Positions 1 through 64,000 of a stretch of 64,000 nt of DNA are shown piece by piece. Source of the DNA: Bacillota bacterium (lineage in GTDB: Bacteria > Bacillota > UBA4882 > UBA8346); the NCBI GenBank assembly GCA_029553165.1, contig JAKPCT010000193.1, forward strand, positions 1 to 64,000, read 5' to 3'. The position numbers were made by a program, and so were the translations under genes. Each line of letters starts with the position of its first letter. The first letter of the stretch is position 1. The notes under the pieces are model-generated. The model worked only from the letters and a program-made list of their open reading frames with translations. It made no database searches and was not told the DNA's origin.

Positions 1-104
1 TATGGTTGCGACCGGCATACACATGCACTTCCTAATAATTGAATGTCTGTTTATATTACCCATAAGGACTCATTTCTAATAAATGAAATATTGTGAATAA
101 GTGA

Positions 105-2159
<2,055 letters not shown>

Positions 2160-2285
2160 CTGGAAGTGAGGGAAATGTTAAGTATTTATTGAAAGATGTA
2201 AATTTTATTACAATAAAATCGTAAATAATGTTACAATAATTACGGTTGATGTTAGTTGTCAGCGATCGATAGAGGAGGATGCACA

Positions 2286-2585
2286 ATGAGTCTAACTAAG
2301 GCTGAGGTAGAACATGTAGCGAGACTGGCCCGTTTGGAGCTGAATGAGAATGAAAAAGAGGAGTTCACCGGGCAATTGAATGAAATATTACATTTTGTCG
2401 AGAAGTTGAATCAGTTAGATACGACCGGAATCGAGCCAACAGCTCATGCAATACCGGTAACCAATGTTTTTCGCGCTGATGAAATCAGGGAATCGCTTGA
2501 TCCGGAGTTGGCGTTACAAAATGCACCAGTGCGGGAAGGAGATTTCTTTAAGGTGCCAAAAGTATTAGAGGATTCTGAATCATAA
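2286..2585 (+). CDS. gatC: Glutamyl/aspartyl-tRNA amidotransferase subunit C
   Basis: Small scaffold subunit of the GatCAB amidotransferase, which converts Glu-tRNA(Gln), and in many bacteria Asp-tRNA(Asn), to the amidated form. The 99-residue product has the typical start (SLTKAEVEHVARLARLEL) and the conserved C-terminal segment with VTNVFRADE and a terminal FFKVPKVLE. An AGAGGAGG site at 2271-2278 selects the ATG at 2286 over an upstream in-frame start at 2256. It leads a gatC-gatA-gatB cluster, the usual order in Bacillota. Confidence 0.96.
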   Translation: MSLTKAEVEHVARLARLELNENEKEEFTGQLNEILHFVEKLNQLDTTGIEPTAHAIPVTNVFRADEIRESLDPELALQNAPVREGDFFKVPKVLEDSES

Positions 2586-2636
2586 TCATTTGTTACGAAA
2601 GCTAGTATTAATTTGTGGCGTTTGGGGGTACATAGA

Positions 2637-4097
2637 TTGGAATTATATCAAAAAACAGCTCACGAACTACGTGACTTAATTGTAAAAAAAGAGGTTAAAG
2701 CTACCGAAGTAGTTGCCTCTGTCTTGCAACGGATTAAAGCGGTGGAACCTAAAGTACAATCATATGTAACTGTCGCTGAGGAGACCGCGATGAAAGAGGC
2801 TGAAACAGTCGACAGCTTGCTTGCTGCGGGTAATGATTTGCCTGTTTTGGCCGGAATTCCGGTTGCGGTGAAAGATGTCATTTCAACGGCAGGATTAAGG
2901 ACAACCTGTTCGTCGAAGATTTTGGAGAATTATGTCCCGGTCTATGATGCAGCGGTAATTACCAGCCTAAAAGAGCAACAGGCGATTATCATCGGTAAGA
3001 CTAATATGGACGAGTTTGCAATGGGTTCTTCCACCGAAAACTCCGGTCTCTTTATTACGAAAAATCCTTGGGATCTGGAATCAGTTCCGGGGGGATCGAG
3101 TGGTGGTTCAGCCGCAGCGGTTTGTGCTGATGAAACGATCCTCGCTTTGGGTACTGATACAGGTGGTTCAATCAGGCAACCAGCTGCCTATTGTGGAGTT
3201 GTTGGTTTAAAGCCAACCTACGGGCGTGTATCCCGTTATGGTCAGATTGCTTATGCTTCTTCGCTTGATCAGATCGGACCGATTACGAAAGATGTGACTG
3301 ACTGTGCTTTGTTGATGCAGGCAATTGCCAAATACGATCCCCAAGATTCGACTTGTGTTGATTATCCGGTACCGGATTATTTACAGACATTGCAACAAGG
3401 TGTAAAAGGAATGCGGATTGGAATTGCCAAAGAGTATTTCACTGAAGGAATTAGTTCACCGGTTAAAGTGGCAATTGACGATGCGATTCGGGTTTATAAA
3501 GATTTAGGCGCTGAAGTGGTTGAGATTTCACTGCCGTATACCGAGTATGCGTTGGCAGTTTATTATATTATCGCTCCTGCTGAAGCCAGTTCCAACCTGG
3601 CAAGATATGATGGAGTCCGCTATGGTTACCGGACTGCTGCTGATGTGGCTGACTCGGTTGAGTTGTTCATGAAGACCAGGAAGGAAGGTTTCGGTCCCGA
3701 AGTAAAACGGCGGATAATGGTAGGAACCTATGCTTTAAGTTCCGGTTATTATGATGCTTATTATTTAAAAGCCCAACAGGTAAGGACGTTAATCAGAGAA
3801 GACTTCAATCAGGCATTTAAGAGTTGTGATCTAATCTTAACTCCGACAACGCCGACGACGGCATTTAAGATTGGAGCGAAGACTAAAGATCCTCTGGAGA
3901 TGTATTTAGAAGACATCTTTACAATCACTTGTAATCTGGTGGGTATCCCGGGAATTTCAATTCCGGCGGGATTTGCCGACGGAATGCCGATTGGACTTCA
4001 GTTGATGGGACCGGCATTTAAGGAAGAGGTTTTATTGCAGGCAGCTTATAGTTTCGAACAAGCAACTGACTATCATCAACGTAAACCAAGTCTTTAA
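2637..4097 (+). CDS. gatA: Glutamyl-tRNA(Gln) amidotransferase subunit A
   Basis: Amidase subunit of GatCAB: hydrolyses glutamine and supplies ammonia to GatB. The 486-residue product has the amidase signature, with the catalytic lysine in AVKDVI and the glycine/serine-rich segment [11 protein letters not shown] followed by [11 protein letters not shown], giving the Ser-cisSer-Lys triad. The probable start is TTG at 2637, 8 bases after a GGGGG run (2624-2628); an upstream in-frame TTG at 2613 has no ribosome site. The C-terminus ([15 protein letters not shown]) is typical. Lies between gatC and gatB. Confidence 0.97.
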
Positions 4098-4149
4098 AGA
4101 TTAATACATTGATAAAATTCATCGTTTATCAGGTGTGGGAGGAATTACG

Positions 4150-5610
4150 ATGCCATTATCCGATTATGAGATAGTGATTGGGTTGGAAGTTCATGCTGAA
4201 TTGAAAACCAAATCAAAGATCTTTTGTGGTTGTCCGACCGAGTTTGGTGGAGAGCCGAACAGTCATGTTTGTCCTGTTTGTTTAGGATTACCGGGAGCAT
4301 TACCGGTTTTGAATGAAACCGCACTGGATTATACAATTCTGGCGGGTTTAGCATTAAATTGCGAGATTGCACATTATAGTAAATTTGATCGGAAACAATA
4401 TTTTTATCCGGATTTACCAAAAGCCTATCAGATTTCGCAATATGACTTACCATTCTGTAAAAATGGGTGGATTGAGGTCACTGCTGAAGATGGTACGAAG
4501 AAAAAGGCAGGGATTATCAGGGTCCATCTTGAAGAGGAAGCAGGAAAGACAGTCCATTCGGGGACCGGAATCTTAGACTCTGATTATGCATTGCAAGATT
4601 ATAATCGCTGCGGAATTCCATTGATTGAAATTGTTGGGGCCCCGGATTTGCGTTCGCCTCGTGAAGCCCGGGAATACTTGGAAAAATTAAAATTGCTACT
4701 GCAGTATGCGGGTGTTTCCGATTGTAAGATGGAAGAAGGTTCGTTGCGTTGTGATGCCAATATTTCAATTCGTCCAAAAGGGAGTAAGGAATTTGGAGTT
4801 TTAGCCGAAATTAAAAATATGAATTCGTTTAAAGCGGTTCAGGCTGCATTGGAATATGAAGCCGAGCGTCAGGCCGATTTGCTTGATTCGGGCGAGAAGA
4901 TGGTCAAACAGACCCGGACCTGGGATGAGAATAAAGGAATTACCGTTTTTATGCGTTCTAAAGAAGATGCCAGTGATTATCGTTATTTTCCGGACCCGGA
5001 TCTGTTACCGGTGATCATCGAAGCAGATCGGGTAGCGAGATTAAGGACGTTGCTTCCGGAGATGCCTGACTCACGCCGGCAACGATATATTAACGAATGG
5101 GGTTTGCCGGAATATGATGCCGGTGTAATCAGTAGTAGCCGAGAACTGGCGGATTTTTTTGAAGCGGCGGTCAAAGAGTACGGTGAAGCTAAAACGGTCA
5201 GTAACTGGGTGATGGGTGAATTCTTACGATTGTTAAATCAGGAGAAGATTGAGATTTCCGCGGCTAAGATTAGCCCGTCGCAACTGGTGCAGATGTTAAA
5301 GATGATCGATGCGGGGACAATCAGCGGTAAGATTGCCAAAACAGTCTTTGAAGAGATGTTCAAAACCGGTAATGATCCTGCGCAGGTGGTTAAAGAACAA
5401 GGTTTGGTCCAAATCAGTGATGCCGGAGAGCTGGAAGCATTGGCACAAAAAATAATTGCCGCCAATCCAAAGTCGGTAGCGGACTATTTAGGAGGGAAAG
5501 AACAGGCAATCGGATATTTGGTAGGTCAGATGATGAAAGAGACTAAAGGACGAGCCAATCCAGGAATGGTCAACGAGCTGCTCCGGAAAGAATTGGACAA
5601 GCTTAAGTAG
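4150..5610 (+). CDS. gatB: Aspartyl/glutamyl-tRNA amidotransferase subunit B
   Basis: Kinase/transamidase subunit of GatCAB; it phosphorylates the misacylated tRNA-bound Glu or Asp and transfers ammonia to it. The 486-residue product opens with the conserved [20 protein letters not shown], has the paired cysteines CGC and CPVC, the catalytic-domain stretch [13 protein letters not shown], and the C-terminal YqeY-like tRNA-binding tail ([16 protein letters not shown]). The ATG at 4150 follows a GGGAGGA site at 4137-4143. Last gene of the gat cluster; a hairpin follows at once. Confidence 0.97.
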
Positions 5611-5611
5611 G

Positions 5612-5634
5612 AAAAGCCGGGGAACCGGCTTTTA
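5612..5634 (+). terminator. Hairpin terminator after gatB
   Basis: Stem AAAGCCGG / CCGGCTTT with a GGAA tetraloop begins 2 bases after the gatB stop codon. The T-tract is short and broken by an A, so it may be leaky. Confidence 0.7.
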
Positions 5635-5670
5635 TATTACAATTTTTAATCGATTGAGGAGGGTGAGCTA

Positions 5671-6636
5671 ATGGCACGAGTCAAGAAAAACAATACTGCA
5701 GACAGTAATGCCAATAGTAGTCAAGAGCCTATCTCCAAAGAGGTAGAGAGTACGAAAACAAAAACAACTGCTAAAAATGGAAAAGATACTAAGGCAACTA
5801 CTAAACCAAGGACCAAAAAATCACCCGAAAAACCAAAACCTACTGTAGTGGTTGAGACTGATAACAATCTTGTGACCCAAGAACCGATGCTTGAACCGTC
5901 AATAACCAAGGAGGCTGTTCCGGTTGAACCGGCTAAACCGGCTAAACCGGATAAACCGGTTAAGACTGTTGAATCCGGAGAAGCGGTAGAAGCTTTGAAA
6001 CCCGGTACAGACTCGGTGGTTTCCGAACCGAACAATGAACTGGGATGGGCGATTGCTCGCAGTGTAAAAGATGATGAAAAGGGATTTCGATTTCAACTTT
6101 CAAAATTAGCAAAATCTGTAAAGCTTCCGAAGTTCTCAAATCTGCTCGATGCTGAAGGAAAACTGTTTGGCTTGATTAATCCTGTTGATTTGGTTGTAAT
6201 ATTATTCATCTTTATCCTGGGAATCAAGGTGTTGGCTGATTACCGGCCATTGCCGTTGAAAGTGAATGAAGATCAGATTACCGTGGGATTTGTTGTCCGA
6301 AATATTCCGCCATATCTCGAACAGAGTGTTACAGTTGGTCAATTGCTATTTGACGAGGAGACCAATACTTTTTTGGGAAAAATAACTTCTAAATCGAACA
6401 AAACCGCTGAAGTCGTCCTGCAAGATGGTGGACAGCTCATTCTAAGCCGTCATCCCCAAAATGTTGATCTGCGCCTGGTTGTTACCCGAAAAGGGGAAGT
6501 AATTACCGGTCAATCAAAGAACGGAGTTTATTTGGGAAAATTACCAATTCGGATCGGCGATAAGTTAAAGATCCAGACACTCTATTCCACCCTTGAAGGT
6601 GAAGTCGAATCTTTGGATGTAGTGAGTAAACGATGA
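5671..6636 (+). CDS. DUF4330 family membrane-anchored protein with long K/P/T-rich N-terminus
   Basis: Function unknown. The 321-residue product has two parts. Residues 1-145 or so are low complexity, rich in Lys, Thr, Glu and Pro, with short repeats of PAKPAKPDKP type. The second part resembles DUF4330 proteins: a LFGLINPVDLVVILF motif, one transmembrane helix at about residues 171-190, then an extracytoplasmic beta-rich domain. The TTGAGGAGGG ribosome site at 5655-5664 fits the ATG at 5671. Its stop overlaps the next start (ATGA), so it is probably co-translated with the polysaccharide genes downstream. Family assignment rests on the membrane-segment motif. Confidence 0.7.
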   Translation: MARVKKNNTADSNANSSQEPISKEVESTKTKTTAKNGKDTKATTKPRTKKSPEKPKPTVVVETDNNLVTQEPMLEPSITKEAVPVEPAKPAKPDKPVKTVESGEAVEALKPGTDSVVSEPNNELGWAIARSVKDDEKGFRFQLSKLAKSVKLPKFSNLLDAEGKLFGLINPVDLVVILFIFILGIKVLADYRPLPLKVNEDQITVGFVVRNIPPYLEQSVTVGQLLFDEETNTFLGKITSKSNKTAEVVLQDGGQLILSRHPQNVDLRLVVTRKGEVITGQSKNGVYLGKLPIRIGDKLKIQTLYSTLEGEVESLDVVSKR

Positions 6637-8069
6637 GCAGGTTACAGACAGTGTGCAATCAGTTTTTTGAGGTGGTTAAACTCTCGCGTTCTTATCAAAA
6701 GCTGCAACCACTTTGGAGAGTTGGCTTAACCTTTTCTTCTTTTATATTACAAATAATAAAAGACTTCAAAGGTGAATTCTATCGGAAGAGTTTCCTGGCA
6801 ATGGTACTCCAATTGATTGGAGTTGGTTTTCAGGCAGTTCAAGAGAGATTGAAAGCAATTAATTTCGCAGAATCAAATACTGAACAAGCTTACTGTCCGG
6901 AAAGCGACATTAAATTCAGAGCAATTCAAAATTTTTTGTTAGCAATCATCTGTTTCATGCCAGTCATCCGGGACTGGTCGTTGTTAATCATTCCATTGAT
7001 TTTGCTGTTTTGGTGGCGAACTCCAACCAAATGGGATACGGTTGATCGTTATTTTACCGGTTTTTTGTTTACTTTAGTGACAGCGACTTTTTTTTCGCGC
7101 CATTGGCAAACAGGGCTCAATCATTTGGCTACTTTGGTCCAATGGATTATTATTGCCTGGTTGGTTAGTCGTTCAATTCCACGAGTAATGATTGCCAAAA
7201 TAATTAAAGCTTCAGTATATTCCAGTGCGCTCTGGCTAATAGTCGGATTTTGGCAACTTAACGCAGGAGTCCCAACACCAACCGGGTGGGTTGAGCCCGG
7301 GCAGGCACTGTTAATTCCGGTTCGGATTAGTTCTGTCTTTGTTAATCCGAATATTTATAGCATCTATTTATTAAGTATAATTATTTCAGTTTATTTTCTA
7401 TTTTTCGAGACTAAACTGAAATTGGAAAAGCTAATACTAAGTATTATTGGAATAGGAAGTCTGATTGGGCTTTATTTTACTTATTCACGTACCGGATGGC
7501 TTATCGTTTTGCTATTAGCAATATTAATTGGCTGGAGACATTTAAAGGGACTTCATTGGTTGCGATTGGTTTTATTGAGTTTATTAGTCATTGTTTTTCT
7601 GGGAGTTCAAACCCGTATCAAAGCGCTGATTAATCTGGAGGAATCTACCTTTGGATATCGCCTCAAAATCTGGTACGGAGTAGTGAAGGCTTTAAAGGAT
7701 TACTGGTTTTGGGGTGGTGGTCCGGGAAGTTTTGAACTGATCTATCCCTATTACCGTTTGAAAAGGATCATTGCCGATCATGCCCATCAAACTTACCTTC
7801 AGTTTTGGTTGGAGTATGGTATTGTCAATCTACTGCTCTTTCTCGCTTTTGTTGTTAATTTGCTTAAAACTGCGTTTGTTAATCTTGGTATCAAAGGAGC
7901 TGGCAAGAAGGATTTTTATCCGCAAAATGCCTTGGTTTTGATTGTTATTCTCTTTTTATTGGCTGGTTTTTCGGAAACCTGGTATGTCAATAGTTATCTA
8001 GGGGGATATTTTTGGTTAAATTTTGGCTTGTTATCAGCTTTGCTAAAAGGAAGCTGTTTTAATGAATAA
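6633..8069 (+). CDS. O-antigen ligase/polymerase (Wzy/WaaL-type) membrane protein
   Basis: Polytopic membrane protein of 478 residues with about ten hydrophobic segments. A conserved Wzy_C-like block near the C-terminus includes the YSRTGW motif, the RLKIWYGVVKAL stretch and a GGGPGSFE loop followed by HAHQTYLQFWLEYG, typical of O-antigen ligase/polymerase proteins. It probably joins or polymerises a surface polysaccharide on the outer face of the membrane. The start overlaps the upstream stop by 4 bases and the end overlaps csaB by 8 bases, so the three genes form one unit. The substrate cannot be read from the sequence. Confidence 0.82.
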   Translation: MSRLQTVCNQFFEVVKLSRSYQKLQPLWRVGLTFSSFILQIIKDFKGEFYRKSFLAMVLQLIGVGFQAVQERLKAINFAESNTEQAYCPESDIKFRAIQNFLLAIICFMPVIRDWSLLIIPLILLFWWRTPTKWDTVDRYFTGFLFTLVTATFFSRHWQTGLNHLATLVQWIIIAWLVSRSIPRVMIAKIIKASVYSSALWLIVGFWQLNAGVPTPTGWVEPGQALLIPVRISSVFVNPNIYSIYLLSIIISVYFLFFETKLKLEKLILSIIGIGSLIGLYFTYSRTGWLIVLLLAILIGWRHLKGLHWLRLVLLSLLVIVFLGVQTRIKALINLEESTFGYRLKIWYGVVKALKDYWFWGGGPGSFELIYPYYRLKRIIADHAHQTYLQFWLEYGIVNLLLFLAFVVNLLKTAFVNLGIKGAGKKDFYPQNALVLIVILFLLAGFSETWYVNSYLGGYFWLNFGLLSALLKGSCFNE

Positions 8070-9168
8070 AGTAGTGCTCTTTGGTTATTATGGCAGTGCA
8101 AATTTAGGGGATGAAACCAATCTTGCGCAGTTGGTCGACTATTTGAAACAGCTTAGGCCGGAACTTTCAATAGCTGTAATTACTGCGGACCCCGAAGAAA
8201 CTGCAAAAAAGTTTTCGGTTGAAGCAATCCCGAAATTTAATTTCCGACAAATCTTCAAAGTCTTTCAGGAAGCCGATTGTCTGATTGGTGGCGGTGGTAC
8301 GTTATTTCAGGACCGTTCCAGTTTACGGAGCTTGCTTTATTACCTCTTAATAATTGTTATTGCTAAAATCAGCAAATTAAAGGTGTTTCTCTATGGACAG
8401 GGGATTGGGCCGATCAAAAGTCGGATTGGGAGAATCCTAACCCGGTACATTTTGTCGACGGTTGATATGATGACAGTCAGAGATCGCTTGTCAATCATTG
8501 CTCTGGTAGAACTAAATATCCATAAACCGGAGCTCTTTTTCACGACCGAGCCACTGTTGTGCTTTGATCCCCAACCGGGCCAGTCAGTGGCGGAGTTTTG
8601 GGAAAACCAACCGTTAAATCCCCAAAGAAAGCAGAAGCTGGGTCTGATTATCCGTGAAAGTACAGGACTTAAGTTTGATTTCTGGAGAGATTTGTTAGAA
8701 AATCTTTCGTGGAATAAGAATCTGGAACTATTTTTACTGGTAATTGATGCTCAAGACTCGGAGCTTAATACTTCTCTGGCGATCGAATTAGATCTCCATC
8801 TTTTTAAAATAGCTGCGTGGGAACAATTACAGTTGATTGTCGGTGGGCTTGATTTGGTGATCAGCAGCAGGCTACACGGTTTGGTTGCTGCAGTGGTACA
8901 GAATGTTGCTGCTTTTGGTTTAGCCGTTGACCCGAAAATAGAAGGATTCTGTTTGCAACTGGGAATTCCGTTTGTTTTGTTAACTGAAGATTATGATCGG
9001 TTGGCTTTGGTTAAGAAGATTAATAAACTTCTGATGGAGTTAACTGACGAACAATTAAGTTGGTTAGATCAGAAAGATTATTGGAAAGTACGGGCATTAG
9101 AAAATCAAACTATATTAAAGCAATTTTTGAACAATTTATTTAATGATGATCAAAAGTCAAATTCTTGA
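8062..9168 (+). CDS. csaB: Polysaccharide pyruvyl transferase (CsaB family)
   Basis: Predicted to transfer a pyruvate ketal from phosphoenolpyruvate to a cell-wall polysaccharide, a modification that in Gram-positive bacteria anchors SLH-domain proteins. The 368-residue product has the family features: N-terminal FGYYGSANLGDETNL, the glycine-rich LIGGGGTLFQDRSS block, FLYGQGIGPIKS, and a late SSRLHGLVAAV motif with the conserved arginine and histidine. An AAAGGAAG site precedes the ATG. It overlaps both neighbours, placing it inside a surface-polysaccharide operon. No SLH-domain protein is visible in this window. Confidence 0.9.
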   Translation: MNKVVLFGYYGSANLGDETNLAQLVDYLKQLRPELSIAVITADPEETAKKFSVEAIPKFNFRQIFKVFQEADCLIGGGGTLFQDRSSLRSLLYYLLIIVIAKISKLKVFLYGQGIGPIKSRIGRILTRYILSTVDMMTVRDRLSIIALVELNIHKPELFFTTEPLLCFDPQPGQSVAEFWENQPLNPQRKQKLGLIIRESTGLKFDFWRDLLENLSWNKNLELFLLVIDAQDSELNTSLAIELDLHLFKIAAWEQLQLIVGGLDLVISSRLHGLVAAVVQNVAAFGLAVDPKIEGFCLQLGIPFVLLTEDYDRLALVKKINKLLMELTDEQLSWLDQKDYWKVRALENQTILKQFLNNLFNDDQKSNS

Positions 9169-9865
9169 TATTCCCCTTGATATAATGGCACAAGAGGAAG
9201 TTCTCAAAATAACAACTGCTTGGTTGGAACAACCGCTCAAATCACGTCAGATCGTGACTGTAAATGCATTGATCCTAATGCGGGCTTTGGGTGATGCGCG
9301 ACTGAAGCGGATTATTCAGCAAGCCGACTTAGCCCTGATTGACGGCTATGGAGTGGCCCAAGCCTTAAGAAAAAGAGGTTATTCGGTACCAAGTCACTTA
9401 CCTGGAGTTGAATTGGTTAAACATTTACTGAATCTGTGTTCAGTCCAGAGACGTCGGGTTGCTTTTTACGGCAGCCATTCTACGGTTGTTGAACTGCTAA
9501 AGGTGAGAATTGGTGAGTTATGGCCAGGAATTGATTTGAGTTTTATTGGTGATGGTTACAATCAAAATGAACCAGAAGAAAGTGTTAAAATGAAACTGAT
9601 TAAAGAAAATCCCGAGGTACTTTTGGTAGGATTAGGTTCGCCGGCACAGGAGTTTTTTTTAGCGGAGATTCTGCCACAATTACGGGGAACCGTCGGGATT
9701 GGGGTGGGAGGAAGTTTTGAAGTGTTGTCCGGATGGAAGCGTGAAGCACCCGATTTGATCCGTTACCACGGATTGGAATGGTTGTTTCGAATGTTGCAAA
9801 ACCCTTCCAAGCTTACTAATCTTCCGGACTTAATTCGGTTTTGGTATTTATTTTTACGCCGGTAA
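9143..9865 (+). CDS. WecG/TagA/CpsF family glycosyltransferase
   Basis: Family GT26 enzymes add N-acetylmannosamine (TagA) or related sugars to a lipid-linked acceptor early in wall teichoic acid or surface polysaccharide synthesis. The 240-residue product has the expected VTVNALILMRAL region, the LIDGYGVAQALR acceptor motif, LPGVELV, VLLVGLGSPAQEFF, and GIGVGGSFEVLSGWKREAP near the C-terminus. Two in-frame ATGs (9143, 9146) lie inside the end of csaB, so translation is probably coupled. Which sugar is transferred is not known. Confidence 0.9.
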   Translation: MMIKSQILDIPLDIMAQEEVLKITTAWLEQPLKSRQIVTVNALILMRALGDARLKRIIQQADLALIDGYGVAQALRKRGYSVPSHLPGVELVKHLLNLCSVQRRRVAFYGSHSTVVELLKVRIGELWPGIDLSFIGDGYNQNEPEESVKMKLIKENPEVLLVGLGSPAQEFFLAEILPQLRGTVGIGVGGSFEVLSGWKREAPDLIRYHGLEWLFRMLQNPSKLTNLPDLIRFWYLFLRR

Positions 9866-9892
9866 TTAATAAAAAGAAACAAAGGAAACACA

Positions 9893-10759
9893 ATGAAAAA
9901 TAAGGAGTTTTGGCAGAATATCAAACGGGAAATAATTGATTATACGGGGATTTTTATTGGAGTTACAATTACTGCCCTAGGTTTAGTTTGGCTTTTAATT
10001 CCCAATAAAATTGCCGCCGGAGGCATCAGTGGTTTGGCAATTGTACTGACCTACCTTTGGGGATGGCCGGTTTCAGTTACCATGCTGGCCTTTAATATCC
10101 CGCTTTTTATTGCTTGCTGGTTGGTTTTTGGACCGAGATTCGGACTGAAAACCCTCTTTGGAAGTGTTGTCATCTCAATCATGGTCTATTTTTGGGAATC
10201 AGTAGTCTTCATTTTGCCATTAACGATGGATAAATTGCTGGCGTCATTGTTTGGTGGGGTAATTGCCGGGATTGGGATGGGGATTTCGTTCCGGTTTCAT
10301 GGTACAACCGGCGGGACGGACCTGGCAGCTCAATTATTGAAGCGATTTACGGGAATCTCAATTGGCCAGGCGTTGCTGTTCTTTGATGGATTTGTAATTG
10401 TCCTTGCCGGGCTGATCTTTAACAGTGCCGAGTTGGCGCTGTATGCAATAATCACCCTCTTCATAACCAGTAAAGCCTTGGATACAATCTTAGAAGGTCT
10501 AAATTATGCCAAAGCGGCAATTATAATCTCTGACCAATCGGAAGTAATCGGCGCGAAAATTTTGTCCGACTTACAACGGGGAGCAACAGGATTAATCGGA
10601 CGCGGATTTTATTCCAATCAGCAAAAAGAAGTGATCTTATGTGTGATCTCCCGGGCGGAAGAGATTAAGCTGAAAGAGTTAGTGCGGGCAATTGATCCAT
10701 ATGCATTTGTGATTTTGACTGATGTCCATGAAGTTTTAGGCGAGGGATTTAATCAATAA
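9893..10759 (+). CDS. YitT family membrane protein (DUF161 plus DUF2179)
   Basis: Integral membrane protein of 288 residues. Five or six transmembrane segments form the N-terminal YitT domain, with typical PNKIAAGGISGLAIVL and FRFHGTTGGTDLAAQLL motifs. A cytoplasmic C-terminal DUF2179 domain includes ERGATGLIGRGFYSNQQ-like sequence (here RGATGLIGRGFY) and ends in DPYAFVILTDVHEVLGEGF. Function is not established for most members. An AAAGGA site precedes the ATG. It is 27 bases after the glycosyltransferase and could belong to the same transcript. Confidence 0.9.
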   Translation: MKNKEFWQNIKREIIDYTGIFIGVTITALGLVWLLIPNKIAAGGISGLAIVLTYLWGWPVSVTMLAFNIPLFIACWLVFGPRFGLKTLFGSVVISIMVYFWESVVFILPLTMDKLLASLFGGVIAGIGMGISFRFHGTTGGTDLAAQLLKRFTGISIGQALLFFDGFVIVLAGLIFNSAELALYAIITLFITSKALDTILEGLNYAKAAIIISDQSEVIGAKILSDLQRGATGLIGRGFYSNQQKEVILCVISRAEEIKLKELVRAIDPYAFVILTDVHEVLGEGFNQ

Positions 10760-10808
10760 TAAAAAGGGATTTTTCTGAGTGAGTAGAATTAGGTTAAATA
10801 ACTTGTAA

Positions 10809-10828
10809 AATTCAACATTTGTTGAATT
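10809..10828. promoter_or_regulatory. Perfect inverted repeat before the TctC-like gene
   Basis: AATTCAAC-ATTT-GTTGAATT is an 8-bp perfect inverted repeat ending 3 bases before the GGAGGGG ribosome site of the next gene. It could be an operator, or an RNA hairpin close to the ribosome site. No T-tract follows, so it is not a terminator. Confidence 0.45.
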
Positions 10829-10843
10829 GACTGGAGGGGTTTA

Positions 10844-11884
10844 ATGGCGCTTCTACGAATGGTAAAGAACGGCATTACTCATGTTAACCTCAAGTTTCTC
10901 CGCAGATCTGCTCTGATTAAATTATTGTGTCTATGTTGGGTTTTTTTGACTGTCTTCTCGCAGTTACCACTTAAGGCTGAGAATAGCGATAAATATCCCT
11001 CAAAAGAATTAACCATTATTTGTCCCTGGGCTCCGGGTGGCGGATCTGATAAGATCTCCAGAAAACTGGCGGAACTCCTGGAGGAAGAATTGCAATATCC
11101 TGTTTCAGTAGTTAATCGTACCGGAGGTAGCGGAGTTGTAGGTTTTATGGCCGGAGCTTCGGCTGAACCGGATGGTCACACCTTAACACTGATCACTGCA
11201 GAAATAGGGACCTTATATTGGATGGGTATTACTAACCTTCGTTATCATAGTTTTACCAATATTGCGGTTTTCAATATTGATCCGGCAGCAATTATTGTCC
11301 GTGAGAACAGCAAGTGGAAAACGCTTGAAGAACTTCAAAATGCGATTATTTCTAGACCGCAGAAATTAATCGCTTCTGGTACAGCAAAAGGTGGGATTTG
11401 GGATCTCTTTCGAGCTGGTTGGCTTGATAAATTAGGTATTAAAGAAACTTATTTACGCTGGTATCCAAGTAATGGAGCTGCCCCGGCCCTTAATTCTTTA
11501 ATTGCCGGCCATGTAGATGTGGTAATCTGTAGCCTTCCTGAAGCTGCAGGTTTAATAGCTGCGGGTAAGGTAAGGCCATTGGCAGTAATGGCGGCAAAGC
11601 GTAATCCTTGCTATCCGAAAGTACCAACATTAATCGAAAAAGGGGTTAATTTTACGGGTTATAATTTTCGGGGCCTTGCAGTACCACAGGGAACTCCGGT
11701 TGCAACCGTTGAAAAGCTTGAAAAGTGTCTGGCAAAGGTGGTCAAGAGTCCACAGTTTACTGAATTTATGGAGAGTTATGGGTTTAATTTATCATATTTG
11801 AAAGGTCCGAAGCTGAATAATTTTTTAAAAGACCGGGATCGTGCTTTTGGCAGATTGATCAAACAGACCGGTTTATTGAAATAA
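10844..11884 (+). CDS. Tripartite tricarboxylate transporter substrate-binding protein (TctC/Bug family)
   Basis: Extracytoplasmic solute-binding protein of 346 residues. A long basic N-region and hydrophobic core (residues about 25-42, ending LPLKAENSDKYP) act as signal peptide or anchor. The mature part has the Bug-family pattern: PSKELTIICPWAPGGGSDKISR near the N-terminus, VVNRTGGSGVVGF, GTAKGGIWDLF and a C-terminal AVPQGTP motif. Such proteins bind carboxylates for TctAB permeases. No tctA or tctB is nearby, so it is an orphan here and may serve a distant permease or a sensor. GGAGGGG at 10833-10839 supports the ATG at 10844. Confidence 0.88.
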   Translation: MALLRMVKNGITHVNLKFLRRSALIKLLCLCWVFLTVFSQLPLKAENSDKYPSKELTIICPWAPGGGSDKISRKLAELLEEELQYPVSVVNRTGGSGVVGFMAGASAEPDGHTLTLITAEIGTLYWMGITNLRYHSFTNIAVFNIDPAAIIVRENSKWKTLEELQNAIISRPQKLIASGTAKGGIWDLFRAGWLDKLGIKETYLRWYPSNGAAPALNSLIAGHVDVVICSLPEAAGLIAAGKVRPLAVMAAKRNPCYPKVPTLIEKGVNFTGYNFRGLAVPQGTPVATVEKLEKCLAKVVKSPQFTEFMESYGFNLSYLKGPKLNNFLKDRDRAFGRLIKQTGLLK

Positions 11885-11930
11885 ATATTAATTTTAGCAA
11901 TGGTATTTGTTAATCTTAACACAACCGTCG

Positions 11931-11960
11931 TTGACATTGACTAAAAGGGTATGATAAATT
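11931..11960 (+). promoter_or_regulatory. Candidate promoter of the his cluster
   Basis: TTGACA at 11931-11936 is followed after 18 bases by TAAATT at 11955-11960 (GATAAA at 11953 is an alternative -10 box). The leader to hisD is about 50 bases, too short for a T-box. Confidence 0.45.
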
Positions 11961-12013
11961 AAAGTCACATTATTAGAGACAAATATCTTCAATATATACT
12001 TTTGGAGTCGAAC

Positions 12014-13333
12014 ATGAAAATTTTAAAAACTAAAGAAGATTCGCAAGATTTGATATTAGCTACTTTAAATCGCCGGCCACAAATTCAGGCGGGAAAACAG
12101 CTGGATTTGACGAGTAAAGTAGCTGCAATACTGTCTGAAGTGCAAAAAAACGGTGATCGGGCATTGATTGACTATACGGCTAAATTTGATGGTGTCACAA
12201 TTGATACCATAAGTATCAAAGTGACTAAAGCAGAGTTTGATCATGCTTTGACTAAGGTTGAACCGGAGTTTGTCACGGCAATCCGTCAAGCAAAGAATAA
12301 CATTATTGAATATCATCAGCAACAATTACCGAAAGATTGGATTACTGTTAAAGAAGAGGGGATTATTCTCGGACAACGCTATCAGCCTGTCGATGCCGCC
12401 GGTTTATATGTGCCGGGCGGAGTTGCCGGTTCAACGCCATTGGTTTCATCAGTATTAATGAATGCATTACCGGCAGTTGTTGCCGGAGTGAAACGAATTG
12501 TGATTTGTACTCCTCCCAATCAAAGTGGTGGTGTTAATCCGTATTTATTAGTGACTGCCTTGGAGTGCAATATTGAGGAAGTATATAAGGTTGGAGGAGC
12601 ACAGGCGATTGCGGCCTTAGCTTATGGCACCGAAACAATTGCTCCGGTTGATGTCATCGTTGGACCGGGAAATCAGTATGTTACTGAAGCGAAACGGCAG
12701 GTCTTCGGTTATGTTGGTCTGGATATGTTGGCCGGACCAAGTGAGATCCTGATTATCGCGGACGAAAATAATAACCCTCAATATCTGGCAGCAGATCTGT
12801 TGTCACAGGCCGAACATGGTCCTGCCAATGAAAATGGGGTCTTTTTGTTAACTCCGTCGCCACAATTGGCAGAAGCGGTACTGAAAGAGGTGGCGAAGCA
12901 ACTTAATTCTCTGACACGTTCGGAGACTGCCAAAGCTTCTTTAGATACTAAAGGGGCAATTATCATTACTGCAGATTTAGACGAAGCATTTGAACTGGCC
13001 AACTATACAGCTCCGGAACATTTGGAATTATTGGTCACTGATCCGTGGAATCAATTACAGAAGATTAAACATGCCGGCGCAATCTTTATTGGTCCTTATT
13101 CAACCGAACCGATTGGAGACTATGTAGCCGGGACCAATCATGTTTTACCTACCAACGGGACAGCACGGTTTTCTTCGGGGTTGAATGTTGATCATTTTAT
13201 TAAGAAATCGAGTTTGATCTCTTATAGTCAAGCCGGAGTTGCCAAGTATGGCCCGGCTGCAATTACAATTGCTAAAGTAGAGGGACTGGATGCTCATGCC
13301 AAAGCGGTTGCAGTTAGGTTAAATCATGAATAA
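12014..13333 (+). CDS. hisD: Histidinol dehydrogenase
   Basis: Catalyses the last two steps of histidine synthesis, the NAD-dependent oxidation of L-histidinol to L-histidine. The 439-residue product shows the signature VGPGNQYVTEAKRQVFG, the VPGGVAGSTPLVSSV segment, the zinc/catalytic region LSQAEHGP (Gln and His ligands), and the late NHVLPTNGTARFSSGL motif. GGAG at 12004-12007 favours the ATG at 12014 over the in-frame TTG at 12002. First gene of a compact hisD-hisB-hisH-hisF cluster. Confidence 0.96.
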   Translation: MKILKTKEDSQDLILATLNRRPQIQAGKQLDLTSKVAAILSEVQKNGDRALIDYTAKFDGVTIDTISIKVTKAEFDHALTKVEPEFVTAIRQAKNNIIEYHQQQLPKDWITVKEEGIILGQRYQPVDAAGLYVPGGVAGSTPLVSSVLMNALPAVVAGVKRIVICTPPNQSGGVNPYLLVTALECNIEEVYKVGGAQAIAALAYGTETIAPVDVIVGPGNQYVTEAKRQVFGYVGLDMLAGPSEILIIADENNNPQYLAADLLSQAEHGPANENGVFLLTPSPQLAEAVLKEVAKQLNSLTRSETAKASLDTKGAIIITADLDEAFELANYTAPEHLELLVTDPWNQLQKIKHAGAIFIGPYSTEPIGDYVAGTNHVLPTNGTARFSSGLNVDHFIKKSSLISYSQAGVAKYGPAAITIAKVEGLDAHAKAVAVRLNHE

Positions 13334-13354
13334 TCGAGCAAAGCGGGTGATCTG

Positions 13355-13939
13355 ATGAGGACAGCGAAAATCGAACGTAACACCAATGAAACAAAGATTA
13401 AATTGGAACTGGAGCTTGATGGTGACGGGAGTTTTGAGTTACATACCGGTATTGGTTTTTTTGACCATATGTTATCCCATATTGCCAAGCATGGTTTATT
13501 CAATTTGAAAGTTGATGTCCAGGGTGATCTCGAAGTGGATGCTCATCATACAGTTGAAGACGTTGGTATTGTACTGGGGCAGGCTTTACAACAGGCATTA
13601 GGAAATAAGGCTGGAATCAACCGTTATGGCGATGCCCTGATTCCGATGGATGACGCGTTAGCCCAAGTGGCGCTCGACCTCTGTGGACGACCCTACCTAA
13701 AGTATTATGATACTCTTGGTAAGGGTAAGCTGGGTGATTTTGATTTGGAGTTAGTTCCGGAATTTTTCCAGGCAGTTGCCGCTCATTCAGGGATGAACAT
13801 TCATATCCGGCTTTTGGATGGAACCAATCTGCATCACTGTGTTGAAGCGATCTTTAAAGCATTTGGACGTGCTTTAGCGATGGCAATTAGAATAGATGAA
13901 AGGGTGAAAGGAATACCTTCAACCAAGGGTGTTCTCTAA
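13355..13939 (+). CDS. hisB: Imidazoleglycerol-phosphate dehydratase
   Basis: Dehydrates imidazole glycerol phosphate to imidazole acetol phosphate. The 194-residue product is the single-domain form without the phosphatase domain found in enteric bacteria. Metal-binding motifs are clear: GFFDHMLSHIAKHG, DAHHTVEDVGIVLG and AHSGMNIHI followed by LHHCVEAIFKAFGRAL. Lies 21 bases after hisD; hisH begins one base after its stop, so the two are probably coupled. Confidence 0.97.
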   Translation: MRTAKIERNTNETKIKLELELDGDGSFELHTGIGFFDHMLSHIAKHGLFNLKVDVQGDLEVDAHHTVEDVGIVLGQALQQALGNKAGINRYGDALIPMDDALAQVALDLCGRPYLKYYDTLGKGKLGDFDLELVPEFFQAVAAHSGMNIHIRLLDGTNLHHCVEAIFKAFGRALAMAIRIDERVKGIPSTKGVL

Positions 13940-13940
13940 G

Positions 13941-14561
13941 ATGATTGCAATAATTGATTATGGTGTTGGTAATTTGCGCAGTGTTGCCAAAGCGTTTGAA
14001 TATATCGGACATCAGGCAGTAGTAACTTCAGACCCTAACGAGGTTTTGGAGGCCGATAAGGTTGTGTTGCCGGGGGTTGGCGCTTTTGGAAAGTCAATTG
14101 AGTCTTTGACAAAAGCGGGAATGGTTCCGGTTGTTAAAGAGGTAGTTACTTCCGGACGACCTTTATTGGGGATCTGTCTTGGATTACAGATGTTGTTTAC
14201 TGAAAGTACGGAACTTTTCGGTGATGCTACAGCAGCAATCAAAGGACTTGATATTTTGCCGGGAAGAGTATTACGCTTTCCGGAAAGCCATTTGAAGGTC
14301 CCACAAATCGGCTGGAACAGTATTACCAAAAAGAATGATTCCCCGTTATTGCATGGTGTGGCGCAGGGTAGTTTTGTTTATTTTGTCCATTCTTATTATG
14401 TTGTGCCTGAAAATCAGGAAGTCATTGCATGTACGACTAATTATGGTCTGGATTATTGTTCCGGAATCAGTTATGGTAATCTTTTTGCCTTCCAATTTCA
14501 CCCGGAGAAGAGTAGTCAGGTTGGCTTAAAAATTCTTGATAATTTTGCTAAGTTAAAGTAG
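13941..14561 (+). CDS. hisH: Imidazole glycerol phosphate synthase, glutaminase subunit
   Basis: Class I glutaminase that feeds ammonia to HisF. The 206-residue product begins IAIIDYGVGNLRSV, has the nucleophile motif GICLGLQ and the His-Glu pair in FQFHPEKSS, completing the Cys-His-Glu triad. The ATG at 13941 follows the hisB stop by one base; an in-frame GTG at 13929 inside hisB is less likely. In many Bacillota hisA would lie between hisH and hisF, but here hisF follows directly. Confidence 0.96.
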   Translation: MIAIIDYGVGNLRSVAKAFEYIGHQAVVTSDPNEVLEADKVVLPGVGAFGKSIESLTKAGMVPVVKEVVTSGRPLLGICLGLQMLFTESTELFGDATAAIKGLDILPGRVLRFPESHLKVPQIGWNSITKKNDSPLLHGVAQGSFVYFVHSYYVVPENQEVIACTTNYGLDYCSGISYGNLFAFQFHPEKSSQVGLKILDNFAKLK

Positions 14562-14594
14562 TTTATCAGTAATAACAGATTGAGGTGTGATCTG

Positions 14595-15365
14595 ATGCTG
14601 GCTAAAAGAATCATTCCCTGTCTGGATGTCAAAGACGGGCGGGTAGTGAAGGGGACCGAATTTTTACAGCTTCGTGATGCCGGAGATCCGGTTGAATTGG
14701 GGGCTTTTTATGACCGTGAAGGTGCTGATGAATTAGTATTCTTGGATATTACCGCTTCCCACGAACGGCGGAAGACTGTTGTCGATATGGCGGCCCGGGT
14801 TGCTGAGCAGGTGTTTATTCCTTTTGCAGTTGGTGGAGGTATCGCCAGTACAGAAGATATGCGGGCTATTTTATTGGCAGGCGCTGATAAAATAGCAATT
14901 AATACTGCGGCAATCCAGAATAAACGGTTGATCAGCGAAGGGGCTGAACTCTTTGGAACGCAATGTATTGTAGTTGCAATAGATGCGAAACGTCGCTCCA
15001 AGGAAGATCCCAGTCAAGGTTGGGAAGTGTTCATTCATGGTGGAAGGACCGCTACCGGAATCGATGTTTATGATTGGGTCAAAGAGGTTGAGCAATTGGG
15101 AGCGGGAGAGATCCTTCTGACCAGCATGGACCGTGACGGGACAAAGGATGGGTATGATAACTTGCTGAATAAAATGGTGGCTGAAGCTGTAAAGATACCG
15201 GTGATAGCTTCGGGAGGAGCCGGTAATTTGGAACATTTAGCTGATGGGATCATTGAAGGTAAAGTTGACGCGGTGTTAGCAGCTTCAATCTTCCACTATA
15301 AAGAGTATACCATTCAGGAAGCCAAAGCTTACTTAAAATCCCGGGGAATTGATGTGCGTTTGTAA
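14595..15365 (+). CDS. hisF: Imidazole glycerol phosphate synthase, cyclase subunit
   Basis: TIM-barrel cyclase that joins HisH-derived ammonia with PRFAR to make imidazole glycerol phosphate and AICAR. The 256-residue product has the N-terminal [16 protein letters not shown] motif with the catalytic Asp, the phosphate-binding VGGGI and SGGAGN loops, and a second catalytic Asp region (VVAIDAKR). TGAGGTG at 14581-14587 selects the ATG at 14595. Last gene of the cluster; a bidirectional terminator follows. Confidence 0.97.
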
Positions 15366-15384
15366 TCAAAAATAAATATTAAAA

Positions 15385-15410
15385 TAAAAAAGGCCATTTG
15401 GCCTTTTTTT
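15385..15410. terminator. Bidirectional terminator between hisF and rpsT
   Basis: AGGCC-ATTT-GGCCT stem flanked by an A-tract on the left and a T-tract on the right, so it can stop transcription of hisF (plus) and rpsT (minus). It touches the rpsT stop codon. Confidence 0.85.
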
Positions 15411-15684
15411 ATGCATTTTGTGCTTTAAGTTGGTTAAACTTTTTAGTTAACCGTGATTTACGCCGAGCAGCTTGGTTTTTATGAATCAAACCTTTTGATA
15501 CTGCCTCGTCCAATTTTTTAATGGCACTTAATAAATTGGCTTGAGAAGCTGCAATATCCCCGCTAGTAATGGAGGTTTGTACTTTTTTCAATGCGGTTTT
15601 TAAAGCAGTACGTCTGGATATGTTAACTGCACGATTAGCAGCAGAAATCTTCACTCTTTTTTCAGCGGATTTAATATTTGGCAA
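15409..15684 (-). CDS. rpsT: Small ribosomal subunit protein bS20
   Basis: Basic 91-residue helical protein of the 30S subunit that binds 16S rRNA. It begins PNIKSAEKRV after the initiator, the classic bS20 start, and is rich in Lys, Arg and Ala throughout. A strong AAGGAGGTG site (15691-15699) lies 8 bases before the TTG at 15684; an in-frame GTG at 15693 would overlap the ribosome site. TTG initiation is known for rpsT in other bacteria. Convergent with hisF. Confidence 0.96.
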   Translation of the reverse strand: MPNIKSAEKRVKISAANRAVNISRRTALKTALKKVQTSITSGDIAASQANLLSAIKKLDEAVSKGLIHKNQAARRKSRLTKKFNQLKAQNA

Positions 15685-15749
15685 GTCTTTCACCTCCTTA
15701 AACTGCAGGCACCATTACCTCTATATTCTAATAAAAATCAACAGAATAT

Positions 15750-15778
15750 ATTTTACCATGAATGGCGGATGTTTGCAA
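15750..15778 (-). promoter_or_regulatory. Candidate rpsT promoter
   Basis: On the minus strand TTGCAA (15778-15773) and TAAAAT (15755-15750) are separated by 17 bases, upstream of the rpsT ribosome site. Confidence 0.55.
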
Positions 15779-15802
15779 TATCTTCAAAGTAATTAAATAA
15801 TT

Positions 15803-15839
15803 AAAAAAAATTGGCTCATTAATTTGAGCCAATTTTTTT
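15803..15839 (-). terminator. Terminator downstream of the CsgG-like gene
   Basis: TTGGCTCA (15811-15818) pairs with TGAGCCAA (15825-15832) across a 6-base loop, flanked by A- and T-tracts. It lies about 70 bases past the stop of the minus-strand gene at 15910 and is the likely end of that transcript. Confidence 0.8.
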
Positions 15840-15909
15840 ATCGATTAGCTTATGATTGTGTTGTACCAAGTAATCATGAGTTACTAGTTGTATAACTAAC
15901 TAACTAACA

Positions 15910-17223
15910 TTAATATCGGTCAGCCAGTTGCTGTGCGGTTGAAACGGCTGCATCTCTCAAAGCCTGACCAAGGATTGTTTTCCGGAATTCGTTACTACCA
16001 AAAGCAATTCCACTATAGTTAGAAACTACTTTAACATTAGTTTGTTTTTTATCACCACGGCCTGTAACAGCAGCAACAATTTCAGCAGTACTGGTATCAA
16101 TCATCCGGGCGTCAATTGCAACTCGTGCATAAGTTGTTTTGAGTGATAGACCGGCTTTCTTGTTTCGTTTATTTGAAACCGCAGTTATTCCTTCTGAATC
16201 AGTCGTAAACTCGGTAACTTTACCAATAATTAAATATTGAACGCCGAGAATTCTACCGATACGGGCTGCTGATCGGGGATCAACCCTTCCGCTGGCACCA
16301 AAATTTTGTTCTCTTAATACTTTATCAAGTTGTTCACGTTCGATCACTCTGAATTTGTTGGTATTTACTAATTCAGTAATTACTTGATCAGATACTCCTT
16401 GACCAACATCCCAATGATTCCCCCACCAACGTTGGAGTGAACCGTCATCAAACGGTAATACTGCGACTGTAGGACGAGGGTCATGTTTCTTTGGCGCTGG
16501 TTTTGGAGCTGGTGGTTCTGGTTTAGGTGCTGGCGCCGGTGCTGGTTTCGGAGCTGGAGCTGGTGCCGGTGTATAGGCGTAAGCACGTTCGGCCAATTGT
16601 TCTGCAACAGAGTTCACCGCATCCCTTAATGCCTGACCAAGGCTGGTTTTCTTAAATTCGTTACTGCCAAAAGCAACTCCCACTGATTTATTGACAATAG
16701 CAAGGCTGGTTTGCTTTTTTTCGCCTCTTCCAGTTACGGCAGCGATAATTTCTGCGCTGGTGGCATCAACGAGGCGGGCGTCAATTGCTACTCTGGCAAT
16801 GTTAGCTTTAACTCCAAGGCCGACACCTTTTGATGAATCTACTCCTGCAAATCCTTTGGAATCGGTTGTAAATTCGGTTATTTTTCCCATTACTAAATAA
16901 TCAACACCAAGAATTTTACCAACTCGTGCCGCTGATCGGGGATCGACCCTTCCGCTGGCGCCAAAATTTTGTTCGCGAAGAATATGGTTAATTCGTTCAC
17001 GTTCAATTAGTCTGAAACGACCGGTATTTAAGAGGGCAGTTACCAATTCATCAGCAACTCCGGTACCGACATCCCAGTCATTACCCCACCAGCGTTGTAT
17101 TGAACCATCATCAAATGGTAAAACAGCAATTCGATAACGATTATCCTGACAAAAAGTTGGTAGAGCTAATGCCATTGCTAAAACAAGAATAAGTAAGAAG
17201 AATACACTAAATTTCTTAAACAA
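15910..17223 (-). CDS. Secreted protein with two tandem CsgG-like domains
   Basis: The 437-residue product has a signal peptide (about residues 1-25, hydrophobic core ending in FCQ) and two nearly identical CsgG-like domains, about residues 27-215 and 247-437. Both have AVLPFDDGS followed by QRWWGN, LREQNFGASGRVDPRSAAR, a VTGRGDKKQ/VTGRGEKKQ loop and a C-terminal QALRDAV. A Pro-Ala-Lys linker joins them. No lipobox cysteine is visible, unlike CsgG itself. CsgG proteins form secretion pores in outer membranes; whether this one does is unknown. Start is TTG at 17223, 8 bases after GGGAGGT; its own promoter lies at 17266-17295. Confidence 0.85.
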   Translation of the reverse strand: MFKKFSVFFLLILVLAMALALPTFCQDNRYRIAVLPFDDGSIQRWWGNDWDVGTGVADELVTALLNTGRFRLIERERINHILREQNFGASGRVDPRSAARVGKILGVDYLVMGKITEFTTDSKGFAGVDSSKGVGLGVKANIARVAIDARLVDATSAEIIAAVTGRGEKKQTSLAIVNKSVGVAFGSNEFKKTSLGQALRDAVNSVAEQLAERAYAYTPAPAPAPKPAPAPAPKPEPPAPKPAPKKHDPRPTVAVLPFDDGSLQRWWGNHWDVGQGVSDQVITELVNTNKFRVIEREQLDKVLREQNFGASGRVDPRSAARIGRILGVQYLIIGKVTEFTTDSEGITAVSNKRNKKAGLSLKTTYARVAIDARMIDTSTAEIVAAVTGRGDKKQTNVKVVSNYSGIAFGSNEFRKTILGQALRDAAVSTAQQLADRY

Positions 17224-17265
17224 GTATTATTACCTCCCTGAATTTAAATTTGGTTATCCAATCAA

Positions 17266-17295
17266 ATTATACCATATACAGGCGATGTTTAACAA
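17266..17295 (-). promoter_or_regulatory. Candidate promoter of the CsgG-like gene
   Basis: On the minus strand TTGTTA (17295-17290) and a consensus TATAAT (17271-17266) are 18 bases apart, about 45 bases before the start codon. Confidence 0.6.
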
Positions 17296-17455
17296 TTTAG
17301 AAGTCGATTGGATAATTAAAGCAAAATAATACATAGATTTGAAAAGGATGGGAAAAATAACTGGTGTTAATTATAAGTCTTTGACGGATTTAATGATAAA
17401 TTTGTTCCATAGGTGATTAATAATTTTACTAATATTTCGAATTATTTTTCTGACA

Positions 17456-17764
17456 TTGATTTTAATCTTTATCGCCTTACTCTTTCCTGGTTTTAATCCG
17501 GGGTCAAGGTTTCAGATTTTGTTTATCGGAGTATCAGGCGCATTAATTATCAATGGAATCAGGTGTTTAATCAGTGACCGTTTGAATTACCGGGAACGAA
17601 GTCTTCTTAGTGCGCTGGGAAGTATCGGTGCATTAGCGATTGCCCGTTGGTTATTTGGTGGAGTAAAGTTTTCACTGGGGGGGATAATACTACTATATCT
17701 TAGCACCAGCTTGCTGGAGATAATATTACCTGAAAAACTGGGAGAAATTATTGTTAAGCACTAA
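17456..17764 (+). CDS. Small four-helix membrane protein, unrecognised
   Basis: I do not recognise this gene. It encodes about 102 residues, mostly hydrophobic, with four likely membrane segments separated by short basic or Pro/Gly turns. The start is uncertain: TTG at 17456 has no clear ribosome site, and the frame is open back to a stop at 17414, where an AGGTGA (17411-17416) could serve an ATT codon at 17423. It ends 50 bases before gpr, so a link with sporulation is possible but is inference from position only. Confidence 0.5.
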   Translation: MILIFIALLFPGFNPGSRFQILFIGVSGALIINGIRCLISDRLNYRERSLLSALGSIGALAIARWLFGGVKFSLGGIILLYLSTSLLEIILPEKLGEIIVKH

Positions 17765-17813
17765 ATCTGTTTACCGGGTGGAGATTGATAGAAATCAAGA
17801 ATGGGGGTAAATA

Positions 17814-18788
17814 ATGGAAGAGTATCTTGAATTATTGGGAGAGATTCATACTGATTTAGCATTAGAGTCACGTGAGTTGGCTATGCAGCGTGGCGCCGGA
17901 AAGGAACCGGATGGAGTCAAGACCGAGACTCAACAAATGGGCGATACGGTAATAACCAGGGTAATTATTGAGACGGAAGAGGCTGGACGAAGTGTAGGTA
18001 AGGTTCCAGGGAATTATGTGACATTGGAAGCGCCGGGGTTACGAAGCCGTGATCGGGATAAGCAAGAAGAGATTGCCTTATTGGTCGCGAAGGAGATTGA
18101 AAACTTTATTGCCCGGTTAAAGATTCCCGATGAGTCACCCTGTTTAGTGATCGGTTTGGGAAATTGGGAAGCCACACCCGATGCGTTGGGTCCAAAAGTA
18201 GTTCAACATATCCTGGTAACACGTCACTTAAACCATTTGACACCACCGGAGAAGAAAGATGGACTGCGCCCGGTTAGTGCAATTGCCCCAGGAGTCTTAG
18301 GTACGACCGGAATTGAGACGGGTGAGATTGTAATGGGTGTGGTTCAACGAACCCGACCAGGTTTTATTGTTGTTATTGATGCGTTAGCATCACGCAGCAC
18401 AACGAGAGTGGGAAGTGCGATCCAAATTGCTGATGCTGGAATTCATCCGGGTTCGGGTTTGGGAAATAAGCGAATTGGAATTACACCCCAAACAATGGGT
18501 ATTCCAGTAATAGCGATTGGGGTACCAACGGTTGTTGAAGCTGGTACGATCATTCACGATGCAGTTGTTGAGATTGTTAAACGCGATCCTTCATTGGTCC
18601 ATCCTAAAGCCGTAAATGAACGGGCAATAATTGAACGGGTTTTGTCCCCGTATATGAGTAGTTTAATCGTAACTCCAAAAGAGATCGATGTGATGATCGA
18701 AGATTTATCAAAAGTAGTTTCCGGAGCGCTTAATATTGCATTGCATCCGGCGATCAGTCCGGACGAAGTATTTCGTTATTTAAATTAA
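17814..18788 (+). CDS. gpr: Germination protease GPR
   Basis: Spore aspartate-type endoprotease that degrades small acid-soluble spore proteins when spores germinate. The 324-residue product has the family N-terminus with an IHTDLALESRE segment, where the zymogen is processed in known members, then YVTLEAPGLR, CLVIGLGNWEATPDALGP, the SAIAPGVLGTTGIET block, IDALASRS, and GIPVIAIGVPTVVEAGTI. A GGGGGT site precedes the ATG. Its presence shows an endospore-forming lineage. A probable substrate is encoded at 56780-56947. The usual neighbour spoIIP is not next to it; two unrecognised membrane-anchored genes follow instead. Confidence 0.95.
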   Translation: MEEYLELLGEIHTDLALESRELAMQRGAGKEPDGVKTETQQMGDTVITRVIIETEEAGRSVGKVPGNYVTLEAPGLRSRDRDKQEEIALLVAKEIENFIARLKIPDESPCLVIGLGNWEATPDALGPKVVQHILVTRHLNHLTPPEKKDGLRPVSAIAPGVLGTTGIETGEIVMGVVQRTRPGFIVVIDALASRSTTRVGSAIQIADAGIHPGSGLGNKRIGITPQTMGIPVIAIGVPTVVEAGTIIHDAVVEIVKRDPSLVHPKAVNERAIIERVLSPYMSSLIVTPKEIDVMIEDLSKVVSGALNIALHPAISPDEVFRYLN

Positions 18789-18888
18789 ATATCTTTTGTT
18801 CTAAATTATCTTTTTTAACATACTAACTTAGGTGAAAGCACTTTATTATGGAAGTGAATTTGATTATCATCTAAGGAGGTGTAGTTTA

Positions 18889-19539
18889 ATGAAGATTTTT
18901 AGAGCAAGACTAAAGATCCACCTTTTTTATGGGGCGATCTTTTTTTTATTAGGATTTAGCGGAGTACTTTTAAACCGGGAACTGTCTTATCGTTTGATTG
19001 CGGAGCGTTTTAATCTGTTAACGGAAGATTTGAAAGTATATTCTGATTTGGATTGGGATTCAGAGCGGACTGTTCCGGTATTTAATAATGAAATTGATGC
19101 AACCAAAGCAAAGTTATATTTACTATATTATCCGGGAATAGATCCGGCATTCATTAAAGAAATCAGTGCAATTGCAGTAAATTCGGCAAATGAAATAATT
19201 TTAACAGGAATAGAACCAGGCCAAAATTTAGAAACTAAATTAGTAGAAATTATCAAAACCAATCAATCAGTGATCGGATTGAAGGTAAATGATGCGGATG
19301 ATCTTTTTGAGTATCAGTTGTACTTTACTGTCAGACTGGATGAAGCAGAGTTAATCCAAGCGTTTTTGCAATTCAGTAACCGGTTAAATGATTGGAAAGT
19401 AAGCAAACTGATCGTCAATCGTCAACACAGCTTCTATCAGGTTCGGTGGCTTTCCAGTCCGGATCAAACAGACTTTAAAGCAGTTGTTGAGTGTCTTGTT
19501 AACCTGCAAAACAATCATTCCAACCGAAAAAGAATTTAA
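18889..19539 (+). CDS. Membrane-anchored protein of unknown function
   Basis: I do not recognise this gene. The 216-residue product has a basic N-terminus and one membrane segment (about residues 9-28), then a mostly alpha/beta extracytoplasmic domain rich in acidic residues, with a repeated pattern of Ile/Leu-rich strands followed by DE-rich helices. An AAGGAGGTG site at 18873-18881 selects the ATG at 18889 over the open frame from 18832. It lies between gpr and murJ and is followed closely by another small anchored protein, suggesting an operon of unknown role. Confidence 0.7.
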   Translation: MKIFRARLKIHLFYGAIFFLLGFSGVLLNRELSYRLIAERFNLLTEDLKVYSDLDWDSERTVPVFNNEIDATKAKLYLLYYPGIDPAFIKEISAIAVNSANEIILTGIEPGQNLETKLVEIIKTNQSVIGLKVNDADDLFEYQLYFTVRLDEAELIQAFLQFSNRLNDWKVSKLIVNRQHSFYQVRWLSSPDQTDFKAVVECLVNLQNNHSNRKRI

Positions 19540-19561
19540 ACACATATTCAAGGAGGTTCGA

Positions 19562-19885
19562 TTGAAAACATTTGTAAAAATGACAATGGTAATTGTATTA
19601 ATAGCAATCTTTGCCTTGTTTAGCTTGGTGATTGCAACCCGCAATCTCCGTTCTCTGCTGGGCAGGGAGAAGTTTGCTAACCATAAAATAGCGACTAATC
19701 TAATGAAGGTTGAAAGTAAAGTATTTCAGATAATTGATCATCACAGTGAACAGATCAATGCTAAAGTAATACGAAACATTAATTTCACTGCAATTAAAGA
19801 GCATTGTCTGCTCCGATTTCAAGCAGTTAATCTCTGGATTAGAACCCGGTTTGATACACTTGTTACTTATATTAATATGTTATGA
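19562..19885 (+). CDS. Small membrane-anchored protein of unknown function
   Basis: I do not recognise this gene. The 107-residue product has one N-terminal membrane helix (about residues 8-26) followed by a basic, probably helical, soluble part. The AAGGAGG site at 19550-19556 precedes TTG at 19562; an upstream TTG at 19484 would overlap the previous gene by 56 bases and has no ribosome site. It starts 22 bases after the previous gene, with which it is probably cotranscribed. Confidence 0.65.
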   Translation: MKTFVKMTMVIVLIAIFALFSLVIATRNLRSLLGREKFANHKIATNLMKVESKVFQIIDHHSEQINAKVIRNINFTAIKEHCLLRFQAVNLWIRTRFDTLVTYINML

Positions 19886-19956
19886 AATTGGACTGGGCCT
19901 GCAGGATAAAACCGTTTTATGGTGAATAGTTAGAGTTTGTGAAAGGAGTAGGTTTT

Positions 19957-21534
19957 ATGTTGGCAGAGAAGTCCACTGAACGGGCGGCAAAAGCTGCCGG
20001 AATGATCTCATTAATGTTTTTGTTGAGCCGGATTTTAGGATTGGTCCGTGAAAGTGTCGCTGGAAGAATCTTTGGCTCCTATAATATGGATGTCTTTTTT
20101 TCAGCGTTTATTATACCGGATTTAATGTATAATCTGTTGGTTGGAGGAGCGCTTTCGGCCGGTTTGATCCCCATCTTTACGGAGTATCTGACTAAGGGCG
20201 AAGAGGAAGAAGGCTGGAAAGTTGCCAGTACTTTTATCAACATCACTTTATTGCTTTTGTTGTGCTTTACTGTCCTGGGAGTAGTTTTTGCCGATTGGGT
20301 TGCTTTTTTGGAGGCACCCGATTTTCCAGCGGATAAGATGGCATCGTTGGTCAAATTGACCAGAGTGATGTTTCCGGCGGTCTGTTTTACCGCGTTAGCC
20401 GGATTAACAGGCGGAATCCTCAATTCGTATCAACATTTTTTTGCGCCGGCTTTCGGATCAAACTTTTATAATGTAGCAATAATTTTAGGGGCTATAATTT
20501 TAGGTCCAAAGTTAGCGATTGTAGGGATGGGTTTAGGAGTTGTTGCAGGTTCATTTGGTAACTTTCTGATCCAGGCGGGTTTTTTAAAGAGCAGGGGCGG
20601 TAAGTACTACCGGCCATTTTATATTGATCTCAAAAATCCCGGTTTTATTAGAATGATCAAATTAATCCTGCCGGCATTGGTAGGGTTATCGGCGGCGCAG
20701 GTTAATATCTGGATAACCAATGCCATGGCTTCGTCTTTTGAATCCGGGAGTATCACAGCTTTACGTTATGCAAACCGTTTAATCCAGATGCCAATTGGAA
20801 TCTTTGCTGCAGGAATTGCAATGGCTTTTTTTCCTCTGTTATCAAGATTGGCAAGCGATAACAAGATGGACTCATTTAAAGATACATTAGCGCTTGCTTT
20901 GAAATATATCTTTTTTATTATGATCCCATCAGCGATTGGATTGATTATCCTTCGTTATCCAATCATGAAGCTGATCTTTGAAGGCCAAAAATTGACACCG
21001 CACGATACCATTTTGGCCTCTAATGCTTTATTGTTTTATAGTATTGCAATTTTTGCCCATGCAGCAATCTTATTATTACCCCGTGCTTTTTACGCATTGC
21101 AGGACACTAAAACTCCGGTTTTAGTCAGTGTCAGTTCAATAACAGTCAGTATTTTGTTAAACTGGTTGTTTAAGAATTATACCGGTATGGGTATTGGTGG
21201 TTTTGCGCTTTCCTTCTCGATTATGGGGTTGATCAATATGATTGCCTTATTAATCATTTTAAGACGTAAAATTGATGGTATCCGCGGGCGGACGATCTTC
21301 AATTCGTTTATTAAAACCAGTATTGCTGCCGCGATAATGGGTGTGGCCATTTTGATTATCAAGTGGATAATCATAAGTTTTGTACCGGTGAGCGGTCATG
21401 GCGAGGCAGCATTGATCGTTGTCTTTGGAATGATCTTTGGAATTATTGTTTATTTTCTGGCTGCCTGGCTGTTGAAGATCAATGAGATGGAGATGGTAAT
21501 AAATATTATTAAGAATAAATTGTTACGAAAGTGA
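19957..21534 (+). CDS. murJ: Lipid II flippase MurJ
   Basis: Translocates the peptidoglycan precursor lipid II across the cytoplasmic membrane. The 525-residue product has about 14 membrane helices and the MurJ/MviN signature: MISLMFLLSRILGLVRESV at the start, the FGSYNMDVFFSAFIIPDLMYNLLVGGALSAG region, and the conserved arginines in RILGLVRE. AAAGGAG at 19942-19948 selects the ATG at 19957. Its last codons overlap a possible GTG start of the following LysE-family gene. Confidence 0.94.
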   Translation: MLAEKSTERAAKAAGMISLMFLLSRILGLVRESVAGRIFGSYNMDVFFSAFIIPDLMYNLLVGGALSAGLIPIFTEYLTKGEEEEGWKVASTFINITLLLLLCFTVLGVVFADWVAFLEAPDFPADKMASLVKLTRVMFPAVCFTALAGLTGGILNSYQHFFAPAFGSNFYNVAIILGAIILGPKLAIVGMGLGVVAGSFGNFLIQAGFLKSRGGKYYRPFYIDLKNPGFIRMIKLILPALVGLSAAQVNIWITNAMASSFESGSITALRYANRLIQMPIGIFAAGIAMAFFPLLSRLASDNKMDSFKDTLALALKYIFFIMIPSAIGLIILRYPIMKLIFEGQKLTPHDTILASNALLFYSIAIFAHAAILLLPRAFYALQDTKTPVLVSVSSITVSILLNWLFKNYTGMGIGGFALSFSIMGLINMIALLIILRRKIDGIRGRTIFNSFIKTSIAAAIMGVAILIIKWIIISFVPVSGHGEAALIVVFGMIFGIIVYFLAAWLLKINEMEMVINIIKNKLLRK

Positions 21535-21545
21535 GACCACTTGAT

Positions 21546-22250
21546 ATGGGAGTACTGCAGCTTTTTATTGAAGCTTTCATTGTTGGCCTTTCCGGTGCGT
21601 TAGCTCCGGGGCCGCTATTGACTTATACAATTAAAACTTCATATCAAAAAGGTTTTTGGGTTGGTCCTAAGGTTATTTTGGGTCATGCCTTGGCAGAAAC
21701 AGCATTGATAACTTTATTATTGTTAGGTTTTGCTAAATATTTAAATAATGATACTGTCAAGATCAGCCTGTGTCTGGTTGGAGGGTTGATCCTGGCGCTG
21801 ATTGGTTACGACTTAATTTGGAAGGAGCGGAAGCAAAGTAATAATCAATATTCGGAGGAGGCTGCGGTCAGTGAGGTAAAACAACCAAAACTGACTACAA
21901 TGGGCCCGTTTTTTACCGGAGTCTTCCTTTCAACGATTAATCCCTATTGGATGTTATGGTGGGCGATCATTGGTTTGGCATATATTGAACGGGCGCTCCG
22001 ATATGGTTTTTTTGGGGTGGCAGTCTTTTTTACCGGACATATTTTGTCGGACTTTATTTGGTATACTCTGGTTTCAGGTTCAATAACATTTGGCAGTCGT
22101 CTGTTATCATCACGCTTTTATAATAAACTGTTGTTAATTTGTGGCCTGTTTATGCTGTTTTTAGCAGTGTCATTTATATACGATGGGTTGAGACATTTAG
22201 CGGTTTGGACTAAGGTGATTGACCTGTTTAACGAAGTTAAAATGATCTAA
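21546..22250 (+). CDS. LysE family exporter
   Basis: Polytopic membrane protein of about 234 residues with six membrane segments and the LysE/RhtB start pattern: IVGLSGALAPGPLLTYTIKTS, followed by KVILGHALAE. Such proteins export amino acids or other small metabolites. A central loop of about 25 charged residues (near residues 95-120) separates two three-helix halves. The start is uncertain: GTG at 21531 overlaps the murJ stop as GTGA and would couple translation; ATG at 21546 is used here. Neither has a strong ribosome site. Substrate unknown. Confidence 0.85.
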   Translation: MGVLQLFIEAFIVGLSGALAPGPLLTYTIKTSYQKGFWVGPKVILGHALAETALITLLLLGFAKYLNNDTVKISLCLVGGLILALIGYDLIWKERKQSNNQYSEEAAVSEVKQPKLTTMGPFFTGVFLSTINPYWMLWWAIIGLAYIERALRYGFFGVAVFFTGHILSDFIWYTLVSGSITFGSRLLSSRFYNKLLLICGLFMLFLAVSFIYDGLRHLAVWTKVIDLFNEVKMI

Positions 22251-22361
22251 CGCTTTAGTTACAATATTGTTTGAGTCTAATTAAGTGTTGCTTGGGATCG
22301 AATGCGAGTGATATAATATTAATTTGATAGTATTTTGAATCTGTTGGAGGTATTGAAGTTT

Positions 22362-24161
22362 TTGATACAGACACACATTCGTAATTTTTGCATCATCGCT
22401 CATATTGATCATGGTAAATCGACTTTAGCGGATCGATTGTTGGAATATACCGGTGCTTTAAGTGAACGCGAGATGACGGAACAAGTCCTGGATTCGATGG
22501 ATCTGGAACGGGAACGTGGTATTACAATTAAGGCTCAAGCAGTTCGTCTTGAGTATGTGGCAAAGAACAATCAAAAGTATATTCTTAATCTGATCGATAC
22601 TCCCGGACATGTGGACTTTACCTATGAGGTTTCCCGTTCATTAGCTGCTTGTGACGGAGCGTTGTTAATTGTTGATGCTACTCAAGGTGTTGAAGCACAA
22701 ACGATTGCTAATCTTTATTTAGCATTAGAACATGATCTGGACATCATTCCGGTGATTAATAAGATTGATCTTCCCAGCGCGGAACCGGATCGGGTCAAAG
22801 CAGAGATTAATGAGATTATTGGTATTCCGCCCGAAGAATGTATTTTAACCAGTGCCAAAACCGGTGAAGGGATTATTGATATTTTAGAAGCAATTGTTAA
22901 CCGGATCAAACCGCCCAAAGGAGATCAACGGTTACCGTTAAGAGCCTTAATCTTTGACTCGCATTTTGATTCCTATCGGGGGGTTATCGCTTATTGTAGA
23001 ATCTTCGAAGGTAAACTTAAAGTCGGCGATAAGATCAGAATGATGGCAACCGGTAAGGAATTTGAGGTTAACGCGTTAGGGACATTCAGACCAATGATGG
23101 TTCCGGCAAACGAATTGGTTGCCGGAGAGGTTGGATTTGTAACTGCTTCAATGAAAAATGTTAATGATACTCAGGTTGGTGATACAATTACCACTGTAGA
23201 TAATCCAGCGTTGATCCCATTGGAAGGTTATCGCGCGGTACAACCAATGGTGTATTGCGGTTTATATCCGGTTGACAATGCTGATTATGATGACTTACGT
23301 GACGCATTGGAGAAATTAAAGTTAAATGATGCTTCATTGGTTTTCGAACCGGAGAACTCAATTGCCCTTGGTTTTGGTTTCCGTTGTGGTTTTCTGGGTT
23401 TATTGCATATGGAGATCATTCAAGAACGTTTAGAACGTGAGTATGGATTGAGTTTAATCGCAACAGCACCAAGTGTTGTTTATAAGGTTTTTCGGACCGA
23501 TGGTGATGTGATGGAGATCTCTAACCCTGCCGAACTGCCTGCTCCAAACTATGTTGATCATCTTGAAGAGCCATATGTTAAAGCGACGATTATTCTTCCC
23601 AGTGAATATGTGGGGACAATCATGGAGTTGTGCCAGGAAAAACGTGGGACATTTAAGAATATGGAGTATTTAACGGAGACCAGGGTGTTGTTAACCTATG
23701 AGTTGCCACTGGCCGAGATTCTTTTAGACTTCTTTGACAAGTTAAAGTCACGGTCCCGCGGTTATGCTTCTCTTGACTACGAATATTTAGGGCATCGTGA
23801 GTCGGCTCTGGTGAAGATGGATATTTTGCTTAACGGAAAGATTGTTGATGCTTTATCGGCAATTGTGCACCGTGATAAAGCTTACCAACGGGGACGACAG
23901 TTGGCCGAAAAATTAAAAGAGATCATCCCGCGACAAATGTTTGAGGTTCCGATTCAGGCGGCAATCGGTAATAAAGTAATTGCGCGCGAGACAGTTAAAG
24001 CCTTACGCAAAGATGTACTTGCCAAATGTTATGGTGGTGACATTTCACGGAAACGAAAGCTGTTGGAGAAGCAAAAAGAGGGTAAGAAACGGATGAAACA
24101 GTTAGGAACGGTTGAAGTACCGCAGGAGGCTTTTTTAGCGGTGTTGAAGATAGAAGACTAA
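22362..24161 (+). CDS. lepA: Elongation factor 4 (LepA)
   Basis: Ribosome-binding GTPase that can back-translocate or remodel stalled ribosomes and affects initiation-complex biogenesis. The 599-residue product has the G1 motif [18 protein letters not shown] (switch), DTPGHVDF (G3) and NKIDLPSA (G4), followed by the EF-G-like domains and the LepA-specific C-terminal basic tail ([18 protein letters not shown]). The TTG at 22362 lies 11 bases after GGAGG (22346-22350) and gives the standard length; an earlier TTG at 22353 is too close. hemW, often next to lepA, lies downstream beyond one inverted gene. Confidence 0.97.
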
Positions 24162-24182
24162 TAAATAGGTAAGAGTAATCGA

Positions 24183-24465
24183 GGATGGGGCTATTTATTT
24201 TAGAAGAATCGCAATTTAGGGTGATATTTTTTAGGTAGCGATTCTTCAACTCGAAGAAGAATATTAGTAGGCGGGCTCATTCAAGGATGGGGCTACTCAT
24301 TTTAGAAGAATTGTTTGAAGTGAGTGGGTTTTGAGAGAAACAATTCTTCAACTCGAAGAAGAATATTAGTAGGCGGGTTCATTCAAGGATGGGGCTATTT
24401 ATTTTAGAAGAATCGCAATTTGGGGTGATATTTTTTAGGTAGCGATTCTTCAAATCGAAGAAGCT
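24183..24465. repeat. Three 102-bp direct repeats, each with a hairpin
   Basis: The non-coding stretch after lepA holds three near-identical units starting at 24183, 24285 and 24387 (exact period 102 bases, the third shortened). Each begins GGATGGGGCTA and contains a stem: GAAGAATCGC / GCGATTCTTC in units 1 and 3, GAAGAATTGTTT / AAACAATTCTTC in unit 2. The change of sequence on both arms keeps the pairing. Units 1 and 2 then have GAAGAAGAAT just downstream, which could pair with the right arm instead. No reading frame with a ribosome site is seen. Confidence 0.8.
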
Positions 24466-24542
24466 TATTAAAAGGGTGAAATTTTTTAGAAGGCGATTTT
24501 TTGACTGTTAGAGTCAGCGTGAAGTTTTAAAATTAACCAGTA

Positions 24543-24566
24543 AAAAAACCGGAAAACCGGTTTTTT
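24543..24566. terminator. Bidirectional terminator between the lepA region and the isomerase-like gene
   Basis: AAAAAACCGG / CCGGTTTTTT with a four-A loop, A-tract and T-tract symmetrical. It overlaps the stop codon of the minus-strand gene at 24565. Confidence 0.85.
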
Positions 24567-25404
24567 ATATTGTTATTTTAGGTATTTTATTGTTTTTGGG
24601 GCGAATCGGTTTTTTCAAGTATTGGTTGAGATTATTAAGGCTAAGTATTTGGTCGTTTAGCTGGGTCATCTCCAATATAGCAGTAGTATTCGGGTATTGT
24701 TTGCTGATTTTTTTGATGAGATCTCCCCACCAGGTCAGATTGGCTGTTATCGGAAAATGGCGGTCAAGGAGACGGTCATTATCATGGAAGTGGAAGTGTG
24801 ATACCCGATCCATCATGAGTAGGGAATCAATTGCTACATTTGCTTGTAAAGCATGACCAATATCTAAAGTTAAACCGAATTCTGGCTCTGGAAATAACCA
24901 TAATAACTCCTGAAAACGTGAGCCATCAGCAGTACCAGGATGGTAGTCAGGATCAGCGGGCATGTTCTCAATTAAAAGCTTTACTCCTAATTTACGGGCT
25001 TCGTTAAGTAAACGGCCGATCGCTTCTTCCTCATAACGGTGATTTTCAATGTGATCTGGTAGGTTGGGATCGAGCGTTGTCGGATGAAAAGTGATCAGTT
25101 TGATCTGTAATTCCGCAGCCAATCGCATACAGTTTAAGATCTTGCTGTATGAAAGTTCGCGCAGTGTTGGATCAACGGAGCCAAGACGGCAGCCAACAAA
25201 GGGAGCATGCATTGTAAAGTTAAATTGATAACGTTCCTGATAGATCCGTAATGTCTGTTTTTGCGATTGGTTATAGGTGAAGTGCGGTGTTAGATACCGC
25301 GGATCGGCATGGAGTTCAATTGTCCGGAAATTACCGGCGACAGTTGCCAGATATTCTGCTAAAGGAATATTGGTAATGATTCTTGATCCCAGGTTAAATG
25401 GCAT
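24565..25404 (-). CDS. Sugar phosphate isomerase/epimerase-like TIM-barrel protein
   Basis: The 279-residue product resembles the xylose isomerase-like/AP endonuclease 2 TIM-barrel superfamily. Barrel-type motifs include FNFTMHAPFVGCRLGS, IKLITFHPTTLD (His ligand), KLLIENMPADP (Glu ligand), FGLTLDIGHAL (Asp and His ligands) and VSHFHFHDND, a set of metal ligands typical of this fold. Substrate is not evident; endonuclease IV is a less likely alternative because the length and motifs fit the isomerase group better. AGAGGT nine bases upstream favours the ATG at 25404 over upstream in-frame starts. Confidence 0.75.
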   Translation of the reverse strand: MPFNLGSRIITNIPLAEYLATVAGNFRTIELHADPRYLTPHFTYNQSQKQTLRIYQERYQFNFTMHAPFVGCRLGSVDPTLRELSYSKILNCMRLAAELQIKLITFHPTTLDPNLPDHIENHRYEEEAIGRLLNEARKLGVKLLIENMPADPDYHPGTADGSRFQELLWLFPEPEFGLTLDIGHALQANVAIDSLLMMDRVSHFHFHDNDRLLDRHFPITANLTWWGDLIKKISKQYPNTTAILEMTQLNDQILSLNNLNQYLKKPIRPKNNKIPKITI

Positions 25405-25525
25405 GATTAAGCGACCTCTTTCAATTGTAGCTGGTGTTGTAATCAATATACATTAGTTGCCTGAAGAGATCAATTAATAAATAGTTAATAATCATTGGTT
25501 GTTATTGATGGAGGCGATCCGGCTT

Positions 25526-26671
25526 TTGGGTAATGAATTTGGAATCTACGTTCACTTTCCTTTCTGTAAAAAAAAGTGTGATTATTGTGACTTTAATTCC
25601 TACGCCGGTCTGGACAGTTTGATGTCAGCTTATACAGTGGCTCTGATCAAAGAGATAGAGCGCTACTTGCCCCAGTCCCGTTCAGTTAGAACGATTTATT
25701 GTGGTGGCGGGACACCAAGTTACTTTATTACTGAATTCTTAATTTATATCTTAAACTATATTCGCGAGCATTTTTTTCTTAGCAGAGATCAGATTGAGAC
25801 TACCTTGGAGATCAATCCGGGAACCATCAATCTGCAATCACTGGTGGAACTTAGGAATGCCGGTGTGAACCGGTTAAGTATTGGATTACAGGCCACTCAG
25901 GATGAGTTGTTAAAACGTATTGGAAGGGTCCATACTTGGGATGATTTTTGCTTCACATATCATTTGGCGCGTGATGTGGGTTTCAATAATATTGGTCTTG
26001 ATCTGATCTTTGGATTGCCAGGGCAGACCTTGACGGAATGGAAAGAAACATTAGCTAAGGTAGTAAACTTAAGTCCGAATCATATTTCGGCATATGCGCT
26101 TCAGGTTGAGTCCGGAACTAAGCTTGCTGCTAAAGTGGAAGCAGGTGAATTTATATTACCGTCGGAAGATGAAGTGGCAGCGATGATGGCTTATACAATG
26201 GAGACTCTGCCGTTGGCAGGATATGAACATTATGAAATATCAAATTATGCTAAGCCCGGATTTCGCTCCGAACATAATCTGAATTACTGGCTGGGGCGTG
26301 ATTATCTGGGTTTTGGAGCCGGAGCTTTTTCGACCTTTCAAGGGAAACGCTATTGCAATCTCCATCATCCCCAGGAATATATTAATGCTTTAAAATATGA
26401 CCAATCGTTAATTGTTGAAAGTGAAATTATAGATGAACAATTGGCTTTAAAAGAACGGTTGATGCTGGGGCTGCGGTTGGCAGATGGGGTTAATTTAAAT
26501 GAATTTCGTAGATCGTTGGTGCCAACATCTTTTGGGAGATTGGAACGGGAAATTGATGAATTAGTCAATCTGGGACTGATCAGACGTTTTGACAATACAA
26601 TTCAATTAACAACTAATGCGATGATGATCAGTAATTCGATTATCAGTCGGTTACTGTCAGTTTGGTCATGA
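25526..26671 (+). CDS. hemW: Heme chaperone HemW (radical SAM, formerly HemN-like)
   Basis: Radical-SAM family protein that binds and delivers heme; often misnamed coproporphyrinogen oxidase. Near the N-terminus it has IYVHFPFCKKKCDYCDF, with the CxxxCxxC iron-sulfur motif, then IYCGGGTPSYF and EINPGTI (SAM binding), and the C-terminal HemN_C domain. It lacks the extra N-terminal cysteine found in true HemN. GGAGG at 25510-25514 may serve a TTG at 25526, giving about 381 residues; the in-frame ATG at 25508 lacks a ribosome site but cannot be excluded. Its usual neighbour lepA is upstream and hrcA is downstream. Confidence 0.92.
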   Translation: MGNEFGIYVHFPFCKKKCDYCDFNSYAGLDSLMSAYTVALIKEIERYLPQSRSVRTIYCGGGTPSYFITEFLIYILNYIREHFFLSRDQIETTLEINPGTINLQSLVELRNAGVNRLSIGLQATQDELLKRIGRVHTWDDFCFTYHLARDVGFNNIGLDLIFGLPGQTLTEWKETLAKVVNLSPNHISAYALQVESGTKLAAKVEAGEFILPSEDEVAAMMAYTMETLPLAGYEHYEISNYAKPGFRSEHNLNYWLGRDYLGFGAGAFSTFQGKRYCNLHHPQEYINALKYDQSLIVESEIIDEQLALKERLMLGLRLADGVNLNEFRRSLVPTSFGRLEREIDELVNLGLIRRFDNTIQLTTNAMMISNSIISRLLSVWS

Positions 26672-26754
26672 CAGTTAAAATTATTGATTAATTAAGTGAA
26701 TTTGATGGGTTGAGTTTTGGTAATTATTAATCTAATTTTAAAAGTTAAACCCCC

Positions 26755-26783
26755 TTGACAAACCAGCATAGCAGTGATATTTT
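26755..26783 (+). promoter_or_regulatory. SigA-type promoter of the hrcA-dnaK operon
   Basis: TTGACA at 26755-26760 and TATTTT at 26778-26783 are separated by exactly 17 bases. The CIRCE operator begins 9 bases downstream, covering the expected transcription start. Confidence 0.85.
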
Positions 26784-26792
26784 TTAAATAGA

Positions 26793-26819
26793 TTAGCACT
26801 CGGCATCAAAGAGTGCTAA
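26793..26819. promoter_or_regulatory. CIRCE operator (HrcA binding site)
   Basis: TTAGCACTC-N9-GAGTGCTAA, a perfect match to the CIRCE consensus with the standard 9-base spacer. It lies just downstream of the -10 box and upstream of hrcA, so HrcA should repress the whole operon, including the chaperonin, until heat stress. Confidence 0.98.
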
Positions 26820-26852
26820 CAAAACCTTTCACTACGAAGTGAGGTGCTTTCC

Positions 26853-27905
26853 ATGGCCTCTGAGTTAGATGGACGTAAGAAAACAATTCTAAAAGCAGTT
26901 ACAGATGATTATATTATATCCGCCGAGCCGGTAGGTTCAAGAACGATTGCCCGAAGGTACGATCTTGGTCTTTCGCCGGCCACTATTCGTAATGAAATGG
27001 CTGATCTTGAAGAGAGTGGTTTCCTGGAGCAGCCTCACGCTTCAGCAGGTAGAATTCCATCCGAACAAGGATATCGTTATTATGTTGATACCTTGATTTC
27101 GTTACAGCAACTTTCTGATCAGGATATTGAGTGGATTTATGGTGAACTGGAGAAAAACCAACAACAGATGGAGATGATCATCCATCATACCTCAAAGATG
27201 TTAGTTCAAATGACCCAATATCCTTCATTAATTTTAAGTCCCCAATTAGAATCGGCAGCTTTTAGACATGTTCAGTTAGTCAGGCTTTCAAACAGTACAA
27301 TCATGGTTTTAATTGTTACTGATACAGGTTATGTTGAACATAAAGTAATTGAGTTTGAGAGTGAAATCACCGATTCCGATCTTGACCGGATCTCCATGGT
27401 TTTAAATAAGAAGTTGCGTGGCGTCAATCTGAAAGAATTACAATCAGCATTGTTAAGCGAAATACGGTCAGAATTGGAATTTCATCAGGAGTTTTATAAT
27501 GAGGCTGTTAAACTGTTGTTACGGGCTACGGCCAGTAGTACCGGTGGCAAAGAACGGGTCTATGTTGACGGAGCAACTAAGATTTTGAATCAACCTGAAT
27601 TTGCCGAGGTTCAAAAATTCAAACCATTACTGGATATTTTAGAGGAGGAAGAGAAGCTTTACAAGCTATTATCGAATCATGTTCAACGTGGTGCTCAGGT
27701 TAAAATTGGCCATGAAAATGAAACATTTGGGATTAATGATTGCAGTATTGTAACAGCCAGTTATGAGATTGCCGGGAAAACGGTTGGAGTTATTGGTGTT
27801 CTGGGACCGACCCGGATGGATTACGCTAAAGTATTGCCCATTGTTGAACATACTGCTGCTATTTTGAGTGAATTTTTAACACAAATGTGCCGGCGTTCCA
27901 AATAA
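26853..27905 (+). CDS. hrcA: Heat-inducible transcription repressor HrcA
   Basis: Dimeric repressor that binds CIRCE and is itself stabilised by chaperonin. The 350-residue product has the N-terminal winged helix (LDGRKKTILKAVTDDYI...SRTIARRYDLGLSPATIRNEM) and the later GAF-like domain with the C-terminal GVIGVLGPTRMDYAKVLP motif. GAGGTG at 26841-26846 favours the ATG at 26853 over the in-frame GTG at 26844. A perfect CIRCE 34 bases upstream implies autoregulation. In bacteria with GroEL that protein assists HrcA; here the chaperonin in the operon is of the archaeal type. Confidence 0.97.
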   Translation: MASELDGRKKTILKAVTDDYIISAEPVGSRTIARRYDLGLSPATIRNEMADLEESGFLEQPHASAGRIPSEQGYRYYVDTLISLQQLSDQDIEWIYGELEKNQQQMEMIIHHTSKMLVQMTQYPSLILSPQLESAAFRHVQLVRLSNSTIMVLIVTDTGYVEHKVIEFESEITDSDLDRISMVLNKKLRGVNLKELQSALLSEIRSELEFHQEFYNEAVKLLLRATASSTGGKERVYVDGATKILNQPEFAEVQKFKPLLDILEEEEKLYKLLSNHVQRGAQVKIGHENETFGINDCSIVTASYEIAGKTVGVIGVLGPTRMDYAKVLPIVEHTAAILSEFLTQMCRRSK

Positions 27906-27977
27906 AAATAGTAATTTTGGCAAATTATAATAATTATTGAATAGCCATTAATATTTTATTTGGAGGAACGTGGTATA

Positions 27978-29498
27978 TTGAACGAGATACCAACACAGCC
28001 GGAAACCAATCAACACCTGGCAGCATTAATTGTCAATGCCGGTGCAGTACGTGCCGTAACCGAAGCAGTTCAAGGTACTTTAGGACCCAAGGGACTGGAT
28101 TGTCTGTTGATAGATGAATTTGGCTCGGTTATAGTGACTAATGACGGTGTCTCGATTTTGAAGACAATGGATGTAAATCATCCGGCAGCACGGATGATTA
28201 TCAGTGCCGCAGAACATCAGGAAGAACAGGTTGGAGATGGAACTACAACGGCCACAATCTTAGCCGGAGCTTTGATTAATGAAGGTGTAAATCAGGTTAT
28301 TAAGGGTGTACCAGTAATTAAGGTTATTGAAGGAATCAGACTAGGAATTAATGATGCCCTTGAATATTTAAAAGATGCGGTCGTTACGATTGATCAAAGT
28401 AATATTCAGATTGTCAAACAGATCGCCCTGATTGCAGGGAGGAACCATCCTGAACTGGCAGAATTAATTGTTGAAGCAGCTAAGATTGTAGGCGAGCAAA
28501 TATTGCATGACCCAGGCTATAAACTTGCCGATCAAATAATTGCTTTAGAAAGTTCTGAAAATCATCTAATTCGGGGGACGATCATTGAGAGAGTACCTTT
28601 GAATAAAGAGATGCCTCGCCGAATTACTGCGGCACGAATCGTAATAATTGACGATTCACTAGAGCCGATTAAGGTTGATAGCGAAGCCTTAACTTTAGAG
28701 ATAGGATTTAAACAGCAGATCCAAAGTCAGGAAGATTTAAGAGAGAACATTAAAAAATTAGCCCGAATCGGTGTAACAGCGATTTTTACCAATCGTTCGA
28801 TTGCAGAGAGTGTTGAGGACCTGATTACGGATCTGGGGATGATTGCCGTTCAACAAGTTGCAATGAAGGAGTTACAACGATTGGCAACATTAACAGGCGC
28901 CAGACCAATTAAAAAAAGCAGTCTGTTTCGTGAAGAATCTGATTTAACTAGGATTATTGGTGCGGCAACTGAAATCGTTGTTGATGAAAAATATAATCAT
29001 ATTAAAGTTTATGGAAGTTCTGATTGTCAGTTTGTCACAGTTATTGTAGGGGCCGCAACGAAAGAAGTTGTTGCGGAACGGGAACGAATCGCTAAAGATG
29101 CTGCGGCAGCCGTTCAGGCTGCTTTGTGTAGTGGGGTAGTTCCCGGTGGCGGCAGTACCGAAATCAGTATTGCTAGTCGGTTAGCCCAGAATCAGGTCCG
29201 GGGGATGAATGGCTATGGTTATCAATGTGTCATTGAGGCATTAAAACAGCCAATGACGCAGATCTGTTCTAATGCTGGATTTAATCCGCTGGAGAAGATC
29301 GAAGAAGTTTTGGAGTATAATGCCAAAGATCCTTCTTATTCATATGGGGTTAATTGTGATACGGGAAGAGTTGAGGATCTGGCTTTAAATGGAGTTTGGG
29401 ATCCTTTCGACGTTAAGTATCTCGCTATTAAGACCGCTGGTGAAGTTAGTGAGGCCATCTTAAGAATCAATAACATTATTAAAATGAAGAATCACTAG
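27978..29498 (+). CDS. Group II/III (archaeal-like) chaperonin, thermosome-type
   Basis: Double-ring ATP-driven folding machine. The 506-residue product is thermosome-like, not GroEL-like. Visible are GTLGPKGLD (residues 33-41), VTNDGVSILK, GDGTTTATILAG (86-97, nucleotide binding), VVPGGGSTEISIASRL, and the C-terminal GVNCDTGRVEDL, NGVWDPFDVK and AGEVSEAILRI motifs. There is no Gly-Gly-Met tail. Group II/III chaperonins close with a built-in lid and need no GroES; none is encoded here. TTG at 27978 follows GGAGG by 11 bases. Placement between hrcA and grpE matches bacterial group III chaperonins described from Carboxydothermus. An HrcA/CIRCE-controlled archaeal-type chaperonin is therefore likely. 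Confidence 0.93.
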   Translation: MNEIPTQPETNQHLAALIVNAGAVRAVTEAVQGTLGPKGLDCLLIDEFGSVIVTNDGVSILKTMDVNHPAARMIISAAEHQEEQVGDGTTTATILAGALINEGVNQVIKGVPVIKVIEGIRLGINDALEYLKDAVVTIDQSNIQIVKQIALIAGRNHPELAELIVEAAKIVGEQILHDPGYKLADQIIALESSENHLIRGTIIERVPLNKEMPRRITAARIVIIDDSLEPIKVDSEALTLEIGFKQQIQSQEDLRENIKKLARIGVTAIFTNRSIAESVEDLITDLGMIAVQQVAMKELQRLATLTGARPIKKSSLFREESDLTRIIGAATEIVVDEKYNHIKVYGSSDCQFVTVIVGAATKEVVAERERIAKDAAAAVQAALCSGVVPGGGSTEISIASRLAQNQVRGMNGYGYQCVIEALKQPMTQICSNAGFNPLEKIEEVLEYNAKDPSYSYGVNCDTGRVEDLALNGVWDPFDVKYLAIKTAGEVSEAILRINNIIKMKNH

Positions 29499-29515
29499 AA
29501 TTATGGAGGTTATCA

Positions 29516-30100
29516 ATGTTAAAGAAAGAAGTTGAAGAGAGTGTTTTGGAAACTGATGAGCAAATTGAAGCAGATATAAATGAAACAGTCAAAGAAGATG
29601 TTTCTGAAACAGTTGGTGATAATCAAAAGTTGGTTGAATTAACCAATGAAATAGAAGCATTAAAACAAGAGAAAGAAGATTTATATAACCGTTTACTCCG
29701 AACGCAGGCTGATTTTGATAATTTTCGCCGCCGGAGTCGTAAAGAGCTTGAACAGGCGAGTATTTATGGCGGGGAAGAACTTTTAAAAAAGATTTTGCCG
29801 GTTTTAGACAATTTAGAACGTGCGGTTGCAAGCTTTAATGAACAATCTGACAATAGTAGTTGGCAAGAAGGTGTTCAGTTAACACTGCGGCAATTCAAAG
29901 AAATTTTGACGGCTGAAGGATTAGAAGCGGTTGAGTCTTTAAATCAACCATTCGATCCCCAAGTCCACGAAGCAGTGATGCAGGAAGAGTCGGAAGCGGT
30001 TACTGAACCGATGATTACCATGGAGATCCAAAAAGGTTATAAATATAAGGATAAATTGATTCGGCCGGCAATAGTCAAAGTAGCTGTGCCAAAAAATTAA
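29516..30100 (+). CDS. grpE: Nucleotide exchange factor GrpE
   Basis: Releases ADP from DnaK. The 194-residue product has an acidic disordered N-terminus (about 45 residues), a long coiled-coil helix (LTNEIEALKQEKEDLYNRLLRTQADFDNFRRR), and the C-terminal beta domain with the signature QPFDPQVHEAVMQ and the final GYKYKDKLIRPAIVKVA. TGGAGGT precedes the ATG by 7 bases. Lies 17 bases after the chaperonin gene, in the same operon. Confidence 0.96.
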   Translation: MLKKEVEESVLETDEQIEADINETVKEDVSETVGDNQKLVELTNEIEALKQEKEDLYNRLLRTQADFDNFRRRSRKELEQASIYGGEELLKKILPVLDNLERAVASFNEQSDNSSWQEGVQLTLRQFKEILTAEGLEAVESLNQPFDPQVHEAVMQEESEAVTEPMITMEIQKGYKYKDKLIRPAIVKVAVPKN

Positions 30101-30150
30101 ATGTTAGTCGTACATATTATAGGTAATCTAATAATAGGGGGTTCATATAT

Positions 30151-31989
30151 ATGGCTAAAGTCTTAGGTATTGATTTAGGAACAACAAACTCGTGTATGGC
30201 AGCGATGGAAGGTGGAGAGGCAGTCGTTATCCCGAATGCTGAAGGGGGTCGGACTACTCCATCGGTAGTAGGTTTCTCGAAAACCGGCGAGCGAATGGTC
30301 GGTCAGGTAGCTAAACGTCAAGCGGTTGCCAACACTGATCGGACCGTTGTCTCGATTAAACGGCGGATGGGAACTGATTACAAAGTAAAGATTGATGATA
30401 AACAGTACACACCTCAAGAAATTTCGGCAATGGTCTTACAAAAGTTGAAAGCGGATGCCGAAGCTTATTTTGGGGAAAAGATTGATAAAGCAGTTATTAC
30501 TGTTCCGGCTTATTTCTCCGATGCCCAACGTCAGGCAACTAAAGACGCAGGGAAGATTGCTGGTTTAGAAGTATTGAGAATTGTTAACGAACCGACAGCA
30601 GCAGCGTTAGCCTATGGACTGGATAAAGGTGAAGATCATACGATCTTGGTTTATGACCTAGGTGGCGGTACATTCGACGTTTCCATTCTTGAGTTAGGTG
30701 ATGGAGTTTTTGAAGTTAAGGCTACCAGTGGTAATAATCGCTTAGGCGGCGATGATTTTGACGAACGGATTGTTAACTGGATGGCAGATGAGTTTAAGCG
30801 GGACAACGGAATTGATCTACGGAATGACCGGATGGCATTACAACGGTTAAAAGAAGCTGCTGAAAAGGCAAAGATTGAGTTGTCCGGATTAACTACGACT
30901 GCAATTAATCTGCCATTTATTACCGCTGTTAACGGTGAACCAAAGCATTTAGACATGACCTTAACCCGGGCTAAATTTGATGAGCTTACCAGAGACTTGG
31001 TGGAAGCAACAGTTGGACCAACCCAAAGGGCATTGGCAGATGCCGGTTTGGAAGCAAAAGATATTGATAAAGTAATTTTAGTAGGTGGTTCAACCAGAAT
31101 TCCTGCAGTTCAAGAGGCAGTGAAACGGATTACTGGTAAAGAACCTTATAAAGGAGTCAACCCTGATGAGGTTGTTGCAATTGGCGCAGCAATTCAAGCC
31201 GGTGTTTTAGTTGGTGATGTTAAAGATATCGTCTTATTAGACGTTACTCCGCTTTCATTAGGGTTAGAAACGCTTAATGGTGTGTTTACCAAAATGATTG
31301 AACGGAATACCACGATTCCGACATCAAAAACGCAGATTTTCTCAACAGCGGCTGACAATCAAACTGCAGTAGATATTCATGTACTTCAAGGCGAACGCCC
31401 CATGGCTGCGGATAACATTACTTTGGGCCGGTTTAGACTCGATGGTATCCCACCAGCACCACGTGGTATTCCTCAAATTGAAGTTACTTTTGATATTGAT
31501 GCTAACGGAATTGTTCATGTATCAGCAAAAGATAAAGGAACCGGTAAAGAACAGAAGGTTACAATTACTTCTTCATCCGGTCTTAAAGAAGACGAGATCG
31601 AAAGAATGATGCGTGAAGCGGAAGCACATGCTGAAGAAGATAAGCGACGCCGTGAAGAGGCTGAGGTAATTAACGAAGCTGATAATTTAATTTACAGTAC
31701 TGAAAAGGCATTAAAAGAGATCGGAGATAAAGCTGACCAAGCGCAGGTAGAGAAGATTAAAAATCTCAAAGATGAACTGCAACAAGCGGTAACTGCGAAA
31801 GATATTAATAAGATTAAAGAACGTAAGGAAAACTTAGAGAAGGTTTTACATGAACTTTCAGCAACCATCTATAATCAGGCAGGCCAGGCCCAAGCCGGGG
31901 CAGGACCGGATAACGGACCGACCGGATATGGCCCTCAAGCTGAAGGACCTACAGTAGATGCTGATTATAAGGTTCAGGATGATAAATAA
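30151..31989 (+). CDS. dnaK: Molecular chaperone DnaK (Hsp70)
   Basis: Hsp70 ATPase that binds exposed hydrophobic segments with DnaJ and GrpE. The 612-residue product has all Hsp70 signatures: [10 protein letters not shown]-type start (here [13 protein letters not shown]), [28 protein letters not shown], the [11 protein letters not shown] linker, and the lidded substrate domain. It lacks the insert of about 24 residues in the ATPase domain present in Gram-negative DnaK, as expected for Bacillota. The C-terminus is a Gly/Gln-rich tail. AGGGGG precedes the ATG. Cotranscribed with grpE. Confidence 0.98.
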
Positions 31990-32045
31990 TTGCAAGCACC
32001 AATTAGTTGTTGGTTAAGTAAGATATAAGATATTTGAGTTTAAGG

Positions 32046-32087
32046 CTCCAAGGGAGATTTAATCTTTGGATTAATTATTCCTTGGAG
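32046..32087 (+). other. Long-loop hairpin between dnaK and dnaJ
   Basis: CTCCAAGG (32046-32053) can pair with CCTTGGAG (32080-32087) over a 26-base loop. It is followed by TTTATCC, too weak for a clear terminator. It could set the dnaK:dnaJ transcript ratio by processing or partial termination. Confidence 0.4.
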
Positions 32088-32143
32088 TTTATCCTCAACA
32101 GGTATCTGGTTTTAAATTAAAACTAGAAAGTAAGGAATAAACA

Positions 32144-33277
32144 ATGTCAAAACGTGATTATTATGAAGTTTTAGGTGTTAGTAAAACTGCAACCGAAGAA
32201 GAACTGAAAAAAGCCTACCGCAAACTGGCTCGCAAATATCATCCGGACGTTAATAAGGACAATCCGGAAGAAGCAGCGGCAAAGTTTAAAGAGATCAATG
32301 AGGCCTATAATGTTTTAAGTGATCCCCAAAAACGCGCTGCTTATGATCAGTATGGTCATGCGGCTACCGATCCTAATTTTGGAGCCGGTGGTTTTGGTGG
32401 CTTTGGTGATTTCGGATTTGATGGTTTTGGTGATATTTTTGATATGTTTTTCGGTGGCGGACGGGGTGGTTCGCAAAGGAGAAACGGCCCACAACGCGGT
32501 AACGATCTCCGTTTTGATATGGAGATTACTTTTGAAGAAGCTGCTTTTGGAAAGGATGCCACGATTGAGATCCCGCGAACTGAAACCTGTCCAACCTGTA
32601 GCGGAAATCGCGCGAAACCGGGAACACCGATTAAAACCTGTACTAACTGTAATGGTACTGGTCAAGTCCAGGTAACCCAAGCGACGGCATTTGGCCGTTT
32701 TGTCAATGTCCGGACCTGTGAACACTGTCATGGGGAAGGGAAGGTTATTGAAACACCTTGTACCGGATGTCATGGAACCGGTAGAGTCCGTAAAAACCGG
32801 AAGATTGATGTTAAAGTTCCGGCCGGAGTGGAGAACGGGTCACGGTTGCGGGTTGCGGGTGAAGGTGAAGCAGGCCTACGGGGTGGCTCACCTGGAGATT
32901 TGTATATTTATATCTATGTTAAGAAACATCCTCAATTTGAACGCCAAGGCGATGATGTGATCAGTGAAATCAGCTTGAGTATTACGCAGGCGACTTTGGG
33001 TACAACGGTTATGGTTGATACCCTTGATGGTAAGGTAGAATTAAAGATTCCGGAAGGAACACAACATGGAACCTCATTCCGGATGAGGGGACATGGAATC
33101 ACTCACCTACGAGGCCATGGCCGTGGCGACCATTATGTCAAAGTAAAAGTGGCAATTCCTGCCAAACTCAATGGCGAACAGCGGGAACTCCTTAAAAAGC
33201 TGGCAATGTCGTTTGGCGAAAAGTTGGATGCTGATGAGAAGGGATTTATTGATAAGGTTAAGAATGCGTTTAAATAA
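32144..33277 (+). CDS. dnaJ: Chaperone protein DnaJ (Hsp40)
   Basis: Type I J-protein of 377 residues that stimulates DnaK ATPase. In order: J domain with the HPD tripeptide (residues about 34-36), a Gly/Phe-rich linker ([13 protein letters not shown]), the zinc-binding region with four CxxCxG-type repeats ([31 protein letters not shown]), and the two C-terminal substrate domains. The first zinc repeat has GNR in place of the usual GxG. Separate from dnaK by 154 bases. A strong hairpin follows the stop codon. Confidence 0.97.
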
Positions 33278-33278
33278 T

Positions 33279-33306
33279 AGGGTGTTGCGGAAGCAACGCC
33301 TTTATT
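33279..33306 (+). terminator. Terminator of the hrcA-dnaJ operon
   Basis: AGGGTGTTGC / GCAACGCCTT stem with a GGAA tetraloop (one G-U pair), followed by TTTATTTTT. Confidence 0.85.
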
Positions 33307-33444
33307 TTTCTCTTTTTTAGTGAAAATAAAGATGTGTATATATGTGGAACAATGGATAAACAGAAAATGAAATTCAAAGCAGGAAAACTGATTTTGGAAG
33401 CTAATTTATTCCATTGTGCATTTATTAATCAGAAGGAGCTTTGG

Positions 33445-34380
33445 ATGGCAGAAATAGTATGGTGTGAGTTGAAGGTGGTTGTCCCTGCCGAGTATGCAGA
33501 CTTGGTGGCAGAGTTGTTTTTAGAAGAGGGAGCCGGAGGGGTTGTCCATGAAGATCCGGCAATTTTAGCTTCAAAAGAATTTGATGTTGATGAGTTGGTC
33601 GATGAGACCTTTAAAGATACAATTGGGTCCGAATATGCGATAAAAGCCTATTTTCCGGTCGATGATACTTTGGGTACCAAAGTGACACTTTTGAAAGAGA
33701 AGATTCAAGAGCTGGTACAAGAAGAAGTAACTTTGGAATTAAAGCAGATTTGTGAGGATGATTGGGCCCACGCCTGGAAAGCTTATTATAAACCGGAGCG
33801 GATTGGGAAGATTGTAATCAAGCCCAGTTGGGAATCTTATGAACCAAGTTGTTCGGAACAGGTAATTGAGATGGATCCGGGTATGGCGTTTGGTACCGGG
33901 ACACATCCGACAACCCGTCTGTGTATTAAGCTATTGCAGGAGTTGATTCAGCAGCCTTTAGATGTACTGGATCTGGGTACCGGGTCCGGGATTTTGGCGA
34001 TTGCAGCTGCCAAATTGGGAGCGGCGCGTGTGGTTGCTTCTGATATTGACTCGGTTGCTGTCAAAGTTGCCACTGAGAATGTGGTCCGTAACAATCTGGC
34101 AGATACCGTCAGTGTGATTAAAAGTGATCTTTTGAAAGAGCATTCCCAGGCAAAGTACGATCTTGTCGTGGCCAATATTATTGCTGATGTAATTTTGCAA
34201 TTGATTCCGGAAGTAAATGATTATCTTAAACAGTCAGGATTATTTGTAATATCCGGGATCATTGAAGGCAGATTGGATGAAATCGAATTAAGTTTGAAAC
34301 AGAATGGCTTTCAAATCCAACAGGTTAAAGAGGAAGCTGAATGGCGTGCCATTGTTGCTGTTAATTGCTCGCCAGTTTAA
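33445..34380 (+). CDS. prmA: Ribosomal protein L11 methyltransferase PrmA
   Basis: SAM-dependent methyltransferase that trimethylates ribosomal protein uL11. The 311-residue product has the N-terminal L11-recognition domain (AEIVWCELKVVVPAEYADLV), the PGMAFGTGTHPTT motif, SAM-binding LDLGTGSGILAIAAAKLG, the DIDSVAVKVATENV acidic loop and the catalytic VANIIADV. AAGGAG at 33433-33438 selects the ATG at 33445; the open frame from 33334 is an extension. It follows the dnaJ terminator; prmA next to dnaJ is a common arrangement in Bacillota. rsmE follows. Confidence 0.96.
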   Translation: MAEIVWCELKVVVPAEYADLVAELFLEEGAGGVVHEDPAILASKEFDVDELVDETFKDTIGSEYAIKAYFPVDDTLGTKVTLLKEKIQELVQEEVTLELKQICEDDWAHAWKAYYKPERIGKIVIKPSWESYEPSCSEQVIEMDPGMAFGTGTHPTTRLCIKLLQELIQQPLDVLDLGTGSGILAIAAAKLGAARVVASDIDSVAVKVATENVVRNNLADTVSVIKSDLLKEHSQAKYDLVVANIIADVILQLIPEVNDYLKQSGLFVISGIIEGRLDEIELSLKQNGFQIQQVKEEAEWRAIVAVNCSPV

Positions 34381-34405
34381 TTGACTTTGGTAAAAGGAGA
34401 TAACC

Positions 34406-35149
34406 ATGACCCGATTCTTTATTCCTTCCAGCCAAATAAACGGTAATCAGGTGGTTTTAGAAGGCAGTGACCACCATCACCTTTTAAATGTCCTTCGAAA
34501 AAAGGTTAACGACCAAATTATCGTTTTGGATGGTAAGGGTCAGGAGTTTTTAGTCAGGATCACTGAGCTAAGTCCTTTAAAAGCAGTGGGGGAAATCGTT
34601 GAATTGATTGATAAACCTACTGAACCAAGAGTTCGGATTACTTTGGTACAGAGTTTGCCGAAAGCTGATAAGTTTGAATATATTTTACAAAAAAATACGG
34701 AGCTGGGAGTGGCCCGGTTTCAACCGATAATCAGTGAGCGGAGTACAATCCGGATCAATGAAGAATCCCGGATGAAGAAGTGGGAACGCTGGCATAAGAT
34801 CATCAAGGAAGCTGCGGAACAATCGGGACGCAAAGTAATTCCGGAGTTGGAGATGGTCCAAAACTGGAAGGATGCGTTACCACGACTGCGATCCGGACTG
34901 GTTTTAATCCCCTGGGAAGGCGAAAAAACGCGCTCGTTAAAAGCGGTCTTGGAAGCTGAGAAAGTAGTCCCGGAGGAAGTCAGCCTGATCATAGGTTCCG
35001 AAGGTGGTTTTTCGCTGGAAGAAGTAAAGGAAGCCCAAGCCAGAGGAGCGATTCCGGTTACATTGGGGCCCAGGATTTTGCGTACGGAAACCGCCGGTCT
35101 GGTTGCCGCAACTGCTATTTTATATCATTATGGTGAATTGGGATATTAA
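34406..35149 (+). CDS. rsmE: 16S rRNA m3U1498 methyltransferase RsmE
   Basis: SPOUT-fold enzyme that methylates N3 of U1498 in 16S rRNA. The 247-residue product has an N-terminal PUA-like domain (SDHHHLLNVLRKKVND) and a C-terminal trefoil-knot domain with ERSTIRI, WHKIIKEAAEQSGR, LIIGSEGGFSLEEV and LGPRILRTETAGL motifs. AAAGGAG lies upstream of the ATG. It follows prmA after 25 bases, the usual prmA-rsmE pairing. Convergent with the YqhG-like gene. Confidence 0.96.
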   Translation: MTRFFIPSSQINGNQVVLEGSDHHHLLNVLRKKVNDQIIVLDGKGQEFLVRITELSPLKAVGEIVELIDKPTEPRVRITLVQSLPKADKFEYILQKNTELGVARFQPIISERSTIRINEESRMKKWERWHKIIKEAAEQSGRKVIPELEMVQNWKDALPRLRSGLVLIPWEGEKTRSLKAVLEAEKVVPEEVSLIIGSEGGFSLEEVKEAQARGAIPVTLGPRILRTETAGLVAATAILYHYGELGY

Positions 35150-35170
35150 TAAAAATTAAATCTTAACAAG

Positions 35171-36070
35171 TCATTGTCCATTCCATCGAATCTTCTGTTT
35201 GACCGGATCATAAATAATTGGGTTTAACACTTTGTTTGCCTCCCATGATTCCAGTGTATAGATCACGATCGGGAGATAAAGGATTGCTACATTGATGATC
35301 TCGATTCGGATTATGGGACGGTATTTACGATAGATCTCAGCGATCTGCCGGTAAAAAGCATGTAAATCCTCTTTGGGTTCTCCGCGATAAAACTCTTCTA
35401 AATAGTTAACTTCTTCCTGCCACCGTAATTTGGCATTTTCAATCCATTGATCATCATGATTTTGCAAGAGCCATTTTAAATGGTTGGATAAAGCTTTAAA
35501 CCCTTCACTGTAAGGAATCTTGCGTTTTTCGAGATGTTTTTTGGGTAGAGTGGTAACTACTCTTTTATTACTTAATTCGTTTAACAGGTTGGAAGCGATC
35601 TCTCCGGTTACCAAATTGATACTAAGACTATAGAGTTCTTCAGTCTTTTCATCAGTTTCAAAACCAATCTTAAAATTGACCAATAAATTTGGTTGGTAGT
35701 AAAGTAAGGGTTGTTTATAAAAGAAGCGGGGAGCTTCTTTGAGCAGATTGTTGATCTGACGTTCGATTTTCCGGTGATCAAGTTCATAAGGGACCGAACC
35801 TTTAAAGATCAATCCCCGTTTTTTGATACCATCGACGAACCACTGTAACCGGTAGCTACCTTTGGTGACCAGTTCTGAACCGGGGTATTTGGCTAAGTGG
35901 TCAGGGTGGCAGACTATTTGCAGATTTAAGGTTTCAATGTGGGCAGGAGTGAAGAAGGTTCTTGGCACCTGAACCTGACACTGCGCCATGATCAGTTCGT
36001 TATTGATAATGTTGTAAGGAGCTCCGGCGATCTTCAAGGAGTCAACGATAAAGTTGAAAACTTGCGACAT
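35171..36070 (-). CDS. YqhG-like protein of unknown function
   Basis: The 299-residue product resembles the YqhG family. The pattern fits: N-terminal helix, a VPRTFFTPAHIE segment, a HPDHLAKYPGSELVTKGSYR stretch, the central YQPNLLVNFKIGFETDEKTEELYSL-type block (here split by the family motif YYQPNLLVNFKI) and INLVTGEI. In Bacillus subtilis yqhG lies beside the SNF2 helicase gene yqhH, and here the next gene upstream on the same strand is an SNF2 helicase. This pairing supports the call more than sequence similarity alone. GGAGAA precedes the ATG. Biochemical role is not known. Confidence 0.6.
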   Translation of the reverse strand: MSQVFNFIVDSLKIAGAPYNIINNELIMAQCQVQVPRTFFTPAHIETLNLQIVCHPDHLAKYPGSELVTKGSYRLQWFVDGIKKRGLIFKGSVPYELDHRKIERQINNLLKEAPRFFYKQPLLYYQPNLLVNFKIGFETDEKTEELYSLSINLVTGEIASNLLNELSNKRVVTTLPKKHLEKRKIPYSEGFKALSNHLKWLLQNHDDQWIENAKLRWQEEVNYLEEFYRGEPKEDLHAFYRQIAEIYRKYRPIIRIEIINVAILYLPIVIYTLESWEANKVLNPIIYDPVKQKIRWNGQ

Positions 36071-36115
36071 GTTTATTCTCCAAATTACACAAATATGATT
36101 TGATTTGTATTTGTA

Positions 36116-37888
36116 TTAAAGCAGACCATCCCAATCAGGGGTATCTTCATTGATTAGAGCTTCGATTTCAGCCCCGAGCTGTTCGAAGTTTTGGCTTAAC
36201 TGTTCATGGGTTTCTGACTTGAAAACCAGTTCCATAATCCGTGATTCCAGGCTCTTACCGCTACAGAGCTTGCCGATGACACGATCACTTTCGCCAATCA
36301 CCGAATGAAACAACTTTACTTTTTCATCGAGTAATTTGAGTAGATGTTCTTCGACGGTGTCTTTAATTGATAGATTGTAGATAAAGACATCCCGTTCCTG
36401 TCCAAGACGGTGAATCCGGCCAATCCGTTGTTCTAAACGCATCGGATTCCAGGGCAGATCGTAGTTGATCATTGTGTTACAAAATTGCAGGTTAATTCCT
36501 TCGCCACCTGATTCGGTACAGACTAAAGCGCGGTATTGCGGGAATTCTTTAAATTGATATTTGGTAAACTCTTTCTTTGAAGCAGAGAGATGACCATCAA
36601 ACGCCAAAGTCAGGATCCCGGCCTGTTCCAATCTGGTCCTGATGTAGCTTTGGGTCCCGAGAAACTCGGTAAAGATAATTACTTTCTCGGGTGTTTTGCG
36701 GACTAGTTCTTCGACAACCGCCATTTTGGCATTGTCCTTAATCTGCTGTGCCAGTCTTAATAAGGCTACCGCTTCTTCCTGTTCGCTTTCGTCAATTTGG
36801 ACTTTATTGACCAGTTTATAAAGGGTGATGATTGCGGCAAAAGTACTGGAACAGATCTCCCGTTGCAGCGTTAACAACGGTAATGCGCTCATGGCATTGG
36901 TCCGTTTGGTTAAACAGTTCCGGATAAAAGCGGTGGTGCGGTCGTACATCTCCCTTTCCAAATCCGAGAGAATAATGGGAATGTTTTGGACATTGCGTTT
37001 GGTAAAACCGATATTGGCGCCATGTTTATTTCGAATCATCACTTCACCGAGGAGATTTTTCAGTTCATTGACATTTTTGGTCTTTCGTTTATCAACAACA
37101 TAGTTTTTCTTAAAATTGCGGTAACTGCCCAGTTGCCCCGGGCGGATCAGGGTGATCAGATTGAACAGCTCTTTTAAGTCGTTTTGTAGTGGAGTTGCCG
37201 TTAGCAGTAAGAAGTATTTCTTTTGAATACTGTTGACAAATTGGAAGTTTTGGGTATTGCTGCTCTTTAATTTGTGGGCTTCATCGACAATTACCATATC
37301 AAAATACTGTTTGAGGATTTCATTGCGGTTATCTTCTTTTTTAGCAGTATCAATTGAAGCAATCAAGTGATTGTACTGCGACCATTCAAAATCACGCCGT
37401 GCAATTAAAGAGTTTATTTCAAATTTTTCCCGGAGTTCGGCCTCCCATTGGCGGCATAAAGAAGCTGGTGTTAAAATTAGAAATCGTTTTACCAAGCCCC
37501 GAAGCATATATTCCTTAAGGATCATCGCTGCTTCAATGGTTTTTCCCAATCCGACTTCATCGGCTAAGATCGCTCGACCGCGTAATTGGGAGATCACTTT
37601 TTTAACTGTTTCAATCTGGTGCGGATAATGCAGAAATCCATTTTTACGCCAATGTTCCTGCAGATGCGTTAAGACTAATAGTTCCTCAAACCCTTTGCTT
37701 AAAGTCATTTCTTCACCTTGAACATGGATCTGAAACGCTTCCCATGAATCCCAATTTTTGCGGCGCATATTTAACAGGAATTCGGAGAATTGGTTTGTTT
37801 CCTCAAAGATTGGTTGAAAGTTGGGTAATTCAGCAGATAAAGCTCGATTATTGGTTTCGAAGTTGAGTGTTGATAGAGTAGAATCCAA
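36116..37888 (-). CDS. SNF2/RapA-family DEAD-like helicase (YqhH-like)
   Basis: Double-stranded DNA translocase of the SNF2 family, about 590 residues. Walker A is in LADEVGLGKTIEAAMIL, Walker B in MVIVDEAHKLKSS; motif III is LLLTATPLQNDLKELF, and the C-terminal lobe has VIIFTEFLGTQ, VCTESGGEGINLQ and the arginine-finger motif RLEQRIGRIHRLGQ. No extra DNA-binding domain is seen. The TTG at 37888 is 6 bases after CGGAGG (37895-37900), better spaced than the TTG at 37894. It is 45 bases upstream of the YqhG-like gene, matching the Bacillus yqhH-yqhG pair. Client complex unknown. Confidence 0.88.
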   Translation of the reverse strand: MDSTLSTLNFETNNRALSAELPNFQPIFEETNQFSEFLLNMRRKNWDSWEAFQIHVQGEEMTLSKGFEELLVLTHLQEHWRKNGFLHYPHQIETVKKVISQLRGRAILADEVGLGKTIEAAMILKEYMLRGLVKRFLILTPASLCRQWEAELREKFEINSLIARRDFEWSQYNHLIASIDTAKKEDNRNEILKQYFDMVIVDEAHKLKSSNTQNFQFVNSIQKKYFLLLTATPLQNDLKELFNLITLIRPGQLGSYRNFKKNYVVDKRKTKNVNELKNLLGEVMIRNKHGANIGFTKRNVQNIPIILSDLEREMYDRTTAFIRNCLTKRTNAMSALPLLTLQREICSSTFAAIITLYKLVNKVQIDESEQEEAVALLRLAQQIKDNAKMAVVEELVRKTPEKVIIFTEFLGTQSYIRTRLEQAGILTLAFDGHLSASKKEFTKYQFKEFPQYRALVCTESGGEGINLQFCNTMINYDLPWNPMRLEQRIGRIHRLGQERDVFIYNLSIKDTVEEHLLKLLDEKVKLFHSVIGESDRVIGKLCSGKSLESRIMELVFKSETHEQLSQNFEQLGAEIEALINEDTPDWDGLL

Positions 37889-38095
37889 GGTCAACCTCCG
37901 TAGTTATACATTCGTAACATATTGTTGCCTGGATTGTTGATTTTTAGACATTATTATTTTTATGTGAATTCATATTCATATGAATCATGAGTCATTTTTT
38001 GGATCCTCTTTTTAAATGTATCAAATTATCGCAGTTTGTACTTGGTTAGAAATGGTTGTTTAACCAAGATAATAAAAGCTTTGGTCTGTCTAATG

Positions 38096-39268
38096 TTAAT
38101 TATTTTTGGCATTGGTTTTGCGTTCCAGGAAAAATAAAATTCCGACTGTGATTACCAGAATCATTAAATATAATATTAACACTGCCATACTGTTTGCTAA
38201 TTGATAACGATCACCTAAAACTCCAATTAACCAGGGACCGATCATACCGCCGATTCCGGAGAAAGTGAATAGAAAACCTAAGTAATTTTGAATGTTAGGC
38301 TTTTTTATGTTAGTAAAGGATGCTGTAATTGTCGGAAAAATTATTGCAAAAAAGAATCCGGTAAAAGGAAGTAAAAAGGCTAATTGAGTCGGACCATAGA
38401 TTCCTATTGTTATTGAGAAAATTGCGCTAACCGATACTAACAGTAACATTTTTAAATGACCAATTCGATCGACAAAAAAGCTTCCAATCAGTCTTCCAAC
38501 CGTGATTAATCCAAAGTAGACAGAGAGCGCGAGTGAACTGTAAAAAAGGTTATATCCTTTAATTTCATTTAGATATTCAACAATCCAAACGGCAATCCCG
38601 ATTTCAGCTGCCGTATAAGAACAAAGTCCCAGATAATGCCAAAACATTTCGGATGAAAAGGCAGTAGTTATCAGGGAAAGAATACTCGGTTCCTGTTTTT
38701 GGTCGAATTTTGGAAAACGGATTAAAATATGGTACAATAAAAGAATTCCAATTGGTAAGAGACAGATAGCATAGATATTCTGCCAGGAGATGCCGTTTGA
38801 CAATAATGAACCGGCATAAAGCGGGGCCAGCATTGAACCAATACCGTAGCAGACACCTAAAAGGTTGAGAAACATACCTATTTTTTGACTGATTGATAAA
38901 ATAATTATATTGTGGCAGGCGATTTCGAGGAGTCCGAGACCCAGCCCTAATATAAGAAAAGTTATAATTAAAATAAAATATTGCGGTATTCCCGCTATTA
39001 AAGCTATTCCTGCAAATAATAAGGCGAGCGCGATTGTTAAAATTGGTTTTAAGCCAAATTTATAACTTAAGAATCCAGTCCCAATAGTTGCTGCCAAAAA
39101 ACCAATATATTGCATGAATAACATATTGCCGATTAATGAGTAGCGAAGATTGAGATCTTTAATTATCTCAGGGATCAATGGACCTCTTAGATTATCGAGA
39201 AAGCCAAACATAAAGAAGATGAAGAACGAACCGATAATAATTAGTGTTGTTTGCAGTTTGTTGTTCAT
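38096..39268 (-). CDS. MFS transporter (12 TM, sugar-permease-like)
   Basis: The 390-residue product has about 12 hydrophobic segments and a short N-terminus. The start (FGFLDNLRGPLIPEI) and the LMFFQYIGFLAA-like region (here MLFMQYIGFLAATIGTGFLS) resemble the FucP/GlcP sugar:H+ symporter group of the major facilitator superfamily. A conserved FGLITVGRLIGSFFVDRIGHL stretch marks the middle loop. Substrate is unknown. GAAAGAGG lies before the ATG. Its start region is divergent from the efflux operon at 39503, so the 234-base gap between them probably holds both promoters. Confidence 0.85.
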   Translation of the reverse strand: MNNKLQTTLIIIGSFFIFFMFGFLDNLRGPLIPEIIKDLNLRYSLIGNMLFMQYIGFLAATIGTGFLSYKFGLKPILTIALALLFAGIALIAGIPQYFILIITFLILGLGLGLLEIACHNIIILSISQKIGMFLNLLGVCYGIGSMLAPLYAGSLLSNGISWQNIYAICLLPIGILLLYHILIRFPKFDQKQEPSILSLITTAFSSEMFWHYLGLCSYTAAEIGIAVWIVEYLNEIKGYNLFYSSLALSVYFGLITVGRLIGSFFVDRIGHLKMLLLVSVSAIFSITIGIYGPTQLAFLLPFTGFFFAIIFPTITASFTNIKKPNIQNYLGFLFTFSGIGGMIGPWLIGVLGDRYQLANSMAVLILYLMILVITVGILFFLERKTNAKNN

Positions 39269-39502
39269 AGTGAACCTCTTTCATTGCTTAATATTGTTTT
39301 TTAGTTTTGTAATCTTTGTAGGTTAATTATAAAAATAATTATCATCAATTTCTCGTCATCCTTTGCCATATAATTCCCTTTTTTTGCTGTTGCGGATTCA
39401 GCCAACTTTTCTAAAATGTTCACCAAATAGACACATTCTTTTTATACAATAAACTGGTTAGTATAGTTTTAATTACCTTTTATTCTTATAGGGGGATAAC
39501 CA

Positions 39503-40858
39503 ATGAAACGCTTGATTATCATTTTAAGCTGTTTGTTTTTAGTATTTTCCGGTCTTATTGTCTATAAAGTCAAAGTTAACCTTGATCAGAAAGCGGCTTT
39601 GACAAGTCAGTCTGGTCAACAAGGTCAAGGTGGACGTGGCGGCCGGGGACGAGCTGATAGAGGAGCTGTTGTCAGAGTTCAGGCGGCTAAACGGGAAAGC
39701 ATTGTTGAGACTTTACGGGTAGTCGGAGAGATAACGCCAGATGTGGAAATACAGATTCAACCCCGAATCAACGGGCGGTTAATCTCGTTGTTGGTTGAGG
39801 AAGGACAAGAGGTTAAAGCCGGTCAGCTGGTTGCCGTTATGGATGATGAGAATATTCGTCTCCAAATCCAACAGAGTGAAGCGAATATAGCAACTTATCA
39901 GGCTAATCTGCGTCAGGCAGAATTAAATCTTGCCAAGGCCAAAACAGAGCAAGAACGTTACTTAGAATTGTTAGAAAAAAAGTATATTCCGCAACGGGAC
40001 TATGATAATGTGGAGAGTGCTTACTTATCGGCAAATACTGCCGTAGAAGTTTTAAAAGCTCAATTAAGCGGGGCACAGAAGAATCATCAATTATTAAAGT
40101 TACAGCTAGAACAGACCAAGATCGTTAGCCCGGCTACCGGGTATGTACTGAAGAAGCATGTATCGGTCGGTATGAATCTGACAACCGGTACGACTATTTT
40201 TACAATCGCTGCTTTAAATAATGTTAAAATCAAGTTTTCGGTTGATCAGAGAGAGGCTGCAAAGATCAAGAAAGATACGGAAGTTCGGTTTTTAACCGAT
40301 GCTTATCCGGGAGAGGTTTTTGCAGGAAAGATAAAGGAGATTGCTCCAATTTTTGATTCGCAAACACGGGCGTTAACCTTTTCGGTGTTAATTTCTAACC
40401 CTAATTTGAAATTAGTCCCGGGAATGTTTGGTACGGCCGAGGTTGTAGTTGGAGAAAATGTTGATTCAATTGTTGTACCCCAGGATGCTTTAGTCCAACA
40501 AGAGGGCAAACAGGGTGTCTTTATTGTCACTCCCGAGCAAACTGCCAAGTTTACCCCTGTTACTACCGGAATTACGGCAGAAGGCCGGATGGAAATCCTT
40601 AATGGTTTAGATGAAGGAGATTCGGTAGTTGTTGTCGGCCAAAACGTCCTGAAGGATGGCCAGTCAGTTCAGATTTTGGAAGGTCGCCCAACCAAAGCCG
40701 GTAATTTTCAACCAGGTCAAAACAGCGGGAGCAAGACTAAACCAGAATTCAACAATAAAAAGAACGAACGGTCGGAAAAAGGACCTGACTTTAACAGAGA
40801 ACGGAGGCAGGGTTCCGAAGGTGAGCGTTCTGCCCGTAAGGGGGGTAGCGCTCAATGA
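39503..40858 (+). CDS. RND efflux membrane fusion protein (HlyD/AcrA family)
   Basis: Periplasmic adaptor of an efflux pump. The 451-residue product has an N-terminal membrane anchor (residues 1-22), a Gly/Arg-rich spacer, the lipoyl half-motif INGRLISLLVEEGQEVKAGQ, a coiled-coil hairpin (IQQSEANIATYQANLRQAELNLAKA), the second lipoyl half VSPATGYVLKKHVSVGMNL, and the beta-barrel domain. The last 60 residues are a charged, Asn/Lys/Arg-rich tail of unusual length. It overlaps the pump gene by 4 bases (ATGA), so translation is coupled. The partner is the RND-TolC fusion that follows. Confidence 0.93.
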   Translation: MKRLIIILSCLFLVFSGLIVYKVKVNLDQKAALTSQSGQQGQGGRGGRGRADRGAVVRVQAAKRESIVETLRVVGEITPDVEIQIQPRINGRLISLLVEEGQEVKAGQLVAVMDDENIRLQIQQSEANIATYQANLRQAELNLAKAKTEQERYLELLEKKYIPQRDYDNVESAYLSANTAVEVLKAQLSGAQKNHQLLKLQLEQTKIVSPATGYVLKKHVSVGMNLTTGTTIFTIAALNNVKIKFSVDQREAAKIKKDTEVRFLTDAYPGEVFAGKIKEIAPIFDSQTRALTFSVLISNPNLKLVPGMFGTAEVVVGENVDSIVVPQDALVQQEGKQGVFIVTPEQTAKFTPVTTGITAEGRMEILNGLDEGDSVVVVGQNVLKDGQSVQILEGRPTKAGNFQPGQNSGSKTKPEFNNKKNERSEKGPDFNRERRQGSEGERSARKGGSAQ

Positions 40859-43800
40859 GAATAACAGCCTTTTGTATCCGGCGTCCGGTTACGACCACAA
40901 TGCTTTTTTTAGGGATGATCTTATTAGGGGTAATGAGTTATTATCGCTTACCGATCGATCTCTATCCGCAGATCACTTTTCCGGCAATCAGTGTTTCAAC
41001 TTCGTATTCGGGCGCCGGCCCGGAAGAGATTGAACAACTGATCACCATCCCGGTTGAGCAGGCGTTATCTTCGATTAATAAAGTAACAACGATCACGTCA
41101 GTTTCGCAGGAAGGCAGTTCGCGGGTTACAGTTAACTTTAACTGGGGGACTGATCTGGATGAGGTTACCGATGATATTCGGGCAACTTTAGATCGGTTAA
41201 GCCGGCGACTTCCTGATGACGCCGGGGCACCAAGCTTATTTAAGTATGATCCTTCGGCAATGCCCTTGATGACAATCGGCTTGTCAGGAAAAGTAGCGGA
41301 AACCGTCTTGCGTAGTTTTGCCGATGATGAGCTCAGTTTTCGACTGCAGCGCGTTGACGGAGTTGCCGGAGTTGATGTACGGGGAGGCCGCAGCCGTCAA
41401 ATCAGGGTAGCCCTTCGGCAAGACCGTCTCCAAGCGTTGGGGTTAACGATTGATCAGGTTATCAGTTCGATTCGGAGTTCCAATGTTACCCAGCCTGCCG
41501 GAAATATAACCTCAGGTACAATGGATTTTCTCTTAAGGACCAAAGGAGAGATTAAGGAGGTTGCACAACTCCACAAAATTGTTGTTGCGCAGCGAGACGG
41601 GGTTCCCATTTTCTTAAAGGATATTGCTGATATTCTGGATGATGCCGAAACAGTGCGTTCTTTGGTTCGGATTGATGGAAATCCTGGAATAGTATTGTCA
41701 GTTCAAAAAAAATCGGGATCGAATACCGTTGCTGTTGCTGATGCGGTCTATAAAGCATTGGATAATATTAAACGTCAGTATCCGGAGTATAACATCCGGA
41801 TTCTCAATGATAATTCGACCTTTATCCGGCAATCTGTGTCCGGAGTGGTTAATTCGCTTATTTCCGGAGGTATTTTAGCAGCGCTAATTTTACTGCTCTT
41901 CCTGCATAATATCAGAGCAACGGTGATTACCTGTATTTCAATGCCGATTGCGATCTTAGCTACATTTATCTTAGCTTATTTTGGGAATATGACTTTAAAC
42001 ACGATTTCCTTAGGGGGATTAGCACTAGGGGTCGGGATGCTGGTTGATAACTCGATTGTTGTTTTGGACAATATTTTTCATAAATTTAACCAGGAAGGCC
42101 TAACCCAATCCGAAGCGGTGCTTCAAGGGACTGAAGAGATGGGTTCGGCGATTATTGCATCTACCTTGACGACAATTTGTGTTTTTTTTCCGTTGGTTTT
42201 TTTATCAGGACGAACCGGAATCATCTTTAAAGAACTATCATATATGGTGACATTTTCACTACTTTGTTCGTTAGGGGTTGCGATCACTTTAATTCCAATG
42301 TTATGTGCTAAATTCCTTAAACCCCGTGATTTTAGTGAAGAAGTACATGGCATTGTCAAGAAATTGCTTGAGGTCCAACAGCGATGGGATGAAACTTATC
42401 GCCGGATCTTAACTGCTGCTTTGAAGCATAAGACGGCAGTAATTCTTGGCTGTGTTGGTCTATTTGGATTAATATTATTACTGTGGCCGTTATTAGGAAC
42501 GACGTTAGTCCAGCAAGCTGATGAGGGTGTGATCTCTATCCGGATTGATCTACCGATCGGTACCAAGCTGGAGGAGACTGACCGGATAACTTTAAATATG
42601 GAACAAATAATCCGGGATACCATTCCTGAATTGGATAACATGGAAGTTTCAGTAGGAAGTGGCTGGGGTGGTTCCAATGTTAATCGTGCTACGATCACTG
42701 TAAGATTAACCGAACGTAAAAACCGGCAACGGACAACAGCACAAGTAATTGCTGATTTACAACAACGGTTAAAATTTCCTGGAGCCAGAATCAGAATTTA
42801 TGCTCCCAGTAATATGCGGATGCTCTATGGTGGTTCACAATTCCCGATTGCGATCGATGTCCGGGGGCATGATCCGGAACTCAGCCGCGAGGTTGCCAAT
42901 TTGGTTGTTGCTAAGATCAGTGATATCCCTGGGATTTCCAATGCCAGTATTTCACGTGAGGAGGAACGTCCGGAATTGGTGATCGAAGTCGATCGGGAAC
43001 GGGCTGCTGATTTGGGAATTACCGCTGCCAAGATTGGTGATACCATTCAGGCAGGGATTGAGGGAAAAGTAGCTACAATTATCAGAAGAAGCGGTCAGGA
43101 GATTCAAGTAAAAGTCAATTTACAAGATTCTGATAAGCAGTCGGTCCAAGACCTGGGAAGAATCATGATTGCCGGTAACGGCGGAATTGTGGTACCCCTT
43201 TCCAGTATTGCAACGATTAGAAACTCCAGTGGTCCGGTAGCGATTGAACGTAAGGACCGGGAGCGAAATATCACCGTAACTGCGAGTTTAGACCAACGGG
43301 ATCTATCAAGTGCGATGCAGGATATTCAATCAGAGTTGGGTCAGTTAAAACTGCCCCAAGGGGTCAATCTGGTCTATGCCGGGGATTATGAAGAACAACA
43401 AAAAAGTGCGAAAGAGTTATTCGTCACGATCTTGTTATCATTGGCGTTGGTTTACATGGTGATGGCCTCGCAATTTGAATCGATTCTGGACCCTTTATTA
43501 ATTATGATTTCGGTTCCGTTTGCGCTTGGAGGTGTAATTTTAATGTTATTCTTAACCGATACCGCGATTGACAATCAGGTATATATTGGCTTGATTATCT
43601 TAGGTGGCGTGGTGGTTAACAATGCGATTGTAATGATCAGTTATTTCCGGCTGTTAATGGAGCGAGGAATTGATCTCAAGACAGCAGTTATTGACGGTGC
43701 TGCCAGTCGTTTGCGGCCAATATTTATGACCACTGCGACGACCGTTTTAGGGCTGGTGCCATTAGCGCTGGGAATCGGAGAGGGATCAGAGTTACAAGCG

Positions 43801-45303
43801 CCAATGGCCCGGACAGTTATTGGAGGATTATCATTCTCAACCATTTTGGTCTTAATTATCATTCCGCTCTCTTTCTATGCTTTAGAAGAATTTCTTGTTA
43901 AATTTCGGCAGCGGTTTGTCAAAAAGACGGTTAATATCAGTGTGATTATCTTTCTTCTAGTAGGATTAACGTTATTAATTACTGGTAATCCTGCTCAAGC
44001 TGAAACTCCTGAACAATTATCGATCAAAGAAGCTGTCACCTTGGCCCTTGAAAACAGTGAAGACGGGCGGATCATTCTCCAAAAACAAGCCAGTGCCGAA
44101 TCCAGTTACCGGGAGACCATGGGAAGTAAAGGGTTTCAGCTTTATTCACAACTGGAAACAACCAGTGATGATGATAAGCACTCCAGTACAATCAGTTTAA
44201 ATGCGGAGAAAAAAGTTCCCGTAGCAAACTTGTTGGGAATTCAGTCATTATCGGACCAAGTTGCTGCTTATAATCTAAGACGGGATTTATTAGCTCTGGA
44301 TATTGAGAAACAAAATTTGATTTATCAAGTGATCAAGGCTTACCAGGACGTATTATTAGCCAAACGCGATCTGGATATTGCTACTCAGTCGTTTCAGAGA
44401 GCCGAGCGATTTTATGACGAGGTCCTGACGCGTTCCAAATTAGGGTTGACCAGTATTACCGATGAGATGGGCGCGGCAACCCAGGTTGCCAATGCCAAAA
44501 CCAGCTTGGCGCGGAGCCGTCATAAATATAATTTGGCTAAATTGAAGTTTTGCCAATGGCTAAACATCGATCCGGCTAAGGAGTTGGAGTTGGTCGAACC
44601 AAAAACCCAGTTTGGAAATGATGAGTATCAAAATTTATTAAATGAAGCTTTAGCGAAACGGATTGAGTTAGAAAAGGCGCAAGTGGAGAAAGAAAGTGCC
44701 GCAACGCTTTTAAAGTTGGCGAAACGCTCCGAACAGCTTGGAATAACTTTGAGTTGGGATTTTGAGCGGGAACATGCTGTTGCGGGTCTCAGTTTATCGA
44801 ATTTAGGCCGTGACAATTCAGTTGGCGAATGGCAGATTGGTACCAATGCCAAATTGATGTTGAGTGACCCGGAAGATTCGAAGCGTGATGACTATTCGGA
44901 CTGGGGAAAAGTGAAATTGGTGTTCCATTGGACCTTTTTTGATGGCAATGTCCGTAAAGAGCGAATCAAGCAAGCGCAGTTACTGGTTGCCCAACGGGAT
45001 GAAGCTGTAAAAAAGACAGAAAAAACCGTTCAATATAGTGTTGAAGAAGCTTACGGCAATATTATGAATCAGGCTGATAATTTACAAAGCAGTGAATTAC
45101 AGCTGAAATACAATCAGTTATTATTGGAGTCCACTGAGGCCAAGCTGCGCAGTGGACTGGCTTCGGTAAAAGATGTTTTAGACGCCCAAACTTCATTGGC
45201 AAATGCTGAAGCCGAGTATGAAAAGAGTAAGACTTCTTACTACCTGGCGTGGATCGAGTTATTGTTGGCTACGGGTAATTTGAAGCTGGAGAATCTGGAA
45301 TGA
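40855..45303 (+). CDS. RND efflux pump fused in frame to a TolC-like outer-membrane factor
   Basis: A 1482-residue reading frame. Residues 1-1022 or so are a full HAE1-type RND pump: start RITAFCIRRPVTTTML, TM4 LALGVGMLVDNSIVVLDNI (proton-relay Asp398), porter and docking domains, second-half TM region GLIILGGVVVNNAIVMISY. Residues 1025-1049 form a hydrophobic stretch ending NPAQA, which reads like a signal peptide with a cleavage site after Ala1049. Residues 1050-1482 are a TolC-type factor: two repeats of long helices (EAVTLALENSEDGRI; RSKLGLTSITDEMG; RSGLASVKDVLDAQTSLANA). These parts are normally separate genes. The 4-base overlap with the adaptor makes a two-gene tripartite pump. No stop, and no clear internal ribosome site, is seen at the joint. 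Confidence 0.9.
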   Translation: MRITAFCIRRPVTTTMLFLGMILLGVMSYYRLPIDLYPQITFPAISVSTSYSGAGPEEIEQLITIPVEQALSSINKVTTITSVSQEGSSRVTVNFNWGTDLDEVTDDIRATLDRLSRRLPDDAGAPSLFKYDPSAMPLMTIGLSGKVAETVLRSFADDELSFRLQRVDGVAGVDVRGGRSRQIRVALRQDRLQALGLTIDQVISSIRSSNVTQPAGNITSGTMDFLLRTKGEIKEVAQLHKIVVAQRDGVPIFLKDIADILDDAETVRSLVRIDGNPGIVLSVQKKSGSNTVAVADAVYKALDNIKRQYPEYNIRILNDNSTFIRQSVSGVVNSLISGGILAALILLLFLHNIRATVITCISMPIAILATFILAYFGNMTLNTISLGGLALGVGMLVDNSIVVLDNIFHKFNQEGLTQSEAVLQGTEEMGSAIIASTLTTICVFFPLVFLSGRTGIIFKELSYMVTFSLLCSLGVAITLIPMLCAKFLKPRDFSEEVHGIVKKLLEVQQRWDETYRRILTAALKHKTAVILGCVGLFGLILLLWPLLGTTLVQQADEGVISIRIDLPIGTKLEETDRITLNMEQIIRDTIPELDNMEVSVGSGWGGSNVNRATITVRLTERKNRQRTTAQVIADLQQRLKFPGARIRIYAPSNMRMLYGGSQFPIAIDVRGHDPELSREVANLVVAKISDIPGISNASISREEERPELVIEVDRERAADLGITAAKIGDTIQAGIEGKVATIIRRSGQEIQVKVNLQDSDKQSVQDLGRIMIAGNGGIVVPLSSIATIRNSSGPVAIERKDRERNITVTASLDQRDLSSAMQDIQSELGQLKLPQGVNLVYAGDYEEQQKSAKELFVTILLSLALVYMVMASQFESILDPLLIMISVPFALGGVILMLFLTDTAIDNQVYIGLIILGGVVVNNAIVMISYFRLLMERGIDLKTAVIDGAASRLRPIFMTTATTVLGLVPLALGIGEGSELQAPMARTVIGGLSFSTILVLIIIPLSFYALEEFLVKFRQRFVKKTVNISVIIFLLVGLTLLITGNPAQAETPEQLSIKEAVTLALENSEDGRIILQKQASAESSYRETMGSKGFQLYSQLETTSDDDKHSSTISLNAEKKVPVANLLGIQSLSDQVAAYNLRRDLLALDIEKQNLIYQVIKAYQDVLLAKRDLDIATQSFQRAERFYDEVLTRSKLGLTSITDEMGAATQVANAKTSLARSRHKYNLAKLKFCQWLNIDPAKELELVEPKTQFGNDEYQNLLNEALAKRIELEKAQVEKESAATLLKLAKRSEQLGITLSWDFEREHAVAGLSLSNLGRDNSVGEWQIGTNAKLMLSDPEDSKRDDYSDWGKVKLVFHWTFFDGNVRKERIKQAQLLVAQRDEAVKKTEKTVQYSVEEAYGNIMNQADNLQSSELQLKYNQLLLESTEAKLRSGLASVKDVLDAQTSLANAEAEYEKSKTSYYLAWIELLLATGNLKLENLE

Positions 45304-45381
45304 GACCTATGGATTATTGTTAAATATTAATTTTTGTATGATAATAATAGTAAGGGAATCATTTTAGGCAGGGATGTTCAA

Positions 45382-45876
45382 ATGATTAACTTTAATAGTC
45401 GAATTAGTTTTGGCCCAAATCAAGCTCATTACCCACAAAATAATGCTGCAACGAATACCATGGCTCAAATCAATCAAGACACTAATTTTGGTGCGGGCTT
45501 GATCAAAAACAATGCAGTATCAACCAAGCTGTCGGAACAATTGCAGGTGAAAGAGTGTCCAACATGTAAAAACCGGCAATACCAGGATGACTCGGATGAT
45601 CCTGGTGTGTCGATGCAGACACCGACGCGGTTGGATCCAAGTAATGCAGCGGCTATGGTTACATCTCACGAACAGGAGCATGTGGTCCGGGAGCAAGCAA
45701 AGGCTGCTGAAGAAGGCCGTAAAGTAGTTATGCAGAATGTAATAATCCATACAGATGTTTGCCCCGACTGTGGCAGAGTGTATGTATCAGGAGGAGAAAC
45801 GACTACAGTTACCAAGCCCAAGGATAACAACTCTGATCTAACAGGTATTGGTAAGTTATTAGATATGTTGGTATGA
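45382..45876 (+). CDS. Small HEXXH protein with paired CxxC motifs, putative metalloprotease-like
   Basis: The 164-residue product has a Gln/Asn-rich N-terminus, a CPTC pair (Cys59, Cys62), an HEQEH motif (residues 96-100, the HEXXH zinc-protease pattern) in a helix followed by VVREQAKAAEEGR, and a CPDC pair (Cys127, Cys130). The two CxxC pairs could hold a zinc ion. The HEXXH segment resembles that of SprA-related proteins, but there is no further support. A purely structural role is possible. The ATG at 45382 follows a GGCAGGGA site; an upstream start at 45334 lacks one. It stands alone downstream of the efflux operon and ends at a strong terminator. Confidence 0.6.
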   Translation: MINFNSRISFGPNQAHYPQNNAATNTMAQINQDTNFGAGLIKNNAVSTKLSEQLQVKECPTCKNRQYQDDSDDPGVSMQTPTRLDPSNAAAMVTSHEQEHVVREQAKAAEEGRKVVMQNVIIHTDVCPDCGRVYVSGGETTTVTKPKDNNSDLTGIGKLLDMLV

Positions 45877-45894
45877 TGATTTAATATTAGCAAA

Positions 45895-45930
45895 AAACCT
45901 TCGCTATATAGTGGGCGAAGGTTTCTATTT
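45895..45930. terminator. Bidirectional terminator
   Basis: AAACCTTCGC (45895-45904) pairs with GCGAAGGTTT (45915-45924) across a 10-base loop; A-tract on the left and CTATTTT on the right. It serves the HEXXH gene and the convergent lipoprotein gene. Confidence 0.85.
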
Positions 45931-45941
45931 TGATTATCAAT

Positions 45942-48302
45942 TTATTTCTTTCCTTTGAGATAATTACTCAAATCAGCGCATTCTTGAAGTACTTCCTGAT
46001 AGTATCTGGTATCGGAGTATTGCTCAGCCAATAGTTGATAGTAGTATTCTTTCCCTTTGCCTTCCGGGGTAAATGCTTCCTGCCTTGAAAATTCGGTTTG
46101 GGAGGCGGCGGCCAGGAAACAGCAGCGCGCTGCTAACTCCTTGTTAGTGCTGACTTTCATTGCCTTATCATAGAAGTACCAGGCATTTTTACGATTAGCC
46201 CATTCAGAATAATAGTGGTTAAAATTAGTACTTGAGAATGTTTCAAGATAGAACGGGTATCGGGGATTATCATCCGAAAAATCAAATGAAGGATAATAAT
46301 CGAGATTTACCATGTAATAACTCCATTGGCCTGAATGAAAGTAAGCATTGGCAATTTGGTAATAATAGAGATCTGCTTTATCAGGGTGCTTTTCAGCCGT
46401 TGCTAACAGTTGATTGATCTTTTTTACGAATTCGTACTTTGAGATTGCCGGGAATTCGTTTTGACCTTTTGGATAACGATATAAACCGGTTTTAGGATTG
46501 TAATAGTTGGTTTCAAAACTGGTATTGATTAAGTTTTGATTAATTTCATTCCAATAAGAAGGCGGTATTTTAGCCAGAAATTTTAAAGCTTCAGAGTAAT
46601 TGCCTTCATTGAGGTATTTACTGCCTCTAATATAATACAAGTCATCAATATTATTAATCAAATTACTGGTCAGGAAACGATCAAACACTGTCTTTTCGGG
46701 ATTAGTAATGTAGTTACTGATTCGTTCTAAAGATTGATGATCGCAGTGGTTGATCAAAAATGAAGTGGCTAAATTACCATAACCGGTTTGGTCAATGCAG
46801 CAGAATCCTTTGGCTAACTGTCCGGCCCTGAAGTATTTTTGCGCCATCAGGATTAGGTAGGAACGGTAAATGATTGTATTATTATATTGCTCTGGGTAGT
46901 TTCTAAATTGTCGAAGTGTCGGAGCTATTGCTGTCTCAAGCCCTTCACTGATTCGGTCTGTTTTAGCTAACTCGATCAGACCCCGGAAAGCATTTAACCA
47001 TGGGGTGAAGGTATCATCAGTTTTAATATGTTCAACCTGGTCAAAATGTATTTTAGCAGTTTCATATTCTTTGAGCAAGATTGATAAATAACCGGCTGCC
47101 ATCTGCCATAAGGCTGGCCGGCGAATGCGACTCTGATCGACGTTGATCACAAATTCTCGTAAGTCTCTGATGTAATTGAGCGATTCTTCACTTGGAGTTA
47201 GTTGTGAAAAGAAGAAATCAGAAGTGAGTAAGGCTTTTTCTAACTTGTTGATATAATAGACCAGCATAAACTCTAACCGTGATGATTTAGGTTCCAGTAA
47301 ATAGACTTGGGTCAATGGTTCCAGATTGAGGCGTCCTTCATCTTTTAAAAACCACATTAACCACAGGGTAGCTTTTCGGTGATTGTTGCCGGCTTTTGCG
47401 AGCGTTTCCTGCCATACTTTTGGAGTAGGAAGATAGAATTCGATCATTGCTTCGTTCATTAAGAGAGGCGCCTGATCAAAAACCAATGAAGTATAAACTA
47501 AAAAGTCGCTTTCTTTTCTTAATTTCTTGAAAGCACCGGCTTTATGGCGCAGGGCATGAAAACGGTAGGCACTCTCGTGTTTGAGCGTGGCAACCAGTGA
47601 GTCATAATAGCGGATGCAATCGGCGGATTTATTGGCATAATTGGCCAGTCTGACGATCTGGTATCCATAGCGCAGCTTTAAGAAAGGATTAGTGGTCCTT
47701 TGATAGTTGGCTAAACCTTCATCGATCAGTACTTGCATTTTTTGTGGATCACGAATCTTCTTCATTTCCTCTTCAAAATCCCAGAACCAACCAGCAAAGT
47801 AGGCAAACGGTTCGCATTTTTTGGCAAAGATCAAGTATTCCAAAGTATCCAGTTGCGAAATGTTGGTTAAGTAATTTAAAAAAGAGTTTGGTGACTTTGG
47901 AATGGGTTGATTACTTATAACACGTTGTTTGATTGCTTCTAATTGTTTTAGTTCGGTTTTATAGATCACTTCTTCAATGGCTTTGGTTTCAATTTTAACA
48001 TTAATATACTGTTGCCACTCACGGAGATTAGCAGTCTTGAATGGTTCAGGATCGTAGTCAGCCTGATTGTTATCACCGTCTGATCTCTTATGGGCTTCCC
48101 AATGCGTTTGGAAGAGATATTGTTTTAAAAAAGGATCACTGCCAAACTGCGAAGGGAAAAAAGAGATGTCCGATGGTACCAGTTCATTAGTAGCAACTGA
48201 TTCGTATGATGGAACAGCGCAACCTTGAATGAGCGGTGTCCAACAACTTGTGACAAAGCAAAGACTAATTAATAGAATTAAAAATGGTTTGTAATTTTTC
48301 AT
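45942..48302 (-). CDS. Large lipoprotein with helical repeat body, unknown function
   Basis: I do not recognise a function. The 786-residue product has a signal peptide and a possible lipobox ending at Cys20 (LCFVTSC). The rest is predicted helical, with many Trp/Tyr-rich paired helices and TPR-like spacing (for example FLAKIPPSYWNEI, YLNEGNYSEALKFL), suggesting a solenoid facing the periplasm or cell surface. AGGAGGT precedes the ATG. Its 5' end overlaps the 3' end of the upstream lipoprotein gene by 38 bases, so the two are one transcript. The long body and Asn/Tyr-rich composition are unlike the neighbours and may reflect gene transfer. Confidence 0.75.
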   Translation of the reverse strand: MKNYKPFLILLISLCFVTSCWTPLIQGCAVPSYESVATNELVPSDISFFPSQFGSDPFLKQYLFQTHWEAHKRSDGDNNQADYDPEPFKTANLREWQQYINVKIETKAIEEVIYKTELKQLEAIKQRVISNQPIPKSPNSFLNYLTNISQLDTLEYLIFAKKCEPFAYFAGWFWDFEEEMKKIRDPQKMQVLIDEGLANYQRTTNPFLKLRYGYQIVRLANYANKSADCIRYYDSLVATLKHESAYRFHALRHKAGAFKKLRKESDFLVYTSLVFDQAPLLMNEAMIEFYLPTPKVWQETLAKAGNNHRKATLWLMWFLKDEGRLNLEPLTQVYLLEPKSSRLEFMLVYYINKLEKALLTSDFFFSQLTPSEESLNYIRDLREFVINVDQSRIRRPALWQMAAGYLSILLKEYETAKIHFDQVEHIKTDDTFTPWLNAFRGLIELAKTDRISEGLETAIAPTLRQFRNYPEQYNNTIIYRSYLILMAQKYFRAGQLAKGFCCIDQTGYGNLATSFLINHCDHQSLERISNYITNPEKTVFDRFLTSNLINNIDDLYYIRGSKYLNEGNYSEALKFLAKIPPSYWNEINQNLINTSFETNYYNPKTGLYRYPKGQNEFPAISKYEFVKKINQLLATAEKHPDKADLYYYQIANAYFHSGQWSYYMVNLDYYPSFDFSDDNPRYPFYLETFSSTNFNHYYSEWANRKNAWYFYDKAMKVSTNKELAARCCFLAAASQTEFSRQEAFTPEGKGKEYYYQLLAEQYSDTRYYQEVLQECADLSNYLKGKK

Positions 48303-49329
48303 ACGAAAACCTCCTAATCAATTCTGAATCAAAGTGATAAATAATTACGTTGGTTGCAGGATGTTTATTGTTAAGATTTTTTTTGATAAACTTCGCGGTT
48401 TTGAGCACTTCTTTGTAGTCGCTTTCATCAATCCGGATCCGGTCATTTTTGTAAATGTAGGATTGATTTAAGTAGGTATTTTTTACTGCGATAAAAGTGT
48501 TGTCATTAATCCGTTTGAAGTTCGGGTTGTTTACTAAACTATTAATGGTTACATTGTTAATCAGACCGGTATAGCGCTCACTTTGAAAGACCGCACCCCA
48601 TGAGTAGATTGGAAGCGCGACATCAAGTTGTAACGGGTATTGTTTCAAAACGCGATTGAGATAGGTAACTGCAGTATCATAGGTTAAGATCGAGTTTTTA
48701 ATTCCGGCTTGTCCGGGATGCCCAAGGTTATAACACATCAAAACCCCTTTGGTGACCGGTGGGATTCCTGTTTGTTTGGGATATTTGATTTGGTGCAAGC
48801 GGATGGTCGCTGAAAGCTCAATTGTGGTTAATTGTTCTTCAGCGCTCCAATTATCTAATTCATTGCGAATCCTTTTTAATAAGGTAAAATATTTCTCGTG
48901 ATTATTTTTTGTCCAATCACAGTCCAGTTGAATTTCGGGAAATGGAGGAAGCTGATTGTTCATCTGGATCTGCCGGACTTTCTTCACAATATTTTGGGCC
49001 AGCGCGGTTAATTGTCCGCTCGGACAGTTGTTAATTGTCTCATTGGTAATATAGATGGTTGGTATCAAAACAATATCGTTCGGGACCGGAGTCTGAAAGC
49101 TGATTGCCGGAGTGGGAAGCGGAGCATTGTATGTTGGATCCCATTTAACATCAAAAAATCTGATGTAAAGTCGCTTGATTTGCAGCTTTTGTAAGGTGCT
49201 TAAATCCTCGTTTTGCAGGTTGAAATTCGACTTCCAATAATAAAAACTCTTGGTGGTCTGTTTGACAGGACTACAGGAAGCAACCAACAAAATTAATATA
49301 ATCAGTGGAATTAATTTCAAGTTCCGCAA
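48265..49329 (-). CDS. Lipoprotein of unknown function, partner of the large lipoprotein
   Basis: I do not recognise a function. The 354-residue product has a hydrophobic signal sequence and lipobox (LLVASC), then a segment KSFYYWKSNFNL and KRLYIRFFDVKWDPTYNAP, followed by an alpha/beta region with ELDNWSAEEQLTTIELSATIR and a late YKEVLKTAKFIKKNLNNK. Related-looking proteins occur, from memory, mainly in Bacteroidota; I could not test this. GGAGGT lies directly before an ATG at 49335, too close to use, so the TTG at 49329 (7 bases after) is chosen. It overlaps the downstream gene. A decayed fragment of a relative lies at 52930-53030. Confidence 0.7.
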   Translation of the reverse strand: MRNLKLIPLIILILLVASCSPVKQTTKSFYYWKSNFNLQNEDLSTLQKLQIKRLYIRFFDVKWDPTYNAPLPTPAISFQTPVPNDIVLIPTIYITNETINNCPSGQLTALAQNIVKKVRQIQMNNQLPPFPEIQLDCDWTKNNHEKYFTLLKRIRNELDNWSAEEQLTTIELSATIRLHQIKYPKQTGIPPVTKGVLMCYNLGHPGQAGIKNSILTYDTAVTYLNRVLKQYPLQLDVALPIYSWGAVFQSERYTGLINNVTINSLVNNPNFKRINDNTFIAVKNTYLNQSYIYKNDRIRIDESDYKEVLKTAKFIKKNLNNKHPATNVIIYHFDSELIRRFSYEKLQTIFNSIN

Positions 49330-49422
49330 GATCATACCTCCATAATTTGCAATAATTCTCGATTTCAATAATTATTCCTGCCTTCGTCAAAGATGGAAAA
49401 ACGTTTTTTGTTGCTCTAAGAG

Positions 49423-49452
49423 TTGACATTCGATTCATGATTGTAGTATAGT
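49423..49452 (+). promoter_or_regulatory. Promoter of the TrmB-type regulator
   Basis: TTGACA at 49423-49428 and TATAGT at 49447-49452 with an 18-base spacer, 37 bases before the chosen start. Confidence 0.75.
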
Positions 49453-49472
49453 GGTACTAAATAAAACCACTA
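49449..49472. promoter_or_regulatory. Candidate operator overlapping the -10 box
   Basis: TAGTGGT (49449-49455) and ACCACTA (49466-49472) form a perfect 7-bp inverted repeat with a 10-base spacer. It begins inside the -10 box, a position suited to autorepression by the TrmB-type gene that follows. Confidence 0.5.
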
Positions 49473-49488
49473 AATAGGAATGAGATTG

Positions 49489-50178
49489 ATGGAGATTGTT
49501 GAAATTTTAATTAAAGCTGGCTTTACCAGACATGAATCATTATTGTATTTAACTCTGTGTCAAGAGGGGGAACTCACAGGCTATGAAGCAGCTAAAATTT
49601 CCGGGATTTCCCGCTCAAACGCTTATCTAACCTTGGCCGGATTGGTAGAAAAGGGAGCGGCGTGGAAGATTGATGGTGAGGTTGTCCGCTATACTCCGGT
49701 ACCACCTCAGGAATTATGCCTCAATTTAAAGCGCGAGTATCAACAATTATTGGACTATATTGAAGCTCATGCTCCTCAACTGAAGCAGGAGTCCGACCCA
49801 TTTATCACGATCAGTGGTGATATTCAGGTAAGGCATAAGGTTAAAAATATAATTAATGAGGCTGAAAAACGTATCTATCTGTCCTTGAGTAATACTGAAC
49901 TGAAATTGGTTTATGAGGAGCTTCAGGCCGCGGTATCAAGAGGGCTGAAAGTTGTCCTAATTACGGACCAATTAATTCAAATGGGTACTGCAACAGTCTA
50001 TCTTACTAATAAAACCCCCGGTCAAATCAGATTGATAGCTGATTCGACAGTTGTATTAACGGGCGAATGGGTAAGCAATCTGAAGGCCAATTGTATATAC
50101 TCGAAAAATCAGATTTTAGTCGCTCTGATTAAGGATTCGCTTACTAATGAGATTGAGTTGCTTGGCAGGAAAGGGTAA
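49489..50178 (+). CDS. TrmB family transcriptional regulator
   Basis: The 229-residue product has an N-terminal winged helix (IKAGFTRHESLLYLTLCQEGELTGYEAAKISGISRSNAYLTL is the region; its core reads SGISRSNAYLTL) typical of TrmB/BlaI-type regulators, then a coiled-coil and a C-terminal sensor domain with INEAEKRIYLSLSN, as in TrmB proteins that bind sugars or other ligands. A repeat over its own promoter suggests autorepression. ATG at 49489 is preceded by AGGA at a fair distance; an ATG at 49480 is too close. It precedes the lysA-like gene and might control it. Ligand unknown. Confidence 0.8.
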   Translation: MEIVEILIKAGFTRHESLLYLTLCQEGELTGYEAAKISGISRSNAYLTLAGLVEKGAAWKIDGEVVRYTPVPPQELCLNLKREYQQLLDYIEAHAPQLKQESDPFITISGDIQVRHKVKNIINEAEKRIYLSLSNTELKLVYEELQAAVSRGLKVVLITDQLIQMGTATVYLTNKTPGQIRLIADSTVVLTGEWVSNLKANCIYSKNQILVALIKDSLTNEIELLGRKG

Positions 50179-50248
50179 TATTATCTTCTTTTCTTCCAAA
50201 AAAGTATTAATCTTTTAAACGTTCAGTTTAAAATTTGGAGGTATTATT

Positions 50249-51493
50249 ATGCTAGCAGTTACTGAATTGACTAACTTTTATGGGGAGACTGACCCGCAAG
50301 CGTTGATCGCTAAATATGGCAGCCCGTTATATGTTTATAATGAACGGATCTTGCGCCAGCGCTGCCGGGAGATGAAGGAGTTGGTCTCATTGGACGGTTT
50401 TCGGGTTAATTATTCAACGAAAGCCAATGCCAATTTGGAATTATTAAAGATCATCCGGTCCGAAGGCTTGGATGCGGATGCAATGTCACCGGGAGAGATT
50501 TATGTGCTGTTGAAGGCGGGATTTAAACCGGAACAGATCTTATTTATTCCGAACAATGTTTCCGATCAGGAACTGCAGTATGCGATTGATCAGAAGATCA
50601 AGATCAGTGTCGACTCGCTTTCGCAACTGGAACGGTTGGGACGGCTTCATCCCGGGGGTGAAGTGGTAGTCCGTTTTAATTCCGGGGTTGGTGCTGGGCA
50701 TCATGAAAAAGTAGTGACCGGAGGTTCGAAGACGAAGTTTGGAGTTAATCCGGGGCAGATTGCAGCAGTTAAAGAACTAGTGGCCCGCTATCGCCTGAAA
50801 TTGATCGGGATCAATCAACATATCGGATCATTATTTTTGGAGGAGAAACCCTATCTGGATGGGGTTAAAGCGTTGTTAGCAATTGCAGTCCAATTTGAAG
50901 GATTAAGCTTTGTTGACTTTGGTGGCGGTTTTGGAATCCCATATCGGAAACAGGAAAGTCAGGCGCGGTTGGATTTAACCAAATTATGCACCCAATTAAC
51001 CGGGTTGTTAAGCAATTGGCGGGCAACCTATAATCCTGCAGTTGAGTTTAAGATTGAACCGGGACGTTATTTGGTAGCCGAGTCCGGTGTCCTCTTAGGG
51101 ACGGTTTACGCACACAAAGAAAATGGCGGCACGACCTATATCGGGACTGATCTGGGTTTCAATGTACTGATTCGCCCAGCGCTGTATGATTCCCATCATG
51201 ATCTTGAGGTCTACCGCAATGGTAAAGTGGTGTCAAGGACAGAACTGCAACCGGTGACCGTGGTGGGCAATATCTGTGAGACAGGAGACATTATGGCGAA
51301 AGAGCGCGAACTGCCGTTGATTGAAGAGGGGGATCTTCTCGGAGTAATGGATGCCGGCGGTTATGGTTATGTGATGAGTTCCAATTACAATAACCGGTTG
51401 CGGCCGGCAGAGGTGCTGATCGATCAGAATGGGGACGACCGTTTAATCCGCCGGAGGGAGACATTTGAAGATTTGGTTGCTTGTTGTGTGTGA
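50249..51493 (+). CDS. lysA: Diaminopimelate decarboxylase (LysA-like)
   Basis: PLP enzyme of fold type III that converts meso-diaminopimelate to lysine. The 414-residue product has the PLP lysine in NYSTKANANLELL (Lys58), the phosphate-binding FVDFGGGFGIPY, the EPGRYLVAESG segment and the catalytic cysteine in VVGNICETGD. The length fits LysA. A related activity such as carboxynorspermidine decarboxylase is less likely because of the LysA-type motifs. TGGAGGT lies before the ATG. It follows the TrmB-type regulator after 70 bases and ends at a hairpin. Confidence 0.88.
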   Translation: MLAVTELTNFYGETDPQALIAKYGSPLYVYNERILRQRCREMKELVSLDGFRVNYSTKANANLELLKIIRSEGLDADAMSPGEIYVLLKAGFKPEQILFIPNNVSDQELQYAIDQKIKISVDSLSQLERLGRLHPGGEVVVRFNSGVGAGHHEKVVTGGSKTKFGVNPGQIAAVKELVARYRLKLIGINQHIGSLFLEEKPYLDGVKALLAIAVQFEGLSFVDFGGGFGIPYRKQESQARLDLTKLCTQLTGLLSNWRATYNPAVEFKIEPGRYLVAESGVLLGTVYAHKENGGTTYIGTDLGFNVLIRPALYDSHHDLEVYRNGKVVSRTELQPVTVVGNICETGDIMAKERELPLIEEGDLLGVMDAGGYGYVMSSNYNNRLRPAEVLIDQNGDDRLIRRRETFEDLVACCV

Positions 51494-51527
51494 GAGTTAC
51501 TGTTTGAATAGGTATGAAATAAAAGGA

Positions 51528-51553
51528 TTGCGAGCAGTTTAGTTGAGCTGCTC
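51528..51553. terminator. Hairpin between lysA and the convergent toroid-VOC gene
   Basis: GCGAGCAG (51528-51535) pairs with CTGCTCGC (51546-51553). T-rich sequence follows on both strands but without a full T-tract. Confidence 0.55.
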
Positions 51554-51575
51554 GCTTGTTGAAGATTTTCTATTT

Positions 51576-52859
51576 TTACATGATGGTTAATTGGTTGCCG
51601 TCGGGATCGTGGATGATCAGGCAGTCTCCGTAACTTTCATGCAACAGCTTAAAGTTCTGATACTGCTTCTCTTCCAGCCGCTGTACAATTGCCTCCAAAT
51701 TGCCGCGGACGGCAATTTCGACTGGGCCTTTGCCCTTACCCCAGTATTCCTCTTTCCACAGACAGATCTGGAGTGAATCAGCATCGAAGCCAAATTTTAT
51801 CCCGTCTAGTTCGTTATTGTATCCCGGGAAGGTAATGGGAATTTCCAGGAGATCGTGGTAGAATGATTTCATTTTTTCAATTTGTGCGGTATGTAAATTG
51901 ATGCAGTATAGTTTTCTGATCGGCGGTTTTTTCACAGGAAGCTCTCCGTTTATTTCCTGTAAAAACTTGAGGTTCATGATGATCAGGTGTGCTTTCCACC
52001 AATTTTTTGCAAGACACCATTCTTCGGGATAACCCCCCCACTGCCAGTTGACTGTCCAGGTACCGTCCGGAAGTTGGGTGTTTCTGATAAACTCGCATTC
52101 GTATTGTGCCAATTCTGCAAAGTGTTGATAGAGGAAACTCTCTTTGTTGGTAAAGAAATTTGAAGGCTTACAGACATAATTCGTCTCCCACAACTCCCGG
52201 TCCCAGGTTAAGGCTTTCTTGACCTTCTCTACCAGGAGCTTTTCCACAGCCACGATCTGCAGTTCCTCAGTCAGTCCTGCTTGGTGGCAATATTCGGTCA
52301 TTCTGACATAACAGGCCAGGAGATGCATTTCAGCACCGTTGTCCGTATTCTGCAGATATTGGATCGCTTCCTTGGTGATCGCATAGCATTTTTGGTACAA
52401 ACTGCTGTTTTTGGCGGCAAATCTTAAAGCAAAGCTTGCCAAGGCAGCGGTTGGATTGTAATTAATTGCATTATGGTTTTTACTGTTGTAGGTCCACCAT
52501 GGGGCATGCGGGTAGTCGTTATTGGTAGGGACGGTATTGAGCCAGAATTTGCCGTTAAAGTCCTTGCCACTGTCTAAGTAGGCCAGGATGCCCCGGATGA
52601 TTGGATGACCTTCTGAAAGGCCGATCTCATTAAGGATTTCGGTTGCAGCCCAGGTCTGGACCGGAGAAGAGGTAGGGTTGAAACAATCTGCTTCCAAAGC
52701 ATGTCCAAAGCCACCGTCTTCATTTTGGTACTCTGCAAGTGCTGCCAAGACGGCTTCCCGGCTCCCATTCTCAAATAGATACCGGAACCGGGCCCGCTCG
52801 ATGGGTCTGGCGTTAAAACAGATCCATTTTCTTGCTTTATCGAAAATACTTCTTTCCAT
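51576..52859 (-). CDS. Fusion of an alpha/alpha-toroid domain with a VOC (glyoxalase-like) domain
   Basis: The 427-residue product has two parts. Residues 1-305 or so look like a prenyltransferase/terpene-cyclase-type alpha/alpha toroid: repeats with YQNEDGGFGHALEADC and, later, QLPDGTWTVNWQWGG, which resemble the Gln-Asp/Gly-Phe repeats of that fold. Residues about 318-427 form a VOC domain: LYCINLHTAQIEKMKSFYHDLL at the start and a final IIHDPDGNQLTIM metal-binding end. No catalytic DXDD motif of terpene cyclases is seen. AAGGGG precedes the ATG. The combination is unusual and the role unknown; the two domains could form one metal-dependent enzyme. Confidence 0.75.
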   Translation of the reverse strand: MERSIFDKARKWICFNARPIERARFRYLFENGSREAVLAALAEYQNEDGGFGHALEADCFNPTSSPVQTWAATEILNEIGLSEGHPIIRGILAYLDSGKDFNGKFWLNTVPTNNDYPHAPWWTYNSKNHNAINYNPTAALASFALRFAAKNSSLYQKCYAITKEAIQYLQNTDNGAEMHLLACYVRMTEYCHQAGLTEELQIVAVEKLLVEKVKKALTWDRELWETNYVCKPSNFFTNKESFLYQHFAELAQYECEFIRNTQLPDGTWTVNWQWGGYPEEWCLAKNWWKAHLIIMNLKFLQEINGELPVKKPPIRKLYCINLHTAQIEKMKSFYHDLLEIPITFPGYNNELDGIKFGFDADSLQICLWKEEYWGKGKGPVEIAVRGNLEAIVQRLEEKQYQNFKLLHESYGDCLIIHDPDGNQLTIM

Positions 52860-52929
52860 GTTGATAGCCCCTTAATTTTAATATTTAATCAATACCAAAA
52901 AAATGTATCGGCAAATGTGACATGATATC

Positions 52930-53030
52930 TGAGTAAATCGAACCCAACGGACATCAAAAAATCTGATGTAAAGGCGCTTAATTTGTAACGTGGTAAAATC
53001 TTCTTTCGTTATTGACAATAATAGGTTATC
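52930..53030 (-). pseudogene. Decayed fragment of a lipoprotein gene
   Basis: Read on the minus strand, this non-coding gap contains a stretch encoding QIKRLYIRFFDVRW, nearly identical to KRLYIRFFDVKW in the lipoprotein gene at 48265-49329; the DNA match is also clear (ATCAAAAAATCTGATGTAAAG in both, split here by one base difference). The flanks diverge quickly and the frame has no start or ribosome site. It is best read as the remnant of a second copy. The rest of the 52860-53219 gap shows nothing recognisable. Confidence 0.7.
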
Positions 53031-53219
53031 AGAATATGTTAAAAAATAAAAGATTAAACTTCTATTTTAGATTTTTTATTTTTTTATTTTTGGCGGAACT
53101 CCTCTGGTTAAAAATATCATTATCTTTTAATCCGTTATGCAAGATTCTATTTTGTAGCAGGTAAGCTTTTGTTGCTGTAGAATTGTAATGTAAGAAAATA
53201 ATGATTGTGTTGGTGGACG

Positions 53220-55679
53220 ATGGACGTACAGCGATTTTTAAAAAAACTAACTTCTGATCAATATTATCAAGGACAAATTGCGTTTATCAAAGAGTTACCC
53301 AGCCGCGAAGCAGTTTACGGGGATGTCAGTCCACCATTACCGGAGACAATCCAACGGTTGCTGTTAGCACGGGGAATTGAAAAACTATATTCGCATCAAG
53401 CGGCGGCGATCAATGCCATTAGAGAGGGTCAACATACCGTTGTAGTTACCGGGACTGCCAGCGGAAAAACGCTCTGTTACCATCTGCCGGTTTTGGAGCG
53501 TTTTGTAAACGACCAACGTTCCCGGGCTTTATTTTTATATCCTACCAAAGCGTTGGCCCAAGACCAGTTGAAGACGTTGCTCCGTCTTACTGAAAACCTC
53601 ACCGGACTAAAACCGGTGATGGGCACTTATGATGGCGATACTCCGGTAAGCAGCCGGAAACGGTTACGGGATTCGGGAAATTTTATCCTCATCAATCCGG
53701 ATATGTTACACCAGGGGATCTTGCCCAAACATCCGGGATGGTCGCAGTTTTTCGCTAATTTACATTATGTTGTGATTGATGAGGTCCATACATACCGGGG
53801 GGTTTTTGGCTCTAATGTTGCTAATGTGATCCGGCGCTTAAAACGAATCTGCAGCCACTATGGCAGTCAACCGGTCTTCATTGCTACTTCGGCAACGATC
53901 AATAATCCTTTAGAACACGCTCAGAGTTTACTCGGTTGTGAGATGCAACTGATCAATAACGATGGCGCACCGCGCGGCAGAAAGTATTTTGTGTTCTGGA
54001 ATCCGCCGCATTTGGACGAAAGTAAGACCGAACGGAAAAGTGCCAACTCGGAAGCGGCACAGTTAATGACGGAACTACTGAAGGAACGGATCCCGACGAT
54101 TACTTTTGCGAAAGCCCGGGTGGTTACGGAGCTGATCTATCGTTATGTCCAGGACCAACTGGAGCGGCAAAGCCCTTCACTTGCGAAAAAGATTCGCGCT
54201 TATCGCGGTGGATACTTACCGGAAGAGCGCCGTGAGATTGAACGACAACTCTTTGAAGGAGAACTCCTTGGAGTTACCAGTACCAATGCCTTAGAGTTAG
54301 GAATTGATATTGGACAGTTGGAGGCTTGTCTGGTGGTTGGGTATCCTGGAACAATTGCTTCCACTTGGCAACAAGCAGGTCGGGTTGGGCGTGCGAAGGA
54401 AGATTCATTAGTGATCTTTATCCCGCATCAAAATCCGATTGACCAGTATTTGATTAAAAATACGGCCTACTTTTTTGAACAGAATCCGGAAACCGCAGTG
54501 ATCGATCCCAACAATCCTCATATCTTATTGGGACACTTGCGAAGTGCTGCGTTTGAAGCACCATTGACAGCCGGTGATTGTTATCAGTTTGGCGAATATG
54601 CTTTGGCATTGATGGAACTGCTGGGTGAGGCAGGGCAACTCAAGGAGATGGGCGCTAAGTGGTACTGGCGGACTACCGGTTTTCCGGCCGCAGATGTTAG
54701 TTTGCGGAATATTTCTGATAATGTCTTTAGTATTGTCGATCTCTCAAACAATAAAGTGATCGGGACACTGGATGAGTTAAGCGCTTATCAGCAGATTTAT
54801 ACCGAAGCGATCTATCTCCATGATGGTGAGACCTACTTTGTCAAAGAGATGAATGTACCCCAGAAGATCTCTTATGTTGAAAAACTGGAGGTTGATTACT
54901 ATACCCAATCAATTACCGAAGTACAGATAACCGTCTGTTCAACGGATCTCGAACAGCAGTTGGAGAAGGCAACAGTTGGATTTGGCGGGGTTGAGGTGAT
55001 GATCAAACCATACCTGTTTCGTAAGATTAAGTTCGGTTCCCGGGACAGTATCGGATTTGGGAAGATTGATCTTGAACCGCAGGTGATGCAGACCAATGCT
55101 TTTTGGTTACTGCCGCCGCCATCAACCCTTAATCTGGTTAAAAGCTTTGGCAAGGACCCGGTCGAGAGTATGCTGGCAATAGCGAATGTGCTTACCGAAG
55201 TTTTACCATTCTTAGTAATGTGTGATACCAGTGATATTGGATCCATTGTTGATCTGGCTAATCATGGCGCTCCGGCGCTCTTTGTTTATGATAAATATCC
55301 GGGTGGCATCGGATTTGCCCATCGCTCGTTTGAGAAAGTAGCCGCAGTTTGTTTGGCAGCCTGTAATTTAATCACTAGTTGTCAGTGTGATTCAGGGTGT
55401 CCGTCTTGTGTTGGTTCACCGTTACCACCCAATCCGCAGTTGGATCCGGACACTGCCGGTAAAGGGCGAATCCCTGATAAAGAAGGTGCACTGGTGATCC
55501 TTCATGACCTGTTAGGGTTGGAACCATATATCCCAACTTCGATCCGGAGCAGTAACAGTAGTGTAAAAAACTCAAGTGATTCGATCGAATATCCGAAACT
55601 AGTAAGGTTACCGGAGAAGATTGAGGAACAACTACGTCAAAAACTGGCAGGTATCAAGCGCAATCCCAAGAATTCTTAA
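53220..55679 (+). CDS. mrfA: DEAD/DEAH helicase with DUF1998 (MrfA/YprA-like)
   Basis: Superfamily 2 DNA helicase; MrfA of Bacillus subtilis acts with MrfB in repair of mitomycin C damage. The 819-residue product has Walker A TGTASGKTLCYHLP, motif II VVIDEVHTYRGVFG, motif III FIATSATINN, the C-terminal helicase lobe (TSTNALELGIDIGQLEA, WQQAGRVGRA) and a C-terminal DUF1998 region with four cysteines in CQCDSGCPSCVGSP, a probable metal site. No mrfB-like exonuclease follows; the next gene is an MTA phosphorylase. The ATG at 53220 has only a weak GGTGG in front of it; an in-frame TTG at 53205 is possible. Confidence 0.88.
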   Translation: MDVQRFLKKLTSDQYYQGQIAFIKELPSREAVYGDVSPPLPETIQRLLLARGIEKLYSHQAAAINAIREGQHTVVVTGTASGKTLCYHLPVLERFVNDQRSRALFLYPTKALAQDQLKTLLRLTENLTGLKPVMGTYDGDTPVSSRKRLRDSGNFILINPDMLHQGILPKHPGWSQFFANLHYVVIDEVHTYRGVFGSNVANVIRRLKRICSHYGSQPVFIATSATINNPLEHAQSLLGCEMQLINNDGAPRGRKYFVFWNPPHLDESKTERKSANSEAAQLMTELLKERIPTITFAKARVVTELIYRYVQDQLERQSPSLAKKIRAYRGGYLPEERREIERQLFEGELLGVTSTNALELGIDIGQLEACLVVGYPGTIASTWQQAGRVGRAKEDSLVIFIPHQNPIDQYLIKNTAYFFEQNPETAVIDPNNPHILLGHLRSAAFEAPLTAGDCYQFGEYALALMELLGEAGQLKEMGAKWYWRTTGFPAADVSLRNISDNVFSIVDLSNNKVIGTLDELSAYQQIYTEAIYLHDGETYFVKEMNVPQKISYVEKLEVDYYTQSITEVQITVCSTDLEQQLEKATVGFGGVEVMIKPYLFRKIKFGSRDSIGFGKIDLEPQVMQTNAFWLLPPPSTLNLVKSFGKDPVESMLAIANVLTEVLPFLVMCDTSDIGSIVDLANHGAPALFVYDKYPGGIGFAHRSFEKVAAVCLAACNLITSCQCDSGCPSCVGSPLPPNPQLDPDTAGKGRIPDKEGALVILHDLLGLEPYIPTSIRSSNSSVKNSSDSIEYPKLVRLPEKIEEQLRQKLAGIKRNPKNS

Positions 55680-55691
55680 GGAGGAAAAAAG

Positions 55692-56474
55692 ATGGAGCAG
55701 ATTAGCTTAGCGTTGATTGGCGGTTCTGGTTTTTATCAGCCCGGGATGTTGGCGGAGACTCGAAATCAGGAGTTAATTACACCATATGGGAAGGCCAATG
55801 TTATCATTGGAAGGCTTAATGATAAATCAATTGCTTTTTTGGCACGTCATGGAGCCGGTCATTCTTTGTTACCGCACCAATTAAATTATCGTGCTAATCT
55901 TTGGGGTTTAAAGGAGCTTGGTGTTAAAAGAATATTGGCAACCACTGCGGTTGGTAGTTTACAACCGGATTTGGGACCCGGTTCATTGGTGATCATCGAT
56001 CAATTTTTGGATTTTACTAAAAATCGGCCGTTGACATTTTTTGAAAATAATGATGTCCATCGCGCACATGTTGATGTCACTGAACCATACTGCTCTTATC
56101 TGCGGGCGGAATTGAAAGCGGCAGCCCAGAGAAGAAATATTCCGGTTCGTTTTGGCGGTTGTTATGTTTGTGCCGAAGGCCCTCGCTACGAAACTGCGGC
56201 TGAGATCAGGATGTATCGGATGCTTGGCGGTGATGTTGTAGGGATGACTGGGGTACCAGAGGTGGTTTTAGCCCGGGAATTGGGTATCTGTTATGCTAAT
56301 ATCAGTATTATTACCAATTTTGCTGCTGGGATCAACCAACAGCCGTTGACCCACAAAGAAGTGGTGGAGGTCATGAATGAAAATCAGGCGAAGTTGCGGA
56401 CTTTGATTATGGATTGTTTTGCAGCTGAAGATGGTAATTTTGAATGTAATTGTTGTGGCCGTAGCGAGCAATAA
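55692..56474 (+). CDS. mtnP: S-methyl-5'-thioadenosine phosphorylase (PNP/MTAP family)
   Basis: Phosphorolyses methylthioadenosine (or a related purine nucleoside) to the base and the ribose-1-phosphate. The 260-residue product has ALIGGSGFYQPG at the start, HGAGHSLLPHQLNYRANL, TTAVGSLQPDLGPGSLVIIDQ, the substrate loop YVCAEGPRYETAAEI and VGMTGVPEVVLARELGICY. The motif set fits MTA phosphorylase, but methylthioinosine phosphorylase or purine nucleoside phosphorylase cannot be excluded. AAGGAGG precedes the ATG. It starts 12 bases after the helicase gene. Confidence 0.85.
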   Translation: MEQISLALIGGSGFYQPGMLAETRNQELITPYGKANVIIGRLNDKSIAFLARHGAGHSLLPHQLNYRANLWGLKELGVKRILATTAVGSLQPDLGPGSLVIIDQFLDFTKNRPLTFFENNDVHRAHVDVTEPYCSYLRAELKAAAQRRNIPVRFGGCYVCAEGPRYETAAEIRMYRMLGGDVVGMTGVPEVVLARELGICYANISIITNFAAGINQQPLTHKEVVEVMNENQAKLRTLIMDCFAAEDGNFECNCCGRSEQ

Positions 56475-56476
56475 AA

Positions 56477-56505
56477 AGAGACCGATTTAAATCGGTCCTT
56501 TTTTA
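56477..56505. terminator. Bidirectional terminator after mtnP
   Basis: ACCGATTTAAATCGGT, a perfect 16-base palindrome at 56481-56496, with A-rich left flank and CCTTTTTTATT on the right. It contains the stop codon of the convergent zinc-ribbon gene. Confidence 0.85.
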
Positions 56506-56618
56506 TTGCTGGGAATACCATAACGCGGGAAGCTATGGTAGACCTGAAAACATTGCGGGCAGAACCACTTACCGTCAGCTGGAAGGAGACGATGGCGGTT
56601 GCAGGTTGGACAAAGCAT
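56487..56618 (-). CDS. 43-residue zinc-ribbon protein
   Basis: A short gene below the usual length cut. It encodes 43 residues with two CxxC pairs, CPTC near the start and CPQC about 14 residues later, joined by a basic loop, so a zinc ribbon is likely. GAGGTG on the minus strand (56625-56630) is correctly spaced from the ATG at 56618. The stop codon TAA sits inside the palindromic terminator. Function unknown; a nucleic-acid or protein binding role is possible. The clear ribosome site and Cys spacing support a real gene. Confidence 0.7.
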   Translation of the reverse strand: MLCPTCNRHRLLPADGKWFCPQCFQVYHSFPRYGIPSNKKGPI

Positions 56619-56779
56619 CGCTGTCACCTCTTAACTATAAAGATAGATTATATTATATAAAATGTCTAGTTAAATGATGCTGGGATTTATGTGAAGATTT
56701 GGTTGTGGTTTTATAAAATTTTTCTTGGTGTTCTTTCAATCCCGAAGAGAAATAATAGCTAGGGAAGGAGGGAATGATT

Positions 56780-56947
56780 TTGGCCAAGAAAAATAAAAAA
56801 CAAAGTTTTACAAACCAAGGGATGAATTTTAAAATCGCCCGGGAAACCAATCCTCAGGCAGATCCGGAGTTTGCTTCCGAATTTCCAACCAATACAGGTA
56901 AAGCAGGAAAGAATCAGCAGCAGTCGCAGCAGAAGAATCAACAGTAA
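56780..56947 (+). CDS. Gamma-type small acid-soluble spore protein
   Basis: A 55-residue protein rich in Gln, Asn and Lys, with no hydrophobic core. It starts AKKNKKQSFTNQG and ends in GKNQQQSQQKNQQ. In the middle is DPEFASEF, which matches the GPR protease cleavage pattern (TEFASET in gamma-type, EIASEF in alpha/beta-type spore proteins). This supports storage of amino acids in the spore core and digestion by GPR at germination; gpr is in this window. AAGGAGG at 56765-56771 lies 8 bases before TTG at 56780; the upstream ATG at 56774 is too close. The short length hides it from ordinary gene finding. Confidence 0.78.
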   Translation: MAKKNKKQSFTNQGMNFKIARETNPQADPEFASEFPTNTGKAGKNQQQSQQKNQQ

Positions 56948-56963
56948 GGATTTTATAATTAAA

Positions 56964-57008
56964 GGGCTGTTGTTAAACTACTTTTCAAGTAGGGCAACGC
57001 CCGTTTTT
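56964..57008 (+). terminator. Nested-hairpin terminator after the spore protein gene
   Basis: Outer stem GGGCTGTTG / CAACGCCC with a one-base bulge and an inner hairpin CTACTT-TTC-AAGTAG, followed by GTTTTT. A close relative follows gltX (58686-58726). Confidence 0.8.
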
Positions 57009-57185
57009 ATTGATGGGTTAACACTCATAAAGTCTTCCCTTAAGATTCAAGGTATGATATTATTATTTGGGATCATTTTGGCATGATTTAGAAACTAAGC
57101 AGGACTAATTGATCATACATTTTGTGGTTAATTTTAATTAAACAGCAAGAGCGATTTAAAAAAGTATTTTGAGGGAGTGGGCTTT

Positions 57186-58658
57186 ATGGATCAACAAGAG
57201 GTAAGAACGCGATTTGCCCCGAGTCCGACGGGGTATCTACATATTGGTGGTGCCAGAACGGCAATTTATGACTGGTTACTGGCAAAACAAAGAGGCGGAA
57301 AGTTTCTCTTAAGGATCGAAGATACAGACCGGAACCGTTTTGTCCCGGATTCGTTAGCGGATATAACTGCCAGTTTACGTTGGTTAGGATTGGATTGGGA
57401 CGAAGGACCGGAGGTTGGCGGTGAATATGGACCTTACTTTCAGTCAGAACGGTTAGAGATTTACCACCGTTATGCCGAACAGTTAATCAATGAAGGTAAG
57501 GCTTATTATTGTTACTGTTCAGCCGAGCGTCTGCAGGAACTGCGTCAAAGTCAACAGCAAGTTGGATATGATCGGCATTGCCGGGAGCTTAGTGCCGAAG
57601 AGCGGCAGCAATTGGAGCAGAGCGGATGCAAAAAAGTAATCCGCTTTAAGACTCCGTTGTCTGGTAAAACTGTTGTGAAAGACGGAATCCGTGATGAGAT
57701 GTCGTTTGATAACAGTACATTGGAAGACTTGGTGTTGATCAAATCTGATGGTTTTCCAACCTATCATTTTGCAAATGTTGTTGATGATCATTTGATGCAG
57801 GTTACGCATGTCTTACGGGGCGAGGAGTGGATTGCGAGCACTCCAGTACATGTTTTGCTGTATCAGGCTTTTGGCTGGGAACCACCTCAATTTGTTCATT
57901 TATCAATCTTTCTGTCTCCTGATGGAAAGGGTAAGTTAAGCAAGCGTCATGGTGCAACCAGTGCCAAAGAATACCGTGAACAAGGCTATTTGCCGGAAGC
58001 TTTATTTAACTTCCTGTTATTGTTAGGCTGGAATCCTGGTACTGATCAGGAGATCTTCTCTAAGGAGGAAGCGATCGCCAGTTTTAGTCTGGAACGGGTC
58101 AATGCTTCACCGGTAAGATTTTCTACGGATAAACTTAACTGGCTAAATGGAGTCTATATTCGCAAGTTAACCCCTGTTGAGCTGGCAAATCGTTGCCTAC
58201 CGTTTTTACAAAAGCAAGGATTACTGCCCGAACCCTGTCCAGCAGACCGGTTTGATTACCTCGTTTCATTAATGCCATTAGTTCAGGAACGCTTAAAATT
58301 ACTGACGGAGATTGGTGACTGGGTTGATTTCTTCCTCAAAGAAGAGATTGAGACACCTGGTGTTGAGTTGTTGATTCCCAAAAAGATGGACCAGGCCTTA
58401 ACTTTAAAAGTGTTGGAGAGTGTCTATACAGCTCTTGAAAAAGTAGATGATAGCTTTAATGAGCAAGAACTTGAGGCGGCATTACATCATTTGCCGGAAC
58501 AATTGGAGATTAAGGCCGGACAGTTATTTATGCCATTGAGAGTAGCAATTACCGGGAAGACAGCGACTCCCGGCATCTATGAAACAATGCATGCTCTTGG
58601 GAAAGGACGCGTTTTAAAACGGGTACAAGCGGCGATTGGCAGGTTGAGGGAGGAATAG
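57186..58658 (+). CDS. gltX: Glutamyl-tRNA synthetase
   Basis: Class I aminoacyl-tRNA synthetase that attaches glutamate to tRNA-Glu. The 490-residue product has the HIGH-type motif PSPTGYLHIGGARTAIYDWLL, the KLSKRHGA (KMSKS-type) loop, and the C-terminal anticodon-binding domain. GAGGGAG at 57171-57177 selects the ATG at 57186 over an in-frame GTG at 57177. With gatCAB in the same window and no glnS, it probably also charges tRNA-Gln with Glu; sequence alone does not prove it is non-discriminating. tRNA-Gln and tRNA-Glu genes lie about 2 kb downstream. Confidence 0.96.
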   Translation: MDQQEVRTRFAPSPTGYLHIGGARTAIYDWLLAKQRGGKFLLRIEDTDRNRFVPDSLADITASLRWLGLDWDEGPEVGGEYGPYFQSERLEIYHRYAEQLINEGKAYYCYCSAERLQELRQSQQQVGYDRHCRELSAEERQQLEQSGCKKVIRFKTPLSGKTVVKDGIRDEMSFDNSTLEDLVLIKSDGFPTYHFANVVDDHLMQVTHVLRGEEWIASTPVHVLLYQAFGWEPPQFVHLSIFLSPDGKGKLSKRHGATSAKEYREQGYLPEALFNFLLLLGWNPGTDQEIFSKEEAIASFSLERVNASPVRFSTDKLNWLNGVYIRKLTPVELANRCLPFLQKQGLLPEPCPADRFDYLVSLMPLVQERLKLLTEIGDWVDFFLKEEIETPGVELLIPKKMDQALTLKVLESVYTALEKVDDSFNEQELEAALHHLPEQLEIKAGQLFMPLRVAITGKTATPGIYETMHALGKGRVLKRVQAAIGRLREE

Positions 58659-58685
58659 ATTTTCCTAACCATCAAATAAATATTG

Positions 58686-58726
58686 GGCTGTTGCAAACTT
58701 TTTCAAGTAAAAGCAACAGCCTTTTT
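58686..58726 (+). terminator. Nested-hairpin terminator after gltX
   Basis: GGCTGTTGC (58686-58694) pairs with GCAACAGCC (58713-58721); an inner ACTT/AAGT pairing is possible. A five-T tract follows. Confidence 0.85.
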
Positions 58727-58761
58727 GCTTTCCGATGATGGAAAAACAGTCAAGTGAACGC

Positions 58762-60294
58762 TTATCGATCAAATTTAGGCCCGTTTGATGGCGGTGTTTT
58801 GTCTGGTTTATAGTTTGATTTGTATTCATTATTCTTTGATTTATAAAAATAATCTTTCTTAAGTTTTTCAATTTGTTCAATAACAGTCTCAGGGTTTTTG
58901 ATGATATTTTCTAACCCTTTAATATTGATAGATGATTTTTTAACAAATGATTCGGGGCATTGTTCTATTGTGTCAAGAATTTTTATCATATTTTCTCCGG
59001 CCTTAATCAAAACGTCTATTTCAAATGCTGTCTTTTGCAGCTCTTTTTTTACAGGCCCATCCGGTATGATATCGCTTAAACCATCACATTTTTCTTTAAT
59101 AATTTTTTCTTTGTCGTTACGTATTTTAATGAGAAAAGTTTCTAATTTAAAATTTCCCGGTATTAGATTGCTATCTTCAGCCTGTAATTCAGATATAATT
59201 TTATTCAGTTCATATTCAGCAGAATCAAGATACAATTTTAGTGATTTTTCCTGTAAATGTCCGATCTTTTCAATACATTCCTCTAAATGGCTTTCTATAG
59301 CTTTTTGAAAAAACTTAATGTTGTACTGCTTACTGGTTGGATTAGGATTTTTCTTTGCAATTTGTTCTTGAGAAGCGCTGAATTTTCCCTCAATTGTTTT
59401 GCTTGGATTTTCTTCTTTTATGAGCTTATCCAGTCGAAGGAGGTCGTTGATAAGCTGTTTTTCTTTAAATAATTCTTCATTAATTGCTGCAATTAATTCG
59501 TTTCTTTTCTGTATCGATCCTCCATTTAGATCAGCACCATTTTTCTCAAGTTCATTCATGATGGATGATTTTTGTCGCGTAAGACCTTCGGCATCAGTTT
59601 CAAGCCCTCCGGGAATAAGAAGCGTCGTTGTAGCTCTATTTTGAGGAGGAATAGTTTTGATGGCGATTTTAATATCTTCCAGATGAAGTTTGGTTTCTTG
59701 ATCGGGATTTTCATTTAGTAGTGCATTAATTTTCATGGATAATTGATCGAGAGGAATCTGGACGCTAATCTGTTCATTGATGCTTTTATATTGTTCTTCA
59801 ATTGAGTTTCTGTCCAATGGGCGATTCAACCGAATGGTCTGATTGGTTTCATTAGTGTAATTATTAATAAAGCGTTCAAGGTCCTTTTCTAAATTAATAT
59901 AATCATTTTTAAGCTCATCATCATAAAAATATGGATTAGAGCTTTCGTTAAGATGTCTGTTAAATTGTTGCAGTTTGGTCAGGAGTTCGGAGAGCGGAAC
60001 ATCTTCTTTTAGTGCTTCTTTAAGAGCAGGTATTTGCTGATATAACGACTCCATATTGATACTGAATTCATCGGGAAGATTGATTTCAATTTGTTGATCC
60101 GGATTCTTTTCAAGAGCAGCATTGATATTATTGCGTAATTGTCTAAATTTGGTACTACGAATTATAGCATTGAGAAATTGTTGATCTTTAATCAAAGCCG
60201 GAGATTCACTGCCTGCTAAATTCTTGACTTCTTCATTAAGGATCTTAATATACTCATCAATTTTTACGCTAATTTTTTTCAATTCATATTGCAT
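58762..60294 (-). CDS. Long helical/coiled-coil protein, unrecognised
   Basis: I do not recognise this gene. The 510-residue product has no signal peptide or membrane segment and is rich in Leu, Ile, Lys, Glu and Asn; most of it is predicted helical with coiled-coil spacing. Two related segments, INAALEKNPDQQIEINL (residues 57-73) and INALLNENPDQETKLHL (189-205), mark an internal repeat. The C-terminal 35 residues are Lys/Asn/Pro-rich and probably disordered. AAGGAG lies 7 bases before the ATG. No gene partner is obvious; it sits alone between gltX and the tRNA cluster. Confidence 0.7.
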   Translation of the reverse strand: MQYELKKISVKIDEYIKILNEEVKNLAGSESPALIKDQQFLNAIIRSTKFRQLRNNINAALEKNPDQQIEINLPDEFSINMESLYQQIPALKEALKEDVPLSELLTKLQQFNRHLNESSNPYFYDDELKNDYINLEKDLERFINNYTNETNQTIRLNRPLDRNSIEEQYKSINEQISVQIPLDQLSMKINALLNENPDQETKLHLEDIKIAIKTIPPQNRATTTLLIPGGLETDAEGLTRQKSSIMNELEKNGADLNGGSIQKRNELIAAINEELFKEKQLINDLLRLDKLIKEENPSKTIEGKFSASQEQIAKKNPNPTSKQYNIKFFQKAIESHLEECIEKIGHLQEKSLKLYLDSAEYELNKIISELQAEDSNLIPGNFKLETFLIKIRNDKEKIIKEKCDGLSDIIPDGPVKKELQKTAFEIDVLIKAGENMIKILDTIEQCPESFVKKSSINIKGLENIIKNPETVIEQIEKLKKDYFYKSKNNEYKSNYKPDKTPPSNGPKFDR

Positions 60295-60498
60295 GAAGCT
60301 ACTCCTTGAAAAATATACAGTAATTTTGATAATAACTGATTTATATTCAAATTCTTCTTATTGGTCAAGGATACCTTCATTTAGGGGATTAGATTTTCAA
60401 AGTTCTCTGTGAAAGATTGAACAGAGACAATTAAGTGTCATTAAATTACTTGATAATGGCATCTTAATGATTGGTATTATCTGCTATTATTCTGTACC

Positions 60499-60527
60499 TT
60501 GACTTAATCAAGCGTAGCTGATATAAT
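60499..60527 (+). promoter_or_regulatory. Promoter of the tRNA cluster
   Basis: TTGACT at 60499-60504 and consensus TATAAT at 60522-60527, spacer 17 bases, 48 bases before tRNA-Gln. Confidence 0.85.
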
Positions 60528-60575
60528 ATATTGTGCACATAAAAGCGTGTTAAATGCTATCGACTAATCGTGCCT

Positions 60576-60649
60576 TGGGGGATCGTCTAGTGGTAGGACA
60601 ACGGGTTCTGGCCCCGTCAGCGAGGGTTCGAGTCCTTCTCCCCCAGCCA
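60576..60649 (+). tRNA. tRNA-Gln (anticodon CTG)
   Basis: A full 74-base cloverleaf: acceptor TGGGGGA / TCCCCCA, discriminator G, encoded CCA, anticodon stem ACGGG / CCCGT with a seven-base loop whose anticodon is CTG, T-loop TTCGAGT. It reads CAG codons. With GatCAB and GltX in the window it is likely to be charged with Glu and then amidated. Confidence 0.95.
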
Positions 60650-60688
60650 ATGAAGATTTAGAGGCATTGTCAAACGAAAAGCTAAAAT

Positions 60689-60748
60689 GGTCTTATCGTC
60701 TAGAGGCGTCGTTTGCAAAGCAAACGCAGACACCGCCCTCTCACGGCG
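60689..60748 (+). pseudogene. Truncated tRNA-Glu copy with D-loop hairpin insertion
   Basis: Bases 60689-60707 match the 5' end of tRNA-Glu. Where intact tRNA-Glu has CTA in the D-loop, 20 bases are present (60708-60727) containing the perfect hairpin CGTTTGC-AAA-GCAAACG. The D-stem 3' side and anticodon arm with CTC anticodon follow to 60748, and the T-arm and acceptor 3' strand are missing. It cannot form a tRNA. Confidence 0.85.
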
Positions 60749-60779
60749 AAATGTAGGGTCAAACGAAAGTATAAATTAT

Positions 60780-60855
60780 GGTCTTATCGTCTAGAGGCCT
60801 AGGACACCGCCCTCTCACGGCGGAGACACGGGTTCGAATCCCGTTAAGACTACCA
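60780..60855 (+). tRNA. tRNA-Glu (anticodon CTC)
   Basis: A full 76-base cloverleaf: acceptor GGTCTTA / TAAGACT with G1-U72 pairing, D-arm GTCT / GGAC, anticodon stem CCGCC / GGCGG around loop CTCTCAC (anticodon CTC, codon GAG), T-stem ACGGG / CCCGT with TTCGAAT loop, discriminator A and encoded CCA. A hairpin terminator follows at 60866-60889. It is the one normal copy in a run of four tRNA-Glu-related copies. Confidence 0.95.
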
Positions 60856-60865
60856 AACGAATTTC

Positions 60866-60889
60866 AACCACGGTTATTCCGTGGTTTTT
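60866..60889 (+). terminator. Terminator after tRNA-Glu
   Basis: AACCACGG / CCGTGGTT stem with a five-base loop, then TTT. The same stem with a different loop follows the next copy. Confidence 0.8.
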
Positions 60890-60939
60890 GTATTGTTGGA
60901 GATAATAGTCAAAACGAAATTTTAAAGAAAAGTAAATAC

Positions 60940-61047
60940 GGTCTTATCGTCTAGAGGCGACGTTTGCAAAGCAAACGCGGACACCGCCCTCTCACGGCGG
61001 AGACACGGGCATCTTGACAAAGATAACGAATCCCGTTAAGACTACCA
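60940..61047 (+). tRNA. tRNA-Glu-like RNA with hairpins inserted in the D and T loops
   Basis: Identical to tRNA-Glu (CTC) over the acceptor, anticodon arm and T-stem, including the CCA end, but 108 bases long. Twenty bases with the CGTTTGC-AAA-GCAAACG hairpin replace CTA in the D-loop (60959-60978), and 17 bases with ATCTT-GACA-AAGAT replace TT in the T-loop (61010-61026). The acceptor and anticodon stems still pair. The normal T-loop TTC is lost, so normal elbow contacts should fail. It may be a pseudogene, a processed RNA, or a novel tRNA-like RNA. Confidence 0.8.
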
Positions 61048-61057
61048 GCAAAATTTA

Positions 61058-61081
61058 AACCACGGAAAACCGTGGTTTTTT
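61058..61081 (+). terminator. Terminator after the tRNA-Glu-like copy
   Basis: AACCACGG / CCGTGGTT stem with an AAAA loop and a T-tract; the stem matches the terminator at 60866. Confidence 0.85.
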
Positions 61082-61139
61082 GTATTGCAGGAAATAATTG
61101 TCAGGAAATTGGGACGAAATTTTGCAGAAAAGAAAATAT

Positions 61140-61155
61140 GGTTCTATCGTCTAGA
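61140..61155 (+). pseudogene. Truncated 5' end of a fourth tRNA-Glu copy
   Basis: GGTTCTATCGTCTAGA resembles the first 16 bases of tRNA-Glu and is preceded by the same CGAAATTTT-rich leader seen before the 60940 copy, then breaks off into unrelated AT-rich sequence. Confidence 0.65.
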
Positions 61156-61470
61156 TGATGTAATCTGATTGCAATTATAGTAAAAAAACATAATGCAATA
61201 TTTTTGAAATAGATTACATAATTATTGTATTTTTATTAAAAATTATGCTATTATATGTAAAGTGGGTTAATTTTTTATTAATATAATGTAACAAAAAAGT
61301 AATAAGATTCCAAGAATATAATTTTATTGAAAAGAATGCGAGAGTGGGTGGTCAAAAAATTTTTTTATTGATTTTTAAGTCCTGGCATAATCACAGAACT
61401 ACTTATCTTCTATATATTTAATTGGAATTTGCAGTAAAATTTTAATTTATGATATGAAAGGTGTTATCCA
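61156..61470. other. AT-rich non-coding stretch before the acyltransferase gene
   Basis: About 315 bases, mostly A and T, with no supported gene or RNA. It probably holds the promoter of the acyltransferase gene at 61471; I can name no strong -35/-10 pair. Confidence 0.6.
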
Positions 61471-62937
61471 ATGTTATTTAATTCATTAGAGTTTTTAATC
61501 TTTTTTCCGTTGGTTATAGCTTTGTATTTTATTTTGCCGCATAAGTTTCGCTGGGCATTATTATTGTTAGCCAGCTGTATATTTTATATGTATTATAAGC
61601 CAATCTATATTGTTTTACTCATGTTCTCAGCGTATCTTGACTATTGTGTAAGTATTAAAATGGAGGAGACTTCTTCAAAGCAGAAAAAGAAGTTTTACTT
61701 ATTGGTTAGCCTCATTGGGAATCTTGGTTTATTATTTATCTTCAAATACTTTAACTTTTTTAACAGTCTCTTTGGTGCTGCTGTTACCGCATTTGGCGGG
61801 GAATACTCTTTTCGGGGGTTAAACCTGTTGTTACCGATGGGAATCTCTTTTTATACTTTTCAGACGTTAAGTTATACCATTGATGTCTATCGGGGCAACA
61901 GAAAAGCCGAACGGCATTTTGGATATTTTGCCCTTTATGTAAGCTATTTTCCACAATTGGTTGCCGGTCCGATTGAAAGGTCAGATCGTCTTTTACCACA
62001 ATTGCAGGAGCAACATAATTTTGATTATGATCGGGCAGTCTCCGGTCTGCGCCGCATGTTATGGGGTTTCTTTAAAAAAGTGATTATTGCGGATAATCTG
62101 GCTGTGGTTGTCAATCCTGTTTTTGCTAATCCGTACAAGTATAACGGATTTACATTATTACTGGGTGTGTTATTCTTTAATATCCAAATTTTCTGTGATT
62201 TCTCAGCATATTCGGATATTGCGATTGGTTCGGCCCGGGTGATGGGGGTTGAATTGATGGAAAACTTTAGACGTCCGTATTTTGCGAGAAATCTTAATGA
62301 GTTTTGGCGAAGATGGCACATTTCACTGACTACCTGGTTTAAAGACTATTTATATTTTCCTTTGGGCGGAAGTCGGGTCTCCAGAGCGAGACGGAATCTA
62401 AATGTAAGTTTGGTCTTTTTAATAAGTGGCCTATGGCATGGAGCCAATTTAACCTTTATAGTCTGGGGAGCTTTCCATGCATTGCTGCAATTTTTTGGTG
62501 AAATAACTAAAAGTTTTCGTGAGCAAATTTATACCCTGCTTCGGATACCTGAGCAGTCAAAGTTCAAGAGAGTATTTCAAATTTTGATCACTTTTACGAT
62601 CGTCTGTTTAGCAGGATTGATCTTTAGAGCTCAAACGCTTTCGGATGCTTATTATATTGCTACACACTTAATTGATTTCGATTCCAATTATAATTTGAGG
62701 GTAGCACTTGAGAATTTGGGACTCAACAGTATGCAAGTTCTATTGATCTTCCTGACATTATTTGCTATTGGAATCATGTTTTTAAAGCATCTTCTGGAAG
62801 AGTTAAATGTTGGACGGTTGATTGACATCAATAGGTATCCAATAGCATTAAGATGGGGCTTGTATCTGTTTCTTCTGTTTTTTATCGTTATTGCCGGTAG
62901 CTTTACCAATCAAGAATTTATCTATTTTCAATTTTAG
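61471..62937 (+). CDS. MBOAT family membrane O-acyltransferase (AlgI-like)
   Basis: Membrane-bound acyltransferase that probably adds acetyl or acyl groups to a surface polysaccharide. The 488-residue product has about 10 membrane segments and the AlgI/DltB pattern: MGISFYTFQTLSYTIDVYRG, FPQLVAGPIERSDRLLPQL, FNIQIFCDFSAYSDIAIGSA, and the region around the active-site His, RRWHISLTTWFKDYLYFPLGG and LISGLWHGANLTFIVWGAFH. AAAGGTG precedes the ATG. The partner SGNH-like gene follows after 17 bases, the usual pairing of MBOAT and SGNH genes. Confidence 0.9.
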   Translation: MLFNSLEFLIFFPLVIALYFILPHKFRWALLLLASCIFYMYYKPIYIVLLMFSAYLDYCVSIKMEETSSKQKKKFYLLVSLIGNLGLLFIFKYFNFFNSLFGAAVTAFGGEYSFRGLNLLLPMGISFYTFQTLSYTIDVYRGNRKAERHFGYFALYVSYFPQLVAGPIERSDRLLPQLQEQHNFDYDRAVSGLRRMLWGFFKKVIIADNLAVVVNPVFANPYKYNGFTLLLGVLFFNIQIFCDFSAYSDIAIGSARVMGVELMENFRRPYFARNLNEFWRRWHISLTTWFKDYLYFPLGGSRVSRARRNLNVSLVFLISGLWHGANLTFIVWGAFHALLQFFGEITKSFREQIYTLLRIPEQSKFKRVFQILITFTIVCLAGLIFRAQTLSDAYYIATHLIDFDSNYNLRVALENLGLNSMQVLLIFLTLFAIGIMFLKHLLEELNVGRLIDINRYPIALRWGLYLFLLFFIVIAGSFTNQEFIYFQF

Positions 62938-62954
62938 TCTGGTGAGGGTATGAC

Positions 62955-63923
62955 ATGAAAAAATTTTTGATTAAACTTATGACCTTTATAACACTTTTTT
63001 TGCTGTTAAACATTTTAATAATAGCATTACCGGAGAATGACAATGACTTTTTACATGCGATTACTGATAAACACCAGTTACTAAGGTTAACCCAAAACGA
63101 CAAACGGCTTATCGTTATCGGAGGGTCAAATGTGGCGTTTGGGGTTGACAGTAAAAAAATTGAAGCACAATTAGGTATTAGAGTTATTAATGTTGCTGTA
63201 CATGCTGGAATGGGTTTGAAATATACACTTGACGACATAGTCAAATATATCAATAAAGGTGATATTGTACTCTTAATCCCTGAATACCATATGTTTTATG
63301 ATGATAAGTTTTATGGTGGTACCGAGACTATCGAAGTTTTGCGGATCTGTCCGGAGAATTTAAATAGTATATCTTTCAAGCAATTTATCCAGATGTTTAA
63401 GGGATATCCACCCTATGTCAGACGTAAAGTTGGCTATACTGCTTTGAATTTAATGGGTGTCAAAAAATTTGGAGATATCTATTTTCGTGATTCGTTTAAT
63501 GAGTACGGGGACTTAGTTGCTCATTTGGAGCGAGAAAATTTAATATTTGATACGAGTTGCCGTTTAGAAAAACTCAATCCCGAAGTCTTTTCTTATATTG
63601 AACAAATTAAAAGTCAAATCGATGCCCATGAAGGTGTATTATTGATCTCTTTTCCGTCTTTTCATGTAACAGCTTATAATGATGTCCGTAAACAGGTCAA
63701 TACTGTTGTCAGAGAATTGAAGAATAATTCTAATCTTAATATAATCTCTAATTTCCAGGACTATATCTTTGATCATGAGTTATTTTATAACTCCATCTAT
63801 CATCTGAATGCTGATGGGAGGGAGCTTCGGACTGCGAGGTTAATTAAAGACCTGCAAAGATTGACGGGTGTTGCCGGGATCTCATGGCAACCAAATCCAT
63901 CTGTTGGAAAGTATCTGCAATAA
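62955..63923 (+). CDS. SGNH hydrolase-like protein, MBOAT partner
   Basis: The 322-residue product has an N-terminal membrane anchor (residues 5-25), a GGSNVAFGV motif early (SGNH block I, Ser in GGSN), GDIVLLIPEYHMFYDD in the middle, and a late YHLNADGRELRTARL with the block V histidine. This fits SGNH/GDSL proteins that move acyl groups from an MBOAT protein to extracytoplasmic glycans (AlgJ/DltD-like). The residue four before that histidine is Asn (FYNSIYH), where related proteins I recall have Asp; activity may be altered. GTGAGGG lies before the ATG. Probably one transcript with the MBOAT gene. Confidence 0.75.
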   Translation: MKKFLIKLMTFITLFLLLNILIIALPENDNDFLHAITDKHQLLRLTQNDKRLIVIGGSNVAFGVDSKKIEAQLGIRVINVAVHAGMGLKYTLDDIVKYINKGDIVLLIPEYHMFYDDKFYGGTETIEVLRICPENLNSISFKQFIQMFKGYPPYVRRKVGYTALNLMGVKKFGDIYFRDSFNEYGDLVAHLERENLIFDTSCRLEKLNPEVFSYIEQIKSQIDAHEGVLLISFPSFHVTAYNDVRKQVNTVVRELKNNSNLNIISNFQDYIFDHELFYNSIYHLNADGRELRTARLIKDLQRLTGVAGISWQPNPSVGKYLQ

Positions 63924-64000
63924 TTTTCGATTTAACGGGCTTGTGATTGGATGTAGATTTGTTCCATTGACAAGGATGTATTTGTTGCTAGTATATTGAT

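Follow-up and report, generated by a model that had tools for sequence, protein, structure and literature searches.

In the usual teaching, the pump and the channel of a tripartite efflux system come from separate genes and are brought together by an adaptor. In AcrAB-TolC, MdtABC and MexAB-OprM, which combine an RND pump, an HlyD-type adaptor and an outer-membrane factor (OMF) with the TolC fold, the pump and the OMF are encoded by separate genes, and the OMF has its own start and its own N-terminal signal peptide. The stoichiometry of the AcrAB-TolC complex is 3:6:3. In FbcH of Bradyrhizobium japonicum, cytochromes b and c1 are produced as one precursor, which is cut at an internal signal peptide. 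Here, we analysed a stretch of 64,000 nucleotides (the window) that, like the three efflux systems, encodes an RND pump, an HlyD-type adaptor and a TolC-fold OMF, but with the pump and the OMF in one reading frame. The product is very probably a tripartite-pump polyprotein that signal peptidase I cleaves near A1049|E1050, yielding pump and channel in a 1:1 ratio.

The gene (40855..45303, + strand) is a single open frame of 1482 aa from its ATG, without internal stops, and encodes an RND pump, a predicted internal signal peptide and a TolC-type OMF; ten relatives are built alike. The sequence-only reading had described an RND pump and a TolC-like factor in one frame, and both the open frame and the Pfam domains ACR_tran and OEP agree with this description. 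The RND permease part (residues 1-1009; 40855..43881, + strand) is AcrB/MdtB-like and carries a full-length ACR_tran domain at residues 4-1009 (profile positions 2-1019 of 1021, 881 bits, E 1.4e-264); its best match in the PDB is MdtB (9lyq, E 1.2e-117). This part belongs to none of the named NCBIfam subfamilies (CusA/CzcA, RND_permease_1/2, MdtB/C, AcrB and others), all of which score below their cut-offs, the best being NF033617 with 732 bits against a cut-off of 1250. The predicted mature OMF (residues 1050-1482; 44002..45300, + strand) matches the Pfam OEP family in two stretches (118 bits), the better of which lies at residues 1259-1474 (E 5e-34), and its profile aligns with TolC residues 8-409 (E 5.3e-37). 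Additionally, a model of residues 985-1482 was built with AlphaFold from an alignment of separate OMFs from other phyla. In this model, which is of moderate quality (mean pLDDT 74.6, pTM 0.65), the OMF has a TolC-like fold with two helices of ~70 residues each, and Foldseek matches it to Escherichia coli TolC (1ek9) with a TM-score of 0.79 by target length and a probability of 1.00. Thus, two OEP repeats and the TolC fold, the hallmarks of the TolC/OEP family, are both present.

The adaptor of the predicted tripartite pump is encoded in the same operon, directly upstream. It is a periplasmic HlyD/CusB-type membrane-fusion protein of 451 aa (39503..40858, + strand; Pfam HlyD_D23, E 3.7e-28), and in the window, as in six relatives, the stop codon TGA of its gene and the ATG of the fusion gene overlap by 4 nt (NTGA). 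The overlap is 1 nt (TGATG) in G021, and a gap of ~63 nt is found in G015. The 4-nt overlap (39503-40858 with 40855) suggests translational coupling of the whole pump. The layout would also fit a stoichiometric logic, the fused pump and channel being needed 3:3 and the separate adaptor in six copies. Directly after the fusion gene lies an open reading frame of 180 aa (45334-45876) whose HEQEH motif and two CxxC pairs recall a metal-binding or metalloprotease-like protein; a Pfam search with this protein gave no matches. Two tRNA genes were identified with Rfam further along the + strand (60576-60646 and 60780-60852).

On the same contig, just outside the window, a second operon encodes an OMF, an adaptor and an RND pump as three genes (G000:C83, ~74503-80104; L128:10504-16105, − strand). 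It has the same three components as the fusion locus; however, its OMF, of 451 aa, has its own N-terminal signal sequence, unlike the fused one. With fused and three-gene operons on one contig, the organism uses both layouts.

The joint between the two proteins reads EEFLVKFRQRFVKKTVNISVIIFLLVGLTLLITGNPAQA|ETPEQLSIKEAV (43885-44040) and has the three regions of a signal peptidase I substrate. The loop that follows TM12, VKFRQRFVKKTVN (residues 1015-1027; 43897..43935, + strand), is basic, K/R-rich in all 11 fusions and predicted to be cytoplasmic, and would serve as the n-region. The putative hydrophobic core, identified by hydropathy and as a helix in the AlphaFold model, spans residues 1028-1043 (43936..43983, + strand) and is followed by the c-region GNPAQA (43984..44001, + strand), at the end of which, after A1049 (44001), signal peptidase I is predicted to cut. 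In the model, the TM12 helix leads into the basic loop, which lies between two helices, then into the helix 1028-1043, a low-confidence segment (1044-1051) and the TolC-like fold. Each of the 11 joints contains 5-10 K/R residues, a 12-residue core with a mean hydropathy of 2.4-3.4 and Ala at position -1, and the joints end in NPAQA, HPAVA, PGTA, PVRA, PMEA, RPAWA (two), SPCSA, HTARA, PTEA and YPGYA. The residue at -3 is small in all fusions except G006 (Met, atypical), and the exact cut position is ambiguous in G005 and G015. The n, h and c features are thus kept despite sequence drift, the pattern of a signal peptide that would be selected for function and not for sequence. A simple signal-peptide scan of the whole proteins could not tell the joint and ordinary transmembrane helices apart, so that the case rests on comparison and not on a predictor score. 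One such comparison is with TolC itself: residue 8 of mature TolC aligns with residue ~1062 of the fusion, which places the predicted cut after residue 1049 within ~5 residues of the mature TolC N-terminus. The signal-peptide-like character that the sequence-only reading had ascribed to the joint is therefore supported by the n/h/c features, by this alignment and by the AlphaFold model, and further by the Ala-Gln joints of Bacteroidota described below.

Of the 29 genomes of the class, 11 have a frame that stays open across the joint. Eight of these are intact frames of 1481-1509 aa, namely, the window and seven found by searching 60 relatives with the OMF part: G005, G006 and G009 from the same family, and G013, G017, G020 and G021 from the same class. 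In G015 and G019, the frame crosses the joint and then reaches the contig end, and in G002 (L126, G002:C90), it crosses the joint and the OMF part is broken ~65 residues in, at 1731-1855, either by a sequencing error or because the gene is a pseudogene. Contig ends interrupt the locus in two more genomes, G008 and G014. Identity to the window is 56-59% for the RND part, 36-48% for complete OMF parts and 17-35% for the joint. In the 29 genomes, all RND homologues that are at least 55% identical to that of the window are fused or cut by contig ends; the remaining ones, at most 41% identical, either stand as separate genes with frames of 1015-1072 aa or are fragments ended by a contig edge. Outside the fused frames, no OEP domain of the class is encoded in a frame longer than 588 aa.

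An error of assembly or a false frameshift could in principle have created the fusion, as could pseudogene decay in which a stop codon was lost, and the genome is a draft of 303 contigs with 7.27% contamination. However, the fusion recurs at ~57% identity in ten further genomes, which belong to three families of the class, and there the domain lengths are kept and no stops occur. The same open frame in these ten genomes rules out assembly error as the cause, and we consider the probability of an artefact or pseudogene to be negligible.

When 71 RND domains were placed in a tree, the fused pumps of the class formed one clade with a support of 100; the clade comprises the ten class sequences counted as fused, nine of which cross the joint, with G008 cut by the contig end. 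The single clade indicates one origin. Most simply, the fusion would have arisen once, in or before the class, and would have persisted while the sequences diverged to 55-60% identity. The sequence-only reading had named related genomes as the test of the joint; there, the joint persists, and the two parts are never separate genes within the pump clade. In a sample of 399 genomes of the phylum, none of the OMF relatives outside the class is fused, no fusion was found among 80 wider RND relatives, and a plasmid search with the OMF alone returned only ordinary TolC genes. The closest free OMFs of the phylum that we inspected (G029 and G298) belong to MacAB-like and not to RND operons, as judged by eye from the translations. 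Two other long RND frames were noted, one of 1389 aa with ~320 additional residues at the C-terminus (L037:3073-7239) and one of 1415 aa with additional sequence inside the RND part (L045:374-4618); both lack an OEP domain and were rejected as fusions.

A free OMF could also be made separately, by internal initiation on the same mRNA, for example, at a GTG codon (Val1030, 43942), in which case the open joint would be incidental. As the sequence-only reading had stated, this GTG is the only in-frame start near the joint of the window, and a little internal initiation might occur there in this strain; in-frame ATG, GTG or TTG codons are also present in the joint region of some relatives. However, Val1030 has no Shine-Dalgarno sequence in the 20 bases upstream, again in line with that reading, and a start at this codon would drop the KK n-region. 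Moreover, G020 and G021 have no in-frame ATG, GTG or TTG from TM12 to the mature OMF, and internal initiation is thus not the general mechanism. Across the joints, the positions of candidate starts are not conserved, the only Shine-Dalgarno-like match is AGGA in G019, and no candidate start has a good Shine-Dalgarno sequence. If initiation were internal, an upstream stop would be expected in some of the 11 diverged genomes, but the absence of a stop codon, first noticed in the window, extends to all 11 joints. Internal initiation is therefore very unlikely to be the source of the OMF.

Processing of the joint is further supported by a second set of fusions, from Bacteroidota plasmids. These RND-OEP fusions of 1451-1469 aa are annotated only as CusA/CzcA family proteins (for example, WP_013768944.1 and WP_264563277.1); seven of them (L165-L170 and L172) have a complete OMF domain, which is absent from their annotation, and an internal, signal-peptidase-like A|Q site. 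The two that we scanned score 1205-1220 bits with TIGR00914 (CusA/CzcA), above its cut-off of 701, whereas the RND part of the window scores 516 and falls outside the TIGR00914 clade. In the 71-domain tree, all seven lie in a clade separate from that of the window, which has a support of 100. Given the TIGR00914 contrast and the separate clades, the Bacteroidota fusion is independent. The uniqueness of the architecture that the sequence-only reading had implied does not hold, since these CusA/CzcA pumps are built alike. According to the Q-rule, most substrates of signal peptidase I in Bacteroidota carry Gln as the first residue downstream of the cleavage site (PMC5837995). Ala-Gln is found at the expected joint position in all seven Bacteroidota fusions, two pairs of which are near copies, leaving approximately five independent observations; by chance, AQ would occur in the 15 residues there in ~10% of proteins. 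This is strong support for the RND-OMF joint being a real processing site in Bacteroidota, and by this parallel it supports the view that the joint in the class of the window may also be one.

The fusion could also function uncut, as one 160 kDa protein that spans the periplasm and keeps the pump and the channel tied together. Cleavage is predicted here, and a permanent tether would likewise fix a 1:1 ratio; however, the Ala that all 11 fusions of the class have at -1 and the A|Q of Bacteroidota point to a protease site, and the geometry is unfavourable. In assembled AcrAB-TolC, the adaptor and the periplasmic part of the pump still lie below helix H1 of the OMF. H1 itself is in the equatorial domain, half-way up the 100 Å helical barrel (PMC8277102). 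The fusion has only ~10 residues (less than ~45 Å) between the signal helix and H1, and with H1 so far above the inner membrane, an uncut chain would be too short for the OMF to take its place. We thus regard a permanent tether as highly improbable. With both an internal start and an uncut chain very unlikely, release by signal peptidase I remains.

Under release by signal peptidase I, the RND pump would be translated first and its 12 transmembrane helices inserted, leaving its C-terminus as the cytoplasmic basic loop. Residues ~1028-1043 would then act as a second, internal signal peptide that loops through Sec and brings the OMF into the periplasm, where signal peptidase I, of which the genome encodes four homologues, would cleave after A1049; the pump would keep a short 13th membrane segment, or this segment would be degraded. 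The freed OMF would enter the BAM pathway, reach the outer membrane and trimerise. Insertion of OMFs needs Omp85, which is encoded in all 29 genomes of the class. The adaptor encoded directly upstream would rejoin the OMF to the pump, and the assembled complex is predicted to have pumping activity. Each round of translation would supply a pump and a channel together, in the 3:3 proportion that these two parts have in the 3:6:3 complex.

We found no description of either fusion in the openly accessible literature that was searched. Processed pump-channel polyproteins are probably an undescribed, convergent way to build tripartite pumps with a fixed 1:1 ratio, which arose at least twice, in the diderm class of the window with a multidrug-type pump and in Bacteroidota with a CusA-type pump. 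Such polyproteins, in which each channel is dedicated to one pump, are natural cases for testing pump-channel specificity. Furthermore, whole lineages have an OMF gene that is hidden under the annotation "RND permease", so that both the number of OMFs and the partners predicted for them are wrong there.

To place the locus among known systems, the CusA/CzcA fusions of Bacteroidota share with it an RND part followed by an in-frame OMF, a signal-peptide-like joint that ends in Ala and an adaptor encoded by a separate neighbouring gene. They differ in their heavy-metal CusA/CzcA RND part, in their Q-rule site and in gene order, the fusion preceding the adaptor in Bacteroidota, whereas the adaptor precedes the fusion in the window. 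FbcH resembles the fusion in its order of parts: a multi-pass inner-membrane protein comes first, then a cleavable internal signal peptide, then an exported protein. However, both halves of FbcH stay in the inner-membrane bc1 complex, whereas the second half of the window protein is predicted to reach the outer membrane.
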